Source: Planctomycetota bacterium
GTDB lineage: Bacteria > Planctomycetota > Phycisphaerae > Phycisphaerales > SM1A02
Reading direction: 5' to 3'
Assembly: GCA_027618565.1 (NCBI GenBank)
Contig: JAQCEQ010000019.1
Location: forward strand, 1 to 54,655
DNA: 54,655 nt
Position numbers and translations under genes: made by a program. This document shows, piece by piece, positions 1-54,655 of the stretch. The stretch's first letter is position 1. Each line of letters begins with the position of its first letter. The notes below the pieces were generated by a model. That model was not told where the DNA came from. It did no database searches and saw only the letters and a program-made list of their open reading frames with translations.

Positions 1-143
1 CGCCTGCTCCCGCCGCTGCACCAGCGCTGCATGCCCAACCCGCAACGCCCTGAGCGCGCGCGTATGGGCGGCCGCGCAGTTCGTGCAGGGCCCCAGGCCC
101 CGAGCAGGAGCCCGAGGGTTGCTTCAGGGTGTTGCGCGGTTCG
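1..143. other. Window edge, no gene identified
   Basis: No gene with convincing coding character is visible here. The minus strand just after the stop codon of the peptidase gene stays open in the same frame. It reads ATLGLLLGAWGP, which resembles the end of a planctomycete dockerin-type repeat. This may be chance or a remnant of a longer protein. Confidence 0.4.
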
Positions 144-1541
144 TCACTTCCCCCGTCGATACCACTCCGTTGCAGTGGCCGCGAACTGGTCGGTGGTGAA
201 GCCAAAGTCTTCGGCAAGCGCTTGCTCCCACGGCTTGCCGCCCTTGACGGCTCGAATCCAGCGGCCAAAACGCTCCGGCTGCTGACGGATCATGAGTTCC
301 ACGACCGCGTACCCGACGGCGTAACCAACCGCGTTGGGGCCCGGCCACGATCGGTCCTGGTAACTCAGCCGCATGACCTGCGCCACATTGCCGCCAGAGC
401 GGATGAACTCGATGGCCTGAGGGCGGCGCATGCTGTCCACCTTGGACGATGGGAAGCTCACCGCAGCGATGTATTCCGAGAGTCCCTCATCCGCCCAGGC
501 GGGAAGCCGTGCAGCGGAGTGGTATCGGTGCGTGATGCCGTGGACCGCCTCGTGCAGCAGCACGGCATCGAACATGTCTTGGTCGTCGGACCAAAAGATA
601 TTGACGAAGACCTGCGGCCCGACCTGGTGGCAGAGCCCAACCACTCCGGGGGGTGTCATCTGCCCGAAGGCGGCGGCCTCCACAACTCGAAATGCTTCTT
701 CGTTGGGCTGGAGCAAGACCACGGCCTTTCCCCAGAAGAGGTTGAGCCCCGGCGGTATTCCAAACAACTCCAGCACCTTCTCGTACATCGCGTCAAGGCT
801 GCGCGCGCACTCTTGCACTGCCTCCGGGCGCGCTGCCGCGTAGAGCAGGAAGTATCGAGTCTCCACCAGCGTCGCGTTCACGCGGGCGGTCGCGCAAATC
901 TCCTCGGCGCGGCGCTTCATTGCCTCCACCGCCGCCTCATGTTCCGCGCGCGAGAGAATCGGCCACGGGGGCTGACCTCCCTGGTGGGCGGGGATTGATG
1001 AAGCCATCAGTTGGTGCCGGCGGATCCGCTCCGTGTGCTCCGCGTCGATGATGCGCTCTCGGGCGCGCGCCTTGGAAGCCTCAACCTCGCCCGCCAACGT
1101 GCGGTTTGACTTGAGGACTCGATCAAAGGCACGATCGGCCTCGTTGCCCTGGCCGGCCAGAGCCAGCAGCTCCGCCTTGAGGAGTTGGTCTTGCGGCTTC
1201 TTCTTGTCGTCGCCGATGAGTTTGTCGGCGAGCCGCTCAAGGTCATCCGGTTGGATCGACAGCCAGAGGACCGCGCTCGGCTCTGGTGGCGCGGCTACCG
1301 CGCCTTGGCCCTTCTTGGCGGAGAGCTGCACCGTGAACCCATCGACGCCGAACGCCGTTGCGCGTCCATCCAGCTTCGTGCCGTCGCGGAGGTCAGCGCG
1401 GATCGCGGTCGGCTTGTCAAGCGTCGTGGTTGCGCAGGCGGGGGTGGCCGGGGATCCCTGCATCGGCGCGAGCGCCGCCGCAGTCGGCGCAACCGTCGTC
1501 GCCACCAGCATCATCGAGAGGAGGGCGATGAGTGCTCGCAT
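144..1541 (-). CDS. Secreted HExxH zinc metallopeptidase (gluzincin-like)
   Basis: A 465-residue exported protein with an N-terminal signal peptide (about residues 1-25, hydrophobic with TAAALA at its end). Residues 330-334 are HEAVH, the HExxH zinc motif, followed by DEGLSEY with a probable third ligand Glu352. This spacing is typical of gluzincins such as the DUF1570-type peptidases common in planctomycetes. The middle (about 100-220) is helical and charged; the N-terminal 45-95 could be a small beta domain. The ATG start is supported by a TAGCCT element 6 bases upstream. The substrate is unknown; a periplasmic or surface location is inferred from the signal peptide. Confidence 0.75.
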   Translation of the reverse strand: MRALIALLSMMLVATTVAPTAAALAPMQGSPATPACATTTLDKPTAIRADLRDGTKLDGRATAFGVDGFTVQLSAKKGQGAVAAPPEPSAVLWLSIQPDDLERLADKLIGDDKKKPQDQLLKAELLALAGQGNEADRAFDRVLKSNRTLAGEVEASKARARERIIDAEHTERIRRHQLMASSIPAHQGGQPPWPILSRAEHEAAVEAMKRRAEEICATARVNATLVETRYFLLYAAARPEAVQECARSLDAMYEKVLELFGIPPGLNLFWGKAVVLLQPNEEAFRVVEAAAFGQMTPPGVVGLCHQVGPQVFVNIFWSDDQDMFDAVLLHEAVHGITHRYHSAARLPAWADEGLSEYIAAVSFPSSKVDSMRRPQAIEFIRSGGNVAQVMRLSYQDRSWPGPNAVGYAVGYAVVELMIRQQPERFGRWIRAVKGGKPWEQALAEDFGFTTDQFAATATEWYRRGK

Positions 1542-1547
1542 CGACAG

Positions 1548-1553
1548 AGGCTA
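1548..1553 (-). promoter_or_regulatory. TAGCCT -10-like element of the peptidase gene
   Basis: TANNNT hexamer 6 bases before the ATG at 1541. No Shine-Dalgarno sequence is seen, so a leaderless transcript is likely. The -35 is not recognisable. Confidence 0.45.
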
Positions 1554-1688
1554 GCCCAGCGGGAGGCACTGGCGACAGCAGCCGGCTGAACGGGCAGCGT
1601 GGTATGGTCTAGCGTGGCCAGCGCCTCGATTCATGCTCCGCGCAGGTCGTCCGAATCGCCGCTTCTGCGACCGTCGACGACGCGCCCC

Positions 1689-2636
1689 ATGCACATCCTG
1701 TTTCGGTACAGCGTGCCACTGGTCGCAGTGCACGCGCTTGCGCTGCTGGTGTTCGTTCCCGCGCTCTGGTCGTGGACCGGCTGCGTACTCTGCGTTGCTG
1801 GCATCCACGTCTTTGGGCAGACGATCACCATGGGATACCACCGGTTGCTCGCCCATCGGAGTTTCACCACCCCGCTCTGGTTCGAGCGCCTCCTCATCGT
1901 TGGCGCAATGTGCTGCCTCGAGGATTCGCCAGCACGATGGATCGCGACCCATCGCATGCATCACGCGCATTCGGATGAGGAGCAGGATCCGCACTCCCCG
2001 CTCGTCACCTTCTTATGGGGGCATCTCTGGTGGCTGTGCGTCCGAAATCATGCGATTCACCAATCGGCCAACTATCACCGATACGCGCGCGACATACTGA
2101 ACGATCCTTTCTACATGTGGATCGAGAAGCACCCGTTGAGTCCGTTCTTGATCTACCTTGGTCAATGCGCGTTGTACGCAGCCGCTGGGTTCGCGGTCGC
2201 GCTCTTGTGGACGGATGCCGCGGGTGCGGCGCTCTTCGCATCAAGTGTGGTGGTCTGGGGCGTGCTGCTGCGAACGGTGCTGGTGTGGCACATCACATGG
2301 AGTGTGAACAGCCTCACTCATCTCTTTGGCTATCGGAATCACAACACGGAGGAGCACAGCCAGAACAACTGGATCGTCGCCGTTGTGGCTGCGGGCGAGG
2401 GGTGGCATAACAATCACCACGCTGATCCTTCCTGCTGTTCCCTCCAGCATCGGTGGTGGGAGTTTGATCTGACCTATTGGGAGATTCGCGCATTGTCGAT
2501 TGTGGGGCTCACTCGCGATATCGTTCCGCGCCGTGACGTGCGTGCCGCAGAGGCGATCCGTGCGAGAGCGGCGGAGCCGAGCGAACGCAATACGATTCAC
2601 GAGAGTGCGAACGCGCGCTCTCCGTGTGCGGAGTGA
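1689..2636 (+). CDS. Membrane fatty acid (acyl-CoA type) desaturase
   Basis: A 315-residue integral membrane di-iron desaturase. The three histidine boxes of the acyl-CoA/acyl-lipid desaturase family are present: HRLLAH at 51-56, HRMHH at 88-92 and HNNHH at 239-243, separated by hydrophobic segments. It should introduce a cis double bond, probably delta-9, into membrane acyl chains using O2 and an external electron donor. The ATG at 1689 starts a hydrophobic segment. A TATGGT element at 1603-1608 lies 5 bases before an in-frame GTG at 1614, so a form 25 residues longer is possible. It is a single gene divergent from the peptidase. Confidence 0.88.
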   Translation: MHILFRYSVPLVAVHALALLVFVPALWSWTGCVLCVAGIHVFGQTITMGYHRLLAHRSFTTPLWFERLLIVGAMCCLEDSPARWIATHRMHHAHSDEEQDPHSPLVTFLWGHLWWLCVRNHAIHQSANYHRYARDILNDPFYMWIEKHPLSPFLIYLGQCALYAAAGFAVALLWTDAAGAALFASSVVVWGVLLRTVLVWHITWSVNSLTHLFGYRNHNTEEHSQNNWIVAVVAAGEGWHNNHHADPSCCSLQHRWWEFDLTYWEIRALSIVGLTRDIVPRRDVRAAEAIRARAAEPSERNTIHESANARSPCAE

Positions 2637-2708
2637 AAGCCCACAGCGCCGCGCGAGGGCGGTCTTCCCGCCCTGGCCCACCCCTCGAAATCCCTGCGTA
2701 CAAGCGAA

Positions 2709-2746
2709 AGACGCGCCCTCGTGATTAAGATCAGGAGGACGCGTCT
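2709..2746. terminator. Hairpin between desaturase and tRNA genes
   Basis: AGACGCG (2709-2715) pairs with CGCGTCT (2740-2746). Inside that stem, CCTC pairs with GAGG, with one mismatch between the two helices. It lies downstream of both convergent transcripts. No long T-run follows on either strand, so terminator function is only inferred. Confidence 0.35.
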
Positions 2747-2790
2747 CTCGTGCGTTTGGCGAGGGCTGCTGTTCGCAACCACTCTTGAAG

Positions 2791-2864
<74 letters not shown>

Positions 2865-2876
2865 GTAGAGAGCGAA

Positions 2877-2905
2877 AGTCTATCCCCAAGGGCAAGCCCC
2901 GTCAA
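2877..2905 (-). promoter_or_regulatory. Promoter of tRNA-fMet
   Basis: On the minus strand TTGACG (2905-2900) is separated by exactly 17 bases from TAGACT (2882-2877), which lies 12 bases before the tRNA 5' end. It overlaps the last codons of the transporter gene upstream. The -10 has the same TANNNT form seen before many protein genes here. Confidence 0.7.
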
Positions 2906-4668
2906 CCCGCAGGGGATCGCGGGTTTTCGGGTCGCACTTCGTCCCAGATCCGGTGGTGGTTCGTCTCCTTGAGGAAGATGGACCCGATGATGAATGTCAT
3001 GGCCGCGACGGCGATCGGGTAGTAGAGCCCGGCGTCGATGTCTTCGGTCAGCGCGACGACGGAGAGCCCGATCACCGGCAGCAATCCTCCGAAGACGCCG
3101 TTGCCGATGTGGTACGGAAGCGAGAGCGCGGTGTACCGGATTCGTGCGGGGAACGCTTCGACGAGGTAGGCGGCGATCGGCCCGTAGACCATCGTCACCA
3201 GGACAAGCTGGAGGAAGATGAGCCCGGCGAGTTGCCACGCCGTGGCGCTCTGGATGAGTGCGCCGAACGTGTCGAACGCAAGGACCTCGGTCGTGGGGAC
3301 CATCTGCCCATCGATCATTGATTGCGGCGAGAGGTTGATCGCGCCGGTCACTGCGTTTCTTTGCGAGGTCACCGCGACAACGTTGGACCCTGCCACCGAT
3401 TGCATCGCGTGGTAGATCGGGAGGTAGCTCACGGCCGCGAGCAGGCAGCCAGCCATCATCAACCGCTTTCGTCCGATCCGGTCGCTGAGGCTTCCCATCA
3501 CCACGAAGAGCGGCATCCCCGCGAGCAGTGCGACAGCGATGATGCAGTTCGCAGTCGTCGCATTGACCTTCAGGATCGTCAAGAGATAGAAGAGCGCATA
3601 GAACTGCCCCGTGTACCAGATCACTCCCTGCCCCGCGGTTGCGCCGAAGAGGGAGATCAGGACCCGCTTGAGGTTGTCCCACTGCGTGAAGGCCTCGCGG
3701 AGTGGGTGCGCCGAGGTCATGCCCGCCTGCTTGATGTGCAAGAAGATCGGCGACTCGCGCATTCGCATCCGGATGTAGACGGAGACCACCAGAAGGGCGA
3801 TCGAGATGAGGAAGGGAAGCCTCCATCCCCAGGCCTTGAATGCGTCGGGGCCGACCGCATGCTGCACGAGCAGGATGACCACCAGCGACATGAACAGGCC
3901 GAGCGTGGCGGTGATCTGGATGAAGCTGGTGTAGAAGCCGCGCTTTCGGTCAGGCACATGCTCCGCGACGTAGACGGCAGCGCCGCCATACTCGCCGCCG
4001 AGGGCAAGTCCCTGCAGGACGCGGATCACGAGGAGCGCAATCGGCGCGGCGATTCCTATTGATTCGTAGGTCGGGAGGAGACCGATCAGGGCCGTCGCGC
4101 CTCCCATGATGACGAGCGTCACGAGGAAGGCGTACTTGCGCCCGACTCGATCGCCGATGCGGCCGAAGACGAGTGCCCCGAACGGACGCACGACAAACCC
4201 AACAGCGAAGGTTGACAGGTAGGCGATCAGGGCAAGCGAGTCATTCCCACTTGGGTAGAAGAGTGGCGAGATGACGGTCGCCAGGCTCCCGAAGATGTAG
4301 AAGTCGTACCACTCGATCATCGTGCCGACGCTCGACGCGCCGATCACCGACCAGATCTGGCGCTTGGGGAGTTCGTCACCTGTGGCGCCGGGGGCCGAAT
4401 CGCCAGTGGCGGCCGGGCGTCGTGGCATGACGCGACGCCAGAGCATCGAACCCGTCTCCTTTGCTCTCGCCAGCGACCGCCGGGCCCACTCAAACTCCAG
4501 CGCGAGGAGCGCGAGCCCACCAAGCATGAGCGGCACGCCCGGCCCTGGGGTGAAGAGGAGGAGGAACCCGATGCCGAGCAGGGTGAATCCCGCGATCGAT
4601 ATCCACACCCTCCGAAGGAGCCGTACGCTGGGGGAAGGGGTGTTGGGTGTGCGCGGCGGCGCATTCAT
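2902..4668 (-). CDS. MFS transporter (metabolite:H+ symporter type) with N-terminal PGPGW domain
   Basis: 588 residues. The first 80 or so residues form two hydrophobic helices around LLLFTPGPGVPLMLGG and EFEWARR, the signature of the small PGPGW membrane domain. From about residue 100 there is a 12-helix MFS carrier. GTMIEWYDFYIFG and GRIGDRVGRK place it in the MHS subfamily (proline/betaine, alpha-ketoglutarate and related proton symporters). A second copy of the loop motif, GSLSDRIGRKR, starts the C-terminal half. A large periplasmic loop rich in Asn/Gln/Val follows helix 8. The start at 4668 is supported by a TACGAT element 8 bases upstream. The substrate cannot be read from sequence. The fusion order is unusual; see findings. 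Confidence 0.85.
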   Translation of the reverse strand: MNAPPRTPNTPSPSVRLLRRVWISIAGFTLLGIGFLLLFTPGPGVPLMLGGLALLALEFEWARRSLARAKETGSMLWRRVMPRRPAATGDSAPGATGDELPKRQIWSVIGASSVGTMIEWYDFYIFGSLATVISPLFYPSGNDSLALIAYLSTFAVGFVVRPFGALVFGRIGDRVGRKYAFLVTLVIMGGATALIGLLPTYESIGIAAPIALLVIRVLQGLALGGEYGGAAVYVAEHVPDRKRGFYTSFIQITATLGLFMSLVVILLVQHAVGPDAFKAWGWRLPFLISIALLVVSVYIRMRMRESPIFLHIKQAGMTSAHPLREAFTQWDNLKRVLISLFGATAGQGVIWYTGQFYALFYLLTILKVNATTANCIIAVALLAGMPLFVVMGSLSDRIGRKRLMMAGCLLAAVSYLPIYHAMQSVAGSNVVAVTSQRNAVTGAINLSPQSMIDGQMVPTTEVLAFDTFGALIQSATAWQLAGLIFLQLVLVTMVYGPIAAYLVEAFPARIRYTALSLPYHIGNGVFGGLLPVIGLSVVALTEDIDAGLYYPIAVAAMTFIIGSIFLKETNHHRIWDEVRPENPRSPAG

Positions 4669-4676
4669 CGCAGTCG

Positions 4677-4682
4677 ATCGTA
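4677..4682 (-). promoter_or_regulatory. TACGAT -10-like element of the PGPGW-MFS gene
   Basis: TANNNT hexamer 8 bases before the ATG at 4668; it supports this start over the ORF extension upstream. Confidence 0.45.
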
Positions 4683-4730
4683 CGCAGAGCCGCGGCGACG
4701 ACCGCCGGCCGCTCCAGCCACCCGCCGGTC

Positions 4731-5687
4731 TCACCGATCCCGGTGCACTTGATGGCATGTCCTGCAGGACTCTTGGATGACCCCAAGCGCGGCGGCAGCG
4801 GCGCGCACTTCGGCATCGTGGATCCCGGCAACATCGATTCCCGCTCCGCCGTGCTCGACATCGTCTGCCATCGAAGCGCTCGTGAGAAACGCTTCCAGCG
4901 CCTGCGCCTCGCCAGCCAGCTCAAGCAACGCGAGTTCCACTCCCTCCGCGTGGCCCCGCCCCTGAGCGGCGCACAGCCGCAGCGCATCCGCGAACGCGCC
5001 CGCGTCGGCCGCCGCCGGAGGCTCGCCGCGCGTGATGGACGCGTGCATCGCATTGATCCGACTCTCCATCTCACCCATCAGTCGCACAAACTCCGCGGGC
5101 GGAACGGTGGTGTTCCAGGCAAGGGGCACGGCTGCGAGTGCGTCCTCCGTCTCCACCTGGAGCGCCTCTTGCTCCAGCGCATCCCGCCACAGTCCGGGGT
5201 ACCCCGGTGAGGTCCCTGCCAGTATGAGTGCGGCTTCCGCCTCGGCAACACTGGTGCCCAGGGCTCGCATCGCCGTCGCGGCGGCGGCCGGAGATCGATG
5301 TGCCCCGTGGTGACAATGAATGGCCAGGCTCCTGTTGCGCGCTCGCGACTCCAACGCAGCCCGTGAGATCGCCAGCGTCACGGCTTCCGGAACGCCGTCG
5401 TAGGAGAAGGGGAGGTGAAGCACCTTCAGCCCAGCGCGATTCGCTGCCTCGATGTCCGGCTCCGAGCCATCCACGCAGATGAGCGTGTCCACGCGGTGCT
5501 CCACCAGCCAGGCGCGGCAGGCATCGTCAGGCGCCCCGCAGCTCACGAAGGTGTCATCCAAGATCAGCGCGTTGCAGGGGCCGCGAACGGGCTCACCGAG
5601 ACCGGACCCATCCGAGGTCACAGGCCGACCGGCGCACGCAGCGAGCATCCAGGCCACCATCATCGCCTGCAGAAACCGCGTCGCCAT
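4731..5687 (-). CDS. Lipoprotein with dual-specificity phosphatase domain and C-terminal cytochrome c'-like haem motif
   Basis: 318 residues. The N-terminus MATRFLQAMMVAWMLAACAG is a lipoprotein signal with lipobox LAAC (Cys18). Residues 35-175 look like a dual-specificity/tyrosine phosphatase. The P-loop HCHHGAHRSP (124-133) has the C-X5-R signature (Cys125, Arg131), and Asp97 is a candidate general acid. Residues 190-318 are helical, and CRTCH (308-312) near the C-terminus is a CxxCH haem-c site placed as in cytochrome c'. Both parts lie in one uninterrupted frame. The long ORF extending further upstream is a shadow of ettA; the ATG at 5687 with TACGCT 6 bases upstream is the credible start. 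A periplasmic redox-linked phosphatase is inferred; the substrate is unknown. Confidence 0.75.
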   Translation of the reverse strand: MATRFLQAMMVAWMLAACAGRPVTSDGSGLGEPVRGPCNALILDDTFVSCGAPDDACRAWLVEHRVDTLICVDGSEPDIEAANRAGLKVLHLPFSYDGVPEAVTLAISRAALESRARNRSLAIHCHHGAHRSPAAAATAMRALGTSVAEAEAALILAGTSPGYPGLWRDALEQEALQVETEDALAAVPLAWNTTVPPAEFVRLMGEMESRINAMHASITRGEPPAAADAGAFADALRLCAAQGRGHAEGVELALLELAGEAQALEAFLTSASMADDVEHGGAGIDVAGIHDAEVRAAAAALGVIQESCRTCHQVHRDR

Positions 5688-5693
5688 GCCGCG

Positions 5694-5699
5694 AGCGTA
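5694..5699 (-). promoter_or_regulatory. TACGCT -10-like element of the phosphatase-cytochrome gene
   Basis: TANNNT hexamer 6 bases before the ATG at 5687, inside the 39-base gap shared with the divergent ettA. Confidence 0.45.
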
Positions 5700-5710
5700 G
5701 CGCCTTCCGA

Positions 5711-5716
5711 TACCAT
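5711..5716 (+). promoter_or_regulatory. TACCAT -10-like element of ettA
   Basis: TANNNT hexamer 10 bases before the ettA ATG at 5727. No Shine-Dalgarno sequence lies between. Confidence 0.4.
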
Positions 5717-5726
5717 CCCCGCCCCC

Positions 5727-7463
5727 ATGGCCAAAGGTGGAAACAAGGCTGGCAGCAAGCGCGACAGCGACGCCGTGTCCACGCAGAAGGGCACGACCCG
5801 CATCATCTATTCGATGCAGGGCGTCACCAAGACCGTCCAGAAGAAGACGATTCTGAAGGACATCTGGCTCTCGTACTACTACGGCGCCAAGATTGGGGTG
5901 CTGGGCCTCAACGGCAGCGGCAAGTCGACCCTCTTGCGACTCATGGCCGGGCTGGACAAGGAGTTCGAGGGCAAGATCGAGCGCGCGCAGGGCTACACCG
6001 TCGGCTTCCTCGAGCAGGAGCCGCTGGCCAACGAGACCCGCACGGTCATCGAGGTGGTCCGCGAGGGCCTCGGCGAGACCTTTGCGCTCCTCAAGGAGTT
6101 TGACGAGATCGCGGAGAAGTTCGCCACCGACCTCACTCCGGAGCAGATGGACAAACTGCTCACTCGACAGGGAGAGTTGCAGGAGCGGCTGGACTTTCTG
6201 GATGCGTGGACGATCGACAACCAGCTGGACATGGCGATGGAGGCGATGCGATGCCCGCCCCCGGAGGCTTCGCTGGACAAGGTGTCCGGCGGCGAGCGCC
6301 GACGCGTCGCGCTCACTCGACTTTTGCTGCAGAAGCCGGATGTCCTGTTGCTGGACGAGCCCACCAACCACCTGGACGCCGAGAGCGTGCAGTGGCTGGA
6401 GCAACATCTGGCGCGCTACGTGGGCACGGTGATCGCAGTCACCCACGACCGCTACTTCCTGGACAATGTCGCCGGGTGGATCCTGGAGCTGGACCGTGGC
6501 GTGGGCATCCCCTACGAGGGGAACTACACGAACTGGCTGGAGCAGAAGCGTGCGCGGTTGGCGACGGAGGAGAAGCAGGCGAGCGCGCGAGCAAAGACGC
6601 TTGACCACGAGTTGGAGTGGATCCGCCAGAACCCCAAGGGACGGCAGAGCAAGAGCAAGGCCCGCATCGCCAACTACGAGAAACTCCTCGGCGATCAGCA
6701 CTCCCGCCAGATTGCCCAAGAGCTGGAGATCTTCATTCCGCCGGGACCGCGGCTTGGCAATGTGGTGATCCAGGCGCGCGAAGTCTTCAAGGGATTTGGC
6801 GAGACGCTCCTCATGGAGGGCACGACCTTTGACATCCCGCCGGGCGCGATCGTGGGCGTCATCGGCCCCAACGGTGCCGGCAAGACCACTCTCTTCAAGA
6901 TGATCATGGGGATGGAGAAGCCCGATGGCGGACAGTTCATCGTGGGCGACACGGTGTCGCTGGGGTATGTGGAGCAGTTGCGAGATTCGATTCCAAAGGG
7001 CGCCTCCATCTGGGAAGCGATTTCCGGCGGCGACGAGGAGATCATGCTCGGTCCCGTGAAGATCAACAGCCGCGCCTATGTCGCGCGATTCGGTTTCTCC
7101 GGCACCGACCAGTCCAAGAGTGTGGACGTACTCTCCGGCGGCGAGCGCAACCGAATCCACTTGGCGCGCATGCTGCGGCAGGGGGCCAATGTCATCCTTT
7201 TCGACGAGCCGACCAACGACCTAGATATCAATGTGTTGCGAGCTCTCGAGGAAGCCATCGAGAATTTTGGCGGCACCGCCGTCGTCATCAGCCACGACCG
7301 GTGGTTCCTTGATCGTGTCGCCACGCACATCCTGGCGTTTGAGGGCGACAGCAAGGTCACCTTCTTCCCCGGCAACTTCAGCGAGTACGAGGCTGACCGC
7401 GTTCGCCGGCTGGGCGACCTCGTGCCCAGCCGCGTGAAGTACCGCAAGCTGTCCCGGTCCTGA
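5727..7463 (+). CDS. ettA: Energy-dependent translational throttle protein EttA (ABC-F)
   Basis: 578 residues with two soluble ABC ATPase cassettes and no membrane segments, as in ABC-F proteins that bind the ribosomal E site and gate the first elongation step according to energy state. Walker A motifs are GLNGSGKST (60-68) and GPNGAGKTT; signatures are SGGERRRVAL and SGGERNRIHL; Walker B regions are LLLDEPTNHLD and ILFDEPTNDLD. The linker (about 245-310) contains RQNPKGRQSKSKARI, the EttA-type P-site interaction motif. Length is close to the E. coli protein (555). The start MAKGGNKAG is preceded by TACCAT. It stands alone, convergent with the M24 peptidase gene. Confidence 0.93.
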   Translation: MAKGGNKAGSKRDSDAVSTQKGTTRIIYSMQGVTKTVQKKTILKDIWLSYYYGAKIGVLGLNGSGKSTLLRLMAGLDKEFEGKIERAQGYTVGFLEQEPLANETRTVIEVVREGLGETFALLKEFDEIAEKFATDLTPEQMDKLLTRQGELQERLDFLDAWTIDNQLDMAMEAMRCPPPEASLDKVSGGERRRVALTRLLLQKPDVLLLDEPTNHLDAESVQWLEQHLARYVGTVIAVTHDRYFLDNVAGWILELDRGVGIPYEGNYTNWLEQKRARLATEEKQASARAKTLDHELEWIRQNPKGRQSKSKARIANYEKLLGDQHSRQIAQELEIFIPPGPRLGNVVIQAREVFKGFGETLLMEGTTFDIPPGAIVGVIGPNGAGKTTLFKMIMGMEKPDGGQFIVGDTVSLGYVEQLRDSIPKGASIWEAISGGDEEIMLGPVKINSRAYVARFGFSGTDQSKSVDVLSGGERNRIHLARMLRQGANVILFDEPTNDLDINVLRALEEAIENFGGTAVVISHDRWFLDRVATHILAFEGDSKVTFFPGNFSEYEADRVRRLGDLVPSRVKYRKLSRS

Positions 7464-7512
7464 CCAGGGACTCCGATTCTCACCAACTTCCGTGAGGGGG
7501 CACCCTCTCCGC

Positions 7513-8691
7513 CTACTCCCAGTCCAGTCCTTCGGGAATCGAGTTCAGGCTCTCGCATCCGTCCTCAGTCACGATCACCATGTCCTCCACTCGCACGCCG
7601 CCGATGCCGTCGGCGTAGAGGCCGGGCTCGATGGTCAGCGTATCCCCGACGACCAGCATCGGCCCCTTGGCCGCCAGCAGCGGCGGCTCGTGGACCTCCA
7701 GTCCGATGCCGTGTCCGGTCCCGTGCGTCATTCGACACCAGTTGCGTTCACCTTCTGCCGGCAATCCCATCGCAAACCCGTGCGCGGCCATCACGCGCGC
7801 CGTCACGCCATGCACCGCTTCACCAGTGACCCCCGCGCGTGTCGCCGCCGTGGCCGCGGCCTTGGCTTCCACCACCGCCGCGTGCATGCGCACCAGTTCC
7901 GGTCGAGCCGCAGCCGTGCCACCATGCACCACGGTCCTCGTGCAGTCGCCCCAGTAGCGAGTCGACTTGTTGCGAGGAAAGATGTCGACGATCACGGGCT
8001 CGCCAGTCCGCAGCGTGCCGTGGCCATGGTCGTGGCAGTCCGCGCCCTGAGGCCCGCCCGCAACGATCCCCGTTGGGTTCTCGTAGCCACGCTCCAGGAG
8101 CCAGACATCGATGATCGATCGCAGCCGTTCGCTCGTCAGGTCCGTGCCATCGTGCTGCAACACTCCCCCAGCGCCGGCCCTAGCCCTCCCCACGATCCGG
8201 CACGCCATGTCCATCGCTCGCTCCGTCACCGCCTGCGCCTCGCGCAGCCAGCCGACTTCCTGGGCATCTTTTGCTCGCCGTTCCAGCACGCCAAGGTCCT
8301 GGTCACATGTCACCGAGATCCCGCGCGCCACCAAGTGATGCCAGAAGAGCGCCGGCAGCGATCGATCGCACCGCACGGCCTGTATGCCCCTGCGCGTCAG
8401 GCACTCTGCCAACGCCTGCGCCGTGGCCACTTCGCGGTCGCCGGACAGGCCGCCTGAGATCTCGAAATCCCCCGGCGCAAACACTTCATCGGCCCGCGCA
8501 GACTGTCGCGCTCGCGAGACTTCGATGTCGCGAATGAGGAGTGTGCGCGCGGCGGCGCGGTCGCCACCACCCGGATTGATCACCAGCGCAGCGGGGTCTC
8601 CAACGGAAAACCGGATCTGCCAGAAGAGCGACAGGTTGCTCGCCGGAATCCCGGCAAACACGGCAACTGGCGGCTGCGCCATCGTGCTCAA
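7513..8691 (-). CDS. M24 family metallopeptidase (Xaa-Pro aminopeptidase-like)
   Basis: 392 residues. The C-terminal half has the pita-bread fold metal ligands in order: Asp236 (VIVDIF), Asp249 (GDCTRT), His327 (HGTGHGIGLEVHE), Glu355 (TIEPGLY) and Glu369 (VRVEDM). The N-terminal 150 residues form a creatinase/prolidase-type domain. It probably removes N-terminal residues before proline or cleaves dipeptides in the cytoplasm. The TTG at 8691 overlaps the upstream stop (TTGA), which suggests translational coupling; an ATG nine bases downstream (8682) is the alternative start. It is the last gene of the envelope operon, with no obvious functional link to lipid A. Confidence 0.87.
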   Translation of the reverse strand: MSTMAQPPVAVFAGIPASNLSLFWQIRFSVGDPAALVINPGGGDRAAARTLLIRDIEVSRARQSARADEVFAPGDFEISGGLSGDREVATAQALAECLTRRGIQAVRCDRSLPALFWHHLVARGISVTCDQDLGVLERRAKDAQEVGWLREAQAVTERAMDMACRIVGRARAGAGGVLQHDGTDLTSERLRSIIDVWLLERGYENPTGIVAGGPQGADCHDHGHGTLRTGEPVIVDIFPRNKSTRYWGDCTRTVVHGGTAAARPELVRMHAAVVEAKAAATAATRAGVTGEAVHGVTARVMAAHGFAMGLPAEGERNWCRMTHGTGHGIGLEVHEPPLLAAKGPMLVVGDTLTIEPGLYADGIGGVRVEDMVIVTEDGCESLNSIPEGLDWE

Positions 8692-9419
8692 GCTTCGTCG
8701 TTTTCGCGAATGGCTGCGGAGCCATCGTCCAGCGCAAGTTCGTCGTCCAGCGGGTCGTGGGAATTCTCCCCGCCGCTGGCCCCGACCCGGGCGGCCTTGG
8801 CGCAGACTTCATGAAGGATCTGGTGCAACTCCTCGTGATCGCTCACGGCGTCCAGCGCGCTCACCAGGTATTGCACTTGGCGGTGCCATTCCAGCCCCGT
8901 GTCCAGTCCGGCGATCGCGGCGTCGCCCAAGTCCCGCAGCGCGGAGAGGAACCACGGCAGCGTGTATCCCTTCTTCGGCACCGCCGCGACGCGAGCGCGG
9001 ATCGTCTCAGGCCCGACCGCCACGACGGGTACTTGTCCAAGCCGGGTCACGGGCTCACGGCACAGGACCAGGACGGGCACCTCCCGGTGGAGCGCGGCGA
9101 GCCGGAGTCGGCGAGCGTCGGCTCCCACCTGCGGAGGCTGCACCAAGTAGCACCCAGGCTCCGTGCGAGGCTCTTCGGGGATGTTGCTTTCCACCACCCG
9201 GAGCACGTTGCAGTCGATCGCCCGCTGCATCCGCTGGCGGCGGGCTTCCTGGAGCGGGAGCACGACGCCGGCCATCGCGTCCCAGTTTCGGGCTTGATGC
9301 GCCAGGTCCAAGGCCCGAAGGGCGAGGCGCTCTGCCTCAAACCAACTGCTGGCGCGCAACTCCTTCTGGGCAGCGCGAGCCAGATCGTCGATGCGTTGTT
9401 CCTTGACCGATCTCGCCAT
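8688..9419 (-). CDS. Hypothetical protein with TPR-like N-terminus
   Basis: 243 residues, not recognised. Residues 1-60 are helical with a repeat-like pattern (ARAAQKELRASSWFEAERLA). The middle (75-150) looks like an alpha/beta domain with repeated hydrophobic strands (VPVLVLCREP, VPVVAVGPE). The rest is helical with an acidic C-terminal tail. No signal peptide. It sits 15 bases after lpxA and overlaps the M24 gene by 4 bases. TAGGAT 12 bases upstream includes the lpxA stop codon and may be a weak internal promoter. The function may concern envelope synthesis because of position, but nothing in the sequence says so. Confidence 0.6.
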   Translation of the reverse strand: MARSVKEQRIDDLARAAQKELRASSWFEAERLALRALDLAHQARNWDAMAGVVLPLQEARRQRMQRAIDCNVLRVVESNIPEEPRTEPGCYLVQPPQVGADARRLRLAALHREVPVLVLCREPVTRLGQVPVVAVGPETIRARVAAVPKKGYTLPWFLSALRDLGDAAIAGLDTGLEWHRQVQYLVSALDAVSDHEELHQILHEVCAKAARVGASGGENSHDPLDDELALDDGSAAIRENDEA

Positions 9420-9434
9420 GAGGGAATCGCGATC

Positions 9435-10274
9435 CTACCCCGCGCTCGGAGCGCGGACGGCTCGCTTGTCGTCGCCTCGGCGGAGCTCCAGGACACGCCC
9501 ATTCATGCCGCCACCCTCATCTTCCAGGGCGTGGCAAAGCCTTGAAATCGCTTTGGAATCTGGAAACTGAGTCCGGAGGCGCCCGACCTTGTCCACGGCG
9601 CTCCCACCGAGCGCGCGGAAGAGCATCTTGTACGCATCCTTCATCGCGTCAATGTCCGTCTCGGAGTAGCCCAGCCGGCTCATCCCCACATGGTTGTAGC
9701 CGCGGATGGAAGCAGGGTTGCCTTCGCTGATCATGTACGGCGGGATATCCTTGGCACAACGTGACATGCCGCCGACGAATGAGCAGTAGCCGATGCGCAC
9801 GAAGTGGTGGACGCCGACGGCGCCACCGAGATTGACGTAGTCCTCCACCTGCACATGACCGGCCAGCATCACATTGTTGGCCAGGATCACATGATCGCCG
9901 ACGATGCAGTCGTGCGCCACGTGCGAGCACGCCATGCAGAGGTTGTGCGATCCGATCTTCGTGAGCCCACCGCCGTTGCCAGTGCCGCGATGAATGCTGC
10001 AGTACTCGCGCACTTGGTTGTAGTCCCCCATCTCCAGCCAGGTCGGCTCGCCGTGGTACTTGAGGTCCTGCGGGTCACCTCCCACCATCGCGTACGAGTG
10101 GATGACATTCCCGCGGCCCATCCGGGTCATCGACGCCACCTGCGAGTGGGCACGCAAGACGCAATCCTCGCCAATGGTCACGCGGGAGCCCACGACGCAG
10201 TAGGCGCCGACCTCGACGGACGAGGCCAACTCCGCGCTGGGATCAATGAGGGCCGTGGGGTGGATGCGGCTCAT
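9435..10274 (-). CDS. lpxA: Acyl-ACP--UDP-N-acetylglucosamine O-acyltransferase LpxA
   Basis: 279 residues of left-handed beta-helix hexapeptide repeats (IHPTALIDPSAEL, VEVGAYCVVGSRVTIGEDC) followed by a helical C-terminal domain. LAGHVQVEDY contains the catalytic His. It transfers the 3-hydroxyacyl chain from ACP to UDP-GlcNAc, the first step of lipid A synthesis, in the cytoplasm. The start MSRIHPTALI at 10274 matches the family; the ORF extension upstream lacks similarity. It lies 66 bases after lpxC-fabZ in the operon. Length is slightly above the E. coli enzyme (262). Confidence 0.93.
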   Translation of the reverse strand: MSRIHPTALIDPSAELASSVEVGAYCVVGSRVTIGEDCVLRAHSQVASMTRMGRGNVIHSYAMVGGDPQDLKYHGEPTWLEMGDYNQVREYCSIHRGTGNGGGLTKIGSHNLCMACSHVAHDCIVGDHVILANNVMLAGHVQVEDYVNLGGAVGVHHFVRIGYCSFVGGMSRCAKDIPPYMISEGNPASIRGYNHVGMSRLGYSETDIDAMKDAYKMLFRALGGSAVDKVGRLRTQFPDSKAISRLCHALEDEGGGMNGRVLELRRGDDKRAVRAPSAG

Positions 10275-10340
10275 GGGCAGGAGAATCGGGCGGGACTGGA
10301 ATCCCGTCGACGGCACAGGCTACCGCGGCGGGATGCGGAC

Positions 10341-11693
10341 TCAGGTGAAATCCGGGTCCACCATCATGAACCGAATGAGCGCCTCGGCGGAGGTCTTGTT
10401 TCCCACGCTGGCGCGGCACTGGACCGTCGCATGGCGGCTGGTGGCGCGGATGGTTTCCGCCTCCAGGATCAGCTGGTCGCCCGGCGTCACCGCCTTGCGA
10501 AGCTTGACATCGTCCATGCTGAGCAGGATGGCGACCTTGCCGGAATGCTCCAGCTGCTGGCTCAGCATGAGCCCCGCGAGCTGCGCCATCGCTTCCACGA
10601 TGAGCACGCCAGGCATGATCGGCGTGCCCGGATAGTGGCCGGGGAAGAATGGCTCGTTGATCGTGACATTCTTGACGCCGACGGCGCGTCGCCCTTGGTC
10701 GATCTCCAGCACGCGATCCACCAGGAGCATCGGGTACCGGTGCGGCATGAGGCGCGTGATGGCGCGCGCATCCAGCGCCTTGGCCTCGCTGAGGGCGACG
10801 GCGCGCGCGTCAAGGCGCATGCGCTGGCGGATCGCCTGTGCAAGGCGCCGGTTCATGTGGTGCCCGGAGCGATGGGCCAGCACCCGACAGGAGACGGCGC
10901 AGCCCGTCAGGTAAAGGTCGCCAATGAGGTCCAGCACCTTGTGCCGGACGGGCTCGTTCTCAAAGCGGAACGCGTTGTCGATCGGTCCGTCCTCGCCGAT
11001 CACCAGCATGTCGCGCGGGGTGAGGTGCCGACACATGCCCGCCGCCCACAGCGCCTCGGCCTCCTCGCGCAGGCTGTAGGTCCGCGCGGGCGCGACCTCC
11101 TTCATGTAGTCGCCCGAGCCCGTGTCGTAGCTCCACGCCTGCTTGCCGATGCGGTGGGCGTTCTCGCGGTAGTCCAGGTCAAAGACCACGCGCATCCCCA
11201 GCTCGTCGTGTGGAAGCGCGGCGATGGTTGCGCCGGGCTCGTCGATCGACACGGCCTCCTTCAGCTTGTAGACGCGGCGTTCCGCGTCCTGGCGTTCCAG
11301 GCCCGCCTCCATCATGGGCTCGGCGAACGGCAGCGCGCTCCCGTCACCGATGGGCAACTCGGGACCCCGGAGCTTGAGGACGGCGTTGTCGATGCGAAGT
11401 CCCGACAGCGCGCTGAGGCAATGCTCCACCGTCTCGATCGTCACCTCGCCCGAGCGCAGCGTCGTTCGGCGCGGCCGGCGCACGACATTCTCCGCCAGCG
11501 CCGGGATCGCGACAGGAGGATCCAGGTCCACGCGCTCGAAGACGATTCCAGAGTCGGGTTCGGCGGGGCAGATGACCAGTTCCGCATCCTGCCCGAGCAG
11601 CAAGCCCTTTCCGCGGATGACGCACTCGCGTTTCAGCGTCTGCTGGCGCGCGGTCGTGGACAGGGGACCGGTCGATGGAGCCATCGTGGTCAT
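10341..11693 (-). CDS. lpxC-fabZ: Bifunctional LpxC deacetylase / FabZ 3-hydroxyacyl-ACP dehydratase
   Basis: 450 residues, two enzymes in one chain. Residues 15-300 are LpxC, the zinc deacetylase that commits UDP-acyl-GlcNAc to lipid A; the zinc ligands are His91 (TVEHCLSAL), His251 and Asp255 (HKVLDLIGD), and His278 (SGHHMNRRL) is catalytic. Residues 305-450 are FabZ, the hot-dog dehydratase of fatty acid synthesis. His353 (FFPGHYPG) and Glu367 (VLIVEAMAQ) are its catalytic pair. The fusion is known in Bacteroidetes and planctomycetes and ties 3-hydroxyacyl-ACP use to lipid A flux. The ATG overlaps the lpxD stop (ATGA). Confidence 0.94.
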
Positions 11694-12775
11694 GGGACAG
11701 CGGAGCCCGCGATGGCGCTCGCGGATTCCCCATCGAGGCTCTTGAGGAGCCGCTGGATCTGCGGCGCGTGGTCGCCCAGGGTCTTGAGAATGCTCGCTTG
11801 GCGAAGGAAGTCGCGGACGTCCTGGGCCGGCGTCCCGGCGACACGCGCGCGCGGGGGCACATCCCGCATGATCCCGCTCTTGCCCCCGATCTGGGCGCCG
11901 GCGCCGATGGTCAGGTGGTCGGCAATGCCGACGCCACCACCCATCATCACACCATCGCCGACCGTGCAGCTCCCGGCAATGCCGGTGAGCCCCGAGATGG
12001 CGCAGTGCTTGCCGATCACCACATTGTGCCCGATCTGGCACAGGTTGTCGATCTTCGTGCCTTGGCCGATGCGAGTCGCACCGGTCTTGGCCCGGTCAAT
12101 GGTGGTGTTGGCACCGATCTCGACGGCATCCTCCAGGACGACGGTGCCGATGTGCGGGATTCGCGTGAGCCCGCGACCGGCGAGTGGACGGTACCCAAAA
12201 CCCTCTTCCCCGATCACCGCACCGGGCCCAATGACGCAGGAGTTCCCGACGATGACCCGGTCGCCGATGATGCAGCGCGCGCCGAGCGTCGTGCCATGGC
12301 CGATGGACGCGCCGGCACCCACGCACGCACCGGCGTGGATGACGCAGGACGCCGCGACCGTGGCGCGTTCCCCGATGTGCACCAGCGGGCCGACGCGCGT
12401 GGACGCATCGACCCGTGCCCCCGAGTCCACGACCGCCGAGGCATGGATGCCGATCGATGGAAGAACTGGTGGATGTGCGAATGCCGTGAAGAGCGCGATC
12501 GATGCCACTTCCGCGTCGGGCACCATGATGAGTGCGCGCGGCCCGTTCGCCGACTCCTGCACGCCGTCCGGGAGCGCGATCCCCCTGGTTACGACGGCGA
12601 CGCGCGTCAGGGAGCTGGCCAGAGACACTCCGTAGGCCTTGGTGTGGACCAAGACGGCATCGGTGGATGCGGCTTCGACGACGGTGGCGAGGCCCGTGAC
12701 GACAAGGTCATCCGGGCCCTCGAGTTCACCATCGAGGAGTTCACGGATGGCACCGCTCGTCATCGAGGGTGGCAT
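11690..12775 (-). CDS. lpxD: UDP-3-O-acylglucosamine N-acyltransferase LpxD
   Basis: 361 residues. A small N-terminal uridine-binding domain (about 1-110) precedes a long left-handed beta-helix of hexapeptide repeats ([40 protein letters not shown]). [13 protein letters not shown] includes the family's catalytic His region. It adds the N-linked 3-hydroxyacyl chain to the product of LpxC. The start codon overlaps the ompH stop (TGATG); an internal ATG at 12763 is an alternative. Genes before and after follow the classic outer membrane order. Confidence 0.93.
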
Positions 12776-13392
12776 CAGCCGCCGGCCCGGGCCTTGAGTT
12801 CGGCGTTGACGCGCTGCGTGAGGAGATCCGTGATGTCCAGGGAGGCGTTGGCGTAGAGCATGCGGCGGCCGCTCGCCTGCTCCATCGTCTGGGCGAGGTC
12901 GCCGCTGCGGATGGCCGGGGCTGCGTCATCGACGAACACGATGTCGATGTTCTGCTCCTCGGCCAGCGTGGCCGCGACGCCCTTCACCATCGCGTACAGC
13001 TCGCGCATGGCGGTGGACTTCTCCGCATCCATCTTGATCTCGGCAAAGCCCTCCAGCGCCCGCAACTCGCCGGTCTTGGCCAGTGCCGCCTTCGCTGCTG
13101 CGTTGAAGGTGTCGGTCCCGGGCGCGAAGCTCTCCAAGTCGTCCTGGAGTTCCTTGAGTTCCGCCTGGACCTTGTCCAGGCGCCCGGCCAGGTCGGCCTG
13201 AAGTCGCACGCGGCGGGCCTCAATCGCCTGGCTGGCGTCGATGTTGTCCCACAGCCGCTCGCTGTTGACGGTCGCGATCACGGCGGGTTGCGAGGGCACG
13301 ACTGCAGCGATCGCCGCCAGCCCGGCGAGGCACAGGATCGCCACGCGCACAGTCGTCAGGAGTTCACGCGTCAGGGGTCTCGTGGCCTTCAC
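12775..13392 (-). CDS. OmpH/Skp family periplasmic chaperone
   Basis: 205 residues. A hydrophobic N-terminal segment (residues 15-33) serves as signal peptide or anchor. A long alpha-helical hairpin (60-135, [20 protein letters not shown]) and a small beta base follow, the Skp jellyfish architecture that binds unfolded outer membrane proteins. The GTG start overlaps the previous stop (GTGA). It is the second of two tandem Skp-like genes and the more canonical ([18 protein letters not shown] near the C-terminus). It lies between bamA and lpxD as in many Gram-negative bacteria. Confidence 0.85.
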
Positions 13393-14048
13393 GGTGTCTT
13401 CTCCTTGCTGGCGGTCGATTTCGAGGGGGCCGCCGCCCGCGCGTTGTTCATGCGAATGACGAGGCGCTCCGTGATGTCATCCTTCTTGGCGGCGTACAGG
13501 ACTCTTCGCCGCATGATCTGCTCCATGACCTGCTGCCCAAGCGGCTGGCGCAACTCCCGGTCAACCTGCATCGGCGCCGGGCCGTCATACACCAGCACAT
13601 AGTCGTACCCCTCAGCCTCCGCCAGGCGCTCCGCCTCCAACTGGATCGATCGGTAGAGGTTTTGCCACTGCAACGCATTTTCCCGGTCAAGGGAACTGGT
13701 CTCCATGGCGATCCACTCGCGCAATTGGAGCTGCCCCAGCGCGATGTCATCTCGCGTGGCCTGCCGCTCCGGGTCGGGGAGCGCATCGGCCGCCTTGGCG
13801 CGAGATTCCAAGTCGGCGGTCCGCTTGCGAAATTCGTCCTCCGCCTTGCGGTGCATGGCGGAGACTTCCACCTCCATGTCCGCCCGCTGCGTGAGTTGCT
13901 CCAAGACCAGCAGGAGGTTGAGGTTGGCCACCGCCGAAGGGGCGGTGCTGGCCCGGCCAGCCGCATAGGCCAGGCCGGAACAGAGGAGGGCCGTCCCGAA
14001 CACGATCCACAGGGCTTGTGAGCCGGGTCGATGGTGTGTGAGTCGCAT
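13389..14048 (-). CDS. OmpH/Skp-like periplasmic chaperone, first copy
   Basis: 219 residues. It has an N-terminal signal/anchor (IVFGTALLCSGLAYAAG, residues 15-31), then a charged helical hairpin (55-160) and a C-terminal part with YDYVLVYDG, PLGQQVMEQIMRRRVLY. This parallels the downstream paralogue, so a tandem duplication with divergence is inferred. The tail is rich in Ala/Ser/Lys. The ATG is preceded by TAGCAT at 6 bases, a possible internal promoter. It may form trimers with itself or its paralogue. Confidence 0.78.
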   Translation of the reverse strand: MRLTHHRPGSQALWIVFGTALLCSGLAYAAGRASTAPSAVANLNLLLVLEQLTQRADMEVEVSAMHRKAEDEFRKRTADLESRAKAADALPDPERQATRDDIALGQLQLREWIAMETSSLDRENALQWQNLYRSIQLEAERLAEAEGYDYVLVYDGPAPMQVDRELRQPLGQQVMEQIMRRRVLYAAKKDDITERLVIRMNNARAAAPSKSTASKEKTP

Positions 14049-14054
14049 CGGGAG

Positions 14055-14060
14055 ATGCTA
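14055..14060 (-). promoter_or_regulatory. TAGCAT -10-like element before the first ompH
   Basis: TANNNT hexamer 6 bases before the ATG at 14048, in the 51-base gap after bamA. It could start a leaderless transcript for the chaperone-lipid A part of the operon. Confidence 0.45.
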
Positions 14061-14099
14061 CCCCGAGGCTGGTCCGGCAATGATTCCCGCGCCCGAGAC

Positions 14100-16580
14100 T
14101 CAGAATGGCAAGTCCATCGTGAACGAGAAGACCTGTGTCTCGTCAGACTCTTCCTTGAGCACCGCCTTGGCAAAATCAAAGGCCAGCGGGACTTGGCCAA
14201 AGGCTGGGATGTACAGCCGAAGTCCCACGCCGACCGAGGCTCGGTACTGGTCAAACCCAGGGGAATCGTTGACGGTGCCGGAGTCGAGGAAGGCGACCCA
14301 GGTGACATACTTGTCGAAGAGCGGGAACTCCTGCTGCAGTCCCGCGAAGAAGAGGAAGGTGCCGCCCACCGGCTCGTCGTTTGGAGTGGTGGGTGCGTCG
14401 ATGGACCCGGTCGACTTTGGGCTCACTGTCCGGAACCTGAATCCTCGGAGCGAGCGGCCACCCAGGTAATAGCGCTCATAGACCGGCACATCCGACGCGT
14501 CGGCGAACGCATGGCGTGCCTCGACCGTGGCGCGGAGGACGCTCCGGCGCCCCAGCAGGTCTTCGTCGATGGCGAGGAAGGTCACCAACCTGGCGCCCGC
14601 CTCCCAATAGGGGTAGTCACCCAGGAGGCCGTGGTATGCAGCCTCCAGTTCCACTTGCGAACCGCGCGTTGGCTGCAGGCGCGAGTCGGTCGTGGTTCGT
14701 TCGATGGCCATCGTGAGCGTGTCGATGACCGAGGGACCTCTGAACTCGTAGATCTCGATCGGCGTGCCCCCGTCAAAGTCGTAGAGCTCCACATGCTCGA
14801 CCTGGTACCGCAGTCGGCCCAACCACACATCACCCAGGCGCCGGGACAGCGAGAGGTTGACCCCGTAGCGCTTCTCGTTGTAGTTGGCGACCGATTGGTA
14901 GTCACGCAGCCGGTAGAAGGTGCCAGCGCCACCGCCCCAGCGCGAGTCGAACAGCCGCGGGTCGGAGAAGTTGATCGAGTACTGCGAGACCTCGTTGCCG
15001 GGCTGCAGCGTGAGGTTGAAGGTCTGCCCGGCGCCACGGAAGGCCCGCGCAGTCACCAGTTCATTGAAGGACAGGGGCAGATCCGCGATGTCAAAGTTGC
15101 GCTGGACCAAGCTGAACATGCCAAACACGCCGGTGTCGGTGCCAATGCCGGCGCCAAAGTTGACGCTTCCCGTGTTCATTTCCTTGACTTCGACCAGCAC
15201 ATCCCGCACATTCGGGTCATTCGGGTCGGCCGGCTGGGGCGTGATCCGCACATCGCTGAAGAGGCGCAGCTCCCGCAACTTCTTCTCCGCATCTTCCAGT
15301 GCGCGCCCATCCAGCGGTCGGCCGGGCTGGACCGCCAACTCGCGGCGGATTACGTTGTCCTTCGTCAGCTCATTGCCCTGGATCTTGACCAGCCCGGCCG
15401 TCCACGCCCGACCAGGCCGAACGCGGAGCAACAAGTCGACCTCCGCCTCAGGACCGACGCGAATCCAATCGCCCTCCACCCGGGCGTCCACGAAGCCCAT
15501 TTCTCCGTAGGCCCGGCGAATGTCGCCCTCGGATCGCTCCACGCCAATGGTGGAGAACACATCCCCGGGCCTCAACTGCATGAGGCCAAGCGCCTGCTCC
15601 GGACTGAAGACGGCCAGCGTCCTCGTCGTCGCGTTGGTCGCGAGGGCATCGGGCGGCACACCCTCGGGGGCGATCTTGGCCAAGCGAAGCGTGTACTGCC
15701 GGCCCTCGTCGATCACGAAGATCACCTTGGCTTCGGCGCCGTCGGGGCTGACCTCGACCCGACGGTCCACGCGCGCGTCGATGTAGCCGCGATCCTTGTA
15801 GAACTTCACGAGGGTGGCCACATCATCCGTGAGTTGCTCGTTATCCAGCTCCCCCTTGCGGAAGATGAAGATCCAGGTGGAGGTCTTGATCTGGTCCTCG
15901 AGCAGGTCGTCTCCGAAGACCTTGTTCCCCGTGAATTCCACCTCGCGGACGCGGACGCGGGGCCCCTCGATGACGCGGATAATGAGGATGCCCGTGTCCT
16001 GGAGCATCGTGTCGTCGATCCGGACTTCGGCGGAGTAGTAGCCCTGCTTGCGGTAGAGCTCGCGGACCTTTCGGATGCCGGCCTCCACGAGGAAGTCGTC
16101 GCGAGGCCCGCCGGGGAAGAGGCCGATCGCACCGACGATCTCCTGGTCGGGGATCACCCTGTTGCCGACGACCTGGATGTCGGCCACGATGGCCTGCTCG
16201 GTCAAGATGTAGGTGATGGCAACGCTCCCATCTGGGAGGAGTTCCGCGTCGGCCTCGACGGCGTCAAAGTGGCCCAGCCGATAGAGCGTCGCGATGTCCG
16301 CCCGGACGGTCGCCGCGTCGAACGGTTGCCCCGGCGCCGTGCGGAGGTTGTTGCGCACTTCCTGGGTTGAGACGCGCGCCAGCCCCTTGACGTTGATTTG
16401 CGCAATGGGTCGATCCTGGAGCGCCTCGTCACCGATGTCAATGCGCGCGGCGGCTGAGCACGACAGCGCCGGCGCGCTCGCCTCCAGCAGCCCCATGATC
16501 GACACAAGCACCAACACCGTGGCACACTCCCACGCACCACACCCGTGGCGGCGCAGTGGCGATCGGTTCGCGGCTGGCAT
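14100..16580 (-). CDS. bamA: Outer membrane protein assembly factor BamA
   Basis: 826 residues. After a signal peptide region (about 1-45) come five POTRA-like repeats, starting with IAQINVKGLARVSTQEVRNN and including VRVREVEFTGNKVFGDDLL and TAGLVKIQGNELTKDNVIRR. A 16-strand Omp85 barrel follows. GGRSLRGFRF is the conserved barrel lid loop motif, and the chain ends in the aromatic DLPF. It inserts beta-barrel proteins into the outer membrane. The start MPAANRSP at 16580 has TAACCT 8 bases upstream; the long ORF beyond it is antisense to gcvT. It heads the envelope operon and is divergent from gcvT. Confidence 0.93.
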   Translation of the reverse strand: MPAANRSPLRRHGCGAWECATVLVLVSIMGLLEASAPALSCSAAARIDIGDEALQDRPIAQINVKGLARVSTQEVRNNLRTAPGQPFDAATVRADIATLYRLGHFDAVEADAELLPDGSVAITYILTEQAIVADIQVVGNRVIPDQEIVGAIGLFPGGPRDDFLVEAGIRKVRELYRKQGYYSAEVRIDDTMLQDTGILIIRVIEGPRVRVREVEFTGNKVFGDDLLEDQIKTSTWIFIFRKGELDNEQLTDDVATLVKFYKDRGYIDARVDRRVEVSPDGAEAKVIFVIDEGRQYTLRLAKIAPEGVPPDALATNATTRTLAVFSPEQALGLMQLRPGDVFSTIGVERSEGDIRRAYGEMGFVDARVEGDWIRVGPEAEVDLLLRVRPGRAWTAGLVKIQGNELTKDNVIRRELAVQPGRPLDGRALEDAEKKLRELRLFSDVRITPQPADPNDPNVRDVLVEVKEMNTGSVNFGAGIGTDTGVFGMFSLVQRNFDIADLPLSFNELVTARAFRGAGQTFNLTLQPGNEVSQYSINFSDPRLFDSRWGGGAGTFYRLRDYQSVANYNEKRYGVNLSLSRRLGDVWLGRLRYQVEHVELYDFDGGTPIEIYEFRGPSVIDTLTMAIERTTTDSRLQPTRGSQVELEAAYHGLLGDYPYWEAGARLVTFLAIDEDLLGRRSVLRATVEARHAFADASDVPVYERYYLGGRSLRGFRFRTVSPKSTGSIDAPTTPNDEPVGGTFLFFAGLQQEFPLFDKYVTWVAFLDSGTVNDSPGFDQYRASVGVGLRLYIPAFGQVPLAFDFAKAVLKEESDETQVFSFTMDLPF

Positions 16581-16588
16581 CGCGCGAG

Positions 16589-16594
16589 AGGTTA
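16589..16594 (-). promoter_or_regulatory. TAACCT -10-like element of bamA
   Basis: TANNNT hexamer 8 bases before the bamA ATG; likely promoter of the whole envelope operon with a leaderless transcript. Confidence 0.5.
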
Positions 16595-16619
16595 CAGCAG
16601 TACCACCGGGTCTGACGGA

Positions 16620-16625
16620 TAAGAT
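16620..16625 (+). promoter_or_regulatory. TAAGAT -10-like element of gcvT
   Basis: TANNNT hexamer 9 bases before the gcvT ATG. No glycine riboswitch fits in the 54-base gap to bamA. Confidence 0.45.
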
Positions 16626-16634
16626 GGTCGGTTC

Positions 16635-17789
16635 ATGACCGCCGCCGCCGATGTCGTCGCAACCACGCTGAAGCAGTCCCCGCTCAAGGGGTTTCACCAA
16701 GAGCATGGTGCCAAGATGGTGGGGTACGCCGGATGGGAAATGCCGTTGCTCTACACGGGCAGTGGGATCATCGAGGAACACCGCCACTGCCGGGCTGCGG
16801 TGGGCTTCTTTGATGTCTCCCACATGGGACGCATCCGGTTCACGGGGCGTCACGCGCGCCGCTTCCTGGACCATATCTGCACTCGCCAGGTGCTGGGGAT
16901 GAGCAAGGGGCAGGTTCGCTACTCCCTCGTCTGCAACGAGCGCGGGGGATGCCTGGACGACGTCCTCGTCTACTGCCTCGACGAGGACCAGTACCTCATG
17001 GTCTGCAACGCGTCGAATCGAGCCAAGCTGAACGCCCACTTCGCCGCCGTGAAGGGCGACATGGTGTTCAAGATGGACGACCAGACGGAGTCCACGGCGA
17101 TGGTCGCCGTGCAGGGCCCGAAGGCGATGGAGGTGGTGGGTGCGATGTCGCGCGAGATTCCCACGCTCAAGCGGTACCGCTTCGCCGAGAAAAACTTGCT
17201 CGTGATGAAGTTGCTGGTCTCCCGCACCGGTTACACCGGCGAGGACGGCGTGGAGATCATCCTCGGTGCGGGGATGGCCAAGGCGGCCCTCAACATGTTC
17301 CTCAAGCAGGGGAAGGGGGCCGACCAGCTGGTGAAGCCGTGCGGCCTCGGGTCGCGCGACTCGCTGCGACTGGAGGCCGGCATGCCGCTTTACGGCCACG
17401 AGATTGACGAGGAGACGGATCCGCTCTGTGCCGGACTCGGCTTCGCCGTAAAGCTGGACAAGGGGAGCGACGACGAGCGCGCTGGGAATTTCATCGGGCA
17501 ACCCGCACTGCAAGCCATCGCTGCCCGCGGCGTGTCCAAGAAGTTGGTGGGACTTGTGCTGGAGGGTCGCCGGGCCGGTCGCCAGGGGATGCGTGTCCTG
17601 AAGGGTGGCCAGCCCACGGGGGTCGTGACCAGCGGCTGCTTGAGCCCAACCCTCGACACATCGATCGCCATGGCGTATGTGGCACCAGGTGATGCCACCG
17701 TAGGAACAGCACTCGAGGTGGAGTTCGCCCCGGGGAAGGTCACTTCTGCGACCGTCGTCCCGCTGCCGTTCTATAAGCCTGCGGCCTGA
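16635..17789 (+). CDS. gcvT: Glycine cleavage system aminomethyltransferase (T protein)
   Basis: 384 residues. The family signatures are clear: HGAKMVGYAGWEMPLLY near the N-terminus, FFDVSHMGRI, SRTGYTGEDGVEI and CGLGSRDSLRLEAGMPLYG. It transfers the aminomethyl carbon from the lipoylated H protein to tetrahydrofolate and releases ammonia. The other glycine cleavage genes are not in the window, so it is a lone gene here. The final beta-barrel domain (GLVLEGRRAGRQGMRV, GVVTSGCLSP) is complete. TAAGAT lies 9 bases before the ATG. Confidence 0.94.
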   Translation: MTAAADVVATTLKQSPLKGFHQEHGAKMVGYAGWEMPLLYTGSGIIEEHRHCRAAVGFFDVSHMGRIRFTGRHARRFLDHICTRQVLGMSKGQVRYSLVCNERGGCLDDVLVYCLDEDQYLMVCNASNRAKLNAHFAAVKGDMVFKMDDQTESTAMVAVQGPKAMEVVGAMSREIPTLKRYRFAEKNLLVMKLLVSRTGYTGEDGVEIILGAGMAKAALNMFLKQGKGADQLVKPCGLGSRDSLRLEAGMPLYGHEIDEETDPLCAGLGFAVKLDKGSDDERAGNFIGQPALQAIAARGVSKKLVGLVLEGRRAGRQGMRVLKGGQPTGVVTSGCLSPTLDTSIAMAYVAPGDATVGTALEVEFAPGKVTSATVVPLPFYKPAA

Positions 17790-17825
17790 TCCTCCTAGAA
17801 CTCTCGCTGATCGCGCGCACCCGCC

Positions 17826-18689
17826 TCACCCGCGCCGGACATTAAAGTATCGAGAGACCTTGGAGTCTTCCATGCGCTTGCCCAGTTTCTTGAGGGCCTC
17901 CAATTCGATCTGGCGCACGCGCTCGCGGGTGAGGCCGACGACCTCGCCGATCTGTTTGAGCGTGAGCGGCTCATGTCCCTCCAACCCGAATCGCAGGCGC
18001 AGGACCCGAGCCTCCCGCTCGTCGATGGAGTCCAGGAGGTTCAAGATGACGGCCAGGTCTTCGTTCTGCGCGGTGGTTTCGGATGGATCGCGGTGGCGAC
18101 TGTCGGAGACCATCTCGTCGATGCTCAGTCCCTCGCCATCTTCTCCCGCAGGGGTCTGGCTTGGCGCGTTGTACGCCTTGACGGCGCGCCGGACGATGGC
18201 CAATTTCCGCAGCGGGATGCTCATCTCCTCGGAGAGCTCCTGCATCGTGGGGGCGCGCTGCTGGAGCTCCCTGAGCTTCTTGGTCGCCTGCTTCCAGCGC
18301 ACGATCAGGTCCACCATGTACGCCGGGATGTGGATGGGCTGCACGGCGTTGATCAACTGCCGCTTGATGGCCTGCTTGATCCACCAGGAGGCGTAGGTGG
18401 AAAAGCGAGCGCCCTGCGCCGGGTCAAAGCCCTCGACGGCGCGGATGAGGCCGATGTTGCCCTCGTTGATCAGGTCGGCCAGCGGGAGCCCTCGGTGGGA
18501 GTAGTTCTTGCAAATCGCGATGACCAAACGCAGGTTGGCGCGGATCATGCGCTCCTTTGCCTGAGGGCACCCATCGTTCACGATCGACCACCCAAGCACC
18601 TTTTCCTCATCGATGGTGAGGAGCTTTTCGTGCTGGATCGCCTTGAGATAAGGCTGGAGATCGTTGGCGGCGAGACTTCTGCTGAACAT
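17826..18689 (-). CDS. RNA polymerase sigma-70 factor, RpoD/SigA-like
   Basis: 287 residues from the ATG at 18689. Region 1.2 is at [19 protein letters not shown]. Regions 2.1-2.4 hold [37 protein letters not shown] and [16 protein letters not shown]. Region 3 ([12 protein letters not shown]) and region 4 ([20 protein letters not shown]) complete it. The absence of a long region 1.1 suggests a group 2 or short primary factor. The start is uncertain: an in-frame ATG at 18755 adds 22 low-complexity residues but is itself part of a TACGATG sequence that looks like a -10 element. GAGG touches the 18689 ATG. Its region 2.4 should read the TANNNT elements described here. Confidence 0.9.
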
Positions 18690-18832
18690 CCTCACACCAC
18701 TCGCGAGTCGCGCGGAAGGGCCAACCGAAGCCCCCCCTGACCGTGGACTGTCCATCGTAACCCAACGGGCGGGCTGATCGGGCCCACCCACTGCGAGATT
18801 GTGATTTGGAGGGCTGGAGGGACCTTGGGAGG

Positions 18833-18838
18833 TACGAT
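18833..18838 (+). promoter_or_regulatory. TACGAT -10-like element of the UVR-motif gene
   Basis: TANNNT hexamer 10 bases before the ATG at 18849; it supports this start over the longer ORF beginning at 18801. Confidence 0.4.
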
Positions 18839-18848
18839 TCCACAAGCT

Positions 18849-19583
18849 ATGCACGATTTGACCAGAATGATGCAGGAGTGGCCTTGGGATGCCTCAGGAC
18901 CGCGCGTTCGAGAGGTCTCGCTCCCGGGGGGGCGCAGCGTTCTGCAGGTCAGGGTGGAGTTAGGAATCCTCCAGATGGAGACGGTCGGCCGCCCGGACGG
19001 CGTCCGCGTGGAGGGGGCGGAGAGCCTCTGCCACCACCTCGCCGCCCGGGAGTCCGACGAGCCGCTGACCCCAGACCAGATCGACGCCCTCCGCGCAGAG
19101 TGCATCCTCTACCAGCAGCGCGCAGCCGCATTCTCGGCCATCGGGCGACCCGCCGATGCCGCCCGCGACTGCCACCGCAATGTTGAGGTGGTGGATTTGG
19201 TCCGCAAGCGCGCTGGACGACCCCAGGACCGGGCGATGTTTGAGCAGCTTCGGATTCCGTTCGTGCTGATGCGCGCACGCAGCGCTTCGGCTGCCGCGGT
19301 CCGAGCCGGGGATGGTCGAGCGGCGGTCGCCGCACTGGACCACGGGCTGGTCGAACTTCGGGAGTCGTTCTCGCTCATGGGCATGTCCCAACGATTCGAT
19401 TCCTCGCCTGAGGCGGCCATCCTCCGGTCGATGCGTGAACTGCTCACGCCCAAGCTGCCGTCGTCGCAGCGGGCTGAATTGGAAGATCGACTGAAGCGTG
19501 CCGTGGCCTCGGAGAATTACGAGCTCGCGGCGATCCTCCGCAACGAAATCCGCCACATGGGCGATTCGCTCACGCACGAATAG
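18849..19583 (+). CDS. UVR (UvrB/UvrC) motif protein of unknown function
   Basis: 244 residues. The C-terminal 35 residues ([20 protein letters not shown]) match the UVR motif, a helical hairpin that mediates protein contacts in UvrB, UvrC, ClpC and McsA. The N-terminal part has a beta-strand domain ([20 protein letters not shown]), then helices with TPR-like character ([20 protein letters not shown]). No catalytic motif is seen. It could be an adaptor, as McsA is. It is divergent from the sigma factor gene and convergent with doxX. Confidence 0.65.
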
Positions 19584-19598
19584 GCGCGTGGCACAAGG

Positions 19599-20177
19599 TC
19601 AATCGATCTCCAAGGGGTCGTCGTCACGCGTGCCAAAGATCAGCGTGTCCAGGCTCAGATAGCCAGGTCCCTGGGCGACGACCAGCAGGCAGAGCGCCGC
19701 AGCGCTCAAGTGCACCAGCGTGAGCAGGCGATCGGCATCAGCGAACTGCGCCATCGTGCGCAGCGCTTCCGGAGTGATGTCGTTGGGGAGATACAGAACT
19801 CCCAGGATCAAGAGGAACGCGACGCTGACGACGCGGCTGAGGAATCCAATCAAGATCAGAACCCCGCCAACCAGCTGGGTTCCGGCGATGACCCGTGCCA
19901 GTGGCACCTCCGGCCCGATGTGCCGCTCGTGCAGCACCAGCGCCAGCTCCAGGTAGGTGCTTCCGGCGCTGGAGCCATCCTCGGCCACATCCAGGCTGAT
20001 CCCCAGCGACTGGGTCAGGATCTGAGTGGCTTCGGGATCGAACCGACTGGATCCTGCGAGGGCGCTCCACCCCAGGGGAAGGAAGGCCAGGCAGAGGACC
20101 ACGCGAGCCACGAACGGGGCGAGGCTCTGCGCCACGCCTGATAAGAATCCAATGACACCTCGTCCACGCCTGCTCAT
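19599..20177 (-). CDS. DoxX family membrane protein
   Basis: 192 residues with four hydrophobic segments: about 10-40 (VARVVLCLAFLPLGWSALA), 95-115 (TQLVGGVLILIGFLSR), 115-130 and 150-170. The pattern of the first segment and the GxxLLxGxLxR-like second segment fit the DoxX/quinone-interacting membrane family. A loop of about 45 residues separates helices 1 and 2. The function is not known; DoxX proteins are linked to redox homeostasis at the membrane. TACACT 10 bases before the ATG supports the start. Confidence 0.7.
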   Translation of the reverse strand: MSRRGRGVIGFLSGVAQSLAPFVARVVLCLAFLPLGWSALAGSSRFDPEATQILTQSLGISLDVAEDGSSAGSTYLELALVLHERHIGPEVPLARVIAGTQLVGGVLILIGFLSRVVSVAFLLILGVLYLPNDITPEALRTMAQFADADRLLTLVHLSAAALCLLVVAQGPGYLSLDTLIFGTRDDDPLEID

Positions 20178-20187
20178 CGTGTGCGTC

Positions 20188-20193
20188 AGTGTA
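20188..20193 (-). promoter_or_regulatory. TACACT -10-like element of doxX
   Basis: TANNNT hexamer 10 bases before the doxX ATG. It shares its TA with a plus-strand TAGATT (20192-20197) that faces the tRNA-Leu gene. Confidence 0.45.
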
Positions 20194-20197
20194 GATT
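20192..20197 (+). promoter_or_regulatory. TAGATT, possible -10 of tRNA-Leu and the aromatic operon
   Basis: TANNNT hexamer 23 bases before the tRNA 5' end. No clear -35 is seen. As only 22 bases separate the tRNA from the DAHP synthase ATG, it may also drive that gene. Confidence 0.35.
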
Positions 20198-20220
20198 GCC
20201 ACGCGAGTCAGCCACCCGAC

Positions 20221-20306
20221 GCGGGCGTGGCGGAATTGGCAGACGCACGGGATTTAGGTTCCCGTGGGCCTCACAGCCCGTGCAGGTTCAAGTCCTGTCG
20301 CCCGCA
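20221..20306 (+). tRNA. tRNA-Leu (UAG)
   Basis: 86-nt class II tRNA without encoded CCA. The acceptor GCGGGCG pairs with CGCCCGC. The anticodon loop ATTTAGG gives anticodon UAG. The variable arm is long (GGGCCTCACAGCCC) and the T loop GGTTCAAGTCC is standard. It closely resembles the E. coli leuW product. Confidence 0.95.
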
Positions 20307-20328
20307 TGTCACGCGCCCTGAGCCCCGT

Positions 20329-21729
20329 ATGAACGAGTCCAAACCCGCGCCAACCCACCCGCTGCTTGAGTGGAGCCCGGGATCATGGCGCGACCGGTCG
20401 GCACTCCAGCAGCCGGCGTGGCCAGACTTGCAGGCCCTCGCGGCGGCGCAGGAGGAGCTGGCGTTGCTTCCGCCGCTGGTCACCAGCTGGGAGATCGAGG
20501 CGCTGAAGGAGAATCTGTGGCTGGCCGGCCGGGGCGACGCCTTCGTCCTCCAGGCTGGTGACTGCGCCGAGAGTTTTGCCGACTGTCGGCCGGGGCGCAT
20601 CACGGACATGCTGAAGGTCCTGCTGCAGGTGAGCCTCATCTTGGTGCACGGCGGCGGGCGGCCGGTCGTGCGCATTGGTCGAATCGCAGGGCAGTACGCC
20701 AAGCCCCGAAGCCAGGACTTGGAGACGAGGGGAGAGGAGACGCACCCGGCCTACCGGGGGGACAATGTCAATTGTCCCAACTTTGATGCGGCGTCGAGGA
20801 CACCCGACCCGACGCTGCTCCTCCGGGGGCATGAACGAGCGGCGCTCACGCTGAACTTCGTCCGCGCCTTGGCAGGCGGCGGATTCGCAGACTTGCACCA
20901 CGCCGAGACCTGGGACCTGGCCTTCGTGGGTGACTCGGAACTCGCGGGCGAATACCACAAGATCGTCCATGAAGTGCAGGAGGGGCTCCGATTCATGGAG
21001 ATCGTCGCGGGTCGATCCATCCGCGAATTCGCGCAAGTGGACATCTGGACCAGCCATGAATGCCTTGTCCTCCCCTTGGAACAGGCGCTCACGCGTCGCG
21101 TGCCCAGGCGCGACGGTTGGTACAACCTCTCGACCCACCTGCCGTGGCTTGGCATCCGCACCGCCGCGCAGGAAGGCGCGCATGCCGAGTACGCGCGAGG
21201 GATCTGCAACCCCATTGGCATCAAGGTGGGGACATCGACCAATCCGGCAGCGCTTCGTCGCCTGGTGGAGTTCCTGAACCCCGGATCCGAGCGAGGTCGC
21301 GTCGTCCTCATCCACCGGTTTGGCGCCGAGGGGATCGAGCAGGGGCTTCCGCCAGTGATCGCCGCGATGGAAGGGCTTCAGGCAGCGCCGGTGTGGCTTT
21401 GCGATCCGATGCACGGAAACACACGGAGTGTCTCGATTCCGGGCCGTGGGGCAGGTGAGTCAGTCAAGACGCGCCACTTTGACGATGTGGTGGCCGAATC
21501 CGAGGCCGCCATGGCCATCCACGCCAGGATCGGTGTTCCGCTGGGCGGGGTCCACTTGGAATTGACCGGCGAGGATGTCACGGAGTGCACCGGTGGCGCG
21601 CGACAATTGTCGCCCAAGGACCTCGCGCGCGCATACCGCACGCATGTGGACCCGCGCCTCAACGCCGAGCAGGCGCTGGAATTGGCGATGCGACTCTCTC
21701 GTCGCATGCGTGCGGCGCGAGGCGTGTGA
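20329..21729 (+). CDS. Class II (plant-type) 3-deoxy-7-phosphoheptulonate synthase
   Basis: 466 residues. It is the type II DAHP synthase that joins phosphoenolpyruvate and erythrose-4-phosphate in the first step of the shikimate pathway. Family landmarks are QAGDCAESF (metal-binding Cys), GRIAGQYAKPRS, YRGDNVN, HLPWLGIRT, KVGTSTNP and CDPMHGNT. The chain has the usual length without an added regulatory domain. The ATG follows the tRNA by only 22 bases with no SD and no TANNNT, so it may be read from the tRNA transcript after processing. The ketosynthase pair follows after 21 bases, with its own TACATT. Confidence 0.93.
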   Translation: MNESKPAPTHPLLEWSPGSWRDRSALQQPAWPDLQALAAAQEELALLPPLVTSWEIEALKENLWLAGRGDAFVLQAGDCAESFADCRPGRITDMLKVLLQVSLILVHGGGRPVVRIGRIAGQYAKPRSQDLETRGEETHPAYRGDNVNCPNFDAASRTPDPTLLLRGHERAALTLNFVRALAGGGFADLHHAETWDLAFVGDSELAGEYHKIVHEVQEGLRFMEIVAGRSIREFAQVDIWTSHECLVLPLEQALTRRVPRRDGWYNLSTHLPWLGIRTAAQEGAHAEYARGICNPIGIKVGTSTNPAALRRLVEFLNPGSERGRVVLIHRFGAEGIEQGLPPVIAAMEGLQAAPVWLCDPMHGNTRSVSIPGRGAGESVKTRHFDDVVAESEAAMAIHARIGVPLGGVHLELTGEDVTECTGGARQLSPKDLARAYRTHVDPRLNAEQALELAMRLSRRMRAARGV

Positions 21730-21735
21730 CGCGAG

Positions 21736-21741
21736 TACATT
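21736..21741 (+). promoter_or_regulatory. TACATT -10-like element of the ketosynthase pair
   Basis: TANNNT hexamer 9 bases before the ATG at 21751, directly after the DAHP synthase stop codon. Confidence 0.45.
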
Positions 21742-21750
21742 CCCGCACCC

Positions 21751-23082
21751 ATGGCGCGAGTTCGACGACCAGTGGTGATCACCGGGACCGGCACCGCCTG
21801 CGGGTTTGGCGTGGGCACTGACGCACTGTGGTCGGGCCTCTGCGAGGGTCGGTCAGCGATCGGCCCCGTGCGGGCGTTTGACGCCTCGGGATTCCGGTGC
21901 ACGCAGGCTGCGGAGGTCCCCGAGGGTTTTGACATCCGGCAGCTGGTCCCCAAGAGCTACCGCAAGGCCACCAAGGTGATGGCGCGGGACATCGAGTTGG
22001 CTGTGGCCGCGGCCGACGCTGCCGTGAGGGAGGCCGGACTGGTTACCAAGGGCATCGCCGAGGGCGAAGCGCCCACCATTCCACCAAACCGATTCGGCTG
22101 CCACATCGGCGCGGGGCTCATCGCATGCGACGTGGACGAATTGACGGCGGCACTGGTGACGGCGAAGTCGGCATCGGGCGCATTCGACAGCGGGGCCTGG
22201 GGCCACACGGGGATGACCAACCTCACGCCGCTGTGGCTGCTCAAGTACCTCCCCAACATGTTGTCGTGCCATGTCACGATCATCCACGACTGCCAGGGAC
22301 CCTCCAACACGATCACCTGCGCTGAGGCATCGGGTCTCCTGAGCATGGGAGAATCAATGCGCACGATCGAACGTGGCGCGGCGGATGCCTGCCTCGCCGG
22401 CGGCGCCGAGAGCAAGATCAACCCCATGGGCCTCCTCCGGCAGCAGTTTGCCGACCGACTCTGTGCGTTGCCGCCGGAGGCGTCCGCGAGCAGCGCCGTG
22501 CGTCCCTATGCCTCTGACGCAGACGGCAGCATCCTGGGTGAGGGCGGCGGGCTGGTCATCCTGGAGGCGGAGGAGTCGGCTCGTGCGCGTGGAGCGACGA
22601 TTCGCGCGCGGGTGGCCGGGTTTGCCGCGGGGCAGTGCTCGTGCGACGACACGGTGGGTGTGGACCTGAGCGCTGCTGGCGAAGACATCGCTGCCACGAT
22701 GCTGGCAGCACTGCGGGATGCCGGGCTGGAATCCTCGGCGATGGACGCGATCGTCCCGATGGCGTCCGGGATTCCGTCCACCGACGCGGCGGAACGAGCG
22801 GCGTTCGCGGCGGTGTTTGGCGAGCGGGCGACCACGATTCCGATCGTCACGATGATGGGCGCCATCGGCAACTGTGGTGCCGGGGTTGGCGCGCTGCAAC
22901 TGGCGGTGGCGGTCCGATGCCTGGAGCACCAGTTACTTCCCGCGCGGCTTGGTGGGCCGGAGGCGGGGGGCTTGCAGGCGCACGCCGCACCCTCCAGCGC
23001 CGCAGCGCTTGGGCATCTGATGGTGGTGAGCGCTGGGCTTGGGGGGCAAGTGGCGGTCGTGATCCTGGGGAGGGCAGCATGA
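21751..23082 (+). CDS. Catalytically dead beta-ketoacyl synthase homologue (chain-length-factor-like)
   Basis: 443 residues with the thiolase fold of KAS I/II enzymes (VVITGTGTACGFGVGTD at the start, DGSILGEGGGLVILEAEE later). Aligned with the next gene, the nucleophile Cys is replaced by Glu192 (in TITCAEASGLL). The first catalytic His becomes Met (IVPMASGIPSTD) and the second becomes Asn (GAIGNCGAGVG). This parallels the KS-beta/chain length factor of type II polyketide synthases, where Cys is Gln. It likely forms a heterodimer with the intact KAS encoded immediately downstream (ATGA overlap). Cys190, two positions earlier, is probably not a substitute nucleophile. Confidence 0.8.
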   Translation: MARVRRPVVITGTGTACGFGVGTDALWSGLCEGRSAIGPVRAFDASGFRCTQAAEVPEGFDIRQLVPKSYRKATKVMARDIELAVAAADAAVREAGLVTKGIAEGEAPTIPPNRFGCHIGAGLIACDVDELTAALVTAKSASGAFDSGAWGHTGMTNLTPLWLLKYLPNMLSCHVTIIHDCQGPSNTITCAEASGLLSMGESMRTIERGAADACLAGGAESKINPMGLLRQQFADRLCALPPEASASSAVRPYASDADGSILGEGGGLVILEAEESARARGATIRARVAGFAAGQCSCDDTVGVDLSAAGEDIAATMLAALRDAGLESSAMDAIVPMASGIPSTDAAERAAFAAVFGERATTIPIVTMMGAIGNCGAGVGALQLAVAVRCLEHQLLPARLGGPEAGGLQAHAAPSSAAALGHLMVVSAGLGGQVAVVILGRAA

Positions 23083-24401
23083 GCGCCGCACCTCGGATCG
23101 TGGTGACCGGCATGGGGTGGATCACCCCGCTGGGGAACGACATCGACACCGTCTGGAACCGGATGATGGCCTCTGATTCCGGCATGGCGCCGATCACCCG
23201 CTTTGACGCCCGCACCTTCCCAACGACCTTTGCCGCAGAAGTGCGGGAGCCGTCCATCGCGCCGTTTGTGCAGGACCTGTCCGTGCACGCGACTGCGGGT
23301 CTGAACTCCATGTTCGCGCTGGGCGCCGCCGCGCAGGCATGGAAGATGGCTGGGTTCGCGAAGACGCGTCCTGCGGATGCGCGCCGGGTTGGTCTGTACC
23401 TGGGCGCGGGCGAGGGGGTGCTGGACACGATCAACTTCTTCGAGACCAACATGGCCTCGTGGGACGCCGCGACCCAACGGTGCGACGGCCGCCGCTGGAT
23501 CGAGGCAGCCGCGGGGCGCCTCTCCGCAACGAAGGAGATCGAGCAGGAGCCCAACATGCCGTTGGCGCACATCGCGCGCGAGCTGGGCATCAAGGGCCCC
23601 GCCTTCAACTGCCTCACGGCGTGCGCGGCCAGCACCCAGGCGATCGGCGAGGCGTACAGCATCATCCAGCGCGGCGACGCGGATGTGATGGTGGCCGGCG
23701 GCACGCACACGATGATCCACCCGCTTGGCGTGACGGGCTTCAACCGACTCACCGCGCTCAGCACTTTCAAGGGCGACCCGACGAAGGCATCGCGTCCCTT
23801 CGCCATCGACCGCGATGGGTTCGTGATGGGAGAGGGCTCTGGCATGATCGTGCTGGAAACTCTTGAACACGCGCTCGCGCGTGGCGCTCGCCCCATCGCC
23901 GAGGTGGCGGGCTACGGATCCAGCGCCGACGCCTTCCGAATCACCGACATCCAGCCCGAAGGTCGCGGCGCCGCAGCCGCGATGCTGCAGGCACTGGCGC
24001 AGGCCGGGATCGACCCGCACCAGTTGCGAGAGGATGGCCGCGCGCCGATCGACTACATCTCGGCCCACGGCACCGGCACCAAGGAGAACGACTCCATCGA
24101 GACGGTCGCGGTCAAGCGCGTGTTTGGCGAACTTGCGCCCAAGATCCCCATGAGTTCGATCAAGGGCATGATGGGTCACCTGATCGCCGCCGCCGGTGCG
24201 GTGGAGTTCATGACCTGCGTGCTGGCGATCCAGCGCGGCATGCTCCCGCCCACCATCAATCACGCTCGGCCCGATCCTGAACTGGACCTGGACTATGTGC
24301 CCAACCGGGCGCGCTCCGCCCCGGTCGACATTTGCCTGAGCAATTCGTTTGGCTTTGGTGGGCAAAACGACACCGTGGTGGTGCGGCGATTCAAGGATTG
24401 A
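23079..24401 (+). CDS. Beta-ketoacyl-ACP synthase, FabF-like, partner of the dead homologue
   Basis: 440 residues with an intact catalytic triad: Cys in NCLTACAASTQAIGE, His in SAHGTGTKENDSIE and His in KGMMGHLIAAAGAVE. SNSFGFGGQNDTVV is the C-terminal family motif. It should elongate acyl chains by decarboxylative condensation with malonyl-ACP. The distinctive 95-160 insertion (FFETNMASWDAATQRCDG) is longer than in FabF. It starts at the ATG overlapping the previous stop and is followed after 2 bases by the next gene. The tight pairing suggests a specialised lipid or polyketide product rather than housekeeping synthesis; no ACP gene is nearby. Confidence 0.88.
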   Translation: MSAAPRIVVTGMGWITPLGNDIDTVWNRMMASDSGMAPITRFDARTFPTTFAAEVREPSIAPFVQDLSVHATAGLNSMFALGAAAQAWKMAGFAKTRPADARRVGLYLGAGEGVLDTINFFETNMASWDAATQRCDGRRWIEAAAGRLSATKEIEQEPNMPLAHIARELGIKGPAFNCLTACAASTQAIGEAYSIIQRGDADVMVAGGTHTMIHPLGVTGFNRLTALSTFKGDPTKASRPFAIDRDGFVMGEGSGMIVLETLEHALARGARPIAEVAGYGSSADAFRITDIQPEGRGAAAAMLQALAQAGIDPHQLREDGRAPIDYISAHGTGTKENDSIETVAVKRVFGELAPKIPMSSIKGMMGHLIAAAGAVEFMTCVLAIQRGMLPPTINHARPDPELDLDYVPNRARSAPVDICLSNSFGFGGQNDTVVVRRFKD

Positions 24402-24403
24402 CC

Positions 24404-25060
24404 ATGCGCCGCTGGAGAGTGGCTGCGGGTGTCGGTACGGCAACTCTCTCAGTGGTGATCGTGGTGGTGGCAGTACGAATCTCCGAGACTCCAGCGTGGG
24501 CGATTCGGGCGGCGGTCGATTGCGCAAGCGGCAGGGACGGCGAGGCCGAGAGTCGGTCGCACCGCGCGGGCCGACTCCTGGAATCGAACATCGTCTCGGA
24601 GATCCACCGCATTCGTCCGACGGATGGGCCTTGGCAACTCTCGATCCCGTTGGGGGAAGCGCAGGCATGGCTGGATTGCCGGCTCCCCGAGTGGCTCGCG
24701 CACGGCGATGCAGACCTGGAACTGGATCTCCCGAATGGGCTGCGCCTGGGAAGCGCTGGGAGCGACAGCGGGTCCGGCGACGGGCTAGTCATCGGTGCGC
24801 CGCAGGGCGGAGTGTTTGCCACACTGGTGGTGGGGTTCTCGCGGACTCCGGCAGGGTGGGAAGCCATCCCGCGTTCAGCCCTTGTGGGATCACAGGCGGT
24901 TCCAGTTCGTGTGCTTGGGTGGATGGGGTGGATGCCCGAGGTCGTGAGCCTCCCAAGCCTGATCGAGCTGGGAGATGGTCGTGTCGTGGAGGTGGATTCG
25001 ATCTCGGTCCAAGCCACCTCCTTGGTTCTTGACCTGCGCACGCGGGCCGCTCCCGGTTGA
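24404..25060 (+). CDS. Membrane-anchored protein of unknown function, ketosynthase operon
   Basis: 218 residues. An N-terminal helix (VGTATLSVVIVVVAVRISET, about residues 8-27) anchors it, with the rest outside the cytoplasm. The soluble part has PWQLSIPLGEAQAWLDCRLP, then alternating strands up to VEVDSISVQATSLVLDLRT. The pattern of an anchor plus an all-beta lipid-binding-like domain recalls DUF2140/LmeA-type proteins, but this is only a resemblance. It starts 2 bases after the ketosynthase stop, so it is co-translated. A role in handling the lipid made by the pair is inferred from position. Confidence 0.6.
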   Translation: MRRWRVAAGVGTATLSVVIVVVAVRISETPAWAIRAAVDCASGRDGEAESRSHRAGRLLESNIVSEIHRIRPTDGPWQLSIPLGEAQAWLDCRLPEWLAHGDADLELDLPNGLRLGSAGSDSGSGDGLVIGAPQGGVFATLVVGFSRTPAGWEAIPRSALVGSQAVPVRVLGWMGWMPEVVSLPSLIELGDGRVVEVDSISVQATSLVLDLRTRAAPG

Positions 25061-25151
25061 GGATGGCGCGCGATTTCAATCAAGAGATCGCGATGGTCCT
25101 CCTCGCAGATTCCTCGCAGGAGCCTCGGTACCTCCTCGGGGTTCCCCGGGC

Positions 25152-25157
25152 TATATT
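25152..25157 (+). promoter_or_regulatory. TATATT -10-like element of the nuoG-like gene
   Basis: TANNNT hexamer 9 bases before the ATG at 25167, within the 106-base gap after the preceding gene. No good -35 is visible. Confidence 0.5.
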
Positions 25158-25166
25158 CCCCGACCC

Positions 25167-26837
25167 ATGCCTGCGCTGACGATCAACGGCAAGACCTGCT
25201 CCTTCCAGAAGGGGCAGTCGATCTTGCAGGTGGCGATTGAGTCGAACATCAAGATCCCGCAGTACTGCTACCACCCGTCGCTGTCGGTCCCGGGCAACTG
25301 CCGCATCTGCCTGGCCGAGGTCTGGCACCCCAATCCAAAGACTGGCGCGCTGGAGAGCATGGGGAAGCTGGTGCCGACCTGCCACACGCCGGCCAATGAC
25401 GACATGGTGGTGTACACGGACAGCCCCAAGGCCGTCGCGAACCAGAAGCAGGTCATGGAGTACCTGCTCATCAACCACCCCGTGGATTGCCCCGTCTGCG
25501 ACCAGGCGGGCGAGTGCGACCTGCAGGACTACTCGTACCAGTACGGCCGTGGCGAGTCGCGCTTCCAGGAAGACAAGATCAAGCAGCCCAAGAAGGATAT
25601 AGGCCCCAACATCCTCCTCTACAGCGACCGCTGCATCATGTGCACGCGGTGCGTTCGGTTCACGCGAGAGGTCACGCAGACGGCCGAGCTGATGGTGGAC
25701 GGCCGCGGCGGGACCGAGTCGATCGATGTGTTTCCCGGGATGGCGCTGGACAACGAGCTGGCCAGCAACGTGATCGACCTCTGCCCCGTCGGCGCGCTTC
25801 TGGACAAGGACTTCCTGTTCCAGCAGCGCGTCTGGTTCCTCAAGAAGGCCGCCAGCATCGACGGCATCACCGCCAGCGGCGACAACATTTCCGTGGAGCA
25901 CAACGAGGGGCGCGTCTACCGGATCAAGCCCCGCACGAACATGGAGGTGAACCAATGGTGGATCACTGACGAGGTGCGGTACGGGTGGAAGTTCGTGCAC
26001 GCCGAGGATCGACTCTCGATTCCGGCCATTCGCGGACGCGAGGCGTTTGGTCGCGATCACGCGGGCGAGGCGTGGCTCCAGGCGCTGAACGCCGCACGCC
26101 AGCTCCTGGTCGATGGCGCCTCCGCGGGCCGCCTGGGCCTCCTCGTGAGCCCGATGCTGTCGTGCGAGGAGGCCTATCTCCTCGCGCACGTTGTCCTGGG
26201 GATCGATCCCAACGCAGTGCTCGCCGTGGGGCCCGTGCCCGTTCGGGGCGAAGACAAGACCTTCCCAAACGGGTTCAAGGTGCTCTCCGAGAAGGCGCCC
26301 AACGCGCGCGGCGTGCGCCGGGTCCTCGAGGCGGTCGCCGCCTCGTTCCCCGCTCGCACCGTGGTCAAGATCGTGGACGCCGCCGGGTTTGCGGGAGCCC
26401 TTCGCGCCGACGTGGTGAAGGCATCGTTGGTCACCGGCAACTATCCCAGCGCGTGGGTGACCGCCGACATGGCGCAGGCGGTGGCGTCGGCTCCGTTCGT
26501 GCTCCTGGACACGCTCCCCAATGCCTTGACCGGAAGCGCGTCGGTGCTGCTGCCGGTGACGACGTGGGTGGAGAAGTCCGGGACCTTCGTCAACGCCAAG
26601 GACCGCGCCCAGCACTTTTCCCAAGCGATCTCCCCGATCGACTTTGCACGGAGCGAGGGTCAGGTGGCGATCGACTTGGACGCGATCCACCGCCACGCGA
26701 AGACGCACACCTTTGATGTGGAAGCCATTCGCACCGAGATGGCCACCACCAAGGGATTGGAGTGGTGCGACGGCGGCATCCATCGCCCCAGTGCGCCCTC
26801 CACGATCGAGTCGGACATGGTTTTGGTCGAATTGTGA
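25167..26837 (+). CDS. nuoG: NADH-quinone oxidoreductase subunit G-like iron-sulfur protein
   Basis: 556 residues. A [2Fe-2S] ferredoxin domain has Cys34, 45, 48 and 72. The His-Cys3 [4Fe-4S] site is His104, Cys108, 111 and 117 (HPVDCPVCDQAGECDLQD). A second [4Fe-4S] uses Cys156, 159, 162 and 206 (RCIMCTRC, DLCPVGAL). Residues 230-556 are a reduced molybdopterin-oxidoreductase-like domain, much shorter than in E. coli NuoG (908 residues). It carries electrons from the NADH site toward quinone in complex I. No other nuo gene is near; the MATE gene overlaps it by 4 bases. Confidence 0.87.
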   Translation: MPALTINGKTCSFQKGQSILQVAIESNIKIPQYCYHPSLSVPGNCRICLAEVWHPNPKTGALESMGKLVPTCHTPANDDMVVYTDSPKAVANQKQVMEYLLINHPVDCPVCDQAGECDLQDYSYQYGRGESRFQEDKIKQPKKDIGPNILLYSDRCIMCTRCVRFTREVTQTAELMVDGRGGTESIDVFPGMALDNELASNVIDLCPVGALLDKDFLFQQRVWFLKKAASIDGITASGDNISVEHNEGRVYRIKPRTNMEVNQWWITDEVRYGWKFVHAEDRLSIPAIRGREAFGRDHAGEAWLQALNAARQLLVDGASAGRLGLLVSPMLSCEEAYLLAHVVLGIDPNAVLAVGPVPVRGEDKTFPNGFKVLSEKAPNARGVRRVLEAVAASFPARTVVKIVDAAGFAGALRADVVKASLVTGNYPSAWVTADMAQAVASAPFVLLDTLPNALTGSASVLLPVTTWVEKSGTFVNAKDRAQHFSQAISPIDFARSEGQVAIDLDAIHRHAKTHTFDVEAIRTEMATTKGLEWCDGGIHRPSAPSTIESDMVLVEL

Positions 26838-28285
26838 GCAAGGCGCCCGCGCCGAGTAGTGAGGCGAGTTCGATCCGGGCAGAAGTGTGGCGACAGGCGT
26901 GGCCGACGGTCGTGGCGATGACCTCGTACACCGTCATGCAGTTTATCGACAGCATAATGTTGGCGCGGATCAGCCCCGAAGCGGTCGCCGCGCAGGGGAA
27001 CGGCGGCGTCTGGGTCTGGACCGCGGTCGCGGCGATGTACGGCATCGTCACGCTGGTGAACACCTTCGCGTCCCAAAACATGGGTGCAGGTCGACCCCGT
27101 GAGGCCGCGAAGTACGCATGGGCGGGCGTGTGGGTCTCCATCGCGTGCGCCGCCGGTGTCATCCTGCCGTGGGGGTTCTTTCTCCCGACGCTTTTTGGAG
27201 CACTCGGCCACGAACCGTCTTTGGTCGGGATGGAAGTGGCGTATGGGCAGGTCCTCTGCTTTGGCGCCGTGTTGACGCTGAGTTCCAAGGCCATCAGTGG
27301 GTTCTTCTTCGGGATTCACTGGCCCAAGGTGATCGCCGTGAGCGCGATCCTGGGAAACATCGCCAACCTCCTGGGGAACTACGCGCTCATCTATGGCCCC
27401 GACGGCATCCCCGAGTGGGGACTCCCTGGAATCCCGTTCGCGCCGCGCCTTGAAGTGACCGGCGCGGCGATCGGGACGCTCTTCGGGACCGGCGTGGAGC
27501 TGCTGATTCCGTTGGCAGTGTTGCTGCGCCCGCGATTCAATCACGAGTTTCACTTCTGGGCCGCGTGGAAGCCATCGTGGGGGCCGATCAAGGACTTGTT
27601 GCGGCTGGGCTGGGCACCGGCGCTCCAGAATGCCAACGAGATGCTGGCGTGGGCGATCTTCATGTCAGTGCTGGTGGGGAAGTTCGGAACGATCGACCTG
27701 GCCGCCGGGTGGGCGACCCTGCGCTACATGCACTTGTCGTTCATGCCGGCCATCGGGTTCAGCGTCGCTTGCTCGTCGCTTGTGGGAAAGGCCATCGGTG
27801 CCGGCGACAAGGATCGAGCCACCAAGTTCGCCCGGGTGACCGTCCGAATGGCCTTGGTCTACATGACCTGCTGGGGCGTGGCGATGATCCTCTTCCGGCG
27901 TCCGATGATGGAGGTCTTTGCAAGCGCTCCAGGCGAAGATCCCATCGCCCTTGCCCGGATGATCGATGTCGGCTCCACGATCATGGTCTGCGCCGCGCTG
28001 TTCCAGTTCTTTGACGCCATCGGCATCGTCTACAGCGGTGCGTTGAGGGGTGCGGGGGACACGATCTGGCCCGCCGCGCTCACCGTCATCCTCTCGTGGT
28101 CGATGATCATCGGGGTCGGTGGCGCCTTGGCCCATTGGTGTCCGCAGTGGGGATCCCTTGGCCCGTGGATTGGCGCCAGCATCTACATTTCTGTTCTCGG
28201 CTTGGTCCTGGGATTGCGGTTTGAGTCCAATCGATGGAGGTCGATCAACGTGCTGGCGTCCAGCACTCCGCCGGGCGGGGACTGA
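26834..28285 (+). CDS. MATE family efflux transporter
   Basis: 483 residues with about twelve hydrophobic helices in two homologous halves. The first starts AWPTVVAMTSYTVMQFIDSI and the second LRLGWAPALQNANEMLAWAI, the MATE pattern. It should export organic cations or metabolites using a Na+ or H+ gradient. The GTG start overlaps the nuoG stop (GTGA), and the upstream ORF extension is in the shadow of nuoG. The link to nuoG may reflect convenience of expression only. Confidence 0.88.
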   Translation: MSKAPAPSSEASSIRAEVWRQAWPTVVAMTSYTVMQFIDSIMLARISPEAVAAQGNGGVWVWTAVAAMYGIVTLVNTFASQNMGAGRPREAAKYAWAGVWVSIACAAGVILPWGFFLPTLFGALGHEPSLVGMEVAYGQVLCFGAVLTLSSKAISGFFFGIHWPKVIAVSAILGNIANLLGNYALIYGPDGIPEWGLPGIPFAPRLEVTGAAIGTLFGTGVELLIPLAVLLRPRFNHEFHFWAAWKPSWGPIKDLLRLGWAPALQNANEMLAWAIFMSVLVGKFGTIDLAAGWATLRYMHLSFMPAIGFSVACSSLVGKAIGAGDKDRATKFARVTVRMALVYMTCWGVAMILFRRPMMEVFASAPGEDPIALARMIDVGSTIMVCAALFQFFDAIGIVYSGALRGAGDTIWPAALTVILSWSMIIGVGGALAHWCPQWGSLGPWIGASIYISVLGLVLGLRFESNRWRSINVLASSTPPGGD

Positions 28286-28303
28286 GCGCGGCTCAAGCAG
28301 GAC

Positions 28304-28331
28304 TTGGGGAGATCCGGGCGATTGCTACGAT
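28304..28331 (+). promoter_or_regulatory. Probable promoter of the TPR/alpha-CTD gene
   Basis: TTGGGG (28304-28309), a 16-base spacer, then TACGAT (28326-28331). The ATG at 28352 is 20 bases further, so a short 5' leader is expected, unlike most genes here. Confidence 0.45.
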
Positions 28332-28351
28332 CCAGTTTTGAATCCCTCCCC

Positions 28352-29269
28352 ATGACCAACCCGCCCACGCTTGAGACTCCATCATCAGAAGTGGTCGCGG
28401 CACTGGCCAGTGCCGAATCGCTGGAGCGGAGCGCGAAGTTTGACGCCGCCATCTCCACGCTGGAAGCGGTGCTGACTGCGGGCTCGCGCCATCCCGCCGT
28501 TCTCCTGAAGCTGGCGTATCTCCTGGACATCCACGGGGACGATGCCGCCGCAAACGCCGTGTACGAGGAGATAGTGCACTTGCCCCATCCGCCGGTGCGG
28601 GCGCTCATCAACCAGGCGATCCGCTTCGAGGACGGCGGGGAGTACCGCCGGGCACGCCGCTGCCTGGAACGCGTGCTCTCGGTGGATCCTTCCAACCAGC
28701 GGGCCCGGCTGTACCTGCGCAATGTGCAAGGCGGCGAGGGAGCACAGGTCTTCGAGCCCAAGGACGAGGGCGATCCGCAACGCAACGCGCTCTTTGATGT
28801 GCCGGTCACCGACATCGACCTCTCACTCCGTGCTCGGAATTGCCTGCGAAAGATGAACATCCGCACGCTTGGCGACTTGGTCCGCGTGACCGAGGCGGAA
28901 CTCCTCGCGTACCGAAATTTCGGCGACCAGTCGCTGGATGAAATCAAGCGCGCACTCTCGCAAAAGGACCTGTCGCTTGGCCAGAGCGCCGCCGAGAAGC
29001 GATTCCAGGGGACCACCGATGACCCGCACTTCGCCGCATTGGAGGTACGTGTGGGACGCGCTGTGCTGGACACCCCGCTCTCCTCGATTTCACTATCCGT
29101 GCGGGCCCGGCGCGCGACGGCGCACCTAGGCCTGCGCTCGGTAGGCGAGTTGGCGATGTGCACGGAGGCGGAACTCATGGGCATCAAGAACTTCGGTACG
29201 ACGAGCCTGGATGAGCTCCGCAACCTGCTCACCGAGCGGGGCCTGGACTTCCGCCCCCTGGATGGGTGA
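28352..29269 (+). CDS. TPR protein with two RNA polymerase alpha C-terminal domains
   Basis: 305 residues. Residues 12-125 are TPR-like helices. Residues 148-210 closely resemble the alpha-subunit C-terminal domain (alpha-CTD): LSLRARNCLRKMNIRTLGDL and LLAYRNFGDQSLDEIKR. Arg160 and Asn163 match the UP-element contacts Arg265 and Asn268 of E. coli alpha. Residues 237-300 are a second copy (SLSVRARRATAHLGLRSVGE, IKNFGTTSLDELR) keeping the Arg but not the Asn. There is no polymerase N-terminal domain. It may bind UP-like DNA or sigma/activators as an adaptor. The downstream SpoIID gene is coupled by TGATG. Confidence 0.82.
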   Translation: MTNPPTLETPSSEVVAALASAESLERSAKFDAAISTLEAVLTAGSRHPAVLLKLAYLLDIHGDDAAANAVYEEIVHLPHPPVRALINQAIRFEDGGEYRRARRCLERVLSVDPSNQRARLYLRNVQGGEGAQVFEPKDEGDPQRNALFDVPVTDIDLSLRARNCLRKMNIRTLGDLVRVTEAELLAYRNFGDQSLDEIKRALSQKDLSLGQSAAEKRFQGTTDDPHFAALEVRVGRAVLDTPLSSISLSVRARRATAHLGLRSVGELAMCTEAELMGIKNFGTTSLDELRNLLTERGLDFRPLDG

Positions 29270-30708
29270 TGCCGGCGCGGTCATTCCATCTCGTCCGCCG
29301 ATGGGTTGCATCGGGCATCGTCGCGGCCTTGGCCCTGGCTTCCTTGGCGACCCTCGTGGGTCCCAGTGGCTGTGCGGGACCGTTGGACCAATCATCGACG
29401 ACCTCCACTCCAGCTGAGGGTGTGGTGTTGGCTGGAGGCGAGCCCGGCACCGCGATGGAGAGGGCCACCACAGCGGTCAAGCCCAGCAACGCCACGGCGT
29501 CCCGACCACGCCCGGTGCCGCCGCGCGAGGAGCCCACGGTGCGTGTGCTGGTTGGAGTCTCGCCCGGCATGGAAGGCGTCAGCCTCGACCACCCGCAACA
29601 CTTCCTCTGGCTGGCGCAGCGCGGGACGGGGCGGTCGGCGACCGTGTCGTCGCCACTCACCGTGCGCCTCCAGGCCGGCGAGTGGGTGGCGACGGAGGAG
29701 CGACGCCCGAACGGTGGCGGTGACGGAAGGATCGTGTTTCCCGCGGACCGGCCGTTGGAGGTGCACCCCCTGGCGGATGCCAAGCCGGTCGTGGTCTGGG
29801 GCAGGACCAGCTTCCCCGGCTCGCTGGTCCTCCACGAGGATCAAGGTCGTGTCGAGGTCGTCGTCCACGTTGGTCTGGAGTCGTACCTGCCTGGCGTGCT
29901 GGCCAAGGAGTTGTTCCCCGGGTGGCATGCAGAGGCGTACCGGGCGCAGGCCGTCGCGGCGCGCTCGTACTCGCTGGTGGAGATGGATCGATGGCACGAC
30001 CGGCGGCACTACGACATGGTCGCCGGCGAGCGCAACCAGGCGTGGATTGGCGAGACGACGCGCCCGCAGGCGCTCTCCGGCGTGAAGTCGACCGAGGGTC
30101 AGGTCCTCACCTTCGACGGAGCCGTCGTGCCGGGCTACTACTCATCGTGCTGCGGTGGTGTTGGGGCCAATGTGGGCGACTCCGTCAACAGCAACCCATT
30201 CCATGACATCGCGCCGCTGCAGTCGGGGAACCACGGCCCGCGCACCGGAGCGGCGTGCTGTGAGTCGGCCAGCGTCCGCACCTGGTCCGTGGAATTGGGG
30301 GAGACGGACATGCGCAACCGGCTCCGGGAGTGGGGGCGCGAGCGGAAGCGCCCCGACATCGTCGCGCTGGGTCGCATCATCGTGATCGAGCGGTCTCGCG
30401 AGAACGCGTCGGGCCGCGCGGTCCAGTACACCATCGAGGACGCCGGTGGCGTGCGGTTCACGATCGACGCGGAAGAGTTCCGAAGGGCACTCAACGCGTA
30501 CGGGCCCTCCGGCGGGCGGAGCATCCGCAGCGGTGACTTCCTGGCCGGTCGCACCCGAGGCGGCAGCTGGAGGCTGGAGGGTCGCGGCTTTGGGCATGGC
30601 TGCGGCCTCTGCCAGTACGGCGCGCAGGGCATGGCGATGGAGGGAGCCACGGCCTCTCACATCTTGCAGCGCTACTACCCCGGCGCGTCGTTGACGGAGG
30701 CGTGGTAG
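29269..30708 (+). CDS. SpoIID/LytB domain protein, exported
   Basis: 479 residues. A signal/anchor (IVAALALASLATLVGPSGC) is followed by a low-complexity linker to about residue 90. The SpoIID domain spans about 180-470. Landmarks are VGLESYLPGVLAKELFPGWH, AYRAQAVAARSYSL, YYSSCCGGVG and GRGFGHGCGLCQYGAQGMA. In Bacillus, SpoIID is a lytic transglycosylase on denuded glycan; in Gram-negatives the domain is thought to act on peptidoglycan. Extra Cys residues (CC, CGLC) suggest disulphides. The ATG overlaps the previous stop; GTG three bases earlier is an alternative. Confidence 0.85.
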   Translation: MPARSFHLVRRWVASGIVAALALASLATLVGPSGCAGPLDQSSTTSTPAEGVVLAGGEPGTAMERATTAVKPSNATASRPRPVPPREEPTVRVLVGVSPGMEGVSLDHPQHFLWLAQRGTGRSATVSSPLTVRLQAGEWVATEERRPNGGGDGRIVFPADRPLEVHPLADAKPVVVWGRTSFPGSLVLHEDQGRVEVVVHVGLESYLPGVLAKELFPGWHAEAYRAQAVAARSYSLVEMDRWHDRRHYDMVAGERNQAWIGETTRPQALSGVKSTEGQVLTFDGAVVPGYYSSCCGGVGANVGDSVNSNPFHDIAPLQSGNHGPRTGAACCESASVRTWSVELGETDMRNRLREWGRERKRPDIVALGRIIVIERSRENASGRAVQYTIEDAGGVRFTIDAEEFRRALNAYGPSGGRSIRSGDFLAGRTRGGSWRLEGRGFGHGCGLCQYGAQGMAMEGATASHILQRYYPGASLTEAW

Positions 30709-30710
30709 GC

Positions 30711-31334
30711 GTGTTCACCGGGCTCATCCGGGCACGCGGCGTGGTCTCCACTGTGGAGCGGCGTGGCGGCTCGATGCTGCTGGCGATTCGACAAGTGCCG
30801 ACCGACGGGATCCTCCACGGGACACGCGTGGGCGACTCGATCGCCATCGATGGATGCTGCCTCACGGCCACCTCCGTTGGCGCGGAACTCTGCTTTGATG
30901 TGATCGAGCAGACGATCGCGCTCACGACGCTGGGGTCAATGGCGCCTGGGCGATGCGTTCATCTGGAGCCTGCCCTGAGGATGGGCGATCCGCTTGGAGG
31001 ACATCTGGTCCAGGGACATGTGGACGGGCGGGCTCGCGTGCACTTTGCCGGGGAGCGCAACGGTTTTCGCCTGGTGGTGGAGGTACCGGAGCGTTGTCGG
31101 GCCTGGATGTTGCCACAGGGCTCCGTGGCGATCAACGGCGTGAGCCTCACCATCGCGGAGGCAGACCCCGCGGCGGGACGTTTCGGCGTGGCGCTGATCC
31201 CGGAGACGCTTCGGGCCACCAACCTTGGTCAGCTTGTCGCGGGTGACGACGTCAACCTGGAGTGTGACCAGTTGGCCAAGGTCATTCACGCGCGCCTGGC
31301 GCAAGCGATCCCCGCTTCGCCACCACCATCGTGA
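30711..31334 (+). CDS. ribE: Riboflavin synthase, alpha subunit
   Basis: 207 residues with two tandem lumazine-binding barrels. The first starts MFTGLIRARG (GTG start) and includes IDGCCLTATSV; the second has GHLVQGHVDGRARV and INGVSLTIAEAD. It dismutates two 6,7-dimethyl-8-ribityllumazine molecules to riboflavin. GGAGG at 30696-30700 is 10 bases before the GTG at 30711, which decides this start over GTG 30702. No FMN riboswitch can fit. Its last 53 bases overlap the convergent phosphatase gene. Confidence 0.93.
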   Translation: MFTGLIRARGVVSTVERRGGSMLLAIRQVPTDGILHGTRVGDSIAIDGCCLTATSVGAELCFDVIEQTIALTTLGSMAPGRCVHLEPALRMGDPLGGHLVQGHVDGRARVHFAGERNGFRLVVEVPERCRAWMLPQGSVAINGVSLTIAEADPAAGRFGVALIPETLRATNLGQLVAGDDVNLECDQLAKVIHARLAQAIPASPPPS

Positions 31335-32514
31335 CATCGTCGATCAGGGGGAGGGGACCCTTCGCTCGATCAATCTCACTGTCCACGGACGCGACCACCG
31401 AAGCGGCATCGCCAGCCTTGACCGCCTCGGCGAAGAGTTCGAGGTAGCGGTCAGTCGGGAGGAGCGCTCCGGGAATCGTGGGATGGGCCTGCGGATAGAG
31501 GTGTTCAAAGCCATCGGTGTACAGAAGGAGCCCCTCGCCGGGGCCGATCGTGACTTCGCACGGCTCGAATTCGGCCTCCTCCAAGATCCCGAGAATCGGT
31601 CCAGAGCTGGGAATGGGGTCCAGCGCGCCATCGACTCCCACTCGAAACACGGGTGGATGGCCCGCGGTGGCCACTCGCGTGAGGCCGGTCCGGAGATCGA
31701 TGAGCGCGTAGGCCGCGGTCGCGAAACGGGCATTGCGCCCGGTGTGGGCCACCATTTCGCGGTTCAGGAGGTCGAGTGACTCGGCGGGAGAATAAAGTCG
31801 ATACGAACCTGGCTCGATTCGCTTGATGGGCATCGCACGCGCCAGCACCAGGGTGAGCAGCGCGGCGGGGACCCCGTGCCCGACCGCGTCGAGGACGAAG
31901 ACCGCCAGGTGGTGTTCGTCAGCCCGGAAAGCGTTGTAGATGTCGCCGGACACATAGCTGGCGGGACGCCAGAGGGCACCGACCTGCCAGTCTCCCACTC
32001 GCGGAAGCGTGCGGGGCAGGAACTCCCGCTGCACGCTGGCGGCCAGCACCAGTTCGTCTTGCAGTCGGGTCATCTCGGTCTTGAGGGGCGCATCCTGCCG
32101 AGTGGCGCGAGCGACTTGGTCGGACAAGTCATCGATGGTCGCCTGCCGTGCCACCAAGCCGCGAAGGAAACCCGCGACGGACTCAGGCCGGGCATCGGCG
32201 CCGGTCGCCAGGACTCCGTCGGGGAGCCCCCCGGCATCCGCGATGGCCACGACGGGCAGATTGGCGGATCGTGCGTCCTCGCACATCGCCAGCTGTTCGC
32301 GCGTGCGGGGCACTCCGACGAAGATGAGTACCGCCCTGGACCCAGCCCCGCTCCACGCTCCCGCTCCAAGGTCCGCTGCCCCGGGTGAGGAGGTCACGAA
32401 GTCGGCCAGCTGCCCAAGCTTCTGCGCCACCTGTGACGCGAGTGCGGCGTCCTCGCCCTGGACGATCGCGTGGATGGCCTTCATGTCAAGAGGCAGCTGA
32501 GCGGCGACGGTCAT
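31282..32514 (-). CDS. RsbU/SpoIIE-type PP2C phosphatase with degenerate receiver-like N-terminus
   Basis: 410 residues. The C-terminal PPM domain (about 165-405) has the metal-binding residues SGDIYNAF, LDAVGHGVPAALL, YTDGFEH and IDDVTMVV, as in phosphatases that control anti-sigma factor antagonists. A helical linker holds QDELVLAASVQREFLP. Residues 1-130 resemble a response-regulator receiver (AVLIFVGVPRT, LPVVAIADAGG) without an evident phospho-acceptor Asp. It likely relays a signal to a partner-switching system whose other genes are not in the window. TAGACT 6 bases before the ATG supports the start. Confidence 0.83.
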   Translation of the reverse strand: MTVAAQLPLDMKAIHAIVQGEDAALASQVAQKLGQLADFVTSSPGAADLGAGAWSGAGSRAVLIFVGVPRTREQLAMCEDARSANLPVVAIADAGGLPDGVLATGADARPESVAGFLRGLVARQATIDDLSDQVARATRQDAPLKTEMTRLQDELVLAASVQREFLPRTLPRVGDWQVGALWRPASYVSGDIYNAFRADEHHLAVFVLDAVGHGVPAALLTLVLARAMPIKRIEPGSYRLYSPAESLDLLNREMVAHTGRNARFATAAYALIDLRTGLTRVATAGHPPVFRVGVDGALDPIPSSGPILGILEEAEFEPCEVTIGPGEGLLLYTDGFEHLYPQAHPTIPGALLPTDRYLELFAEAVKAGDAASVVASVDSEIDRAKGPLPLIDDVTMVVAKRGSLAPGARE

Positions 32515-32520
32515 CGAGTG

Positions 32521-32526
32521 AGTCTA
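32521..32526 (-). promoter_or_regulatory. TAGACT -10-like element of the PP2C gene
   Basis: TANNNT hexamer 6 bases before the ATG at 32514. It overlaps the stop codon of gluQ. Confidence 0.45.
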
Positions 32527-33462
32527 AGGGAGTACCCGGATGCCATCTTGTCGGACGGCGAGGCTCTCCGAGAGTCGGGGTGGGGCACAGGCATCGAGCC
32601 ACGCGTCGATGGTGGCCCCGTGGACATCGTGCCAGAGCCCCAGCGCGCGACCTGCGCGGCCGCGGAGTTCGTCCGCCGAGACGCCGCTCCCGCGAATCGC
32701 CGCGAGCGCTGCGGCACCCGAACGCTTGGCCAGCCGCTGGCCAGCCTCGTCCAGGACCACGGGGACATGCCACCAGCGCGGCGGCGTCCGACCAAGCCGC
32801 TGGTGGATCGTCGCCTGCAGGGACGACGAGGGCAGCAGGTCGGCGCCGCGCACCACATCCGTGACCTCGTCATCGCCGTCGTCGATGGTGACCGCCGCCT
32901 GGTAGCTGGGATATCCATCGCGCGTCCACACGATGGGGTCGCCCCACATCGCCACCGAATCAATCGTGTGGTCTCCAAGGAAGCCGTCGTGGACCGTGGC
33001 TGGCGCGGCGTCGTTGCGCATGCGCCACGGTCCGATGGATGGTTCAAACCCGCTGGCGCGTGGCAGCGGGCGGAGCGAGGCATCGAAGCGGAGGGATTCG
33101 TCTCCGGCGTGCGGCGCCACGATGCCCGAGGCCTGGCGCAGCTCCCTCCGAGTGTGCGGCGCGTGGAAGACCTCACCCTGCTGAGCGAGCTGGCGCATGA
33201 CCTGGATGTGTCGATCCCGACGGCACGACTGCCGCGGTCGTTCTTCATCCCAGTCCATCCCGAGCCATCGCAGCTCGTCGCGCGCGGCCTGCGCGAGCGC
33301 ATCGGTGCAGCGCGAGGCATCGATGTCCTCGATCCGAAGGATGACACGCCAGCCCTGGTTTCGGGCCAGTCCCCACGCCACCAAGAACGAGACCGCATGG
33401 CCAAGGTGGAGAGCCCCGCTCGGAGTTGGCGCCAGGCGCGTGCAGCGGGACGGGGTTGACAC
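32524..33462 (-). CDS. gluQ: Glutamyl-Q tRNA(Asp) synthetase
   Basis: 312 residues, a shortened glutamyl-tRNA synthetase core without the anticodon-binding domain. HLGH (19-22) is the class I HIGH motif, and AKRSGA stands for KMSKS. RLAPTPSGALHLGHAVSFL and ILRIEDIDASR are typical. It glutamylates queuosine in tRNA-Asp. The usual Cys cluster that binds zinc is replaced by FHAPHTRREL, so zinc is probably not bound. The GTG start is 23 bases from the divergent pterin dehydratase ATG. Confidence 0.9.
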   Translation of the reverse strand: MSTPSRCTRLAPTPSGALHLGHAVSFLVAWGLARNQGWRVILRIEDIDASRCTDALAQAARDELRWLGMDWDEERPRQSCRRDRHIQVMRQLAQQGEVFHAPHTRRELRQASGIVAPHAGDESLRFDASLRPLPRASGFEPSIGPWRMRNDAAPATVHDGFLGDHTIDSVAMWGDPIVWTRDGYPSYQAAVTIDDGDDEVTDVVRGADLLPSSSLQATIHQRLGRTPPRWWHVPVVLDEAGQRLAKRSGAAALAAIRGSGVSADELRGRAGRALGLWHDVHGATIDAWLDACAPPRLSESLAVRQDGIRVLP

Positions 33463-33470
33463 TCGCGGTG

Positions 33471-33478
33471 CTTATACT
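33471..33478. promoter_or_regulatory. Overlapping divergent -10 elements of gluQ and the pterin dehydratase
   Basis: CTTATACT gives TATACT on the plus strand, 7 bases before ATG 33486. On the minus strand it gives TATAAG, 8 bases before GTG 33462. The whole gap is 23 bases, so both messages must be leaderless or nearly so. Confidence 0.5.
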
Positions 33479-33485
33479 TGCTGCG

Positions 33486-33806
33486 ATGCAGGCCATGGAC
33501 GCAGCAAGCGTCGACGCTCGGTTGGCGTCGAGTGCGCAGGGAGCCGATTGGAGCCGGATCGGCGACGCGCTCCAGCGCGTCTATGCGTTCGCGGACTTCA
33601 ATGCGGCAATGGCCTTCGTGAACCGCGTCGCGGCGCATGCGGAGTCGGTCCAGCACCACCCGGACATCCTCATCCGGTACTCCAAGGTGACGCTGACGCT
33701 GTCCACCCACGACGCCGGCGGGATCACGGAGAAGGACTTCGACTTCATCCAGTCGGCGGATGCGCTGGCTGCGGCTGCTCGTTCCGCGTCCGCTCCCTCG
33801 GCCTGA
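33486..33806 (+). CDS. Pterin-4a-carbinolamine dehydratase
   Basis: 106 residues. FADFNAAMAFVNRVAAHAE and HHPDILIRYSKVTLTLSTHD with GGITEKDFDF match the family, including the paired His and Asp active-site residues. It dehydrates 4a-hydroxytetrahydropterin and helps recycle tetrahydrobiopterin; in bacteria it also occurs without aromatic hydroxylases. No hydroxylase lies nearby. TATACT precedes the ATG by 7 bases, which selects this start over the longer ORF. Confidence 0.92.
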   Translation: MQAMDAASVDARLASSAQGADWSRIGDALQRVYAFADFNAAMAFVNRVAAHAESVQHHPDILIRYSKVTLTLSTHDAGGITEKDFDFIQSADALAAAARSASAPSA

Positions 33807-33807
33807 C

Positions 33808-34878
33808 TCAGGCCGATCCGGGCAGTCGCGCCGTCGCGTCCGCAAAGGCCTCCCGCAGGAGGGATGCGCGCTCCAGCAGCTCGGCCTCCGCACCATGGCC
33901 TGACGCGGGTCGCTCCAGGGCCAGGTGCTCTGGCTGCACGCGCAACATGAGCGAACGCAGTGCAGCCTGCGTGATGCCACCAATGACCCCGAGGCACACG
34001 CCGTGCCGAATCCGACCCAGCTTTCGCATCGCTTCCTCTCGCGGCATCAAGTGGGCTGACTGCAGCGCGGAGAGATCCCGGGAGGCGCGATCCAGCGCGC
34101 GCCATCGATGGCCCGCAAGGTAGGCCCGTCGCGCCGCACGCTCCCACTCAACCAGTTCCGGGACGATGACCGTGGCAAACTCGTGCGCGATCTCCTGGGC
34201 GCTCCGGCCGAGCGTGACATGGTTGCTCACTTGGTACAGGTCAGCCTCGTTTGCCGTGCCTTCGCCGCGGAACCCGCGGATGGCCAGCCGAAGTTCCTTG
34301 GCTGCGGCCTCCAGCCGCTTGAGCTGCTTGCCAAGCACCATGGCGGGGAGATGGAGCATGACGCTCACGCGGAGGCCAGTCCCGACATTCGTGGGGCACG
34401 CGGTGAGGTATCCCCAGCGCGAGTGGAAGGAGAAGGGGAGGTGCTCGCCGAGCGCCCGCTCCGCTGCCATCGCCCCCTCCAGCGACTCTTCGACTTGGAG
34501 TCCCGGGCGGACGGCTTGCACGCGGACATGGTCTTCCTCGTTCACCAGGATGGCCAGGTCGCCGTGATCCGAGAGGGCCATCCCGCGAGGGTGGTGGGAC
34601 GATGCGAAGTGTTCGCCGACCAGCCCCCGCTCCACCAAGAGCGCTCGCTCTGATGCCGTCAGCGTTGCCACGCTGATCCAAGTCAATTCCCTCAGCGCCT
34701 TGGACCGACCGATCGCGCGCTCCACGGACTGCACCGCCTCGGTGGCCTGGATCTGGCTGGCACGGCCGGTGAAGGAGACTTCCTGGAGGTTGCGCGCCAA
34801 GCGGACCCTGGTGGAAATGACCACGTCCGAGTCTGGGCCGTCGCCACCCGTCCAGATACTTGGCGTCACCAACTTCAC
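33808..34878 (-). CDS. mcsB: Protein-arginine kinase McsB
   Basis: 356 residues of the guanidino phosphotransferase family. SDVVISTRVRLARNL (17-31) binds nucleotide, CPTNVGTG (161-168) is the substrate loop, and GFRGEGT (catalytic Glu206) and YQVSNHVTLGRS follow. In Bacillus McsB phosphorylates arginines to mark proteins for ClpCP. The C-terminal domain (270-356) is divergent from the Bacillus phospho-arginine-binding dimer domain. It overlaps mcsA by 4 bases (GTGA), so the adaptor-kinase pair is conserved. No clpC is in the window. Confidence 0.9.
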   Translation of the reverse strand: MKLVTPSIWTGGDGPDSDVVISTRVRLARNLQEVSFTGRASQIQATEAVQSVERAIGRSKALRELTWISVATLTASERALLVERGLVGEHFASSHHPRGMALSDHGDLAILVNEEDHVRVQAVRPGLQVEESLEGAMAAERALGEHLPFSFHSRWGYLTACPTNVGTGLRVSVMLHLPAMVLGKQLKRLEAAAKELRLAIRGFRGEGTANEADLYQVSNHVTLGRSAQEIAHEFATVIVPELVEWERAARRAYLAGHRWRALDRASRDLSALQSAHLMPREEAMRKLGRIRHGVCLGVIGGITQAALRSLMLRVQPEHLALERPASGHGAEAELLERASLLREAFADATARLPGSA

Positions 34879-35405
34879 GAGGTGGACTCCGATGCGCCGC
34901 CGGTGCCGGAGGACGGTTCACCAACGGCGGGTCGAGCCTCGGCCAGGTCCGCCAACTGGTCTCGCAACCGCGCGGCGCGCTCGTACTGCTCCGCGGTGAC
35001 AGCGGCCTCCAGCTCTCGCACCAGGCGCGCGCGGGTCAATCGATGCGCCTCATCCACGGACGCATGCGCGGGCGACTCGCCATGGTGGGCCGTCGCCCCG
35101 CCCTGTGTGGCGATGATGGCCGCTTCCAGGGCCTCTCCGAGTGCGTCGTAGCAGTGGGCGCACCCCAGGCGCGAGGACTTCTTGAAGTCGGCCAGCGAGA
35201 GGCCACAATGAGCGCAGAGCATCACCGGCGGACGCTGTCGGCGCTTGCCCTGGGACGCCAGGAGCTGTGCGATGGGCTGCGCGCTTGGAATGCTCAGGCC
35301 TGCCTCGATGGCGTGCTCGAGGCACAGGTGCACCTCCGACTTTTCGCCGTTGTTGATCATGATTTCATGGACGGACGCGGGCTTGCCGCAAACGTCGCAA
35401 CGCAT
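34875..35405 (-). CDS. mcsA: McsA, zinc-finger activator of McsB
   Basis: 176 residues. Two treble-clef-like zinc sites: Cys3, Cys6 and Cys28 with His31 nearby, then Cys64, Cys67, Cys82 and Cys85 (CAHCGLSLADF, LGCAHCYDAL). Residues 126-160 are a UVR motif (ARLVRELEAAVTAEQYERAA). McsA activates McsB and links it to ClpC in Bacillus. The gene is 9 bases after kdsA; TAGACT 6 bases before its ATG uses the kdsA stop codon TAG. Confidence 0.9.
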   Translation of the reverse strand: MRCDVCGKPASVHEIMINNGEKSEVHLCLEHAIEAGLSIPSAQPIAQLLASQGKRRQRPPVMLCAHCGLSLADFKKSSRLGCAHCYDALGEALEAAIIATQGGATAHHGESPAHASVDEAHRLTRARLVRELEAAVTAEQYERAARLRDQLADLAEARPAVGEPSSGTGGASESTS

Positions 35406-35411
35406 GATCGC

Positions 35412-35417
35412 AGTCTA
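35412..35417 (-). promoter_or_regulatory. TAGACT -10-like element of mcsA, containing the kdsA stop
   Basis: TANNNT hexamer 6 bases before the mcsA ATG; its TAG is the kdsA stop codon (35417-35415). It may give mcsAB expression independent of kdsA. Confidence 0.45.
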
Positions 35418-36299
35418 GCCGTTCGGGACGCTTGCCAAGGCCCTTCGGATCGCCGCGAGCGACGCGAGCAGCGCGGGCACGGCATCCAGCCGCATGCTTG
35501 TCGAGCGATCGCTGCTGGCCTTGGAGGGCTCGGGATGGCACTCCAGAAACACGGCCTGGACGCCCGCCGCCACCGCGGCGCGCGCCAGAAGAGGTGCGCG
35601 ATCGGGGCGGCCGCCGCTCCCCGAACCTTCCGCGCCGGGGAGCTGCGTGCTGTGTGTGACATCGAAACAGACGGGCACGCCAGTGGACTGCCCTGACTGG
35701 ATCATGTCGCCGATCCCCACAAAGTCGTTGACCAGCCGGTGGTAGCCGAAGAAGGTTCCCCTCTCGGTGAGCATCACGCCGCCGGCGCCAGCCGCGCGGA
35801 CCTTCTCGATGGCGCCATTCATCTCCGCGGGCGCCATGAACTGTCCCTTCTTGATGTTCACCACCTTGCCTGTCTTGCCGGCGGCAGCAAGGAGATCCGT
35901 CTGTCGCGAGAGGAACGCCGGGATCTGGAGGATGTCCACGCACTCCGCCGCGGCGGCCGCGTGGGCTGGCTCGTGGATGTCGGTGGTGGTGGGCACTCCA
36001 AACGCCTCTCCGACGGCCTTGATGCGTTCGCAACCCGCCTGCAGGCCCGGTCCTCGCGCGCTGCCGAGGCTGGATCGATTCGCCTTGTCAAAGCTGGCCT
36101 TGAAGACATAGAGCATGCCCTGTTCGCGGCACGCCTCCGTCAGGCAGGCTGCGATCTGGTGATTGGTTGCGTCGTCCTCCAGCACACACGGGCCGCCAAT
36201 CACGACCAGCGGGGACTGCCAAGGGGTCTGGGTCGGCCCCGCAGGCGGCGTCGCGGGAGGGAACAGGGCGCGCGTGAGGGTGTTGATTGGGGTGGGCAT
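35415..36299 (-). CDS. kdsA: 3-deoxy-8-phosphooctulonate (KDO-8-P) synthase
   Basis: 294 residues. KASFDKANRSS, RGPGLQAGCERI, TERGTFFGYHRLV, DVTHSTQLPG and ECHPEPSKASSD are family signatures. The N-terminal GGPCVLED has Cys where the metal-independent E. coli enzyme has Asn, which points to the metal-dependent class. It condenses arabinose-5-phosphate with phosphoenolpyruvate to make KDO-8-P for the lipopolysaccharide core, in line with the lipid A genes. The ATG at 36299 has no TANNNT or SD directly upstream. Confidence 0.93.
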   Translation of the reverse strand: MPTPINTLTRALFPPATPPAGPTQTPWQSPLVVIGGPCVLEDDATNHQIAACLTEACREQGMLYVFKASFDKANRSSLGSARGPGLQAGCERIKAVGEAFGVPTTTDIHEPAHAAAAAECVDILQIPAFLSRQTDLLAAAGKTGKVVNIKKGQFMAPAEMNGAIEKVRAAGAGGVMLTERGTFFGYHRLVNDFVGIGDMIQSGQSTGVPVCFDVTHSTQLPGAEGSGSGGRPDRAPLLARAAVAAGVQAVFLECHPEPSKASSDRSTSMRLDAVPALLASLAAIRRALASVPNG

Positions 36300-36531
36300 G
36301 GGTCGATCGCTGGAATGGAACATTCTCCCCGATCCGGCGCGAGTGCGCCAGAAGTGGGATCCAGGGCCTCGCACGGGTCCTGCAATGGGCTTCGGGGGGG
36401 TGGTGCGGGTCCCCGATGGCGATCCTGAAGAACTTTCGACCTGTTGCTTGAGCGAGGGGATTTCGTATCCGACAGTCGTTGGGAACGAGGCGCCACCAGG
36501 GATGTGAAGGTGCGGCGCCAGGAGGTCAATC

Positions 36532-37323
36532 GTGCGTCCAGTACCCCTTGAACCACAGCCATTCACTGAGTGCGTCATCCGACTCGTCCGTCGCCACTGG
36601 CCTGCCCGAAAGGCGCAGTCCGCCGGAGAACTCCGGATCGTGGTGGATGGGCGCGTTCTCTCCCTGGAGAACCTCCACCGGCTGGTCTCCCAGGGGTCAC
36701 GGCCTGCCCGTGAGGTGATTCGCACCTACTTCGACCGCGTGTTCGAGGGTGACCTGCTGGCCTCCAGCGATGTGCCCTTCGCCGTGGCTCGTCCGCGCAT
36801 CATGCCCCGATTGCAGCCGGAGTCCATCTTCGAGACGGTGGAGTCGACGCAGATCGCGCACATGCCGTATGTCAACGGGACTGTGATCGTCTATGTCCTG
36901 GACCTGCCGGACATGACCGTCAGCATCTCGACGGAACAGGTCGTCCGGTGGGGCCTGGAGCTTGATGAACTGGACGGGATCGCACGCGAAAACCTGTCTC
37001 GATACGCGCCGGAGCTCAAGCTCCAGGTGGTGGAGTCCAAGGATGGCGGCCGTGCGGTGGTCTTCAACCTGCGCGACGGCTACGACGCGGCACGACTGCT
37101 GATCGGCTCCTTGTGGCGGAGGCTGGCACCGGAGCTCAAGGGCAACTTCCTGGTGGCGGTCCCGGCACGCGACATCTTCGTCGCGATCACGGAGAACCCG
37201 CCTGGATTCGTGGACCGCATCCACGACCGCGTGGCCGAGGACTACCAGCGCCTCCCGTACCCGATCTCGAAGGAATTCTTCCTCGTGACGCGCGACGGCG
37301 TGGCGGGCACAGCCGCGGCGTGA
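36532..37323 (+). CDS. DUF1444 family protein
   Basis: 263 residues, cytoplasmic by sequence. LRIVVDGRVLSLENLHRLVS at 34-53, IMPRLQP, AHMPYVNGTVIVYVLDLPDM and a C-terminal DYQRLPYPISKEFFLV fit the DUF1444 (YtpQ-like) family of unknown role. The GTG start has a strong SD, GGAGG at 36521-36525, 6 bases upstream, in contrast to the leaderless neighbours. The 230 bases upstream hold no other gene I can see. Confidence 0.72.
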   Translation: MRPVPLEPQPFTECVIRLVRRHWPARKAQSAGELRIVVDGRVLSLENLHRLVSQGSRPAREVIRTYFDRVFEGDLLASSDVPFAVARPRIMPRLQPESIFETVESTQIAHMPYVNGTVIVYVLDLPDMTVSISTEQVVRWGLELDELDGIARENLSRYAPELKLQVVESKDGGRAVVFNLRDGYDAARLLIGSLWRRLAPELKGNFLVAVPARDIFVAITENPPGFVDRIHDRVAEDYQRLPYPISKEFFLVTRDGVAGTAAA

Positions 37324-37347
37324 TTGACCCCGACGCGTGGCGCCAGT

Positions 37348-37743
37348 TCAGGCGGGCTCGAAACGGGCGCCGCTCTCCAGGTAGCCGTTGACCAGGTCGC
37401 CGTGCCGAAATGCGCTGGCGGCTTGACCTTTGGGGACATCGATCCACATGGGGACGATGACATCGGCAAGGATGCGATTGGTGACGGGATCCGTCCCGAT
37501 CACGCGGCCTTGAACGATTCGCGGTGATCCTTCGAGCGGTTCGATGAAGATGCCGCCGCCCTGCGCCAGGTGCAGCTTCAAGGCCTTGGCGTGCACTCGA
37601 CCGGCAATCTTGCCTGAGGCAGAGGCGGGGGACACGAGGATCAGCTGGTAGTTGGAGTGGGGGACCGCAAACATGGGCTCGCCGCCCTGAGGGCGCACGA
37701 GATGCGCAATGTCACGCGCGATGCCAGCGGTCGTGGTGGACAT
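37348..37743 (-). CDS. Hypothetical protein, beta-rich
   Basis: 131 residues, not recognised. It is mostly strands: MFAVPHSNYQLILVSPAS, KIAGRVHAKALKLHL, GGIFIEPL, RIVQGRVIGTD, ADVIVPMWIDV. A small beta barrel is plausible. No signal peptide and no catalytic motif. It follows pabA with 12 bases between, and TAGGCT 9 bases before its ATG includes the pabA stop codon. Codon use looks like its neighbours, so it is probably real. Confidence 0.6.
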   Translation of the reverse strand: MSTTTAGIARDIAHLVRPQGGEPMFAVPHSNYQLILVSPASASGKIAGRVHAKALKLHLAQGGGIFIEPLEGSPRIVQGRVIGTDPVTNRILADVIVPMWIDVPKGQAASAFRHGDLVNGYLESGARFEPA

Positions 37744-37752
37744 GGGGCGCGA

Positions 37753-37758
37753 AGCCTA
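37753..37758 (-). promoter_or_regulatory. TAGGCT -10-like element containing the pabA stop
   Basis: TANNNT hexamer 9 bases before the ATG at 37743. Its TAG is the stop codon of pabA (37758-37756). Confidence 0.45.
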
Positions 37759-38373
37759 GCAGCCAATCCCCGTGGCAGCGCCCAGCGCGACGAAGTTGCG
37801 GAGGAGGTCGTAGCCATGTGGCGTCATGAAGCTCTCGGGGTGGAACTGCACTCCATCCAGCGGTGCGCTGCAGGGAGTCGAACGACCGGCACCCTTCCAC
37901 CGCAGCCCCATCACCTCTCCGGTCTCCAGCCACGCGGACACGTCGTAGTCCGGCGAGACTGTTGCGCGGTCCACGATGAGCGAGTGGTATCGAGCGGCCT
38001 CGAACGGCGATGGGAGTCCCCGGAAGATCCCCATTCCGTCGTGGTGGACCAGGCTGGCCTTGCCGTGGACCGGAGTGTCACTGCGCCGAACGACCATCCC
38101 GGCGCAGTCCCCGATGGCCTGGTGCCCCAGGCAGACTCCCAGGATCGGACAGAGACCACGGAGTTCTCGGACGATGTCGCGGCACACGCCGCTCTCCGAT
38201 GGCGTGCAGGGACCCGGCGAGAGCACGATGTGGCTTGGTGCCAGCGCGCGCACGCCTCCCGTGTCGATCTCGTCATTGCGCACCACGCGCACCTCGAGCG
38301 CGGGGGCGACCTCACCCAATCGATGGACCAGGTTCCAGGTGAAGGAGTCGTAGTTGTCGATGAGAAGCAGCAT
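37756..38373 (-). CDS. pabA: Anthranilate/aminodeoxychorismate synthase glutamine amidotransferase
   Basis: 205 residues of a class I glutamine amidotransferase. LLLIDNYDSFTWNLVHRLGE starts the family pattern, VLSPGPCTPSESG follows, Cys in GVCLGHQAIG is the nucleophile, and GVQFHPES carries the catalytic His and Glu. It supplies ammonia for anthranilate or aminodeoxychorismate synthesis; which one is unclear without the synthase partner (trpE/pabB is absent here). A small insertion (KGAGRSTPCSAP) precedes the His-Glu motif. It is 27 bases after the beta-repeat gene. Confidence 0.9.
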   Translation of the reverse strand: MLLLIDNYDSFTWNLVHRLGEVAPALEVRVVRNDEIDTGGVRALAPSHIVLSPGPCTPSESGVCRDIVRELRGLCPILGVCLGHQAIGDCAGMVVRRSDTPVHGKASLVHHDGMGIFRGLPSPFEAARYHSLIVDRATVSPDYDVSAWLETGEVMGLRWKGAGRSTPCSAPLDGVQFHPESFMTPHGYDLLRNFVALGAATGIGC

Positions 38374-38400
38374 CCCTGCGTGTTTCGAACTTCGCAGCCG

Positions 38401-39435
38401 CTATCGAATGCCCATCCCGAGGACACGCTTGGAAGTGCCTTCGCCATTGAAGACGGCCACTTCGCCGGCGCCCAGGATGTCCACGCCGACACGGGCGATC
38501 TGGATTCCCGCTCCGGAACGGATGGACACCGCGCCGCCATCGGCGTCACTAGCGGGTCCCGCCACCAAGACCGTGCGAGCCTGCGCATCCGCCAGGTTGA
38601 GAAGGCCGCCGCCCTGGCTGGCACCGAGGCCGACCAACTTCCTCGCGCCTTCATACAGGGACAGCAGGGAACCGCCGTCGGCAGTGGCTTGCAATTCCGC
38701 CACACGCTTCCCCATGCGGTCGGAGATCGCGACGACTCCACCCTCGCTCCCCAGCGAGAGCGAGGCGCTGCCTCCAGTGGGGTGCTGGACATCAACGCGC
38801 CCGCCGTTGGGATCACTTGAGACGGTAGCGAGCCGTCGACCCTCGAAGTCCGTCAGCGCCACGGATCCGCCCGCCTCCGAGGCGCCCAAGGACACGCCCA
38901 TCAGCGTGCCTCCCTGCAGGACGGCGATGGACGACTCGTTGGCGTTGGCCTTCAGGCTCACCGACTCGCGGGAGTCCGGCCCCGTGGCCAGCGCAATCAT
39001 CGATCCGGCGTTGACGGATCGAAGCGCGAGGCTGGCGGAGCCGTCGTTGGCGCGCAACTCGGCGCTGGCACCGTCGCCCGATGCGAAGAGCCCGGCGACA
39101 TTGCGGCCCGCGCTGTTCCAGAGGATGATGTCCCCGCCATCGGGATTGCAGCCCAATCGCACGACGTTGGCACCGCGGGCGTTCCACAGGTCCAGGCGCC
39201 CCTCGCCGGCGGTCGTCGCGGCCGCCATCACCACCTTGCCGTGCGCATCCACGATCTCCAGGCGGTTGGTCCTGATCACCTCGGGCACCCGGGCGTTCTG
39301 CATCGCGGCCAGGCCGCCCACGGCGAGGAGCGGGGCGACGAGCGCAAGGGCTCCGAGTCGCCAGCGTCGGTTCTCCCGCTGAAGCGAGGTGAGTCGGTGC
39401 TCAAGGGTCACGAGGCGCTCGGAAGTCGTGGTCAT
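38401..39435 (-). CDS. Membrane-anchored protein with beta-strand repeats
   Basis: 344 residues, not recognised. Residues 1-22 are a short coiled coil (LVTLEHRLTSLQRENRR), 25-45 one transmembrane helix. Residues 55-335 consist of roughly 11 repeats of about 24-26 residues with the form GGxVxLxxxxGxxVAxLxA, e.g. GGSVALTDFEGRRLATVSSD, GGVVAISDRMGKRVAELQAT, GGSLLSLYEGARKLVGLGAS. This predicts a beta solenoid or propeller outside the cytoplasm. GGAG 4 bases before the ATG may be an SD. A TATCCT on the minus strand near 39511 may be its -10. The function is unknown. Confidence 0.7.
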   Translation of the reverse strand: MTTTSERLVTLEHRLTSLQRENRRWRLGALALVAPLLAVGGLAAMQNARVPEVIRTNRLEIVDAHGKVVMAAATTAGEGRLDLWNARGANVVRLGCNPDGGDIILWNSAGRNVAGLFASGDGASAELRANDGSASLALRSVNAGSMIALATGPDSRESVSLKANANESSIAVLQGGTLMGVSLGASEAGGSVALTDFEGRRLATVSSDPNGGRVDVQHPTGGSASLSLGSEGGVVAISDRMGKRVAELQATADGGSLLSLYEGARKLVGLGASQGGGLLNLADAQARTVLVAGPASDADGGAVSIRSGAGIQIARVGVDILGAGEVAVFNGEGTSKRVLGMGIR

Positions 39436-39547
39436 GGTGGCTCCAATGTCTTGTGAAGAGGCGAGGTGGCGGCCATTCAGGCATCCCGACGAATCGGCGG
39501 GGAACCGTTAGGATAGCCCTGACGCTGCGCACGGCGGCGCGCCCGAA

Positions 39548-40783
39548 ATGGCAGGACCGATCCGCAGCTCCAGACCAGCATCGCCCGCCGCCGGACATGT
39601 CGGCGTGGCGCTCCTTGGCACAAAGTTCATGGGGCGTGCCCACTCCAATGCGTGGGGTGCGGCTCCCAAGTTCTTCGACCTTCCGATGACCACCAGCCTG
39701 GAGGTGGTGGCGGGTCGTGACATCGCACAAACGCACGCCTTTGCCAAGCGCTGGGGCTGGCGGCAGGCCACCGCTGAGTGGCGCGACGCGATCGAAGACC
39801 CCATGGTGTCGCTGGTCGATGTCGCCACCCCCAACCATGTGCACCGCGAGCAGTCGATTGCCGCACTGGAGGCGGGGCGGAGCGTGGCGTGCGAGAAGCC
39901 ACTGGCGGGCACTTTGGTGCACGCTCGCGAGATGGCCACGGCCGCGCGAAAGGTCAAGAAGTGCCGCACGTTTGTCTGGTTCAACTACCGGCGCTGCCCA
40001 GCGGTCGCCCTGGCGCACCAACTGGTCCGCGAGGGGAAGCTTGGCCGCATCTTCCATGTCCGTGCCAGCTATCTCCAGGACTGGGGTGGCCCTGCCACGC
40101 CGCTCCTGTGGCGATTCCAAGCCTCCAAGGCCGGATCAGGGGCCCACGGGGATCTGAACGCGCACATCATCGACATGGCCAGATTCATCACGGGCCTGGA
40201 ATTCCAGGAGGTCGTGGGGGCAATCGAGGAGACCTTTGTCAAGGAACGAGAGATCCTGGATGCGGCGGCGCGAGCGCCTGCCATTTCCGCCGGCGGTGCC
40301 AAGCGCTCTCCCGGGAAACTGGGCCGGTCCAATGTCGATGACGCCGTCCTGTTCCTGGCGCGCTTCAGGGGTGGCGCCATCGGCAGTTTCGAGGCCACAC
40401 GCCTGGCGACCGGCAACAAGAACCGCAACGCGATCGAGGTGAACGGCGAGCACGGCTCGATCGCCTTCGACTTTGAGCGCATGAATGAGTTGCGATGGTG
40501 GGACAACACGCTTCCCCAACGGCTGCGCGGCTGGTCCACGATCAACTGCACGGAGTCCGTGCACCCGTACGCAGGGAATTACTGGCCAAGCGCGCACCTC
40601 ATCGGGTACGAGCACGGGTTCACCAGCATGGCGGCGGACATCGTGCGTGTCTTGGGCGGCGAGAGTCCGCTGGTGCCGCTCCCTGACTTTGACGATGCGC
40701 TCCAGACGCAGGCGGTGCTTGAGGCGGCGCTGGTCGCTGCCCGCAAGCGCGTGCCGGTCCGCATCAAGGATGTCCTTCGCTAG
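39548..40783 (+). CDS. Gfo/Idh/MocA family oxidoreductase
   Basis: 411 residues. A Rossmann domain begins with VGVALLGTKFMGRAHSNAW and includes VDVATPNHVHREQSIAALEA and VACEKPLAG, the EKP motif of the family (catalytic Lys). The C-terminal domain has GPTG-like AHGDLNAHIIDMARFI (HxxD-type motif). It oxidises or isomerises a sugar or inositol using NAD(P). Planctomycetes carry many paralogues, so the substrate is not predictable. It is convergent with the RluA gene, overlapping 4 bases. Confidence 0.88.
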   Translation: MAGPIRSSRPASPAAGHVGVALLGTKFMGRAHSNAWGAAPKFFDLPMTTSLEVVAGRDIAQTHAFAKRWGWRQATAEWRDAIEDPMVSLVDVATPNHVHREQSIAALEAGRSVACEKPLAGTLVHAREMATAARKVKKCRTFVWFNYRRCPAVALAHQLVREGKLGRIFHVRASYLQDWGGPATPLLWRFQASKAGSGAHGDLNAHIIDMARFITGLEFQEVVGAIEETFVKEREILDAAARAPAISAGGAKRSPGKLGRSNVDDAVLFLARFRGGAIGSFEATRLATGNKNRNAIEVNGEHGSIAFDFERMNELRWWDNTLPQRLRGWSTINCTESVHPYAGNYWPSAHLIGYEHGFTSMAADIVRVLGGESPLVPLPDFDDALQTQAVLEAALVAARKRVPVRIKDVLR

Positions 40784-41520
40784 CCCGCGTGGGGGGCGCT
40801 GTCCGCGTCTCCCGCAGCTCGACGGAGCGGCGCGATGTCGCGCAGCGCAAACGGGGCGGGGGCGGGAAATGAGACGCGCTCGCCGGTTCCGGGGTGCGTG
40901 AACTCCAGCACGGCGGCGTGCAGGCACAGTCGAGGAGACTGGCCAATTCGCTCTGGCGGTGCGTAGAGATCGTCCCCCAGGATGGGATGGCCGATCGAGA
41001 GGAGGTGGAGGCGGAGCTGGTGCCCGCGTCCCGTCTGCGGGACCAGGCGCACGCATGAGGCGTCCCGTTCAGGGCAACCGTCCACCAGTTCCCAGTGGGT
41101 GACGGAGGGCCGGCCATGCACGTGGTCAATGAGCTGCCTGGGTGGATGCTCAAGGTCCTTGCGAATCGGTGCATCGATCGTGCCGCTCCTGGCCTGCGGA
41201 ATTCCCGCGACGATCGCCGTGTATTCCTTGCGCACCTCTCGCCGCTCGAAGGCCATCGACAGGCTCCGATGGCTCTCGGCGTCGCGTGCCATAACGATGA
41301 CCCCGCTCGTGTCCCGGTCCAAGCGGTGGACGATCCGTGCACCGGGAATCTGCGCGGCGACCCGGCTGGCCAGGCAATCGGCCTTCTCGGGACCGATGCC
41401 GGGAACCGAGAGGAGACCGCTGGACTTGTCCAGGACCACCACCCACTGGTCGACATGGAGGGCGACCCATCCGGCATCGCCAGCGGGCACTCGATTCAGG
41501 CCTTCAGCGCCTACACTCAT
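40780..41520 (-). CDS. RluA family pseudouridine synthase
   Basis: 246 residues. VVVLDKSSGLLSVPG and the catalytic RIVHRLDRDTSGVIVMARDA (Asp in HRLDRDTSG) are diagnostic, followed by LVPQTGRGHQLRLHLLSIGH, where Q-GR-HQ-R-H is the family's second motif. It has no S4 domain, as in RluA itself. It isomerises specific uridines in rRNA or tRNA; the target is not determined. The ATG at 41520 is chosen because residues before it lack similarity. Confidence 0.9.
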   Translation of the reverse strand: MSVGAEGLNRVPAGDAGWVALHVDQWVVVLDKSSGLLSVPGIGPEKADCLASRVAAQIPGARIVHRLDRDTSGVIVMARDAESHRSLSMAFERREVRKEYTAIVAGIPQARSGTIDAPIRKDLEHPPRQLIDHVHGRPSVTHWELVDGCPERDASCVRLVPQTGRGHQLRLHLLSIGHPILGDDLYAPPERIGQSPRLCLHAAVLEFTHPGTGERVSFPAPAPFALRDIAPLRRAAGDADSAPHAG

Positions 41521-41575
41521 TGACCCATTCTCGCACAGTCCCGACCGACCGTCCCACGCCGAAGACACCGCCCTC

Positions 41576-42745
41576 ATGCGCATCCTCGCCCTCAGCCTCG
41601 CCCTCAGCCTCGCCCTCAGCATCGTTGTGCTCTCTTCGGCATCTGCCTCGGGGCAGGGATCGGCCACCGGCGAAGGCGACTGGCAAGCCCAGGAGTCTTC
41701 CCGTGTGCGCAACGCAGTCCAACTGACCTTTGGGGATCGATTCACCCGCGCGGGAGAGGCGTACTTTTCTCCCGACGAGCGCTCCATCGTTTTCCAAGCG
41801 ATCGAAGTGCCCAGGGACGGCGAAGCGGCGAGCCCGTTCTATTCGATGTATGTGGCTGACCTAGCCCACGAGACTGGAGTCGCCTCGCTCAAGAACATCC
41901 GCCGCGTGAGCCCCCCCGGGACCGCCAACACCTGCGGCTGGTTTGACGCCACCAACCCCGGCACGCTCCTCTTTGCCAGCACCGTGACGCCGCCAACGAA
42001 TGAGGAGGCCTCCGGATACCAGCGCGGCTCGGGCCGCTACCGATGGGCTTTCCCGCGCGAGATGCGAATCGTGTCGGTGAACCTGAGCCATGTGGACGGG
42101 ACCGCCGCACCTCTCAAGACCGTCGTGGGCGAGGGCACGGGGTATGTCGCCGAGGGAAGCCTGAGCCCGGACGGACGCTGGCTCGTGTACTGCCGAATCA
42201 TCGACGGGGACGCGCAGCTCTATGTGCTGGACCGGCACGCCGGCAAGGACCTGCCGCTGGTCACCGCGCGCGGGTACGACGGCGGGCCCTTCTTCTCGCC
42301 GTGCGGCAAGCGCATCTGCTACCGGAGCGATCGCGAGGGGAACGACCTGCTCCAGCTCTTCGTCGCCGACCTTGCGTTCAACGCTGCGGGCGAGATCACC
42401 GGCGTGGCGCAGGAACACCAACTCACTCGTGACGAGGCCGTCAACTGGGCGCCATTCTGGATGCCTGACGGCTCGCACCTGGTCTACGCCACCAGCCGCG
42501 AGGGACACACCAACTATGAGGTGTTCGAGATAGAGGCGCCTCCGCTCGGGACGACCCAGGCCAGCGACCGGCTCCCGACACCCGTACGCCTCACGCATGC
42601 GCCTCGCGCCGATGTGCTGCCCGTGGTGAGCCAGAGCGGTCGTCGGCTCCTGTGGACCAGCCAGCGCTCCGAGGACCACTCCTCTCAGCTCTGGATCGCC
42701 GAACTTGTCCCGGCTCACGCGGAGCCAGCCACGCCAGGGAGTTGA
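41576..42745 (+). CDS. Exported TolB-like beta-propeller protein
   Basis: 389 residues. The signal peptide MRILALSLALSLALS contains a threefold 12-base repeat. PD40/WD40-like blades follow: AYFSPDERSIVFQAIEV, GSLSPDGRWLVYCRIIDGD, FFSPCGKRICYRSDREGND, FWMPDGSHLVYATSREGHTN and VSQSGRRLLWTSQRSEDHS. Such periplasmic propellers bind proteins or glycans; TolB partners Pal. No tol or pal genes are near. TACACT at 41512-41517 may be the -10 with a leader of about 50 bases. nadB follows after 4 bases. Confidence 0.8.
   Translation: MRILALSLALSLALSIVVLSSASASGQGSATGEGDWQAQESSRVRNAVQLTFGDRFTRAGEAYFSPDERSIVFQAIEVPRDGEAASPFYSMYVADLAHETGVASLKNIRRVSPPGTANTCGWFDATNPGTLLFASTVTPPTNEEASGYQRGSGRYRWAFPREMRIVSVNLSHVDGTAAPLKTVVGEGTGYVAEGSLSPDGRWLVYCRIIDGDAQLYVLDRHAGKDLPLVTARGYDGGPFFSPCGKRICYRSDREGNDLLQLFVADLAFNAAGEITGVAQEHQLTRDEAVNWAPFWMPDGSHLVYATSREGHTNYEVFEIEAPPLGTTQASDRLPTPVRLTHAPRADVLPVVSQSGRRLLWTSQRSEDHSSQLWIAELVPAHAEPATPGS
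41585..41620 (+). repeat. Three perfect 12-bp tandem repeats in a signal peptide
   Basis: CTCGCCCTCAGC three times without a mismatch, coding Leu-Ala-Leu-Ser three times in the hydrophobic core of the signal peptide. Copy number changes would keep the frame. Confidence 0.9.
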
Positions 42746-42749
42746 CCCG

Positions 42750-44411
42750 ATGTCCGATGCAGGCCTGGGCATTTACGACACGCGCCGCTGGCTGATCCCG
42801 TTTCGCAGCCAGCTCCTGCCGCAGATCTTTACCGACACGCTGATCATTGGGTCCGGCGTCGCGGGGCTCCAGTGCGCACTGGAGAGCGTCAGCCACGGCG
42901 ATGTGCTGATCGCCACGAAGGACGATCCAGCTCTCAGTTCCACGGCGTGGGCCCAGGGCGGCATCGCGGCGGCGGTGGGCGATGGGGACGATCCCGCGCA
43001 GCATCTGCGCGACACGATCGAGGCTGGCGCAGGTCTGGTCGATCCGGTCGCTGCGGAACGGCTTGTGCGGGACGGGCTCCGCGAGGTGGAGCGGTTGCTG
43101 GAGGAGGGCTTCCGTGTCGACCGCGATGATTCCGGCGGCGTGCACCTGGGCCGCGAGGGTGGCCACCACCACAGTCGCATCCTGCACACCGACGGTGCCG
43201 CGACGGGCATCGCACTGGTGCGGCACATGCTGGATCGCGTCAAGGCGCAGCGGGGCATCCGGCTCTGGAGCCGGTGCCATGTCGTGGACGTGGTGACGGA
43301 GCGCGAGGGCGACGGTATGGTCGTCCGCGGAGCGCTCACCTGGCACCCGAAGTTTGGCCTGCAATTGGTGTGGGCGCGGGCCGTGGTGGTGGCATCCGGC
43401 GGAGCCGGGCAGGTGTTTCGCGAGACCACCAATCCGCGCACGGCGACGGGCGACGGCTTGGCGATCGCCTGGCGGGCCGGCGCGGCGCTGGCCGACCTGG
43501 AGTTCACGCAGTTTCATCCGACCACCCTGTATGTCGCTGGCGGTGCTCGGCACCTCTTGAGTGAGGCGCTCCGCGGGGAGGGCGCCCGGCTGGTGCTCAA
43601 GGACGGATCACCGCTGATGGCGCGGCGGCACCCGATGGGGGACCTTGCGCCCCGCGACATCGTGAGCCGGGCGATCTTGGACGCTTTGGCACAATCGGGC
43701 GAGAGTCATGTCTTCCTCGACGCACGGCACCTTGGGGCGGAGCGATTCCGGGCGCGCTTCCCGGGCATCGCGCAGGTGCTGGCGGGCTTTGGCCTCGACG
43801 GTGGTCGCGACCTGCTCCCGATTCACCCCGCCGCGCACTACACCATCGGCGGCATCTGGACGGACGGCGATGGTCGATCCACCGTCCGTGGGCTCTTCGC
43901 CGCAGGGGAAGCCGCCAGCACGGGTGTCCACGGGGCCAACCGCCTGGCCAGCAACAGCCTGCTCGAGGGTCTGGTCTTCGGCCGACGATGCGCGCTTGCC
44001 GCCGCTGCCGATCGTTTGCCGGACTCGGCGAGTGTCCTGGTCGAAGCACACGTGCAGAGCACGGGCCGCGCCGGCCTGGACCTGGACGATGTTCGCAGCA
44101 GCCTTCGCAGCGCGATGTGGCGCCATGTCGGAGTCGTCCGGGAGGGAACGCACCTGGTCGACGTGCGGGACATGTTCGACTTCTGGGGGCGCTATGCCCT
44201 GGATGCGGTCTTCGAGGACCCGACAGGCTGGGAGACGCAGAATCTCCTGACGGTGGGCCGCCTCATGGTGGAGGCGGCGTCGGTTCGACACCAGAGCGTC
44301 GGCACGCATTACCGGCGCGATGCACCGGTCGGTGGAACGGTCGGCCCGAGGTCCCGGCGTGCTCGTGGCGGTGACTTCGAAGTGTGCCCGCTGGATCTGG
44401 TCGCACCATGA
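42750..44411 (+). CDS. nadB: L-aspartate oxidase
   Basis: 553 residues of the succinate dehydrogenase/fumarate reductase flavoprotein family. The FAD-binding motif TLIIGSGVAGLQCALES comes after 25 residues; STAWAQGGIAAAVGD, HTDGAATGIALV, FTQFHPTTLYVAGG, HYTIGGIWTDGDGRSTV and GANRLASNSLLEG are family marks. It oxidises L-aspartate to iminoaspartate for NAD synthesis. nadA and nadC are not in the window. The start MSDAGLGIYD is 4 bases after the propeller gene, and the next gene overlaps its stop (ATGA), so the three form an operon. Confidence 0.93.
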   Translation: MSDAGLGIYDTRRWLIPFRSQLLPQIFTDTLIIGSGVAGLQCALESVSHGDVLIATKDDPALSSTAWAQGGIAAAVGDGDDPAQHLRDTIEAGAGLVDPVAAERLVRDGLREVERLLEEGFRVDRDDSGGVHLGREGGHHHSRILHTDGAATGIALVRHMLDRVKAQRGIRLWSRCHVVDVVTEREGDGMVVRGALTWHPKFGLQLVWARAVVVASGGAGQVFRETTNPRTATGDGLAIAWRAGAALADLEFTQFHPTTLYVAGGARHLLSEALRGEGARLVLKDGSPLMARRHPMGDLAPRDIVSRAILDALAQSGESHVFLDARHLGAERFRARFPGIAQVLAGFGLDGGRDLLPIHPAAHYTIGGIWTDGDGRSTVRGLFAAGEAASTGVHGANRLASNSLLEGLVFGRRCALAAAADRLPDSASVLVEAHVQSTGRAGLDLDDVRSSLRSAMWRHVGVVREGTHLVDVRDMFDFWGRYALDAVFEDPTGWETQNLLTVGRLMVEAASVRHQSVGTHYRRDAPVGGTVGPRSRRARGGDFEVCPLDLVAP

Positions 44412-45211
44412 CCAGGAATCCAGGCACGCGGGCAGGTGCTGTCGCGATCGTGCTGGGCGCGGCAACCTGTGGCGTCCTGCTTGCTGGAGGCTGTGCAGAG
44501 GAGAAGGTCGTCTACAAGTATCGCAGCCCACTCCTGGCGGCGCACGGATCGCTGCCGGACGAAGACCCGCGCATGCCCGACGGCACGAAGATCGTCTACA
44601 TCGACAAGCCGATTGCGGACTGGCGTCGCGAACAAGCGGAGCTGGAGGCAGCCGAGCGATCGGGTGCCGCGAACGGAACCGCCACGCCGGGCGTCGACGA
44701 CGGCACTGAGGAAGTCGAGGGACCAAGGGTCACTCTCAAGACCGGAGCCATCCAACTCCACAATGACACCCACGAGTGGCTGCTCACCAACCTCTCGACC
44801 TGCTTCCGGAATCGGGAGTGGGAGCTGCTGTGGCGGCAGTGCTTGGCTCCCGAGTCCCGTCGCCGCTGGGAGGGAGAACGCGGTGGCACGACTGAATTTG
44901 TCGAATGGTGCGAGACCAGCCGCACCGACCTCATGGAATTCCTCAACCGGGCGGGGCATGGCCTGCACGGGGGCGATGTCTTGCTCCAGGTCACGGCCCC
45001 CGGCGTCACCTGCGTGAGGTTCTCTCCGCAGATCTCCACGCTCTTCCGGATCAGTGCGGTCGCGATGGCGCATGTCGACGGCCAGTGGAAGCTGATGGAC
45101 ATCCAGTGGAACCAGGACTATGCGGACCCGAGGACGGGCAGCGCCCCAGCCCGCTCTCGAGGCGGTGCTTCCGCCGCGCCGCGCGGCGGCACGCGCGGCG
45201 GCACCCTTTAG
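44408..45211 (+). CDS. Hypothetical lipoprotein
   Basis: 267 residues, not recognised. The lipobox LAGGC (Cys29) ends a signal peptide. KVVYKYRSPLLAAHGSLPDE and KIVYIDKPIADWRREQ follow in an extended linker. The globular domain (about 115-250) includes CFRNREWELLWRQCLAPESR and ends with VAMAHVDGQWKLMDIQWNQD, a pattern like NTF2-like or DUF4440 beta sheets (final strand with W-L-M-D). The tail is rich in Gly/Arg/Ala. Its ATG overlaps the nadB stop. A role is not known. Confidence 0.65.
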   Translation: MTRNPGTRAGAVAIVLGAATCGVLLAGGCAEEKVVYKYRSPLLAAHGSLPDEDPRMPDGTKIVYIDKPIADWRREQAELEAAERSGAANGTATPGVDDGTEEVEGPRVTLKTGAIQLHNDTHEWLLTNLSTCFRNREWELLWRQCLAPESRRRWEGERGGTTEFVEWCETSRTDLMEFLNRAGHGLHGGDVLLQVTAPGVTCVRFSPQISTLFRISAVAMAHVDGQWKLMDIQWNQDYADPRTGSAPARSRGGASAAPRGGTRGGTL

Positions 45212-46749
45212 TCGAACCGGCCGTGATCGAGGAGCTTGAAGTCCCACAGGTTTCGGAGGGCCTTCGCGCCCAGCGTCTCCAATTTCATAAGGCTCTTCAC
45301 CAGCGGGCGAGGATTCTCCAGAGCGAGGCTGCCGAGCAGGTCAAACTTGGAGTCCAGGATTCGGCGGAGGTCGGCGGTGGTGTTGCGCGCGTGACCTGAC
45401 GGGTACATCACCAGACCACTGTCCAACACGGTGCCGTCCGACAGCGTCATCTGAATGCTGGTAGGGATGCCGTCGGGGTACTTGGCGTCGTACTCCTTGC
45501 CGCCGTGCTCGAAGGAGATCTTCTCCATGAGCGATCTTGTGAGTGCATTGTCGATCGCGTCCGGCGCGTAGTCGTGGGGCCCCAGCATGAGGTGGCACCA
45601 CCAGTCGTCGTTGGAGTCGCCTGCAGCGGTACCGTTGGCGGCCGCGCGTGCCTCCAATGCCTTTCGGAGCATCGTGGACACGATGTAGAGCATGGAGTGG
45701 TCCGCACTCTGGCGGGTGCGGGGATCTTGTTTCGCAGGATCACCAATGATGCCGAAGGCGGGTTCGTAGGCGATGACCTTGATCGCCTTGATCGCGTCCC
45801 CGGAAGAGAGTGCCTCGGGGTGGGCGCGCAGGAGGTCCACCAGCCCCTGGAGGGCGCCCGCGCTCTGGTGCTCGTAGAGGCCCAACTTGAAGTGCATTCC
45901 CATGACCGCAAAGTCATCGCCCGACTGCGAGAGGATCAGGTCGAACGGGCTGTCGCCCTTCGTGGGCTCAAAACGGCGGAACATGCTCTCTGGATTGCGG
46001 AAGATGTCGCGGGGGCCCAAGAAGCCTTCCATCGAGCGGCGCATGAAGAGGATCGCGGCCTCCGCGCTGATGGCCGCGCTGGCGCCCTTGGAGTCCGAGA
46101 GCTGCTTGCCGGCGCGGATCGCGCGCCACGGAATCGTGTGGGCTACCACCATGCCGATGGCACTCTCGATCTGCTCGGCAGTGGCTCCCATCACCGCGCC
46201 GTAGCCGGCGGCGCTGGCGATCGCGCCGTGCACGACATGGTCGATCTTGTAGCTCTTGAGGCTGAAGACCTCGGCGAGTCGGCCGCGGATTTCGTCAATG
46301 AGCACCATCGTGCGCAGCGCCGTCTCGCCGTCTCGCTTGACCGACTGGCACGCCGCGATGGCGACGGGATAGAAGTCGTTGTGGCCAAACTCGCCGGCCG
46401 TGTGACCCCGCTCGGGGCAGAACCCAAAGTTGGTCCCGTTGGAATCCCACTCACGGACGGCGCTGGAGTTGGCGACGACGGCCTTCTCCGGCTGCACTCG
46501 CCTGCGGCTTCCGAAGACGGTGGCACCACTGCCCTTGAGTGGGTACTGCAGTGCTTCGGCGCGCAGGAGGCGGGGCGCGTTGGTTCCCATCGCCAGGGCG
46601 GAGAGTCCGCAGAGCACGGCGTCGGCGTGGAAGAGCTTCGTGCGCTCCATCACGGCGGCGCTTGGCGTGCCGCTGCGCATGAAGTGGATCGCGAACTGAC
46701 CGATGCCGAGCGCCTGGTTGGTGTTCCGGGCGAGTGTCGTGCTGCTCAT
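45208..46749 (-). CDS. MmgE/PrpD family protein
   Basis: 513 residues. The family fold is shown by VVANSSAVREWDSNGTNFGF (active-site region), HNDFYPVAIAACQS, HGAIASAAGYGAVMG, AGKQLSDSKGASAAISAEAA and a C-terminal domain starting near HSMLYIVSTMLRKALEA. PrpD dehydrates 2-methylcitrate; other members act on related acids. The other methylcitrate cycle genes are absent here, but a MeaB-type gene for propionate metabolism lies close. TATCAT 10 bases before the ATG is a good -10. The 3' end overlaps the convergent lipoprotein gene by 4 bases. Confidence 0.86.
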   Translation of the reverse strand: MSSTTLARNTNQALGIGQFAIHFMRSGTPSAAVMERTKLFHADAVLCGLSALAMGTNAPRLLRAEALQYPLKGSGATVFGSRRRVQPEKAVVANSSAVREWDSNGTNFGFCPERGHTAGEFGHNDFYPVAIAACQSVKRDGETALRTMVLIDEIRGRLAEVFSLKSYKIDHVVHGAIASAAGYGAVMGATAEQIESAIGMVVAHTIPWRAIRAGKQLSDSKGASAAISAEAAILFMRRSMEGFLGPRDIFRNPESMFRRFEPTKGDSPFDLILSQSGDDFAVMGMHFKLGLYEHQSAGALQGLVDLLRAHPEALSSGDAIKAIKVIAYEPAFGIIGDPAKQDPRTRQSADHSMLYIVSTMLRKALEARAAANGTAAGDSNDDWWCHLMLGPHDYAPDAIDNALTRSLMEKISFEHGGKEYDAKYPDGIPTSIQMTLSDGTVLDSGLVMYPSGHARNTTADLRRILDSKFDLLGSLALENPRPLVKSLMKLETLGAKALRNLWDFKLLDHGRFD

Positions 46750-46759
46750 GGGGGCGGGA

Positions 46760-46765
46760 ATGATA
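46760..46765 (-). promoter_or_regulatory. TATCAT -10-like element of the MmgE/PrpD gene
   Basis: TANNNT hexamer 10 bases before the ATG at 46749, in the short gap after the UPF0316 gene. Confidence 0.45.
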
Positions 46766-46816
46766 ACCGCGCCGTACGTCCCACCTCCTCGTGCGAGACG
46801 CAGCGCGACGTCCGCC

Positions 46817-47314
46817 TCACTTCCCCGAGGCGCTTCGGATGTCGTCCACGACGTAGTAGCACGTGGGATCGATCTGCCGCGCCACCTTGAGCGTTCCTAG
46901 CGTCTGGCGGCGCGCAACCTCGACAAAGAGGATCTGCACGGGACCGTCACGCCCACGACCGTCGATGATGGTCACTGGGTGACCTTTCTCTCGAAAGTGG
47001 TCCGCCATTCGGTCACCATTGCGCGTGAAGACCCGGAGCACTTGCCGTCCGAACGCGATGCGGCCCTCGATCGCGATGCCGACAAAGTTGCCGAGCGCGA
47101 ACCCGCCGGCGTAGGCGACCGCATACCAGGGATTCTCCGGGACGGTCGCGATCACCCGCGACACGACCACGACCCAGATCAGGACCTCGAAGAACCCTAG
47201 AAAGAACGACGCCCACTTGCGCCCCTGGAAGACGAAGATGGTCCGCACGGTGCCAAGCGCCACATCGATGATGCGGGCCAAGACGATGGCGAGGCAGGTA
47301 AGAGCGATCTCCAC
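46817..47314 (-). CDS. UPF0316/DUF2179 membrane protein
   Basis: 165 residues. Three hydrophobic helices at 3-22, 35-57 and 65-83 (FFLGFFEVLIWVVVVSRVI, AYAGGFALGNFVGI) are followed by a cytoplasmic domain of about 75 residues with VTIIDGRGRDGPVQILFVEV. The helix 1 sequence IIDVALGTVRTIFVFQGRKW is typical of UPF0316. The role is unknown; the C-terminal DUF2179 may bind a small ligand. The GTG start is 8 bases after meaB, so it is in that operon. Confidence 0.82.
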   Translation of the reverse strand: MEIALTCLAIVLARIIDVALGTVRTIFVFQGRKWASFFLGFFEVLIWVVVVSRVIATVPENPWYAVAYAGGFALGNFVGIAIEGRIAFGRQVLRVFTRNGDRMADHFREKGHPVTIIDGRGRDGPVQILFVEVARRQTLGTLKVARQIDPTCYYVVDDIRSASGK

Positions 47315-47322
47315 GGCTGTGC

Positions 47323-48471
47323 TCAGCGCGCCGGCCGCTGTTCAATGAGTGCGTCGTACAGCGCGTCCACGCCGCGGCCCTCGGTGGCGACCGTCTCCAG
47401 GATCGGGCGGCCCGAGGCGATGTCGAGGAGTTCCTTCACCAGTTGTGCCTCGCCAGCGTGGTCGGCCTTGTTGGCGACGAAGAGGTCCGCGATCTCCAGG
47501 ATGCCAGCCTTGTCCATCTGCACCGAGTCGCCCATGCCGGGCACGACGACGACGGCGGTTCGATCGACCTGCTGCCGGATCGCGCAGTCGTTCTGCCCCG
47601 CGCCAACGGTTTCCACCACGAGCGTGTCGTAACCAGCGGCTCCGATGAGTCCGGCAATCGTCGGAAGCGTGGCGTAGTCCTCTCCGGCGATGGCGAGTGA
47701 CCGGTAGAACAGCCCATCACCGATCACATTGAAGTCCACACGCAGTCGGTCTCCGAGGAGCGCACCCGAGGTGATCGGGCTCATCGGGTCGAACGCCACG
47801 ACCGCCATTCGCCGGCTGCGCCGCACCGCCTCCGAGCCCAGTGCGGCCACCAGGGTGCTCTTGCCCGCACCCGGGGCGCCCGTGATGCCCACGATCAATT
47901 CGGGGCGCCGGAGAGGCGTTCCCGTCGGGAGCGATCCCGCATGAGCCATGCTGATGAGCCTCGCGAGCCGGGCCTGCGCGCCGGCTTCGCCCGCAGCAGC
48001 GTCACCCAGCGGCGTGTACGACTTGACGCACGACCGGACGCTCTCCACGATCTGGTCCAGACCGGTGCCAGTGTGAAAGATCGCGCGGACGCCGGAATCC
48101 AGAAGGGGCTGAACATCCTCGCGCGGAATGATTCCCCCAACATTGACGGCGATGTCGCCGCGTCCTGCCCCTCGCAGCGACTCCAGAAGTCGCGGGACGA
48201 GCACGAGGTGGGAGTTGCTCATCATGCTGACGGCGATGCAGTCGACATCCTCGTCGCGAGCGCTCACCGCCAGACTCTTGGGCGTCTGCCACAGTCCGGA
48301 GTAGATGACATGGATACCGCTGTCGCGCATGAGCCGCGCGATCAGCTTGACGCCTCGGTCGTGGCCATCCAGCCCCATCTTCCCCAGCAAGACCCGTGGG
48401 CGATGGGGGAGATCGCCACACCGGTCGCGCTTCTCGATCGATGAGGTTGGCTCTGTCAGTGTGCGCGGCAT
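47323..48471 (-). CDS. B12-binding domain fused to MeaB/ArgK-type GTPase
   Basis: 382 residues. Residues 27-150 are a cobalamin-binding domain: VLLGKMGLDGHDRGVKLIAR has the DxHxxG motif with the axial His, and CIAVSMMSNSHLVLVPRL and VNVGGIIPREDV follow. Residues 165-380 are the G3E GTPase MeaB, with P-loop GITGAPGAGKST, VVETVGAGQNDCAI and NKAD. MeaB proofreads cofactor loading of methylmalonyl-CoA mutase; here the B12 domain precedes it, as in the N-terminus of IcmF but without the mutase barrel. No mutase gene is in the window. TAGCCT 10 bases before the ATG supports the start. Confidence 0.87.
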   Translation of the reverse strand: MPRTLTEPTSSIEKRDRCGDLPHRPRVLLGKMGLDGHDRGVKLIARLMRDSGIHVIYSGLWQTPKSLAVSARDEDVDCIAVSMMSNSHLVLVPRLLESLRGAGRGDIAVNVGGIIPREDVQPLLDSGVRAIFHTGTGLDQIVESVRSCVKSYTPLGDAAAGEAGAQARLARLISMAHAGSLPTGTPLRRPELIVGITGAPGAGKSTLVAALGSEAVRRSRRMAVVAFDPMSPITSGALLGDRLRVDFNVIGDGLFYRSLAIAGEDYATLPTIAGLIGAAGYDTLVVETVGAGQNDCAIRQQVDRTAVVVVPGMGDSVQMDKAGILEIADLFVANKADHAGEAQLVKELLDIASGRPILETVATEGRGVDALYDALIEQRPAR

Positions 48472-48481
48472 CGGGGAACAA

Positions 48482-48487
48482 AGGCTA
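48482..48487 (-). promoter_or_regulatory. TAGCCT -10-like element of the B12-MeaB gene
   Basis: TANNNT hexamer 10 bases before the ATG at 48471. No SD lies between. Confidence 0.45.
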
Positions 48488-48539
48488 CCGCACCCATGCC
48501 ACGAGACTGTGTTCCGTCCACGCCGCCCGGCAGCGGCGA

Positions 48540-49262
48540 TCAACCCCGGGAGGCCTCGCCGTCAGTCTCGCCGTCAGTCTCGCCAGCGGCCTCGCCGTCA
48601 GTCTCGCCAGCGGCCTCGCCTTCCTCGGCGCTTTCCTCATCCTCGTCACTCCTGACGGGTCTACCTTTCTTGGTCCACTCGCCTGGGTGGAACCGGTCTG
48701 CCAGCGCGACCGCGATCGTGTCAACATTCTTGTGCTTGTAGTCGTCAAGCACGATGTCACCTCCGTCCGCGGTCTTGACGGTGACGATCGACTTGGCCAT
48801 CCAGCGTGACATGTCGATGTCGGTGATGTCATGGCTGGCAATGGTCCCAGTGGGAGTATCCATCGAGCCATCGTCGTTGAGCCGCCAGACCCTGCGTGAG
48901 GTGGACCACAGCGTCCAGGCGCACCAAGGGAACCCAACGACACCGCAGCCGATCACGTAGGCCCACAGTTGGAGGGGGCGATCCCACGCGGGGATCTCGG
49001 TGGGCCGCGCTGGGTACGCGTTCATGAACTCGGTTGCGTTTCGCTTGGCGAGGTGCTCATCGTCGGTCAGCGGGCGGGACTGGCCCTCGAAATCCAACTT
49101 ATGAAAATTCAGTTCCGCCTCGCGGTACGCATCGACCAGCGCTTGCTGCTCCGGAATCGTCACCCAGTAGTCGTACCCACCCCAGATGCCGAAGCCAAGG
49201 CACAAGATGGCGTAGGCCAGCGTCCAGTATTTGAATCGGGGTTGCAGTCTGGTCTGGATCAT
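48540..49262 (-). CDS. Hypothetical two-helix membrane protein with acidic repeat tail
   Basis: 240 residues, not recognised. Helix 1 is at about 12-30 (YWTLAYAILCLGFGIWGGYD) and helix 2 near 98-122 (WAYVIGCGVVGFPWCAWTLW). A soluble loop lies between. The C-terminal domain is beta-rich (VWRLNDDGSMDTPTGTIASH), similar in feel to PH-like bacterial domains. The last 30 residues are Glu/Gly/Thr/Asp repeats coded by 12-bp units. TACACT lies 20 bases before the ATG. It is divergent from the hydrolase gene. Confidence 0.62.
   Translation of the reverse strand: MIQTRLQPRFKYWTLAYAILCLGFGIWGGYDYWVTIPEQQALVDAYREAELNFHKLDFEGQSRPLTDDEHLAKRNATEFMNAYPARPTEIPAWDRPLQLWAYVIGCGVVGFPWCAWTLWSTSRRVWRLNDDGSMDTPTGTIASHDITDIDMSRWMAKSIVTVKTADGGDIVLDDYKHKNVDTIAVALADRFHPGEWTKKGRPVRSDEDEESAEEGEAAGETDGEAAGETDGETDGEASRG
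48555..48614 (+). repeat. Five 12-bp tandem repeats in the tail of the membrane protein gene
   Basis: Units are CTCGCCGTCAGT (three copies) and CTCGCCAGCGGC (two copies) in an interleaved order, with a sixth degenerate unit after. Read on the minus strand they code ThrAspGlyGlu and AlaAlaGlyGlu units. Length changes by whole units would preserve the frame. Confidence 0.88.
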
Positions 49263-49300
49263 GGTTCGCTCGGAGTTGGTTGAGTGTATTGGATCGGCAG

Positions 49301-49336
49301 GAATCCCAAAAAAACATTCGCGTTCACTTGGGATTC
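49301..49336. promoter_or_regulatory. Perfect inverted repeat overlapping the hydrolase -35 region
   Basis: GAATCCCAA (49301-49309) and TTGGGATTC (49328-49336) are exact inverted copies around an 18-base centre. The right arm covers the proposed -35 TTGGGA. It has the form of an operator for a dimeric regulator; an RNA hairpin is less likely as it lies before the expected start of transcription. Confidence 0.5.
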
Positions 49337-49355
49337 TTAAGTCATGGTCTACACT
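49328..49355 (+). promoter_or_regulatory. Probable promoter of the secreted hydrolase
   Basis: TTGGGA (49328-49333), a 16-base spacer and TACACT (49350-49355), which is 9 bases before ATG 49365. It chooses this ATG over the one at 49344, which would lie upstream of the -10. Confidence 0.55.
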
Positions 49356-49364
49356 CAGCATGGC

Positions 49365-51542
49365 ATGGAACGGAGACTCGCCGTGCTCGTCGCATTTTTT
49401 GTTTTTCTTGCGCCGATGGCGCAGGTCGCACTCGCGGCGTGCCCGCCGGACCTTGACGGTGACGGGCAGGTGGGCGGGGGAGACCTCGCATCCCTCCTCG
49501 CCTCGTGGGGCAGCCCGGCCGGAGACATCACGGGAGACGGAGCGACGGATGGAGCAGACCTCACTAGCCTCCTGAGCCAATGGGGTTCGATGTGTCCCGG
49601 CAAGGACATCATCCCCTACGAGTTGGCCGGCACGACGCTCTTGGCGGCACCTTGGTTCACCCCAGTGGATGTCGTGCTTCAGTCACAGATGGCGATGGCA
49701 GCTGTTGACGCGAACCGCCTCCAGGGACTCTCCGGCGGTTCGTACCCCTTGTATGTTGTCGCGGACCGAAACGGCGATGACTGGCAAGCGAACACTGACT
49801 TGCACGACCTTCGAGGGACCCCGCAACTGTGGGCGGTCAACCCCGGTGGCCGCGCGGCAAACATGGTTGAGGTCCTGAACACCGGACTGCTCGACATCGC
49901 GGGGGGGGGCAACCTTTTCATGGGTCTCGGCGTCGATCTCGTGCTGGATGTGGACGGCAGCGGCACGCTCACGCCGGGCGATGTCATCGACGGCATGGAT
50001 CGAGCCGGGATGGTGGTGTCGCGAAACCCTGTGCTCGCGGGGCCCTTCGCCGCATCCACGCTCTCCACCTACACGGCCTCTGGCGCGACGAGCGGATTCA
50101 CGACCTCGCGACTCTGGTACCCCACCGCGATCCAGTCGATGGCTCCGCAGCCGCTGATCGTCATCTCACACGGCAATGGTCACCAGTACAGCTGGTACGA
50201 CTTCCTGGGAACGCACCTGGCCAGCTGGGGCTACATCGTGATCTCCCACCAGAACAACACGGTGCCGGGAATCGAGACGGCCAGCACCACGACGCTGCAG
50301 CACACCAACGCGATCATTGGCCAGATGAACACGGTCGCGGCTGGCGCGATCGCCAACCGGATCGACACCAGCCGCATCGGCTGGATCGGCCACAGCCGAG
50401 GCGGCGAGGGTGTGGCGCGCGCCTACGACCGTCTCGTCGATGGCACCTACACGCCGACCAATTACGGCGCCGAGGACATCGGTGTCGTGATCTCCATCGC
50501 CCCCACCGACTTCCTGGGCAGTGCCAGTGCCAATCCGCACGGCGTTCCCTACATGCTGCTGTATGGCGCCGCGGACGGCGATGTATGCGGGTGCCCCGAC
50601 AACGACATCGCGGACTCGTTCAACCTCTACGAGCGGGCGACCGGGTGGCGATGCTCCACCTACATCCACGGTGCCGACCACAACGACTTCAATTGCTGCG
50701 GCTTTGAGGACTTCGCGGGACCATCCGGGACGGCCATCGGGCGAACCGAAGCGCAGGAAGTCCAGAAGGCGCAGATGCTGGCTGCACTCCAGTCGCGGCT
50801 CCGTGGCGATGTTGGCGCCGACGAGTTCCTCTGGCGGCAGGACCAGAGCCTCAAGATCCCGCAGTTTGCGGCGACAACCACGATCGTGCGCGAGTTTGAC
50901 CCCAACGGTGCGCAAGACCAGGTCGTGGAGAACTTCCAGACCAATACCGCCGTGACGCAGTCCAGCAGCGGCGGCGCCGTGAGTGTCGTGAACACCTACC
51001 TGGGCGAGGGGCTCCTGCAGGACGCCAACACGGCCTTCACCTGGGTCAGCTCGGATGCCTTCAACGGGGCGGTCCGCGGGCGCACCTCCGACACCGAGCG
51101 GTCGGGCGTCTTCTCTTGGGCCGATGATTCGACGATCCATTGGGAACTCCTCCCCGCGCTGGCCGACCAGTCCGACCAGTCCGACCAGACCCATCTGTCC
51201 GTGCGATTGGCCCAGGGTCCGCGCCACACCTACACCGTGACGCTTGCGGGGCCGTGCAACGCGGCATTCCGGCTTGTGGATGCCAATGGGCAATCGGCCA
51301 CGCTTTCGATCAACGCGTACGGGCAGGGCGTTCAGCGCCCATACCTGCGGACGGGCTACGGCACCGGCGCGGGGTGGCAGTCGGAGATGGAGACCTTCCG
51401 CTTGCCGCTGAGCGATTTTGCCGAACAGAATGCTGCACTGGACCTCTCCGCGCTGGTCGCTGTCGAGTTGCTCACCGGCCCAAGCCACGGAGCCAATGTG
51501 GGCCGCCTCCAGATCGATGATCTCCTGTTCACAAGGCCCTGA
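49365..51542 (+). CDS. Secreted alpha/beta hydrolase with N-terminal dockerin-like repeats
   Basis: 725 residues. Signal peptide 1-24 (RLAVLVAFFVFLAPMAQVA). Two calcium-binding dockerin-type repeats follow (CPPDLDGDGQVGGGDLASLL and DITGDGATDGADLTSLLSQW). From about 75 to 230 is a linker/beta domain with an EF-like DVDGSGTLTPGD. The hydrolase core has HGNGH (269-273, oxyanion region), GHSRGG with Ser344 as nucleophile, and HGADHNDF supplying the likely His. It resembles the chlorophyllase/PAF-acetylhydrolase-like group. The C-terminal 200 residues form a beta sandwich. A run of nine G lies at 49901-49909. The substrate is unknown. Confidence 0.82.
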   Translation: MERRLAVLVAFFVFLAPMAQVALAACPPDLDGDGQVGGGDLASLLASWGSPAGDITGDGATDGADLTSLLSQWGSMCPGKDIIPYELAGTTLLAAPWFTPVDVVLQSQMAMAAVDANRLQGLSGGSYPLYVVADRNGDDWQANTDLHDLRGTPQLWAVNPGGRAANMVEVLNTGLLDIAGGGNLFMGLGVDLVLDVDGSGTLTPGDVIDGMDRAGMVVSRNPVLAGPFAASTLSTYTASGATSGFTTSRLWYPTAIQSMAPQPLIVISHGNGHQYSWYDFLGTHLASWGYIVISHQNNTVPGIETASTTTLQHTNAIIGQMNTVAAGAIANRIDTSRIGWIGHSRGGEGVARAYDRLVDGTYTPTNYGAEDIGVVISIAPTDFLGSASANPHGVPYMLLYGAADGDVCGCPDNDIADSFNLYERATGWRCSTYIHGADHNDFNCCGFEDFAGPSGTAIGRTEAQEVQKAQMLAALQSRLRGDVGADEFLWRQDQSLKIPQFAATTTIVREFDPNGAQDQVVENFQTNTAVTQSSSGGAVSVVNTYLGEGLLQDANTAFTWVSSDAFNGAVRGRTSDTERSGVFSWADDSTIHWELLPALADQSDQSDQTHLSVRLAQGPRHTYTVTLAGPCNAAFRLVDANGQSATLSINAYGQGVQRPYLRTGYGTGAGWQSEMETFRLPLSDFAEQNAALDLSALVAVELLTGPSHGANVGRLQIDDLLFTRP

Positions 51543-51545
51543 ACG

Positions 51546-52220
51546 ATGATGCACACCATTGCCATTTCGATCGTCGCGCTTGCCATGGTGCAAGGCGCCG
51601 GCCAGCAGGTCGCCCCACCGGAGGTGGGTGAGCCGCCTGCGGTGCGCGAGGAGGGTCAGGGCATCCCCGCGATTCCCGCCACGCCCGCGCCGGCCGGCGA
51701 GATCCTGTGGGCCCGTGCCTTCGAAGTCGAGGAGCCATGGACCAGCGATTTCCGCGCGGACCATCCGACGATTCGGCACGGGTTCATCGTCGTGCTCAAG
51801 ACGGATGCCGCCATGGCGTTCCCGCGGCAAGTGGCGTGCCCTGTCCTGATGGCGGGCGAGATGCCGTGCGAGGTGATCGACCCGGTGGCGGGGAGCGAGT
51901 ATGTCGTGGCGCTCGCGGTGGTCCCCAATGCCGCTGAGGCGTGGGACCCGGAACCAGACTTCACGACCCTTGATCTTTGCTGGTGCGCTCCTGCGCTCCC
52001 CGAGCAAGTCACGCCGGAGTCAGCCGCCAAGTCATTCTCAAACGCGCGGACCGCTGGCGTGATTGCCGCGTGGCAGCGATCTCGTGGTGTTGATCCACTC
52101 GCACCGCTCCGCTCCGTCGCTGCCGACCCGACCAGCATCCGTCCAATGCTTGCCGCGGCCGATCGAGAGGCAGTCGTTCGCGCAGCGCTGGCCGGCCGCG
52201 AATCGATCTTGGCTCGCTAG
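51546..52220 (+). CDS. Hypothetical exported protein
   Basis: 224 residues, not recognised. A weak signal peptide (MMHTIAISIVALAMVQGAG) is followed by a proline-rich linker. Residues 55-150 contain strands (HGFIVVLKTDAAMAFPRQVA, SEYVVALAVVPNAAEAW) and Cys in LCWCAP and VACPVL that may pair. The C-terminal 60 residues are helical. It starts 3 bases after the hydrolase stop with no promoter of its own, so the two are one transcript and may act together at the surface. Confidence 0.62.
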   Translation: MMHTIAISIVALAMVQGAGQQVAPPEVGEPPAVREEGQGIPAIPATPAPAGEILWARAFEVEEPWTSDFRADHPTIRHGFIVVLKTDAAMAFPRQVACPVLMAGEMPCEVIDPVAGSEYVVALAVVPNAAEAWDPEPDFTTLDLCWCAPALPEQVTPESAAKSFSNARTAGVIAAWQRSRGVDPLAPLRSVAADPTSIRPMLAAADREAVVRAALAGRESILAR

Positions 52221-52480
52221 AAGCGTCATTCCACTCGCTTCTGAAGCCAAACTCTGGGGTGCTATTTCCCCTTTTGAGGATTTCAGTCGTGACAGGCCTC
52301 GGACTGCCCCTACTCCTTTCACGACAGGGACTCCCCGAAGGGCGGCATGTACATCAGTGCCTCTTCCGGCGTGGTGGTCGGCGGAGTTGTCGGCGCATTT
52401 GCCGGCGCGGAGTTGACAACTATGGGGCACGACGCAATCTACGGCTCGCCTGGGCTCCGTTGATCAGCCGCGGACTCGTC
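52221..52480. other. Gap without a confirmed gene
   Basis: 260 bases between the exported protein and the enzyme fragment. A plus-strand reading frame at 52347-52463 would give a 38-residue Gly/Val/Ala-rich peptide (MYISASSGVVVGGVVGAFAG), but no promoter or SD supports it. No terminator hairpin with a T-run is seen. Confidence 0.4.
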
Positions 52481-52951
52481 CTACGGAGTCTTCGCGACAC
52501 GAAAGCCGAAGAGGTAGTAGGTGCTGTCGGGCGAGGTGCTGTAGCGCCCCGACGCGCGGCAGTAGTAGGAGTTTTCGTTCCAGTTGCCGCCGCGCAACAC
52601 AGGGGAGGAACCAGTCGCAGGTCCTGTGGGGTTTGTTTGCGCCGCGCTTGAATAACTGCCATCCCAATCTTGGCACCACTCCCAAACATTGCCTGACATG
52701 TCGTGAAGGCCTAATGCGTTGGCAAACTTGCCGCCGACCGGCTTCGTGCCATAGGTAGCAGATCCTGGATCACCATTGTTTCCTGATTTCCACGCAATGT
52801 TGCCAAGAAGTGTGTCGTCATTCGTTCCATTTGCATATCCAGGGAAACTATGGAACGCTGTTGTTGTTCCGGCGCGATATGCATATTCCAATTCTGCTTC
52901 AGTGGGTAAGCGCAAACCTGTTACAGGGGTGCGCTGAACAGGTCCACCCCT
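52481..52951 (-). pseudogene. Truncated FGE/SUMF1-type gene (C-terminal half)
   Basis: About 150 residues of the formylglycine-generating-enzyme-like fold survive: TGLRLPTEAELEYAYRAGTT, TKPVGGKFANALGLHDMSGN, VWEWCQDWDG, VLRGGNWNENSYYCRASGRY and the final FGFRVAK. The N-terminal half of the domain and any start codon with homology are missing. Upstream of the QRTP residues the frame runs into an IS3-like end. The protein would lack part of the core, so the gene is likely dead unless a new start is used. Related proteins are often dockerin-linked or sulfatase-modifying. Confidence 0.75.
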
Positions 52952-53069
52952 AATGAGAGACCTTCGCGGCCCAAGGGGCCGAGAGGAGTCTCCGATGAAG
53001 CGTTCGAACAGGAAGCGGCGCCGTCCCGAGGCGGTGGTCGCGAAGCTGGGGCAGGCTCGACCCACGTGA
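52952..53069 (+). mobile_element. Remnant of an IS3-type insertion sequence end with orfA start
   Basis: An ATG at 52995 opens MKRSNRKRRRPEAVVAKLGQ, close to the start of IS3-family OrfA proteins (MKxxRxxPEQIVxKLxxA), then stops at 53067-53069 after 24 codons. GAGAGGAG lies before the ATG as an SD. The 43 bases before it would be the left end. No opposite end, orfB or target duplication is seen, so most of the element has been lost. Exact boundaries are uncertain. Confidence 0.55.
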
Positions 53070-53220
53070 GCCGCTACAAGGCTCACGCCCCGACTCATCA
53101 CCCGAGACTTCCGCCTTCCGCGGCCTCCGCGCCGTGCGCGAGGCGCCGAGAGTGGCTTGCCTGTCCTCGCGAGTACTGGTTGGTGCCCGATTCTTGTGAT
53201 TTCGCGTCGCGGCTGTGGCA
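53070..53220. other. Non-coding stretch after the IS remnant
   Basis: I see no credible gene, tRNA or repeat in these 151 bases; they may be debris from the insertion or the upstream spacer of the carbonic anhydrase gene. Together with the IS remnant this makes about 300 bases without an intact gene. Confidence 0.5.
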
Positions 53221-53249
53221 TTGCAGCGGACACGAATCGCCGCTATATT
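53221..53249 (+). promoter_or_regulatory. Sigma-70 type promoter of the carbonic anhydrase gene
   Basis: TTGCAG (53221-53226), exactly 17 bases, then TATATT (53244-53249), 7 bases before the ATG at 53257. Transcription should start at or next to the A of the ATG, giving a leaderless message. Confidence 0.7.
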
Positions 53250-53256
53250 TTCTGCC

Positions 53257-53976
53257 ATGAATCTCCTCAAAACCATTGTCCTCTCCTCACTCACGTTAGT
53301 CCTCGCTGCGTGCAACACCCCTTCGACTGCGGCGGCGCGCACTGACGGCATCAAATTCGGCGAGGCGAAACAAGAACTCGCCGCAGGAAATCAGCGCTTT
53401 CTCATGGGCGGCATGCAGTCGCACACCTGGCAGGTGGAGCGCGTCGTTCAAACTGGCGAGTTCGGGCAATCGCCGAGCATCGGCGTGCTCACCTGCGCCG
53501 ATTCGCGCACGCCACCAGAAATCATCTTCGACTGCGGCGTGGGCGATCTCTTCGTCGTGCGCATGGCGGGCAATGTCGAAGATCCCGCCACCGCAGGTAC
53601 GTTTGAGTACGGCTTCGCGGCACTGGGCATGCACACCGTCCTCGTGATGGGTCACACCAAGTGCGGCGCCGTGACCGCCGCAGCTGATGGCCAGCCACTC
53701 CCGGGCAACATGCCTGCGTTCATGGACATGATCACGCCCGCGCTCGCTGGATTGGCCAAGCCAATGAATGGTCCTGATGGCAAGCCCAACATGACCCCCG
53801 CCGCCGAGGCGAATGTGCGTTGGCAATTGAAGCAACTGCTCGCTCGCAGCGCGATGCTCACCAAGGCGCAGAAGGAAGGCAAGCTCGCGGTCCTGTGCGC
53901 GATGTATGACGTCGACACGGGCGAAGTGCGATTCCTTGACTGGGATTTGCAGGACGCTGTCTTGGTACGGAACTAA
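53257..53976 (+). CDS. Beta-class carbonic anhydrase, lipoprotein
   Basis: 239 residues. A lipoprotein signal with LVLAAC (Cys19) precedes the beta-carbonic anhydrase fold. Zinc ligands are Cys80 and Asp82 (LTCADSRTPPEI), His133 and Cys136 (MGHTKCGAV). RMAGNVEDPATAGTFEYG is the conserved dimer region. It interconverts CO2 and bicarbonate, here predicted outside the cytoplasm on a membrane, whereas most beta enzymes are cytosolic. It is monocistronic, with a strong promoter and a strong terminator. Base use looks less GC-biased than in the envelope genes, a possible sign of acquisition next to the IS remnant. Confidence 0.9.
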   Translation: MNLLKTIVLSSLTLVLAACNTPSTAAARTDGIKFGEAKQELAAGNQRFLMGGMQSHTWQVERVVQTGEFGQSPSIGVLTCADSRTPPEIIFDCGVGDLFVVRMAGNVEDPATAGTFEYGFAALGMHTVLVMGHTKCGAVTAAADGQPLPGNMPAFMDMITPALAGLAKPMNGPDGKPNMTPAAEANVRWQLKQLLARSAMLTKAQKEGKLAVLCAMYDVDTGEVRFLDWDLQDAVLVRN

Positions 53977-53978
53977 CA

Positions 53979-54024
53979 TCGAGTCATCGCGCGAATTGCA
54001 TCGCGCGATGACTCGAGTTTTTTT
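53979..54024 (+). terminator. Rho-independent terminator of the carbonic anhydrase gene
   Basis: A perfect 16-bp stem (53979-53994 with 54001-54016), a 6-base loop and seven T (54018-54024). It is the clearest intrinsic terminator in the window. On the minus strand it lacks a matching T-run, so it serves the plus transcript. Confidence 0.92.
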
Positions 54025-54060
54025 GATGATTGAGCGACGCGCGTATGCACGTCGTCTCAC

Positions 54061-54588
54061 TCACTTCGCAGTGTTGCTCGAGATCCGAATCCAATTGACG
54101 CTGCCGCTGCAGGTTTCGACGTAGTTCGTCACTGAGTCGTCGGCGAAGAACGTGATGTTGCCATCGCTCGGCGGAATCGCCAAGCCCAGCGGATCGGGCA
54201 TCACCCATTGCACGACACCGTTGACGGACGCGCTTAACAAACGCGTGCCGCCGTCGCGTGCGAGTCGCACGGTTGTTGTGACACCGAGAGGCAACGTGGT
54301 CGCGCTCATCGGACCAAACGGTGGAAGAATCTGGAAGACTGCGCCAGTTGGGCCGCGATAGAAACCGCGATCTTCGGTGCGATTGAAGAAGTCCAACAAC
54401 TTGGAGAACGCGAACTGGGTGGCGTTGACTTTCATTTCAAACTCGATGGCGAAGTCGCTTAAGTCGAGCCCGTCCACCGCCACAACTAAGCCTTGGTTGG
54501 CACCAAACACATAGCTGCCATCGACAATCTGATCAACGGTGAGATCGGCGGGGCAATCGCCGAGCACGCTGAAGCAGCAATGACACAC
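54061..54588 (-). CDS. LamG/concanavalin-like domain protein, 5' end uncertain
   Basis: About 175 residues in this frame. GDCPADLTVDQIVDGS resembles a worn dockerin-type start. The rest is a jelly-roll laminin-G-like sandwich: LDLSDFAIEFEMKVNA, FYRGPTGAVFQILPP, TTTVRLARDGGTRLLSASVN, ITFFADDSVTNY and SGSVNWIRISS at the end. The only start is a GTG without a signal peptide. A signal-like stretch (ACVIAASACSAIA) lies just upstream in another frame that stays open to the window edge, so a frameshift or a start outside the window is possible. Probably an exported carbohydrate-binding or adhesion module. Confidence 0.55.
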   Translation of the reverse strand: MCHCCFSVLGDCPADLTVDQIVDGSYVFGANQGLVVAVDGLDLSDFAIEFEMKVNATQFAFSKLLDFFNRTEDRGFYRGPTGAVFQILPPFGPMSATTLPLGVTTTVRLARDGGTRLLSASVNGVVQWVMPDPLGLAIPPSDGNITFFADDSVTNYVETCSGSVNWIRISSNTAK

Positions 54589-54655
54589 GCGATTTGAATG
54601 ATTTCAAAGTCGCCGTGGATGTCGCATGGAATCGTCGCGCGATATTCAGTGACGC

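Follow-up and report, generated by a model that had tools for sequence, protein, structure and literature searches.

The stretch of DNA analysed here (the window) is 54,655 nucleotides long and comes from contig JAQCEQ010000019.1 of a planctomycete. On its minus strand lies a gene whose predicted product joins an exported phosphatase of the dual-specificity (DSP) type to a class II cytochrome c. The features of this gene, with the evidence for each, are as follows.

4731..5687, minus: whole gene, predicted exported DSP-phosphatase/class II cytochrome c fusion, 318 amino acids plus stop (relatives)
5634..5687, minus: predicted signal peptide with lipobox LAAC, residues 1-18; Cys18 is the predicted lipid-bearing residue (sequence)
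5133..5582, minus: dual-specificity phosphatase domain, residues 36-185 (profile and structure comparison)
5397..5399, minus: Asp97, at the position of the TpbA general acid Asp105 (alignment)
5295..5318, minus: catalytic loop HCHHGAHR, residues 124-131, with putative nucleophile Cys125 and with Arg131 (sequence, conservation)
4743..5093, minus: four-helix haem domain, residues 199-315 (model, profile and structure comparison)
5076..5078, minus: Met204, predicted sixth haem ligand (conservation; structural position of b562 Met7)
4752..4766, minus: haem-attachment motif CRTCH, residues 308-312; His312 is the predicted proximal ligand (conservation)

The frame translates without an internal stop. 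An export signal is evident in the predicted protein, where the lipobox LAAC (residues 15-18) is preceded by a hydrophobic stretch; the motif HCHHGAHRSP occupies residues 124-133, and CRTCH ends six residues short of the C terminus. Judged by their translations, the neighbours are a transporter of the MFS type, which lies downstream (about 2902-4668) in the same orientation, and an ABC-F-type ATPase, which is divergently oriented (from 5727). Against Pfam, both halves of the window protein score under the cut-offs (PTP-NADK, E 0.011, for the phosphatase half; Cytochrom_C_2, E 0.11 and 13.9 bits against a cut-off of 26.5, for the haem half), and an NCBIfam scan of the protein gave no match. AlphaFold2 modelled the whole chain with a pLDDT of 88.9 and a pTM of 0.80, placing a helix at residues 2-16 and a low-confidence stretch at 12-28, in the signal peptide region. 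In comparison with the congener L002, the phosphatase part has a dN/dS of 0.18, and the linker with the haem part one of 0.28; by this measure, both halves are under purifying selection. Because relatives are widespread, the motifs are kept, dN/dS is low and the chain is modelled confidently, we conclude that this is not a chance frame.

The phosphatase half

The best sequence and Foldseek match of the phosphatase half is TpbA (PA3885), a periplasmic protein of Pseudomonas aeruginosa which, like the window protein, combines an exported DSP fold with a CX5R loop and an Asp in the general-acid loop. The profile search matched TpbA at E 9.9e-13 and 6.7e-12, and Foldseek placed it first for the predicted model (E 4.8e-06); with VIA, the same model gave a Z of 17.7 for DUSP23 (rmsd 2.2, 139 residues aligned) and of 15.5 for TpbA. 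The two proteins differ in that TpbA is without a haem domain and has the loop HCKHGNNR, where most members of the present family have HCHHGKHR. A second protein of interest is PFA-DSP1 (At1g05000) of Arabidopsis, which has inositol-pyrophosphate activity. Its loop, CxxGKHR, is common to most family members, the window protein having GAHR instead, and its solved chain of 151 residues is without a haem domain.

Conservation was assessed in 138 non-identical sequences, namely the window protein and the 137 left from 155 other loci; 70 of these rows came from a pattern scan keyed on the catalytic loop (described below) and the other 68 did not. Cys125, Gly128, Arg131, His91 and Pro93 are present in all 138, as is the spacing of five residues between Cys125 and Arg131, which gives the HCX5R loop seen in the window. 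Position 97, aligned with the residue proposed as the general acid of TpbA (Asp105, according to an excerpt of PMC4409338), is Asp in 95 sequences, the window protein among them, Asn in 24 and another residue in 19. At position 129 the window protein has Ala, as opposed to Lys or Arg in 118 of the 138 (Lys in 94). Model and alignments together establish, at the level of prediction, a PTP/DSP fold with a CX5R loop and a candidate general acid.

Two minor observations belong to this half. Five histidines close to the catalytic Cys (window 5295-5417, residues 91-131) are nearly invariant, with His91, 124, 126, 127 and 130 present in 138, 137, 136, 134 and 133 of the 138 sequences; this is, to our knowledge, unusual and may mark a metal or phosphate site. 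The window protein also contains four extra cysteines, at residues 38, 50, 57 and 71 (window 5475-5576), which could form disulfides; those at 50, 57 and 71 appear by eye to be common to L002.

The haem half

Met204 is present in all 138 sequences of the conservation set and in 135 of 135 sequences found by profile only. Cys308, Cys311 and His312 occur in each of the 137 sequences that reach them, and Arg316 in 136 of the 137. Across 131 haem domains with a mean column identity of 28%, the only invariant columns are M204, C308, C311 and H312. In the whole-chain model, helices follow the phosphatase domain at residues 199-219, 226-242, 250-278 and 286-315, and the C-terminal part modelled alone by AlphaFold2 again forms four helices, with a pLDDT of 91.0. 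A four-helix domain with a CxxCH motif and an invariant Met is therefore established as far as modelling and alignment can do so.

A profile search of the PDB with the haem half returned cytochrome c' (E 2.1e-07) and b562 (E 2.9e-05), and the host genome encodes a c-type cytochrome assembly protein (PF01578). Foldseek gave no match to the haem domain under E 0.001, its best being a c-type b562 at E 0.048, and VIA gave Z scores of 12.5 for Kusta0087/Kusta0088 and 11.6-12.2 for b562, a weak level for helical bundles. We assign the family to the class II c-type cytochromes because four relatives (L017, L062, L122 and L146) pass the Pfam Cytochrom_C_2 cut-off, though the window protein does not.

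The position of Met204 bears on the kind of haem to be expected. VIA aligned model residues 12-130 to b562 1-106 and model residues 12-132 to Kusta0087 26-130. If the ends of these ranges are ungapped, model Met18 (Met204 of the protein) falls on b562 Met7 and on Kusta0087 Cys32, and model His126 (His312) falls on b562 His102; we take Met7 and His102 to be the haem ligands of b562. The HMM alignment to b562 conflicts with the structural one, placing M204 three residues before Met7, in helix A. Because M204 is invariant and lies structurally at the sixth-ligand position of b562, we favour a His/Met-ligated, low-spin haem; the domain is probably a redox-type cytochrome in the manner of c556, and not a cytochrome c' that binds gas.

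Cytochromes c', c556 and b562 resemble the haem half in their four-helix bundle and in a CxxCH near the C terminus that is followed by Arg, and b562 also has a Met in helix A, as has c556. The class II c-type cytochromes known to us have a single domain and either carry electrons or bind gases, whereas the haem half is fused to a phosphatase. In Kusta0087/Kusta0088 of Kuenenia stuttgartiensis, the class II fold is again found in a planctomycete; these are two small cytochromes in a complex, without a phosphatase, and with Cys32 where the present family has Met204. We take this complex to be NaxLS, in which Cys32 presumably serves in ligation, the structure entries naming C32 mutants; NaxLS is reportedly a nitric oxide-binding cytochrome c complex.

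The first-pass annotation of this DNA had described the product as a lipoprotein joining a complete dual-specificity phosphatase loop to a C-terminal CxxCH, and had looked to structure prediction for a four-helix bundle around that motif. The predicted lipid-bearing Cys18, the TpbA-like fold predicted around the loop, the placing of CRTCH in a class II (c'/b562-type) domain and the confidently modelled helices all agree with that description; the C-terminal part is predicted to be helical, and in the conservation set no sequence that reaches the motif lacks it. The annotation's further suggestion, a gas-binding haem as in cytochrome c', fares less well, since the invariant Met204 at the b562 sixth-ligand position favours a His/Met haem of the redox type.

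Distribution, split genes and further fusions

A search with the whole protein in 101 genomes (its own and those of relatives) matched 46, its own included. Among the 46 loci extracted, HC-X5-R is present in 45, the exception (L046) having TCETGRDR, in which Cys and Arg are kept and His is lost; the C-terminal CxxCH is likewise present in 45, the exception (L011) being cut by a contig end. When a profile built from these 46 rows was run on a sample of 392 genomes of the phylum, 265 gave a match at E <= 0.001, and those of the weaker matches that were read were phosphatase-only. At E <= 1e-50 there were 135 matches, in 134 of the 392 genomes, and all 135 were read. Each has the phosphatase loop (with His or Thr before Cys) and the Met, and 132, from 131 genomes, carry both the loop and CxxCH, which bears out the expectation of the first-pass annotation that the same architecture would be found in other genomes. 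In two of the three exceptions (L202 in G236 and L203 in G304) the sequence ends with its contig, and in the third (L201 in G285) the motif is lost within a 3.5 kb contig.

The pattern HCHHGx[HN]R[SGA] was also scanned over species genomes. A relative was encoded in at least 454 of at least 593 stretches, from which 80 loci were kept, and in all 80 a C-terminal CxxCH is followed by Arg. Conservation of the loop in these loci is not independent evidence because the loop was the search pattern; that of CxxCH and Met is independent. A tree of 71 rows (the window protein and 70 of these loci, the remainder being identical to rows already included) holds, by record title, 52 sequences from Planctomycetota, 11 from Verrucomicrobiota, one from Lentisphaerota and seven without a group, so that the two halves are co-conserved across phyla as read from predicted proteins. 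The window protein is divergent, with an end branch of 2.83 in the tree without its congener L002. Searches with PF01322 found no match in the window's own genome, where the controls were silent too, so that this is no evidence of absence; across the phylum (50 of 119 genomes), again with silent controls, they returned 30 loci. Of 23 frames from that search with a C-terminal haem motif, 19 have the phosphatase loop and four do not.

Export is common to the family generally, as judged from predicted N termini: a simple pattern finds a lipobox-like motif in 69 of the 138 conservation-set sequences, nine are cut or start very near the domain, and most of the remaining 60 start, by eye, with a hydrophobic leader. 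According to record titles, the family is carried by Rhodopirellula baltica (L149) and Botrimarina hoheduenensis (L098), among others. Two cultured planctomycetes, Aquisphaera giovannonii and Planctomyces sp. SH-PL62, have copies on plasmids, both with Met and CxxCH; the annotations of these copies, 'dual specificity protein phosphatase' and 'hypothetical protein', overlook the haem half. One plasmid-borne copy (L220, on pPL62-1) has genes for cytochrome c oxidase subunits and for a DUF3365 protein nearby.

The two halves also occur as separate, adjacent genes. We examined the surroundings of 15 phosphatase-only relatives (L204-L218), and in the two closest (L204 and L205) a class II cytochrome gene adjoins the phosphatase gene. 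L204 has a gene for a phosphatase lipoprotein at 411-1064 (plus stop) and, after a gap of 83 bases, one for a class II cytochrome lipoprotein at 1151-1579; in L205, a GTG that shares bases with the stop codon of the first gene (GTGA) can serve as the start of the second. The halves of both pairs were identified by Pfam and profile comparison (hhalign 96.5% and 92.7%), the cytochromes being under the Pfam cut-off, and the second gene of the split pairs matches the haem profile. In the other 13, which are more distant, there was no cytochrome gene beside the phosphatase gene within the stretches examined. Split but adjacent genes of this kind are good evidence, at the level of gene arrangement, that the two domains are functionally coupled.

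Comparison of neighbourhoods at 80 loci revealed no conserved neighbour pointing to a substrate or a redox partner. The recurring groups were the gene itself (80 loci), a frame that is its antisense shadow (58 loci; the overlap was checked by coordinates in one row), an ABC-type ATPase (14), a frame on the same strand, overlapping the gene in L130 (9), and others at six loci or fewer. Upstream extensions of at least 140 residues were seen in 36 open frames, a few of which had been fetched twice and one of which was the window's own. Twenty of the 36 were scanned in Pfam, and 15 and a further 12 frames were inspected by eye. Long N-terminal extensions had been candidates for further fusions; visual inspection suggests that most are open by chance, the DNA being GC-rich, and contain a signal peptide internally. 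A glutathione peroxidase domain does precede the pair in L007 and L021 (Pfam GSHPx, E 1.9e-39 and 9e-38), and L005 and L023 have a similar fusion by eye, which suggests a peroxide or thiol link. Three single cases come from unnamed or metagenome-assembled genomes. An alkaline phosphatase domain (Pfam E 1.5e-41, the match ending at profile position 319 of 423) is in frame with the pair at L122:2934-5525; at L035:2-2272 the pair lies in frame behind a sodium-nucleoside transporter; and at L046:1182-3173 it lies in frame behind a sodium/calcium exchanger, with the phosphatase loop degraded and the haem motif kept.

Function and competing readings

The reading that we prefer, although we put it at slightly less than an even chance, is that the window gene encodes a TpbA-like extracytoplasmic Cys-phosphatase, probably membrane-tethered, that is coupled to the redox state of the His/Met class II cytochrome fused to it. 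Cys125 would hydrolyse an extracytoplasmic phospho-substrate, whether protein or small molecule, and the haem would trade electrons with the periplasmic c-type pool. The state of the phosphatase would depend on that exchange: in the simplest case Cys125 would be kept reduced, and in another the interface of the two domains would change upon oxidation. Dephosphorylation would then track the redox state of the envelope, in the direction of coupling that we infer.

Fusion of the two domains might, on the other hand, serve co-localization only, with a scavenging phosphatase and an electron carrier working independently on one tether. The unconserved gene neighbourhood fits this idea, and the single fusions to an alkaline phosphatase (L122) and a sodium-nucleoside transporter (L035) hint at organophosphate use. 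However, of the 392 genomes of the phylum, 131 have the pair, which is also found in other phyla and as adjacent separate genes, and this retention exceeds what an accidental fusion would predict, so we regard independent functions as unlikely. A regulatory role of another sort would have NO (or CO) displace Met204 on a sensor haem, the resulting conformational change switching the phosphatase. The class II fold, and the fact that VIA ranks Kusta0087/Kusta0088 first for the haem domain (Z 12.5), speak for such gas regulation; yet that match is tied with the b562 rows, and an invariant Met at the sixth position predicts a closed, six-coordinate haem, which makes gas regulation rather unlikely in our estimation.

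The chemistry of the Cys domain can also be questioned. The DUF442 domain of Blh, which is related to the phosphatase half in profile searches, has a PTP fold yet is a sulfur transferase, and it is fused to a dioxygenase, not a cytochrome, according to an excerpt of PMC5823870. By analogy, the present Cys domain might be a persulfide or sulfur transferase from which the cytochrome takes electrons. Of 46 members, 27 give a BLH_phosphatase (DUF442) match at E <= 1, the DUF442 structure 3gxg is matched at E 2e-09, and the glutathione-peroxidase fusions in L007 and L021 would suit thiol chemistry. Against this, the loop of 3gxg is one residue shorter between Cys and Arg (in an alignment with this one structure), whereas the five-residue spacing is fixed here; TpbA scores above DUF442; and most of the conservation set has Asp at the phosphatase general-acid position. 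We therefore consider sulfur chemistry improbable. More improbable still, in our view, is a pseudo-phosphatase whose loop only senses a phosphate ligand or a metal, by way of its many histidines, and reports to the haem or to a partner. The near-invariance of the five histidines, a general acid that is not fixed and the degraded loop of L046 beside an intact haem motif are in its favour. Cys125 and Arg131 are nevertheless universal in the conservation set, and although the loop was the search key for 70 of those rows, it is kept in the other 68 and in the 135 profile rows, all of which were found without that key.

Returning to the redox-linked phosphatase, we would more tentatively extend it, as a conjecture likelier to fail than to hold, to a family of haem-regulated, redox-gated extracytoplasmic phosphatases in Planctomycetota and Verrucomicrobiota, in which the cytochrome controls or protects the catalytic cysteine. 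Oxidation readily affects Cys-dependent phosphatases, and little is understood of how they function outside the reducing cytoplasm. If the conjecture is true, respiration would be tied directly to dephosphorylation in the envelope; a fusion kept so widely would, in a large group of environmental bacteria, wire electron transport to phosphate signalling (or scavenging) at the envelope. Both domains are of known kinds; what seems new is their fusion, its spread and its split form. We found no description of these in the open-licence PMC literature, which is in line with the first-pass remark that no protein with this arrangement is known to have been described, and the limits of that literature make the absence weak evidence.

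Elsewhere in the window, at 9435-13392 on the minus strand, a lipid A gene cluster was recognized by eye, with the following members.

12775-13392, minus: OmpH/Skp-like protein (by eye)
11690-12775, minus: LpxD (by eye)
10341-12041, minus: LpxC-FabZ fusion (by eye)
9435-10316, minus: LpxA (by eye)

This cluster is consistent with a diderm envelope.
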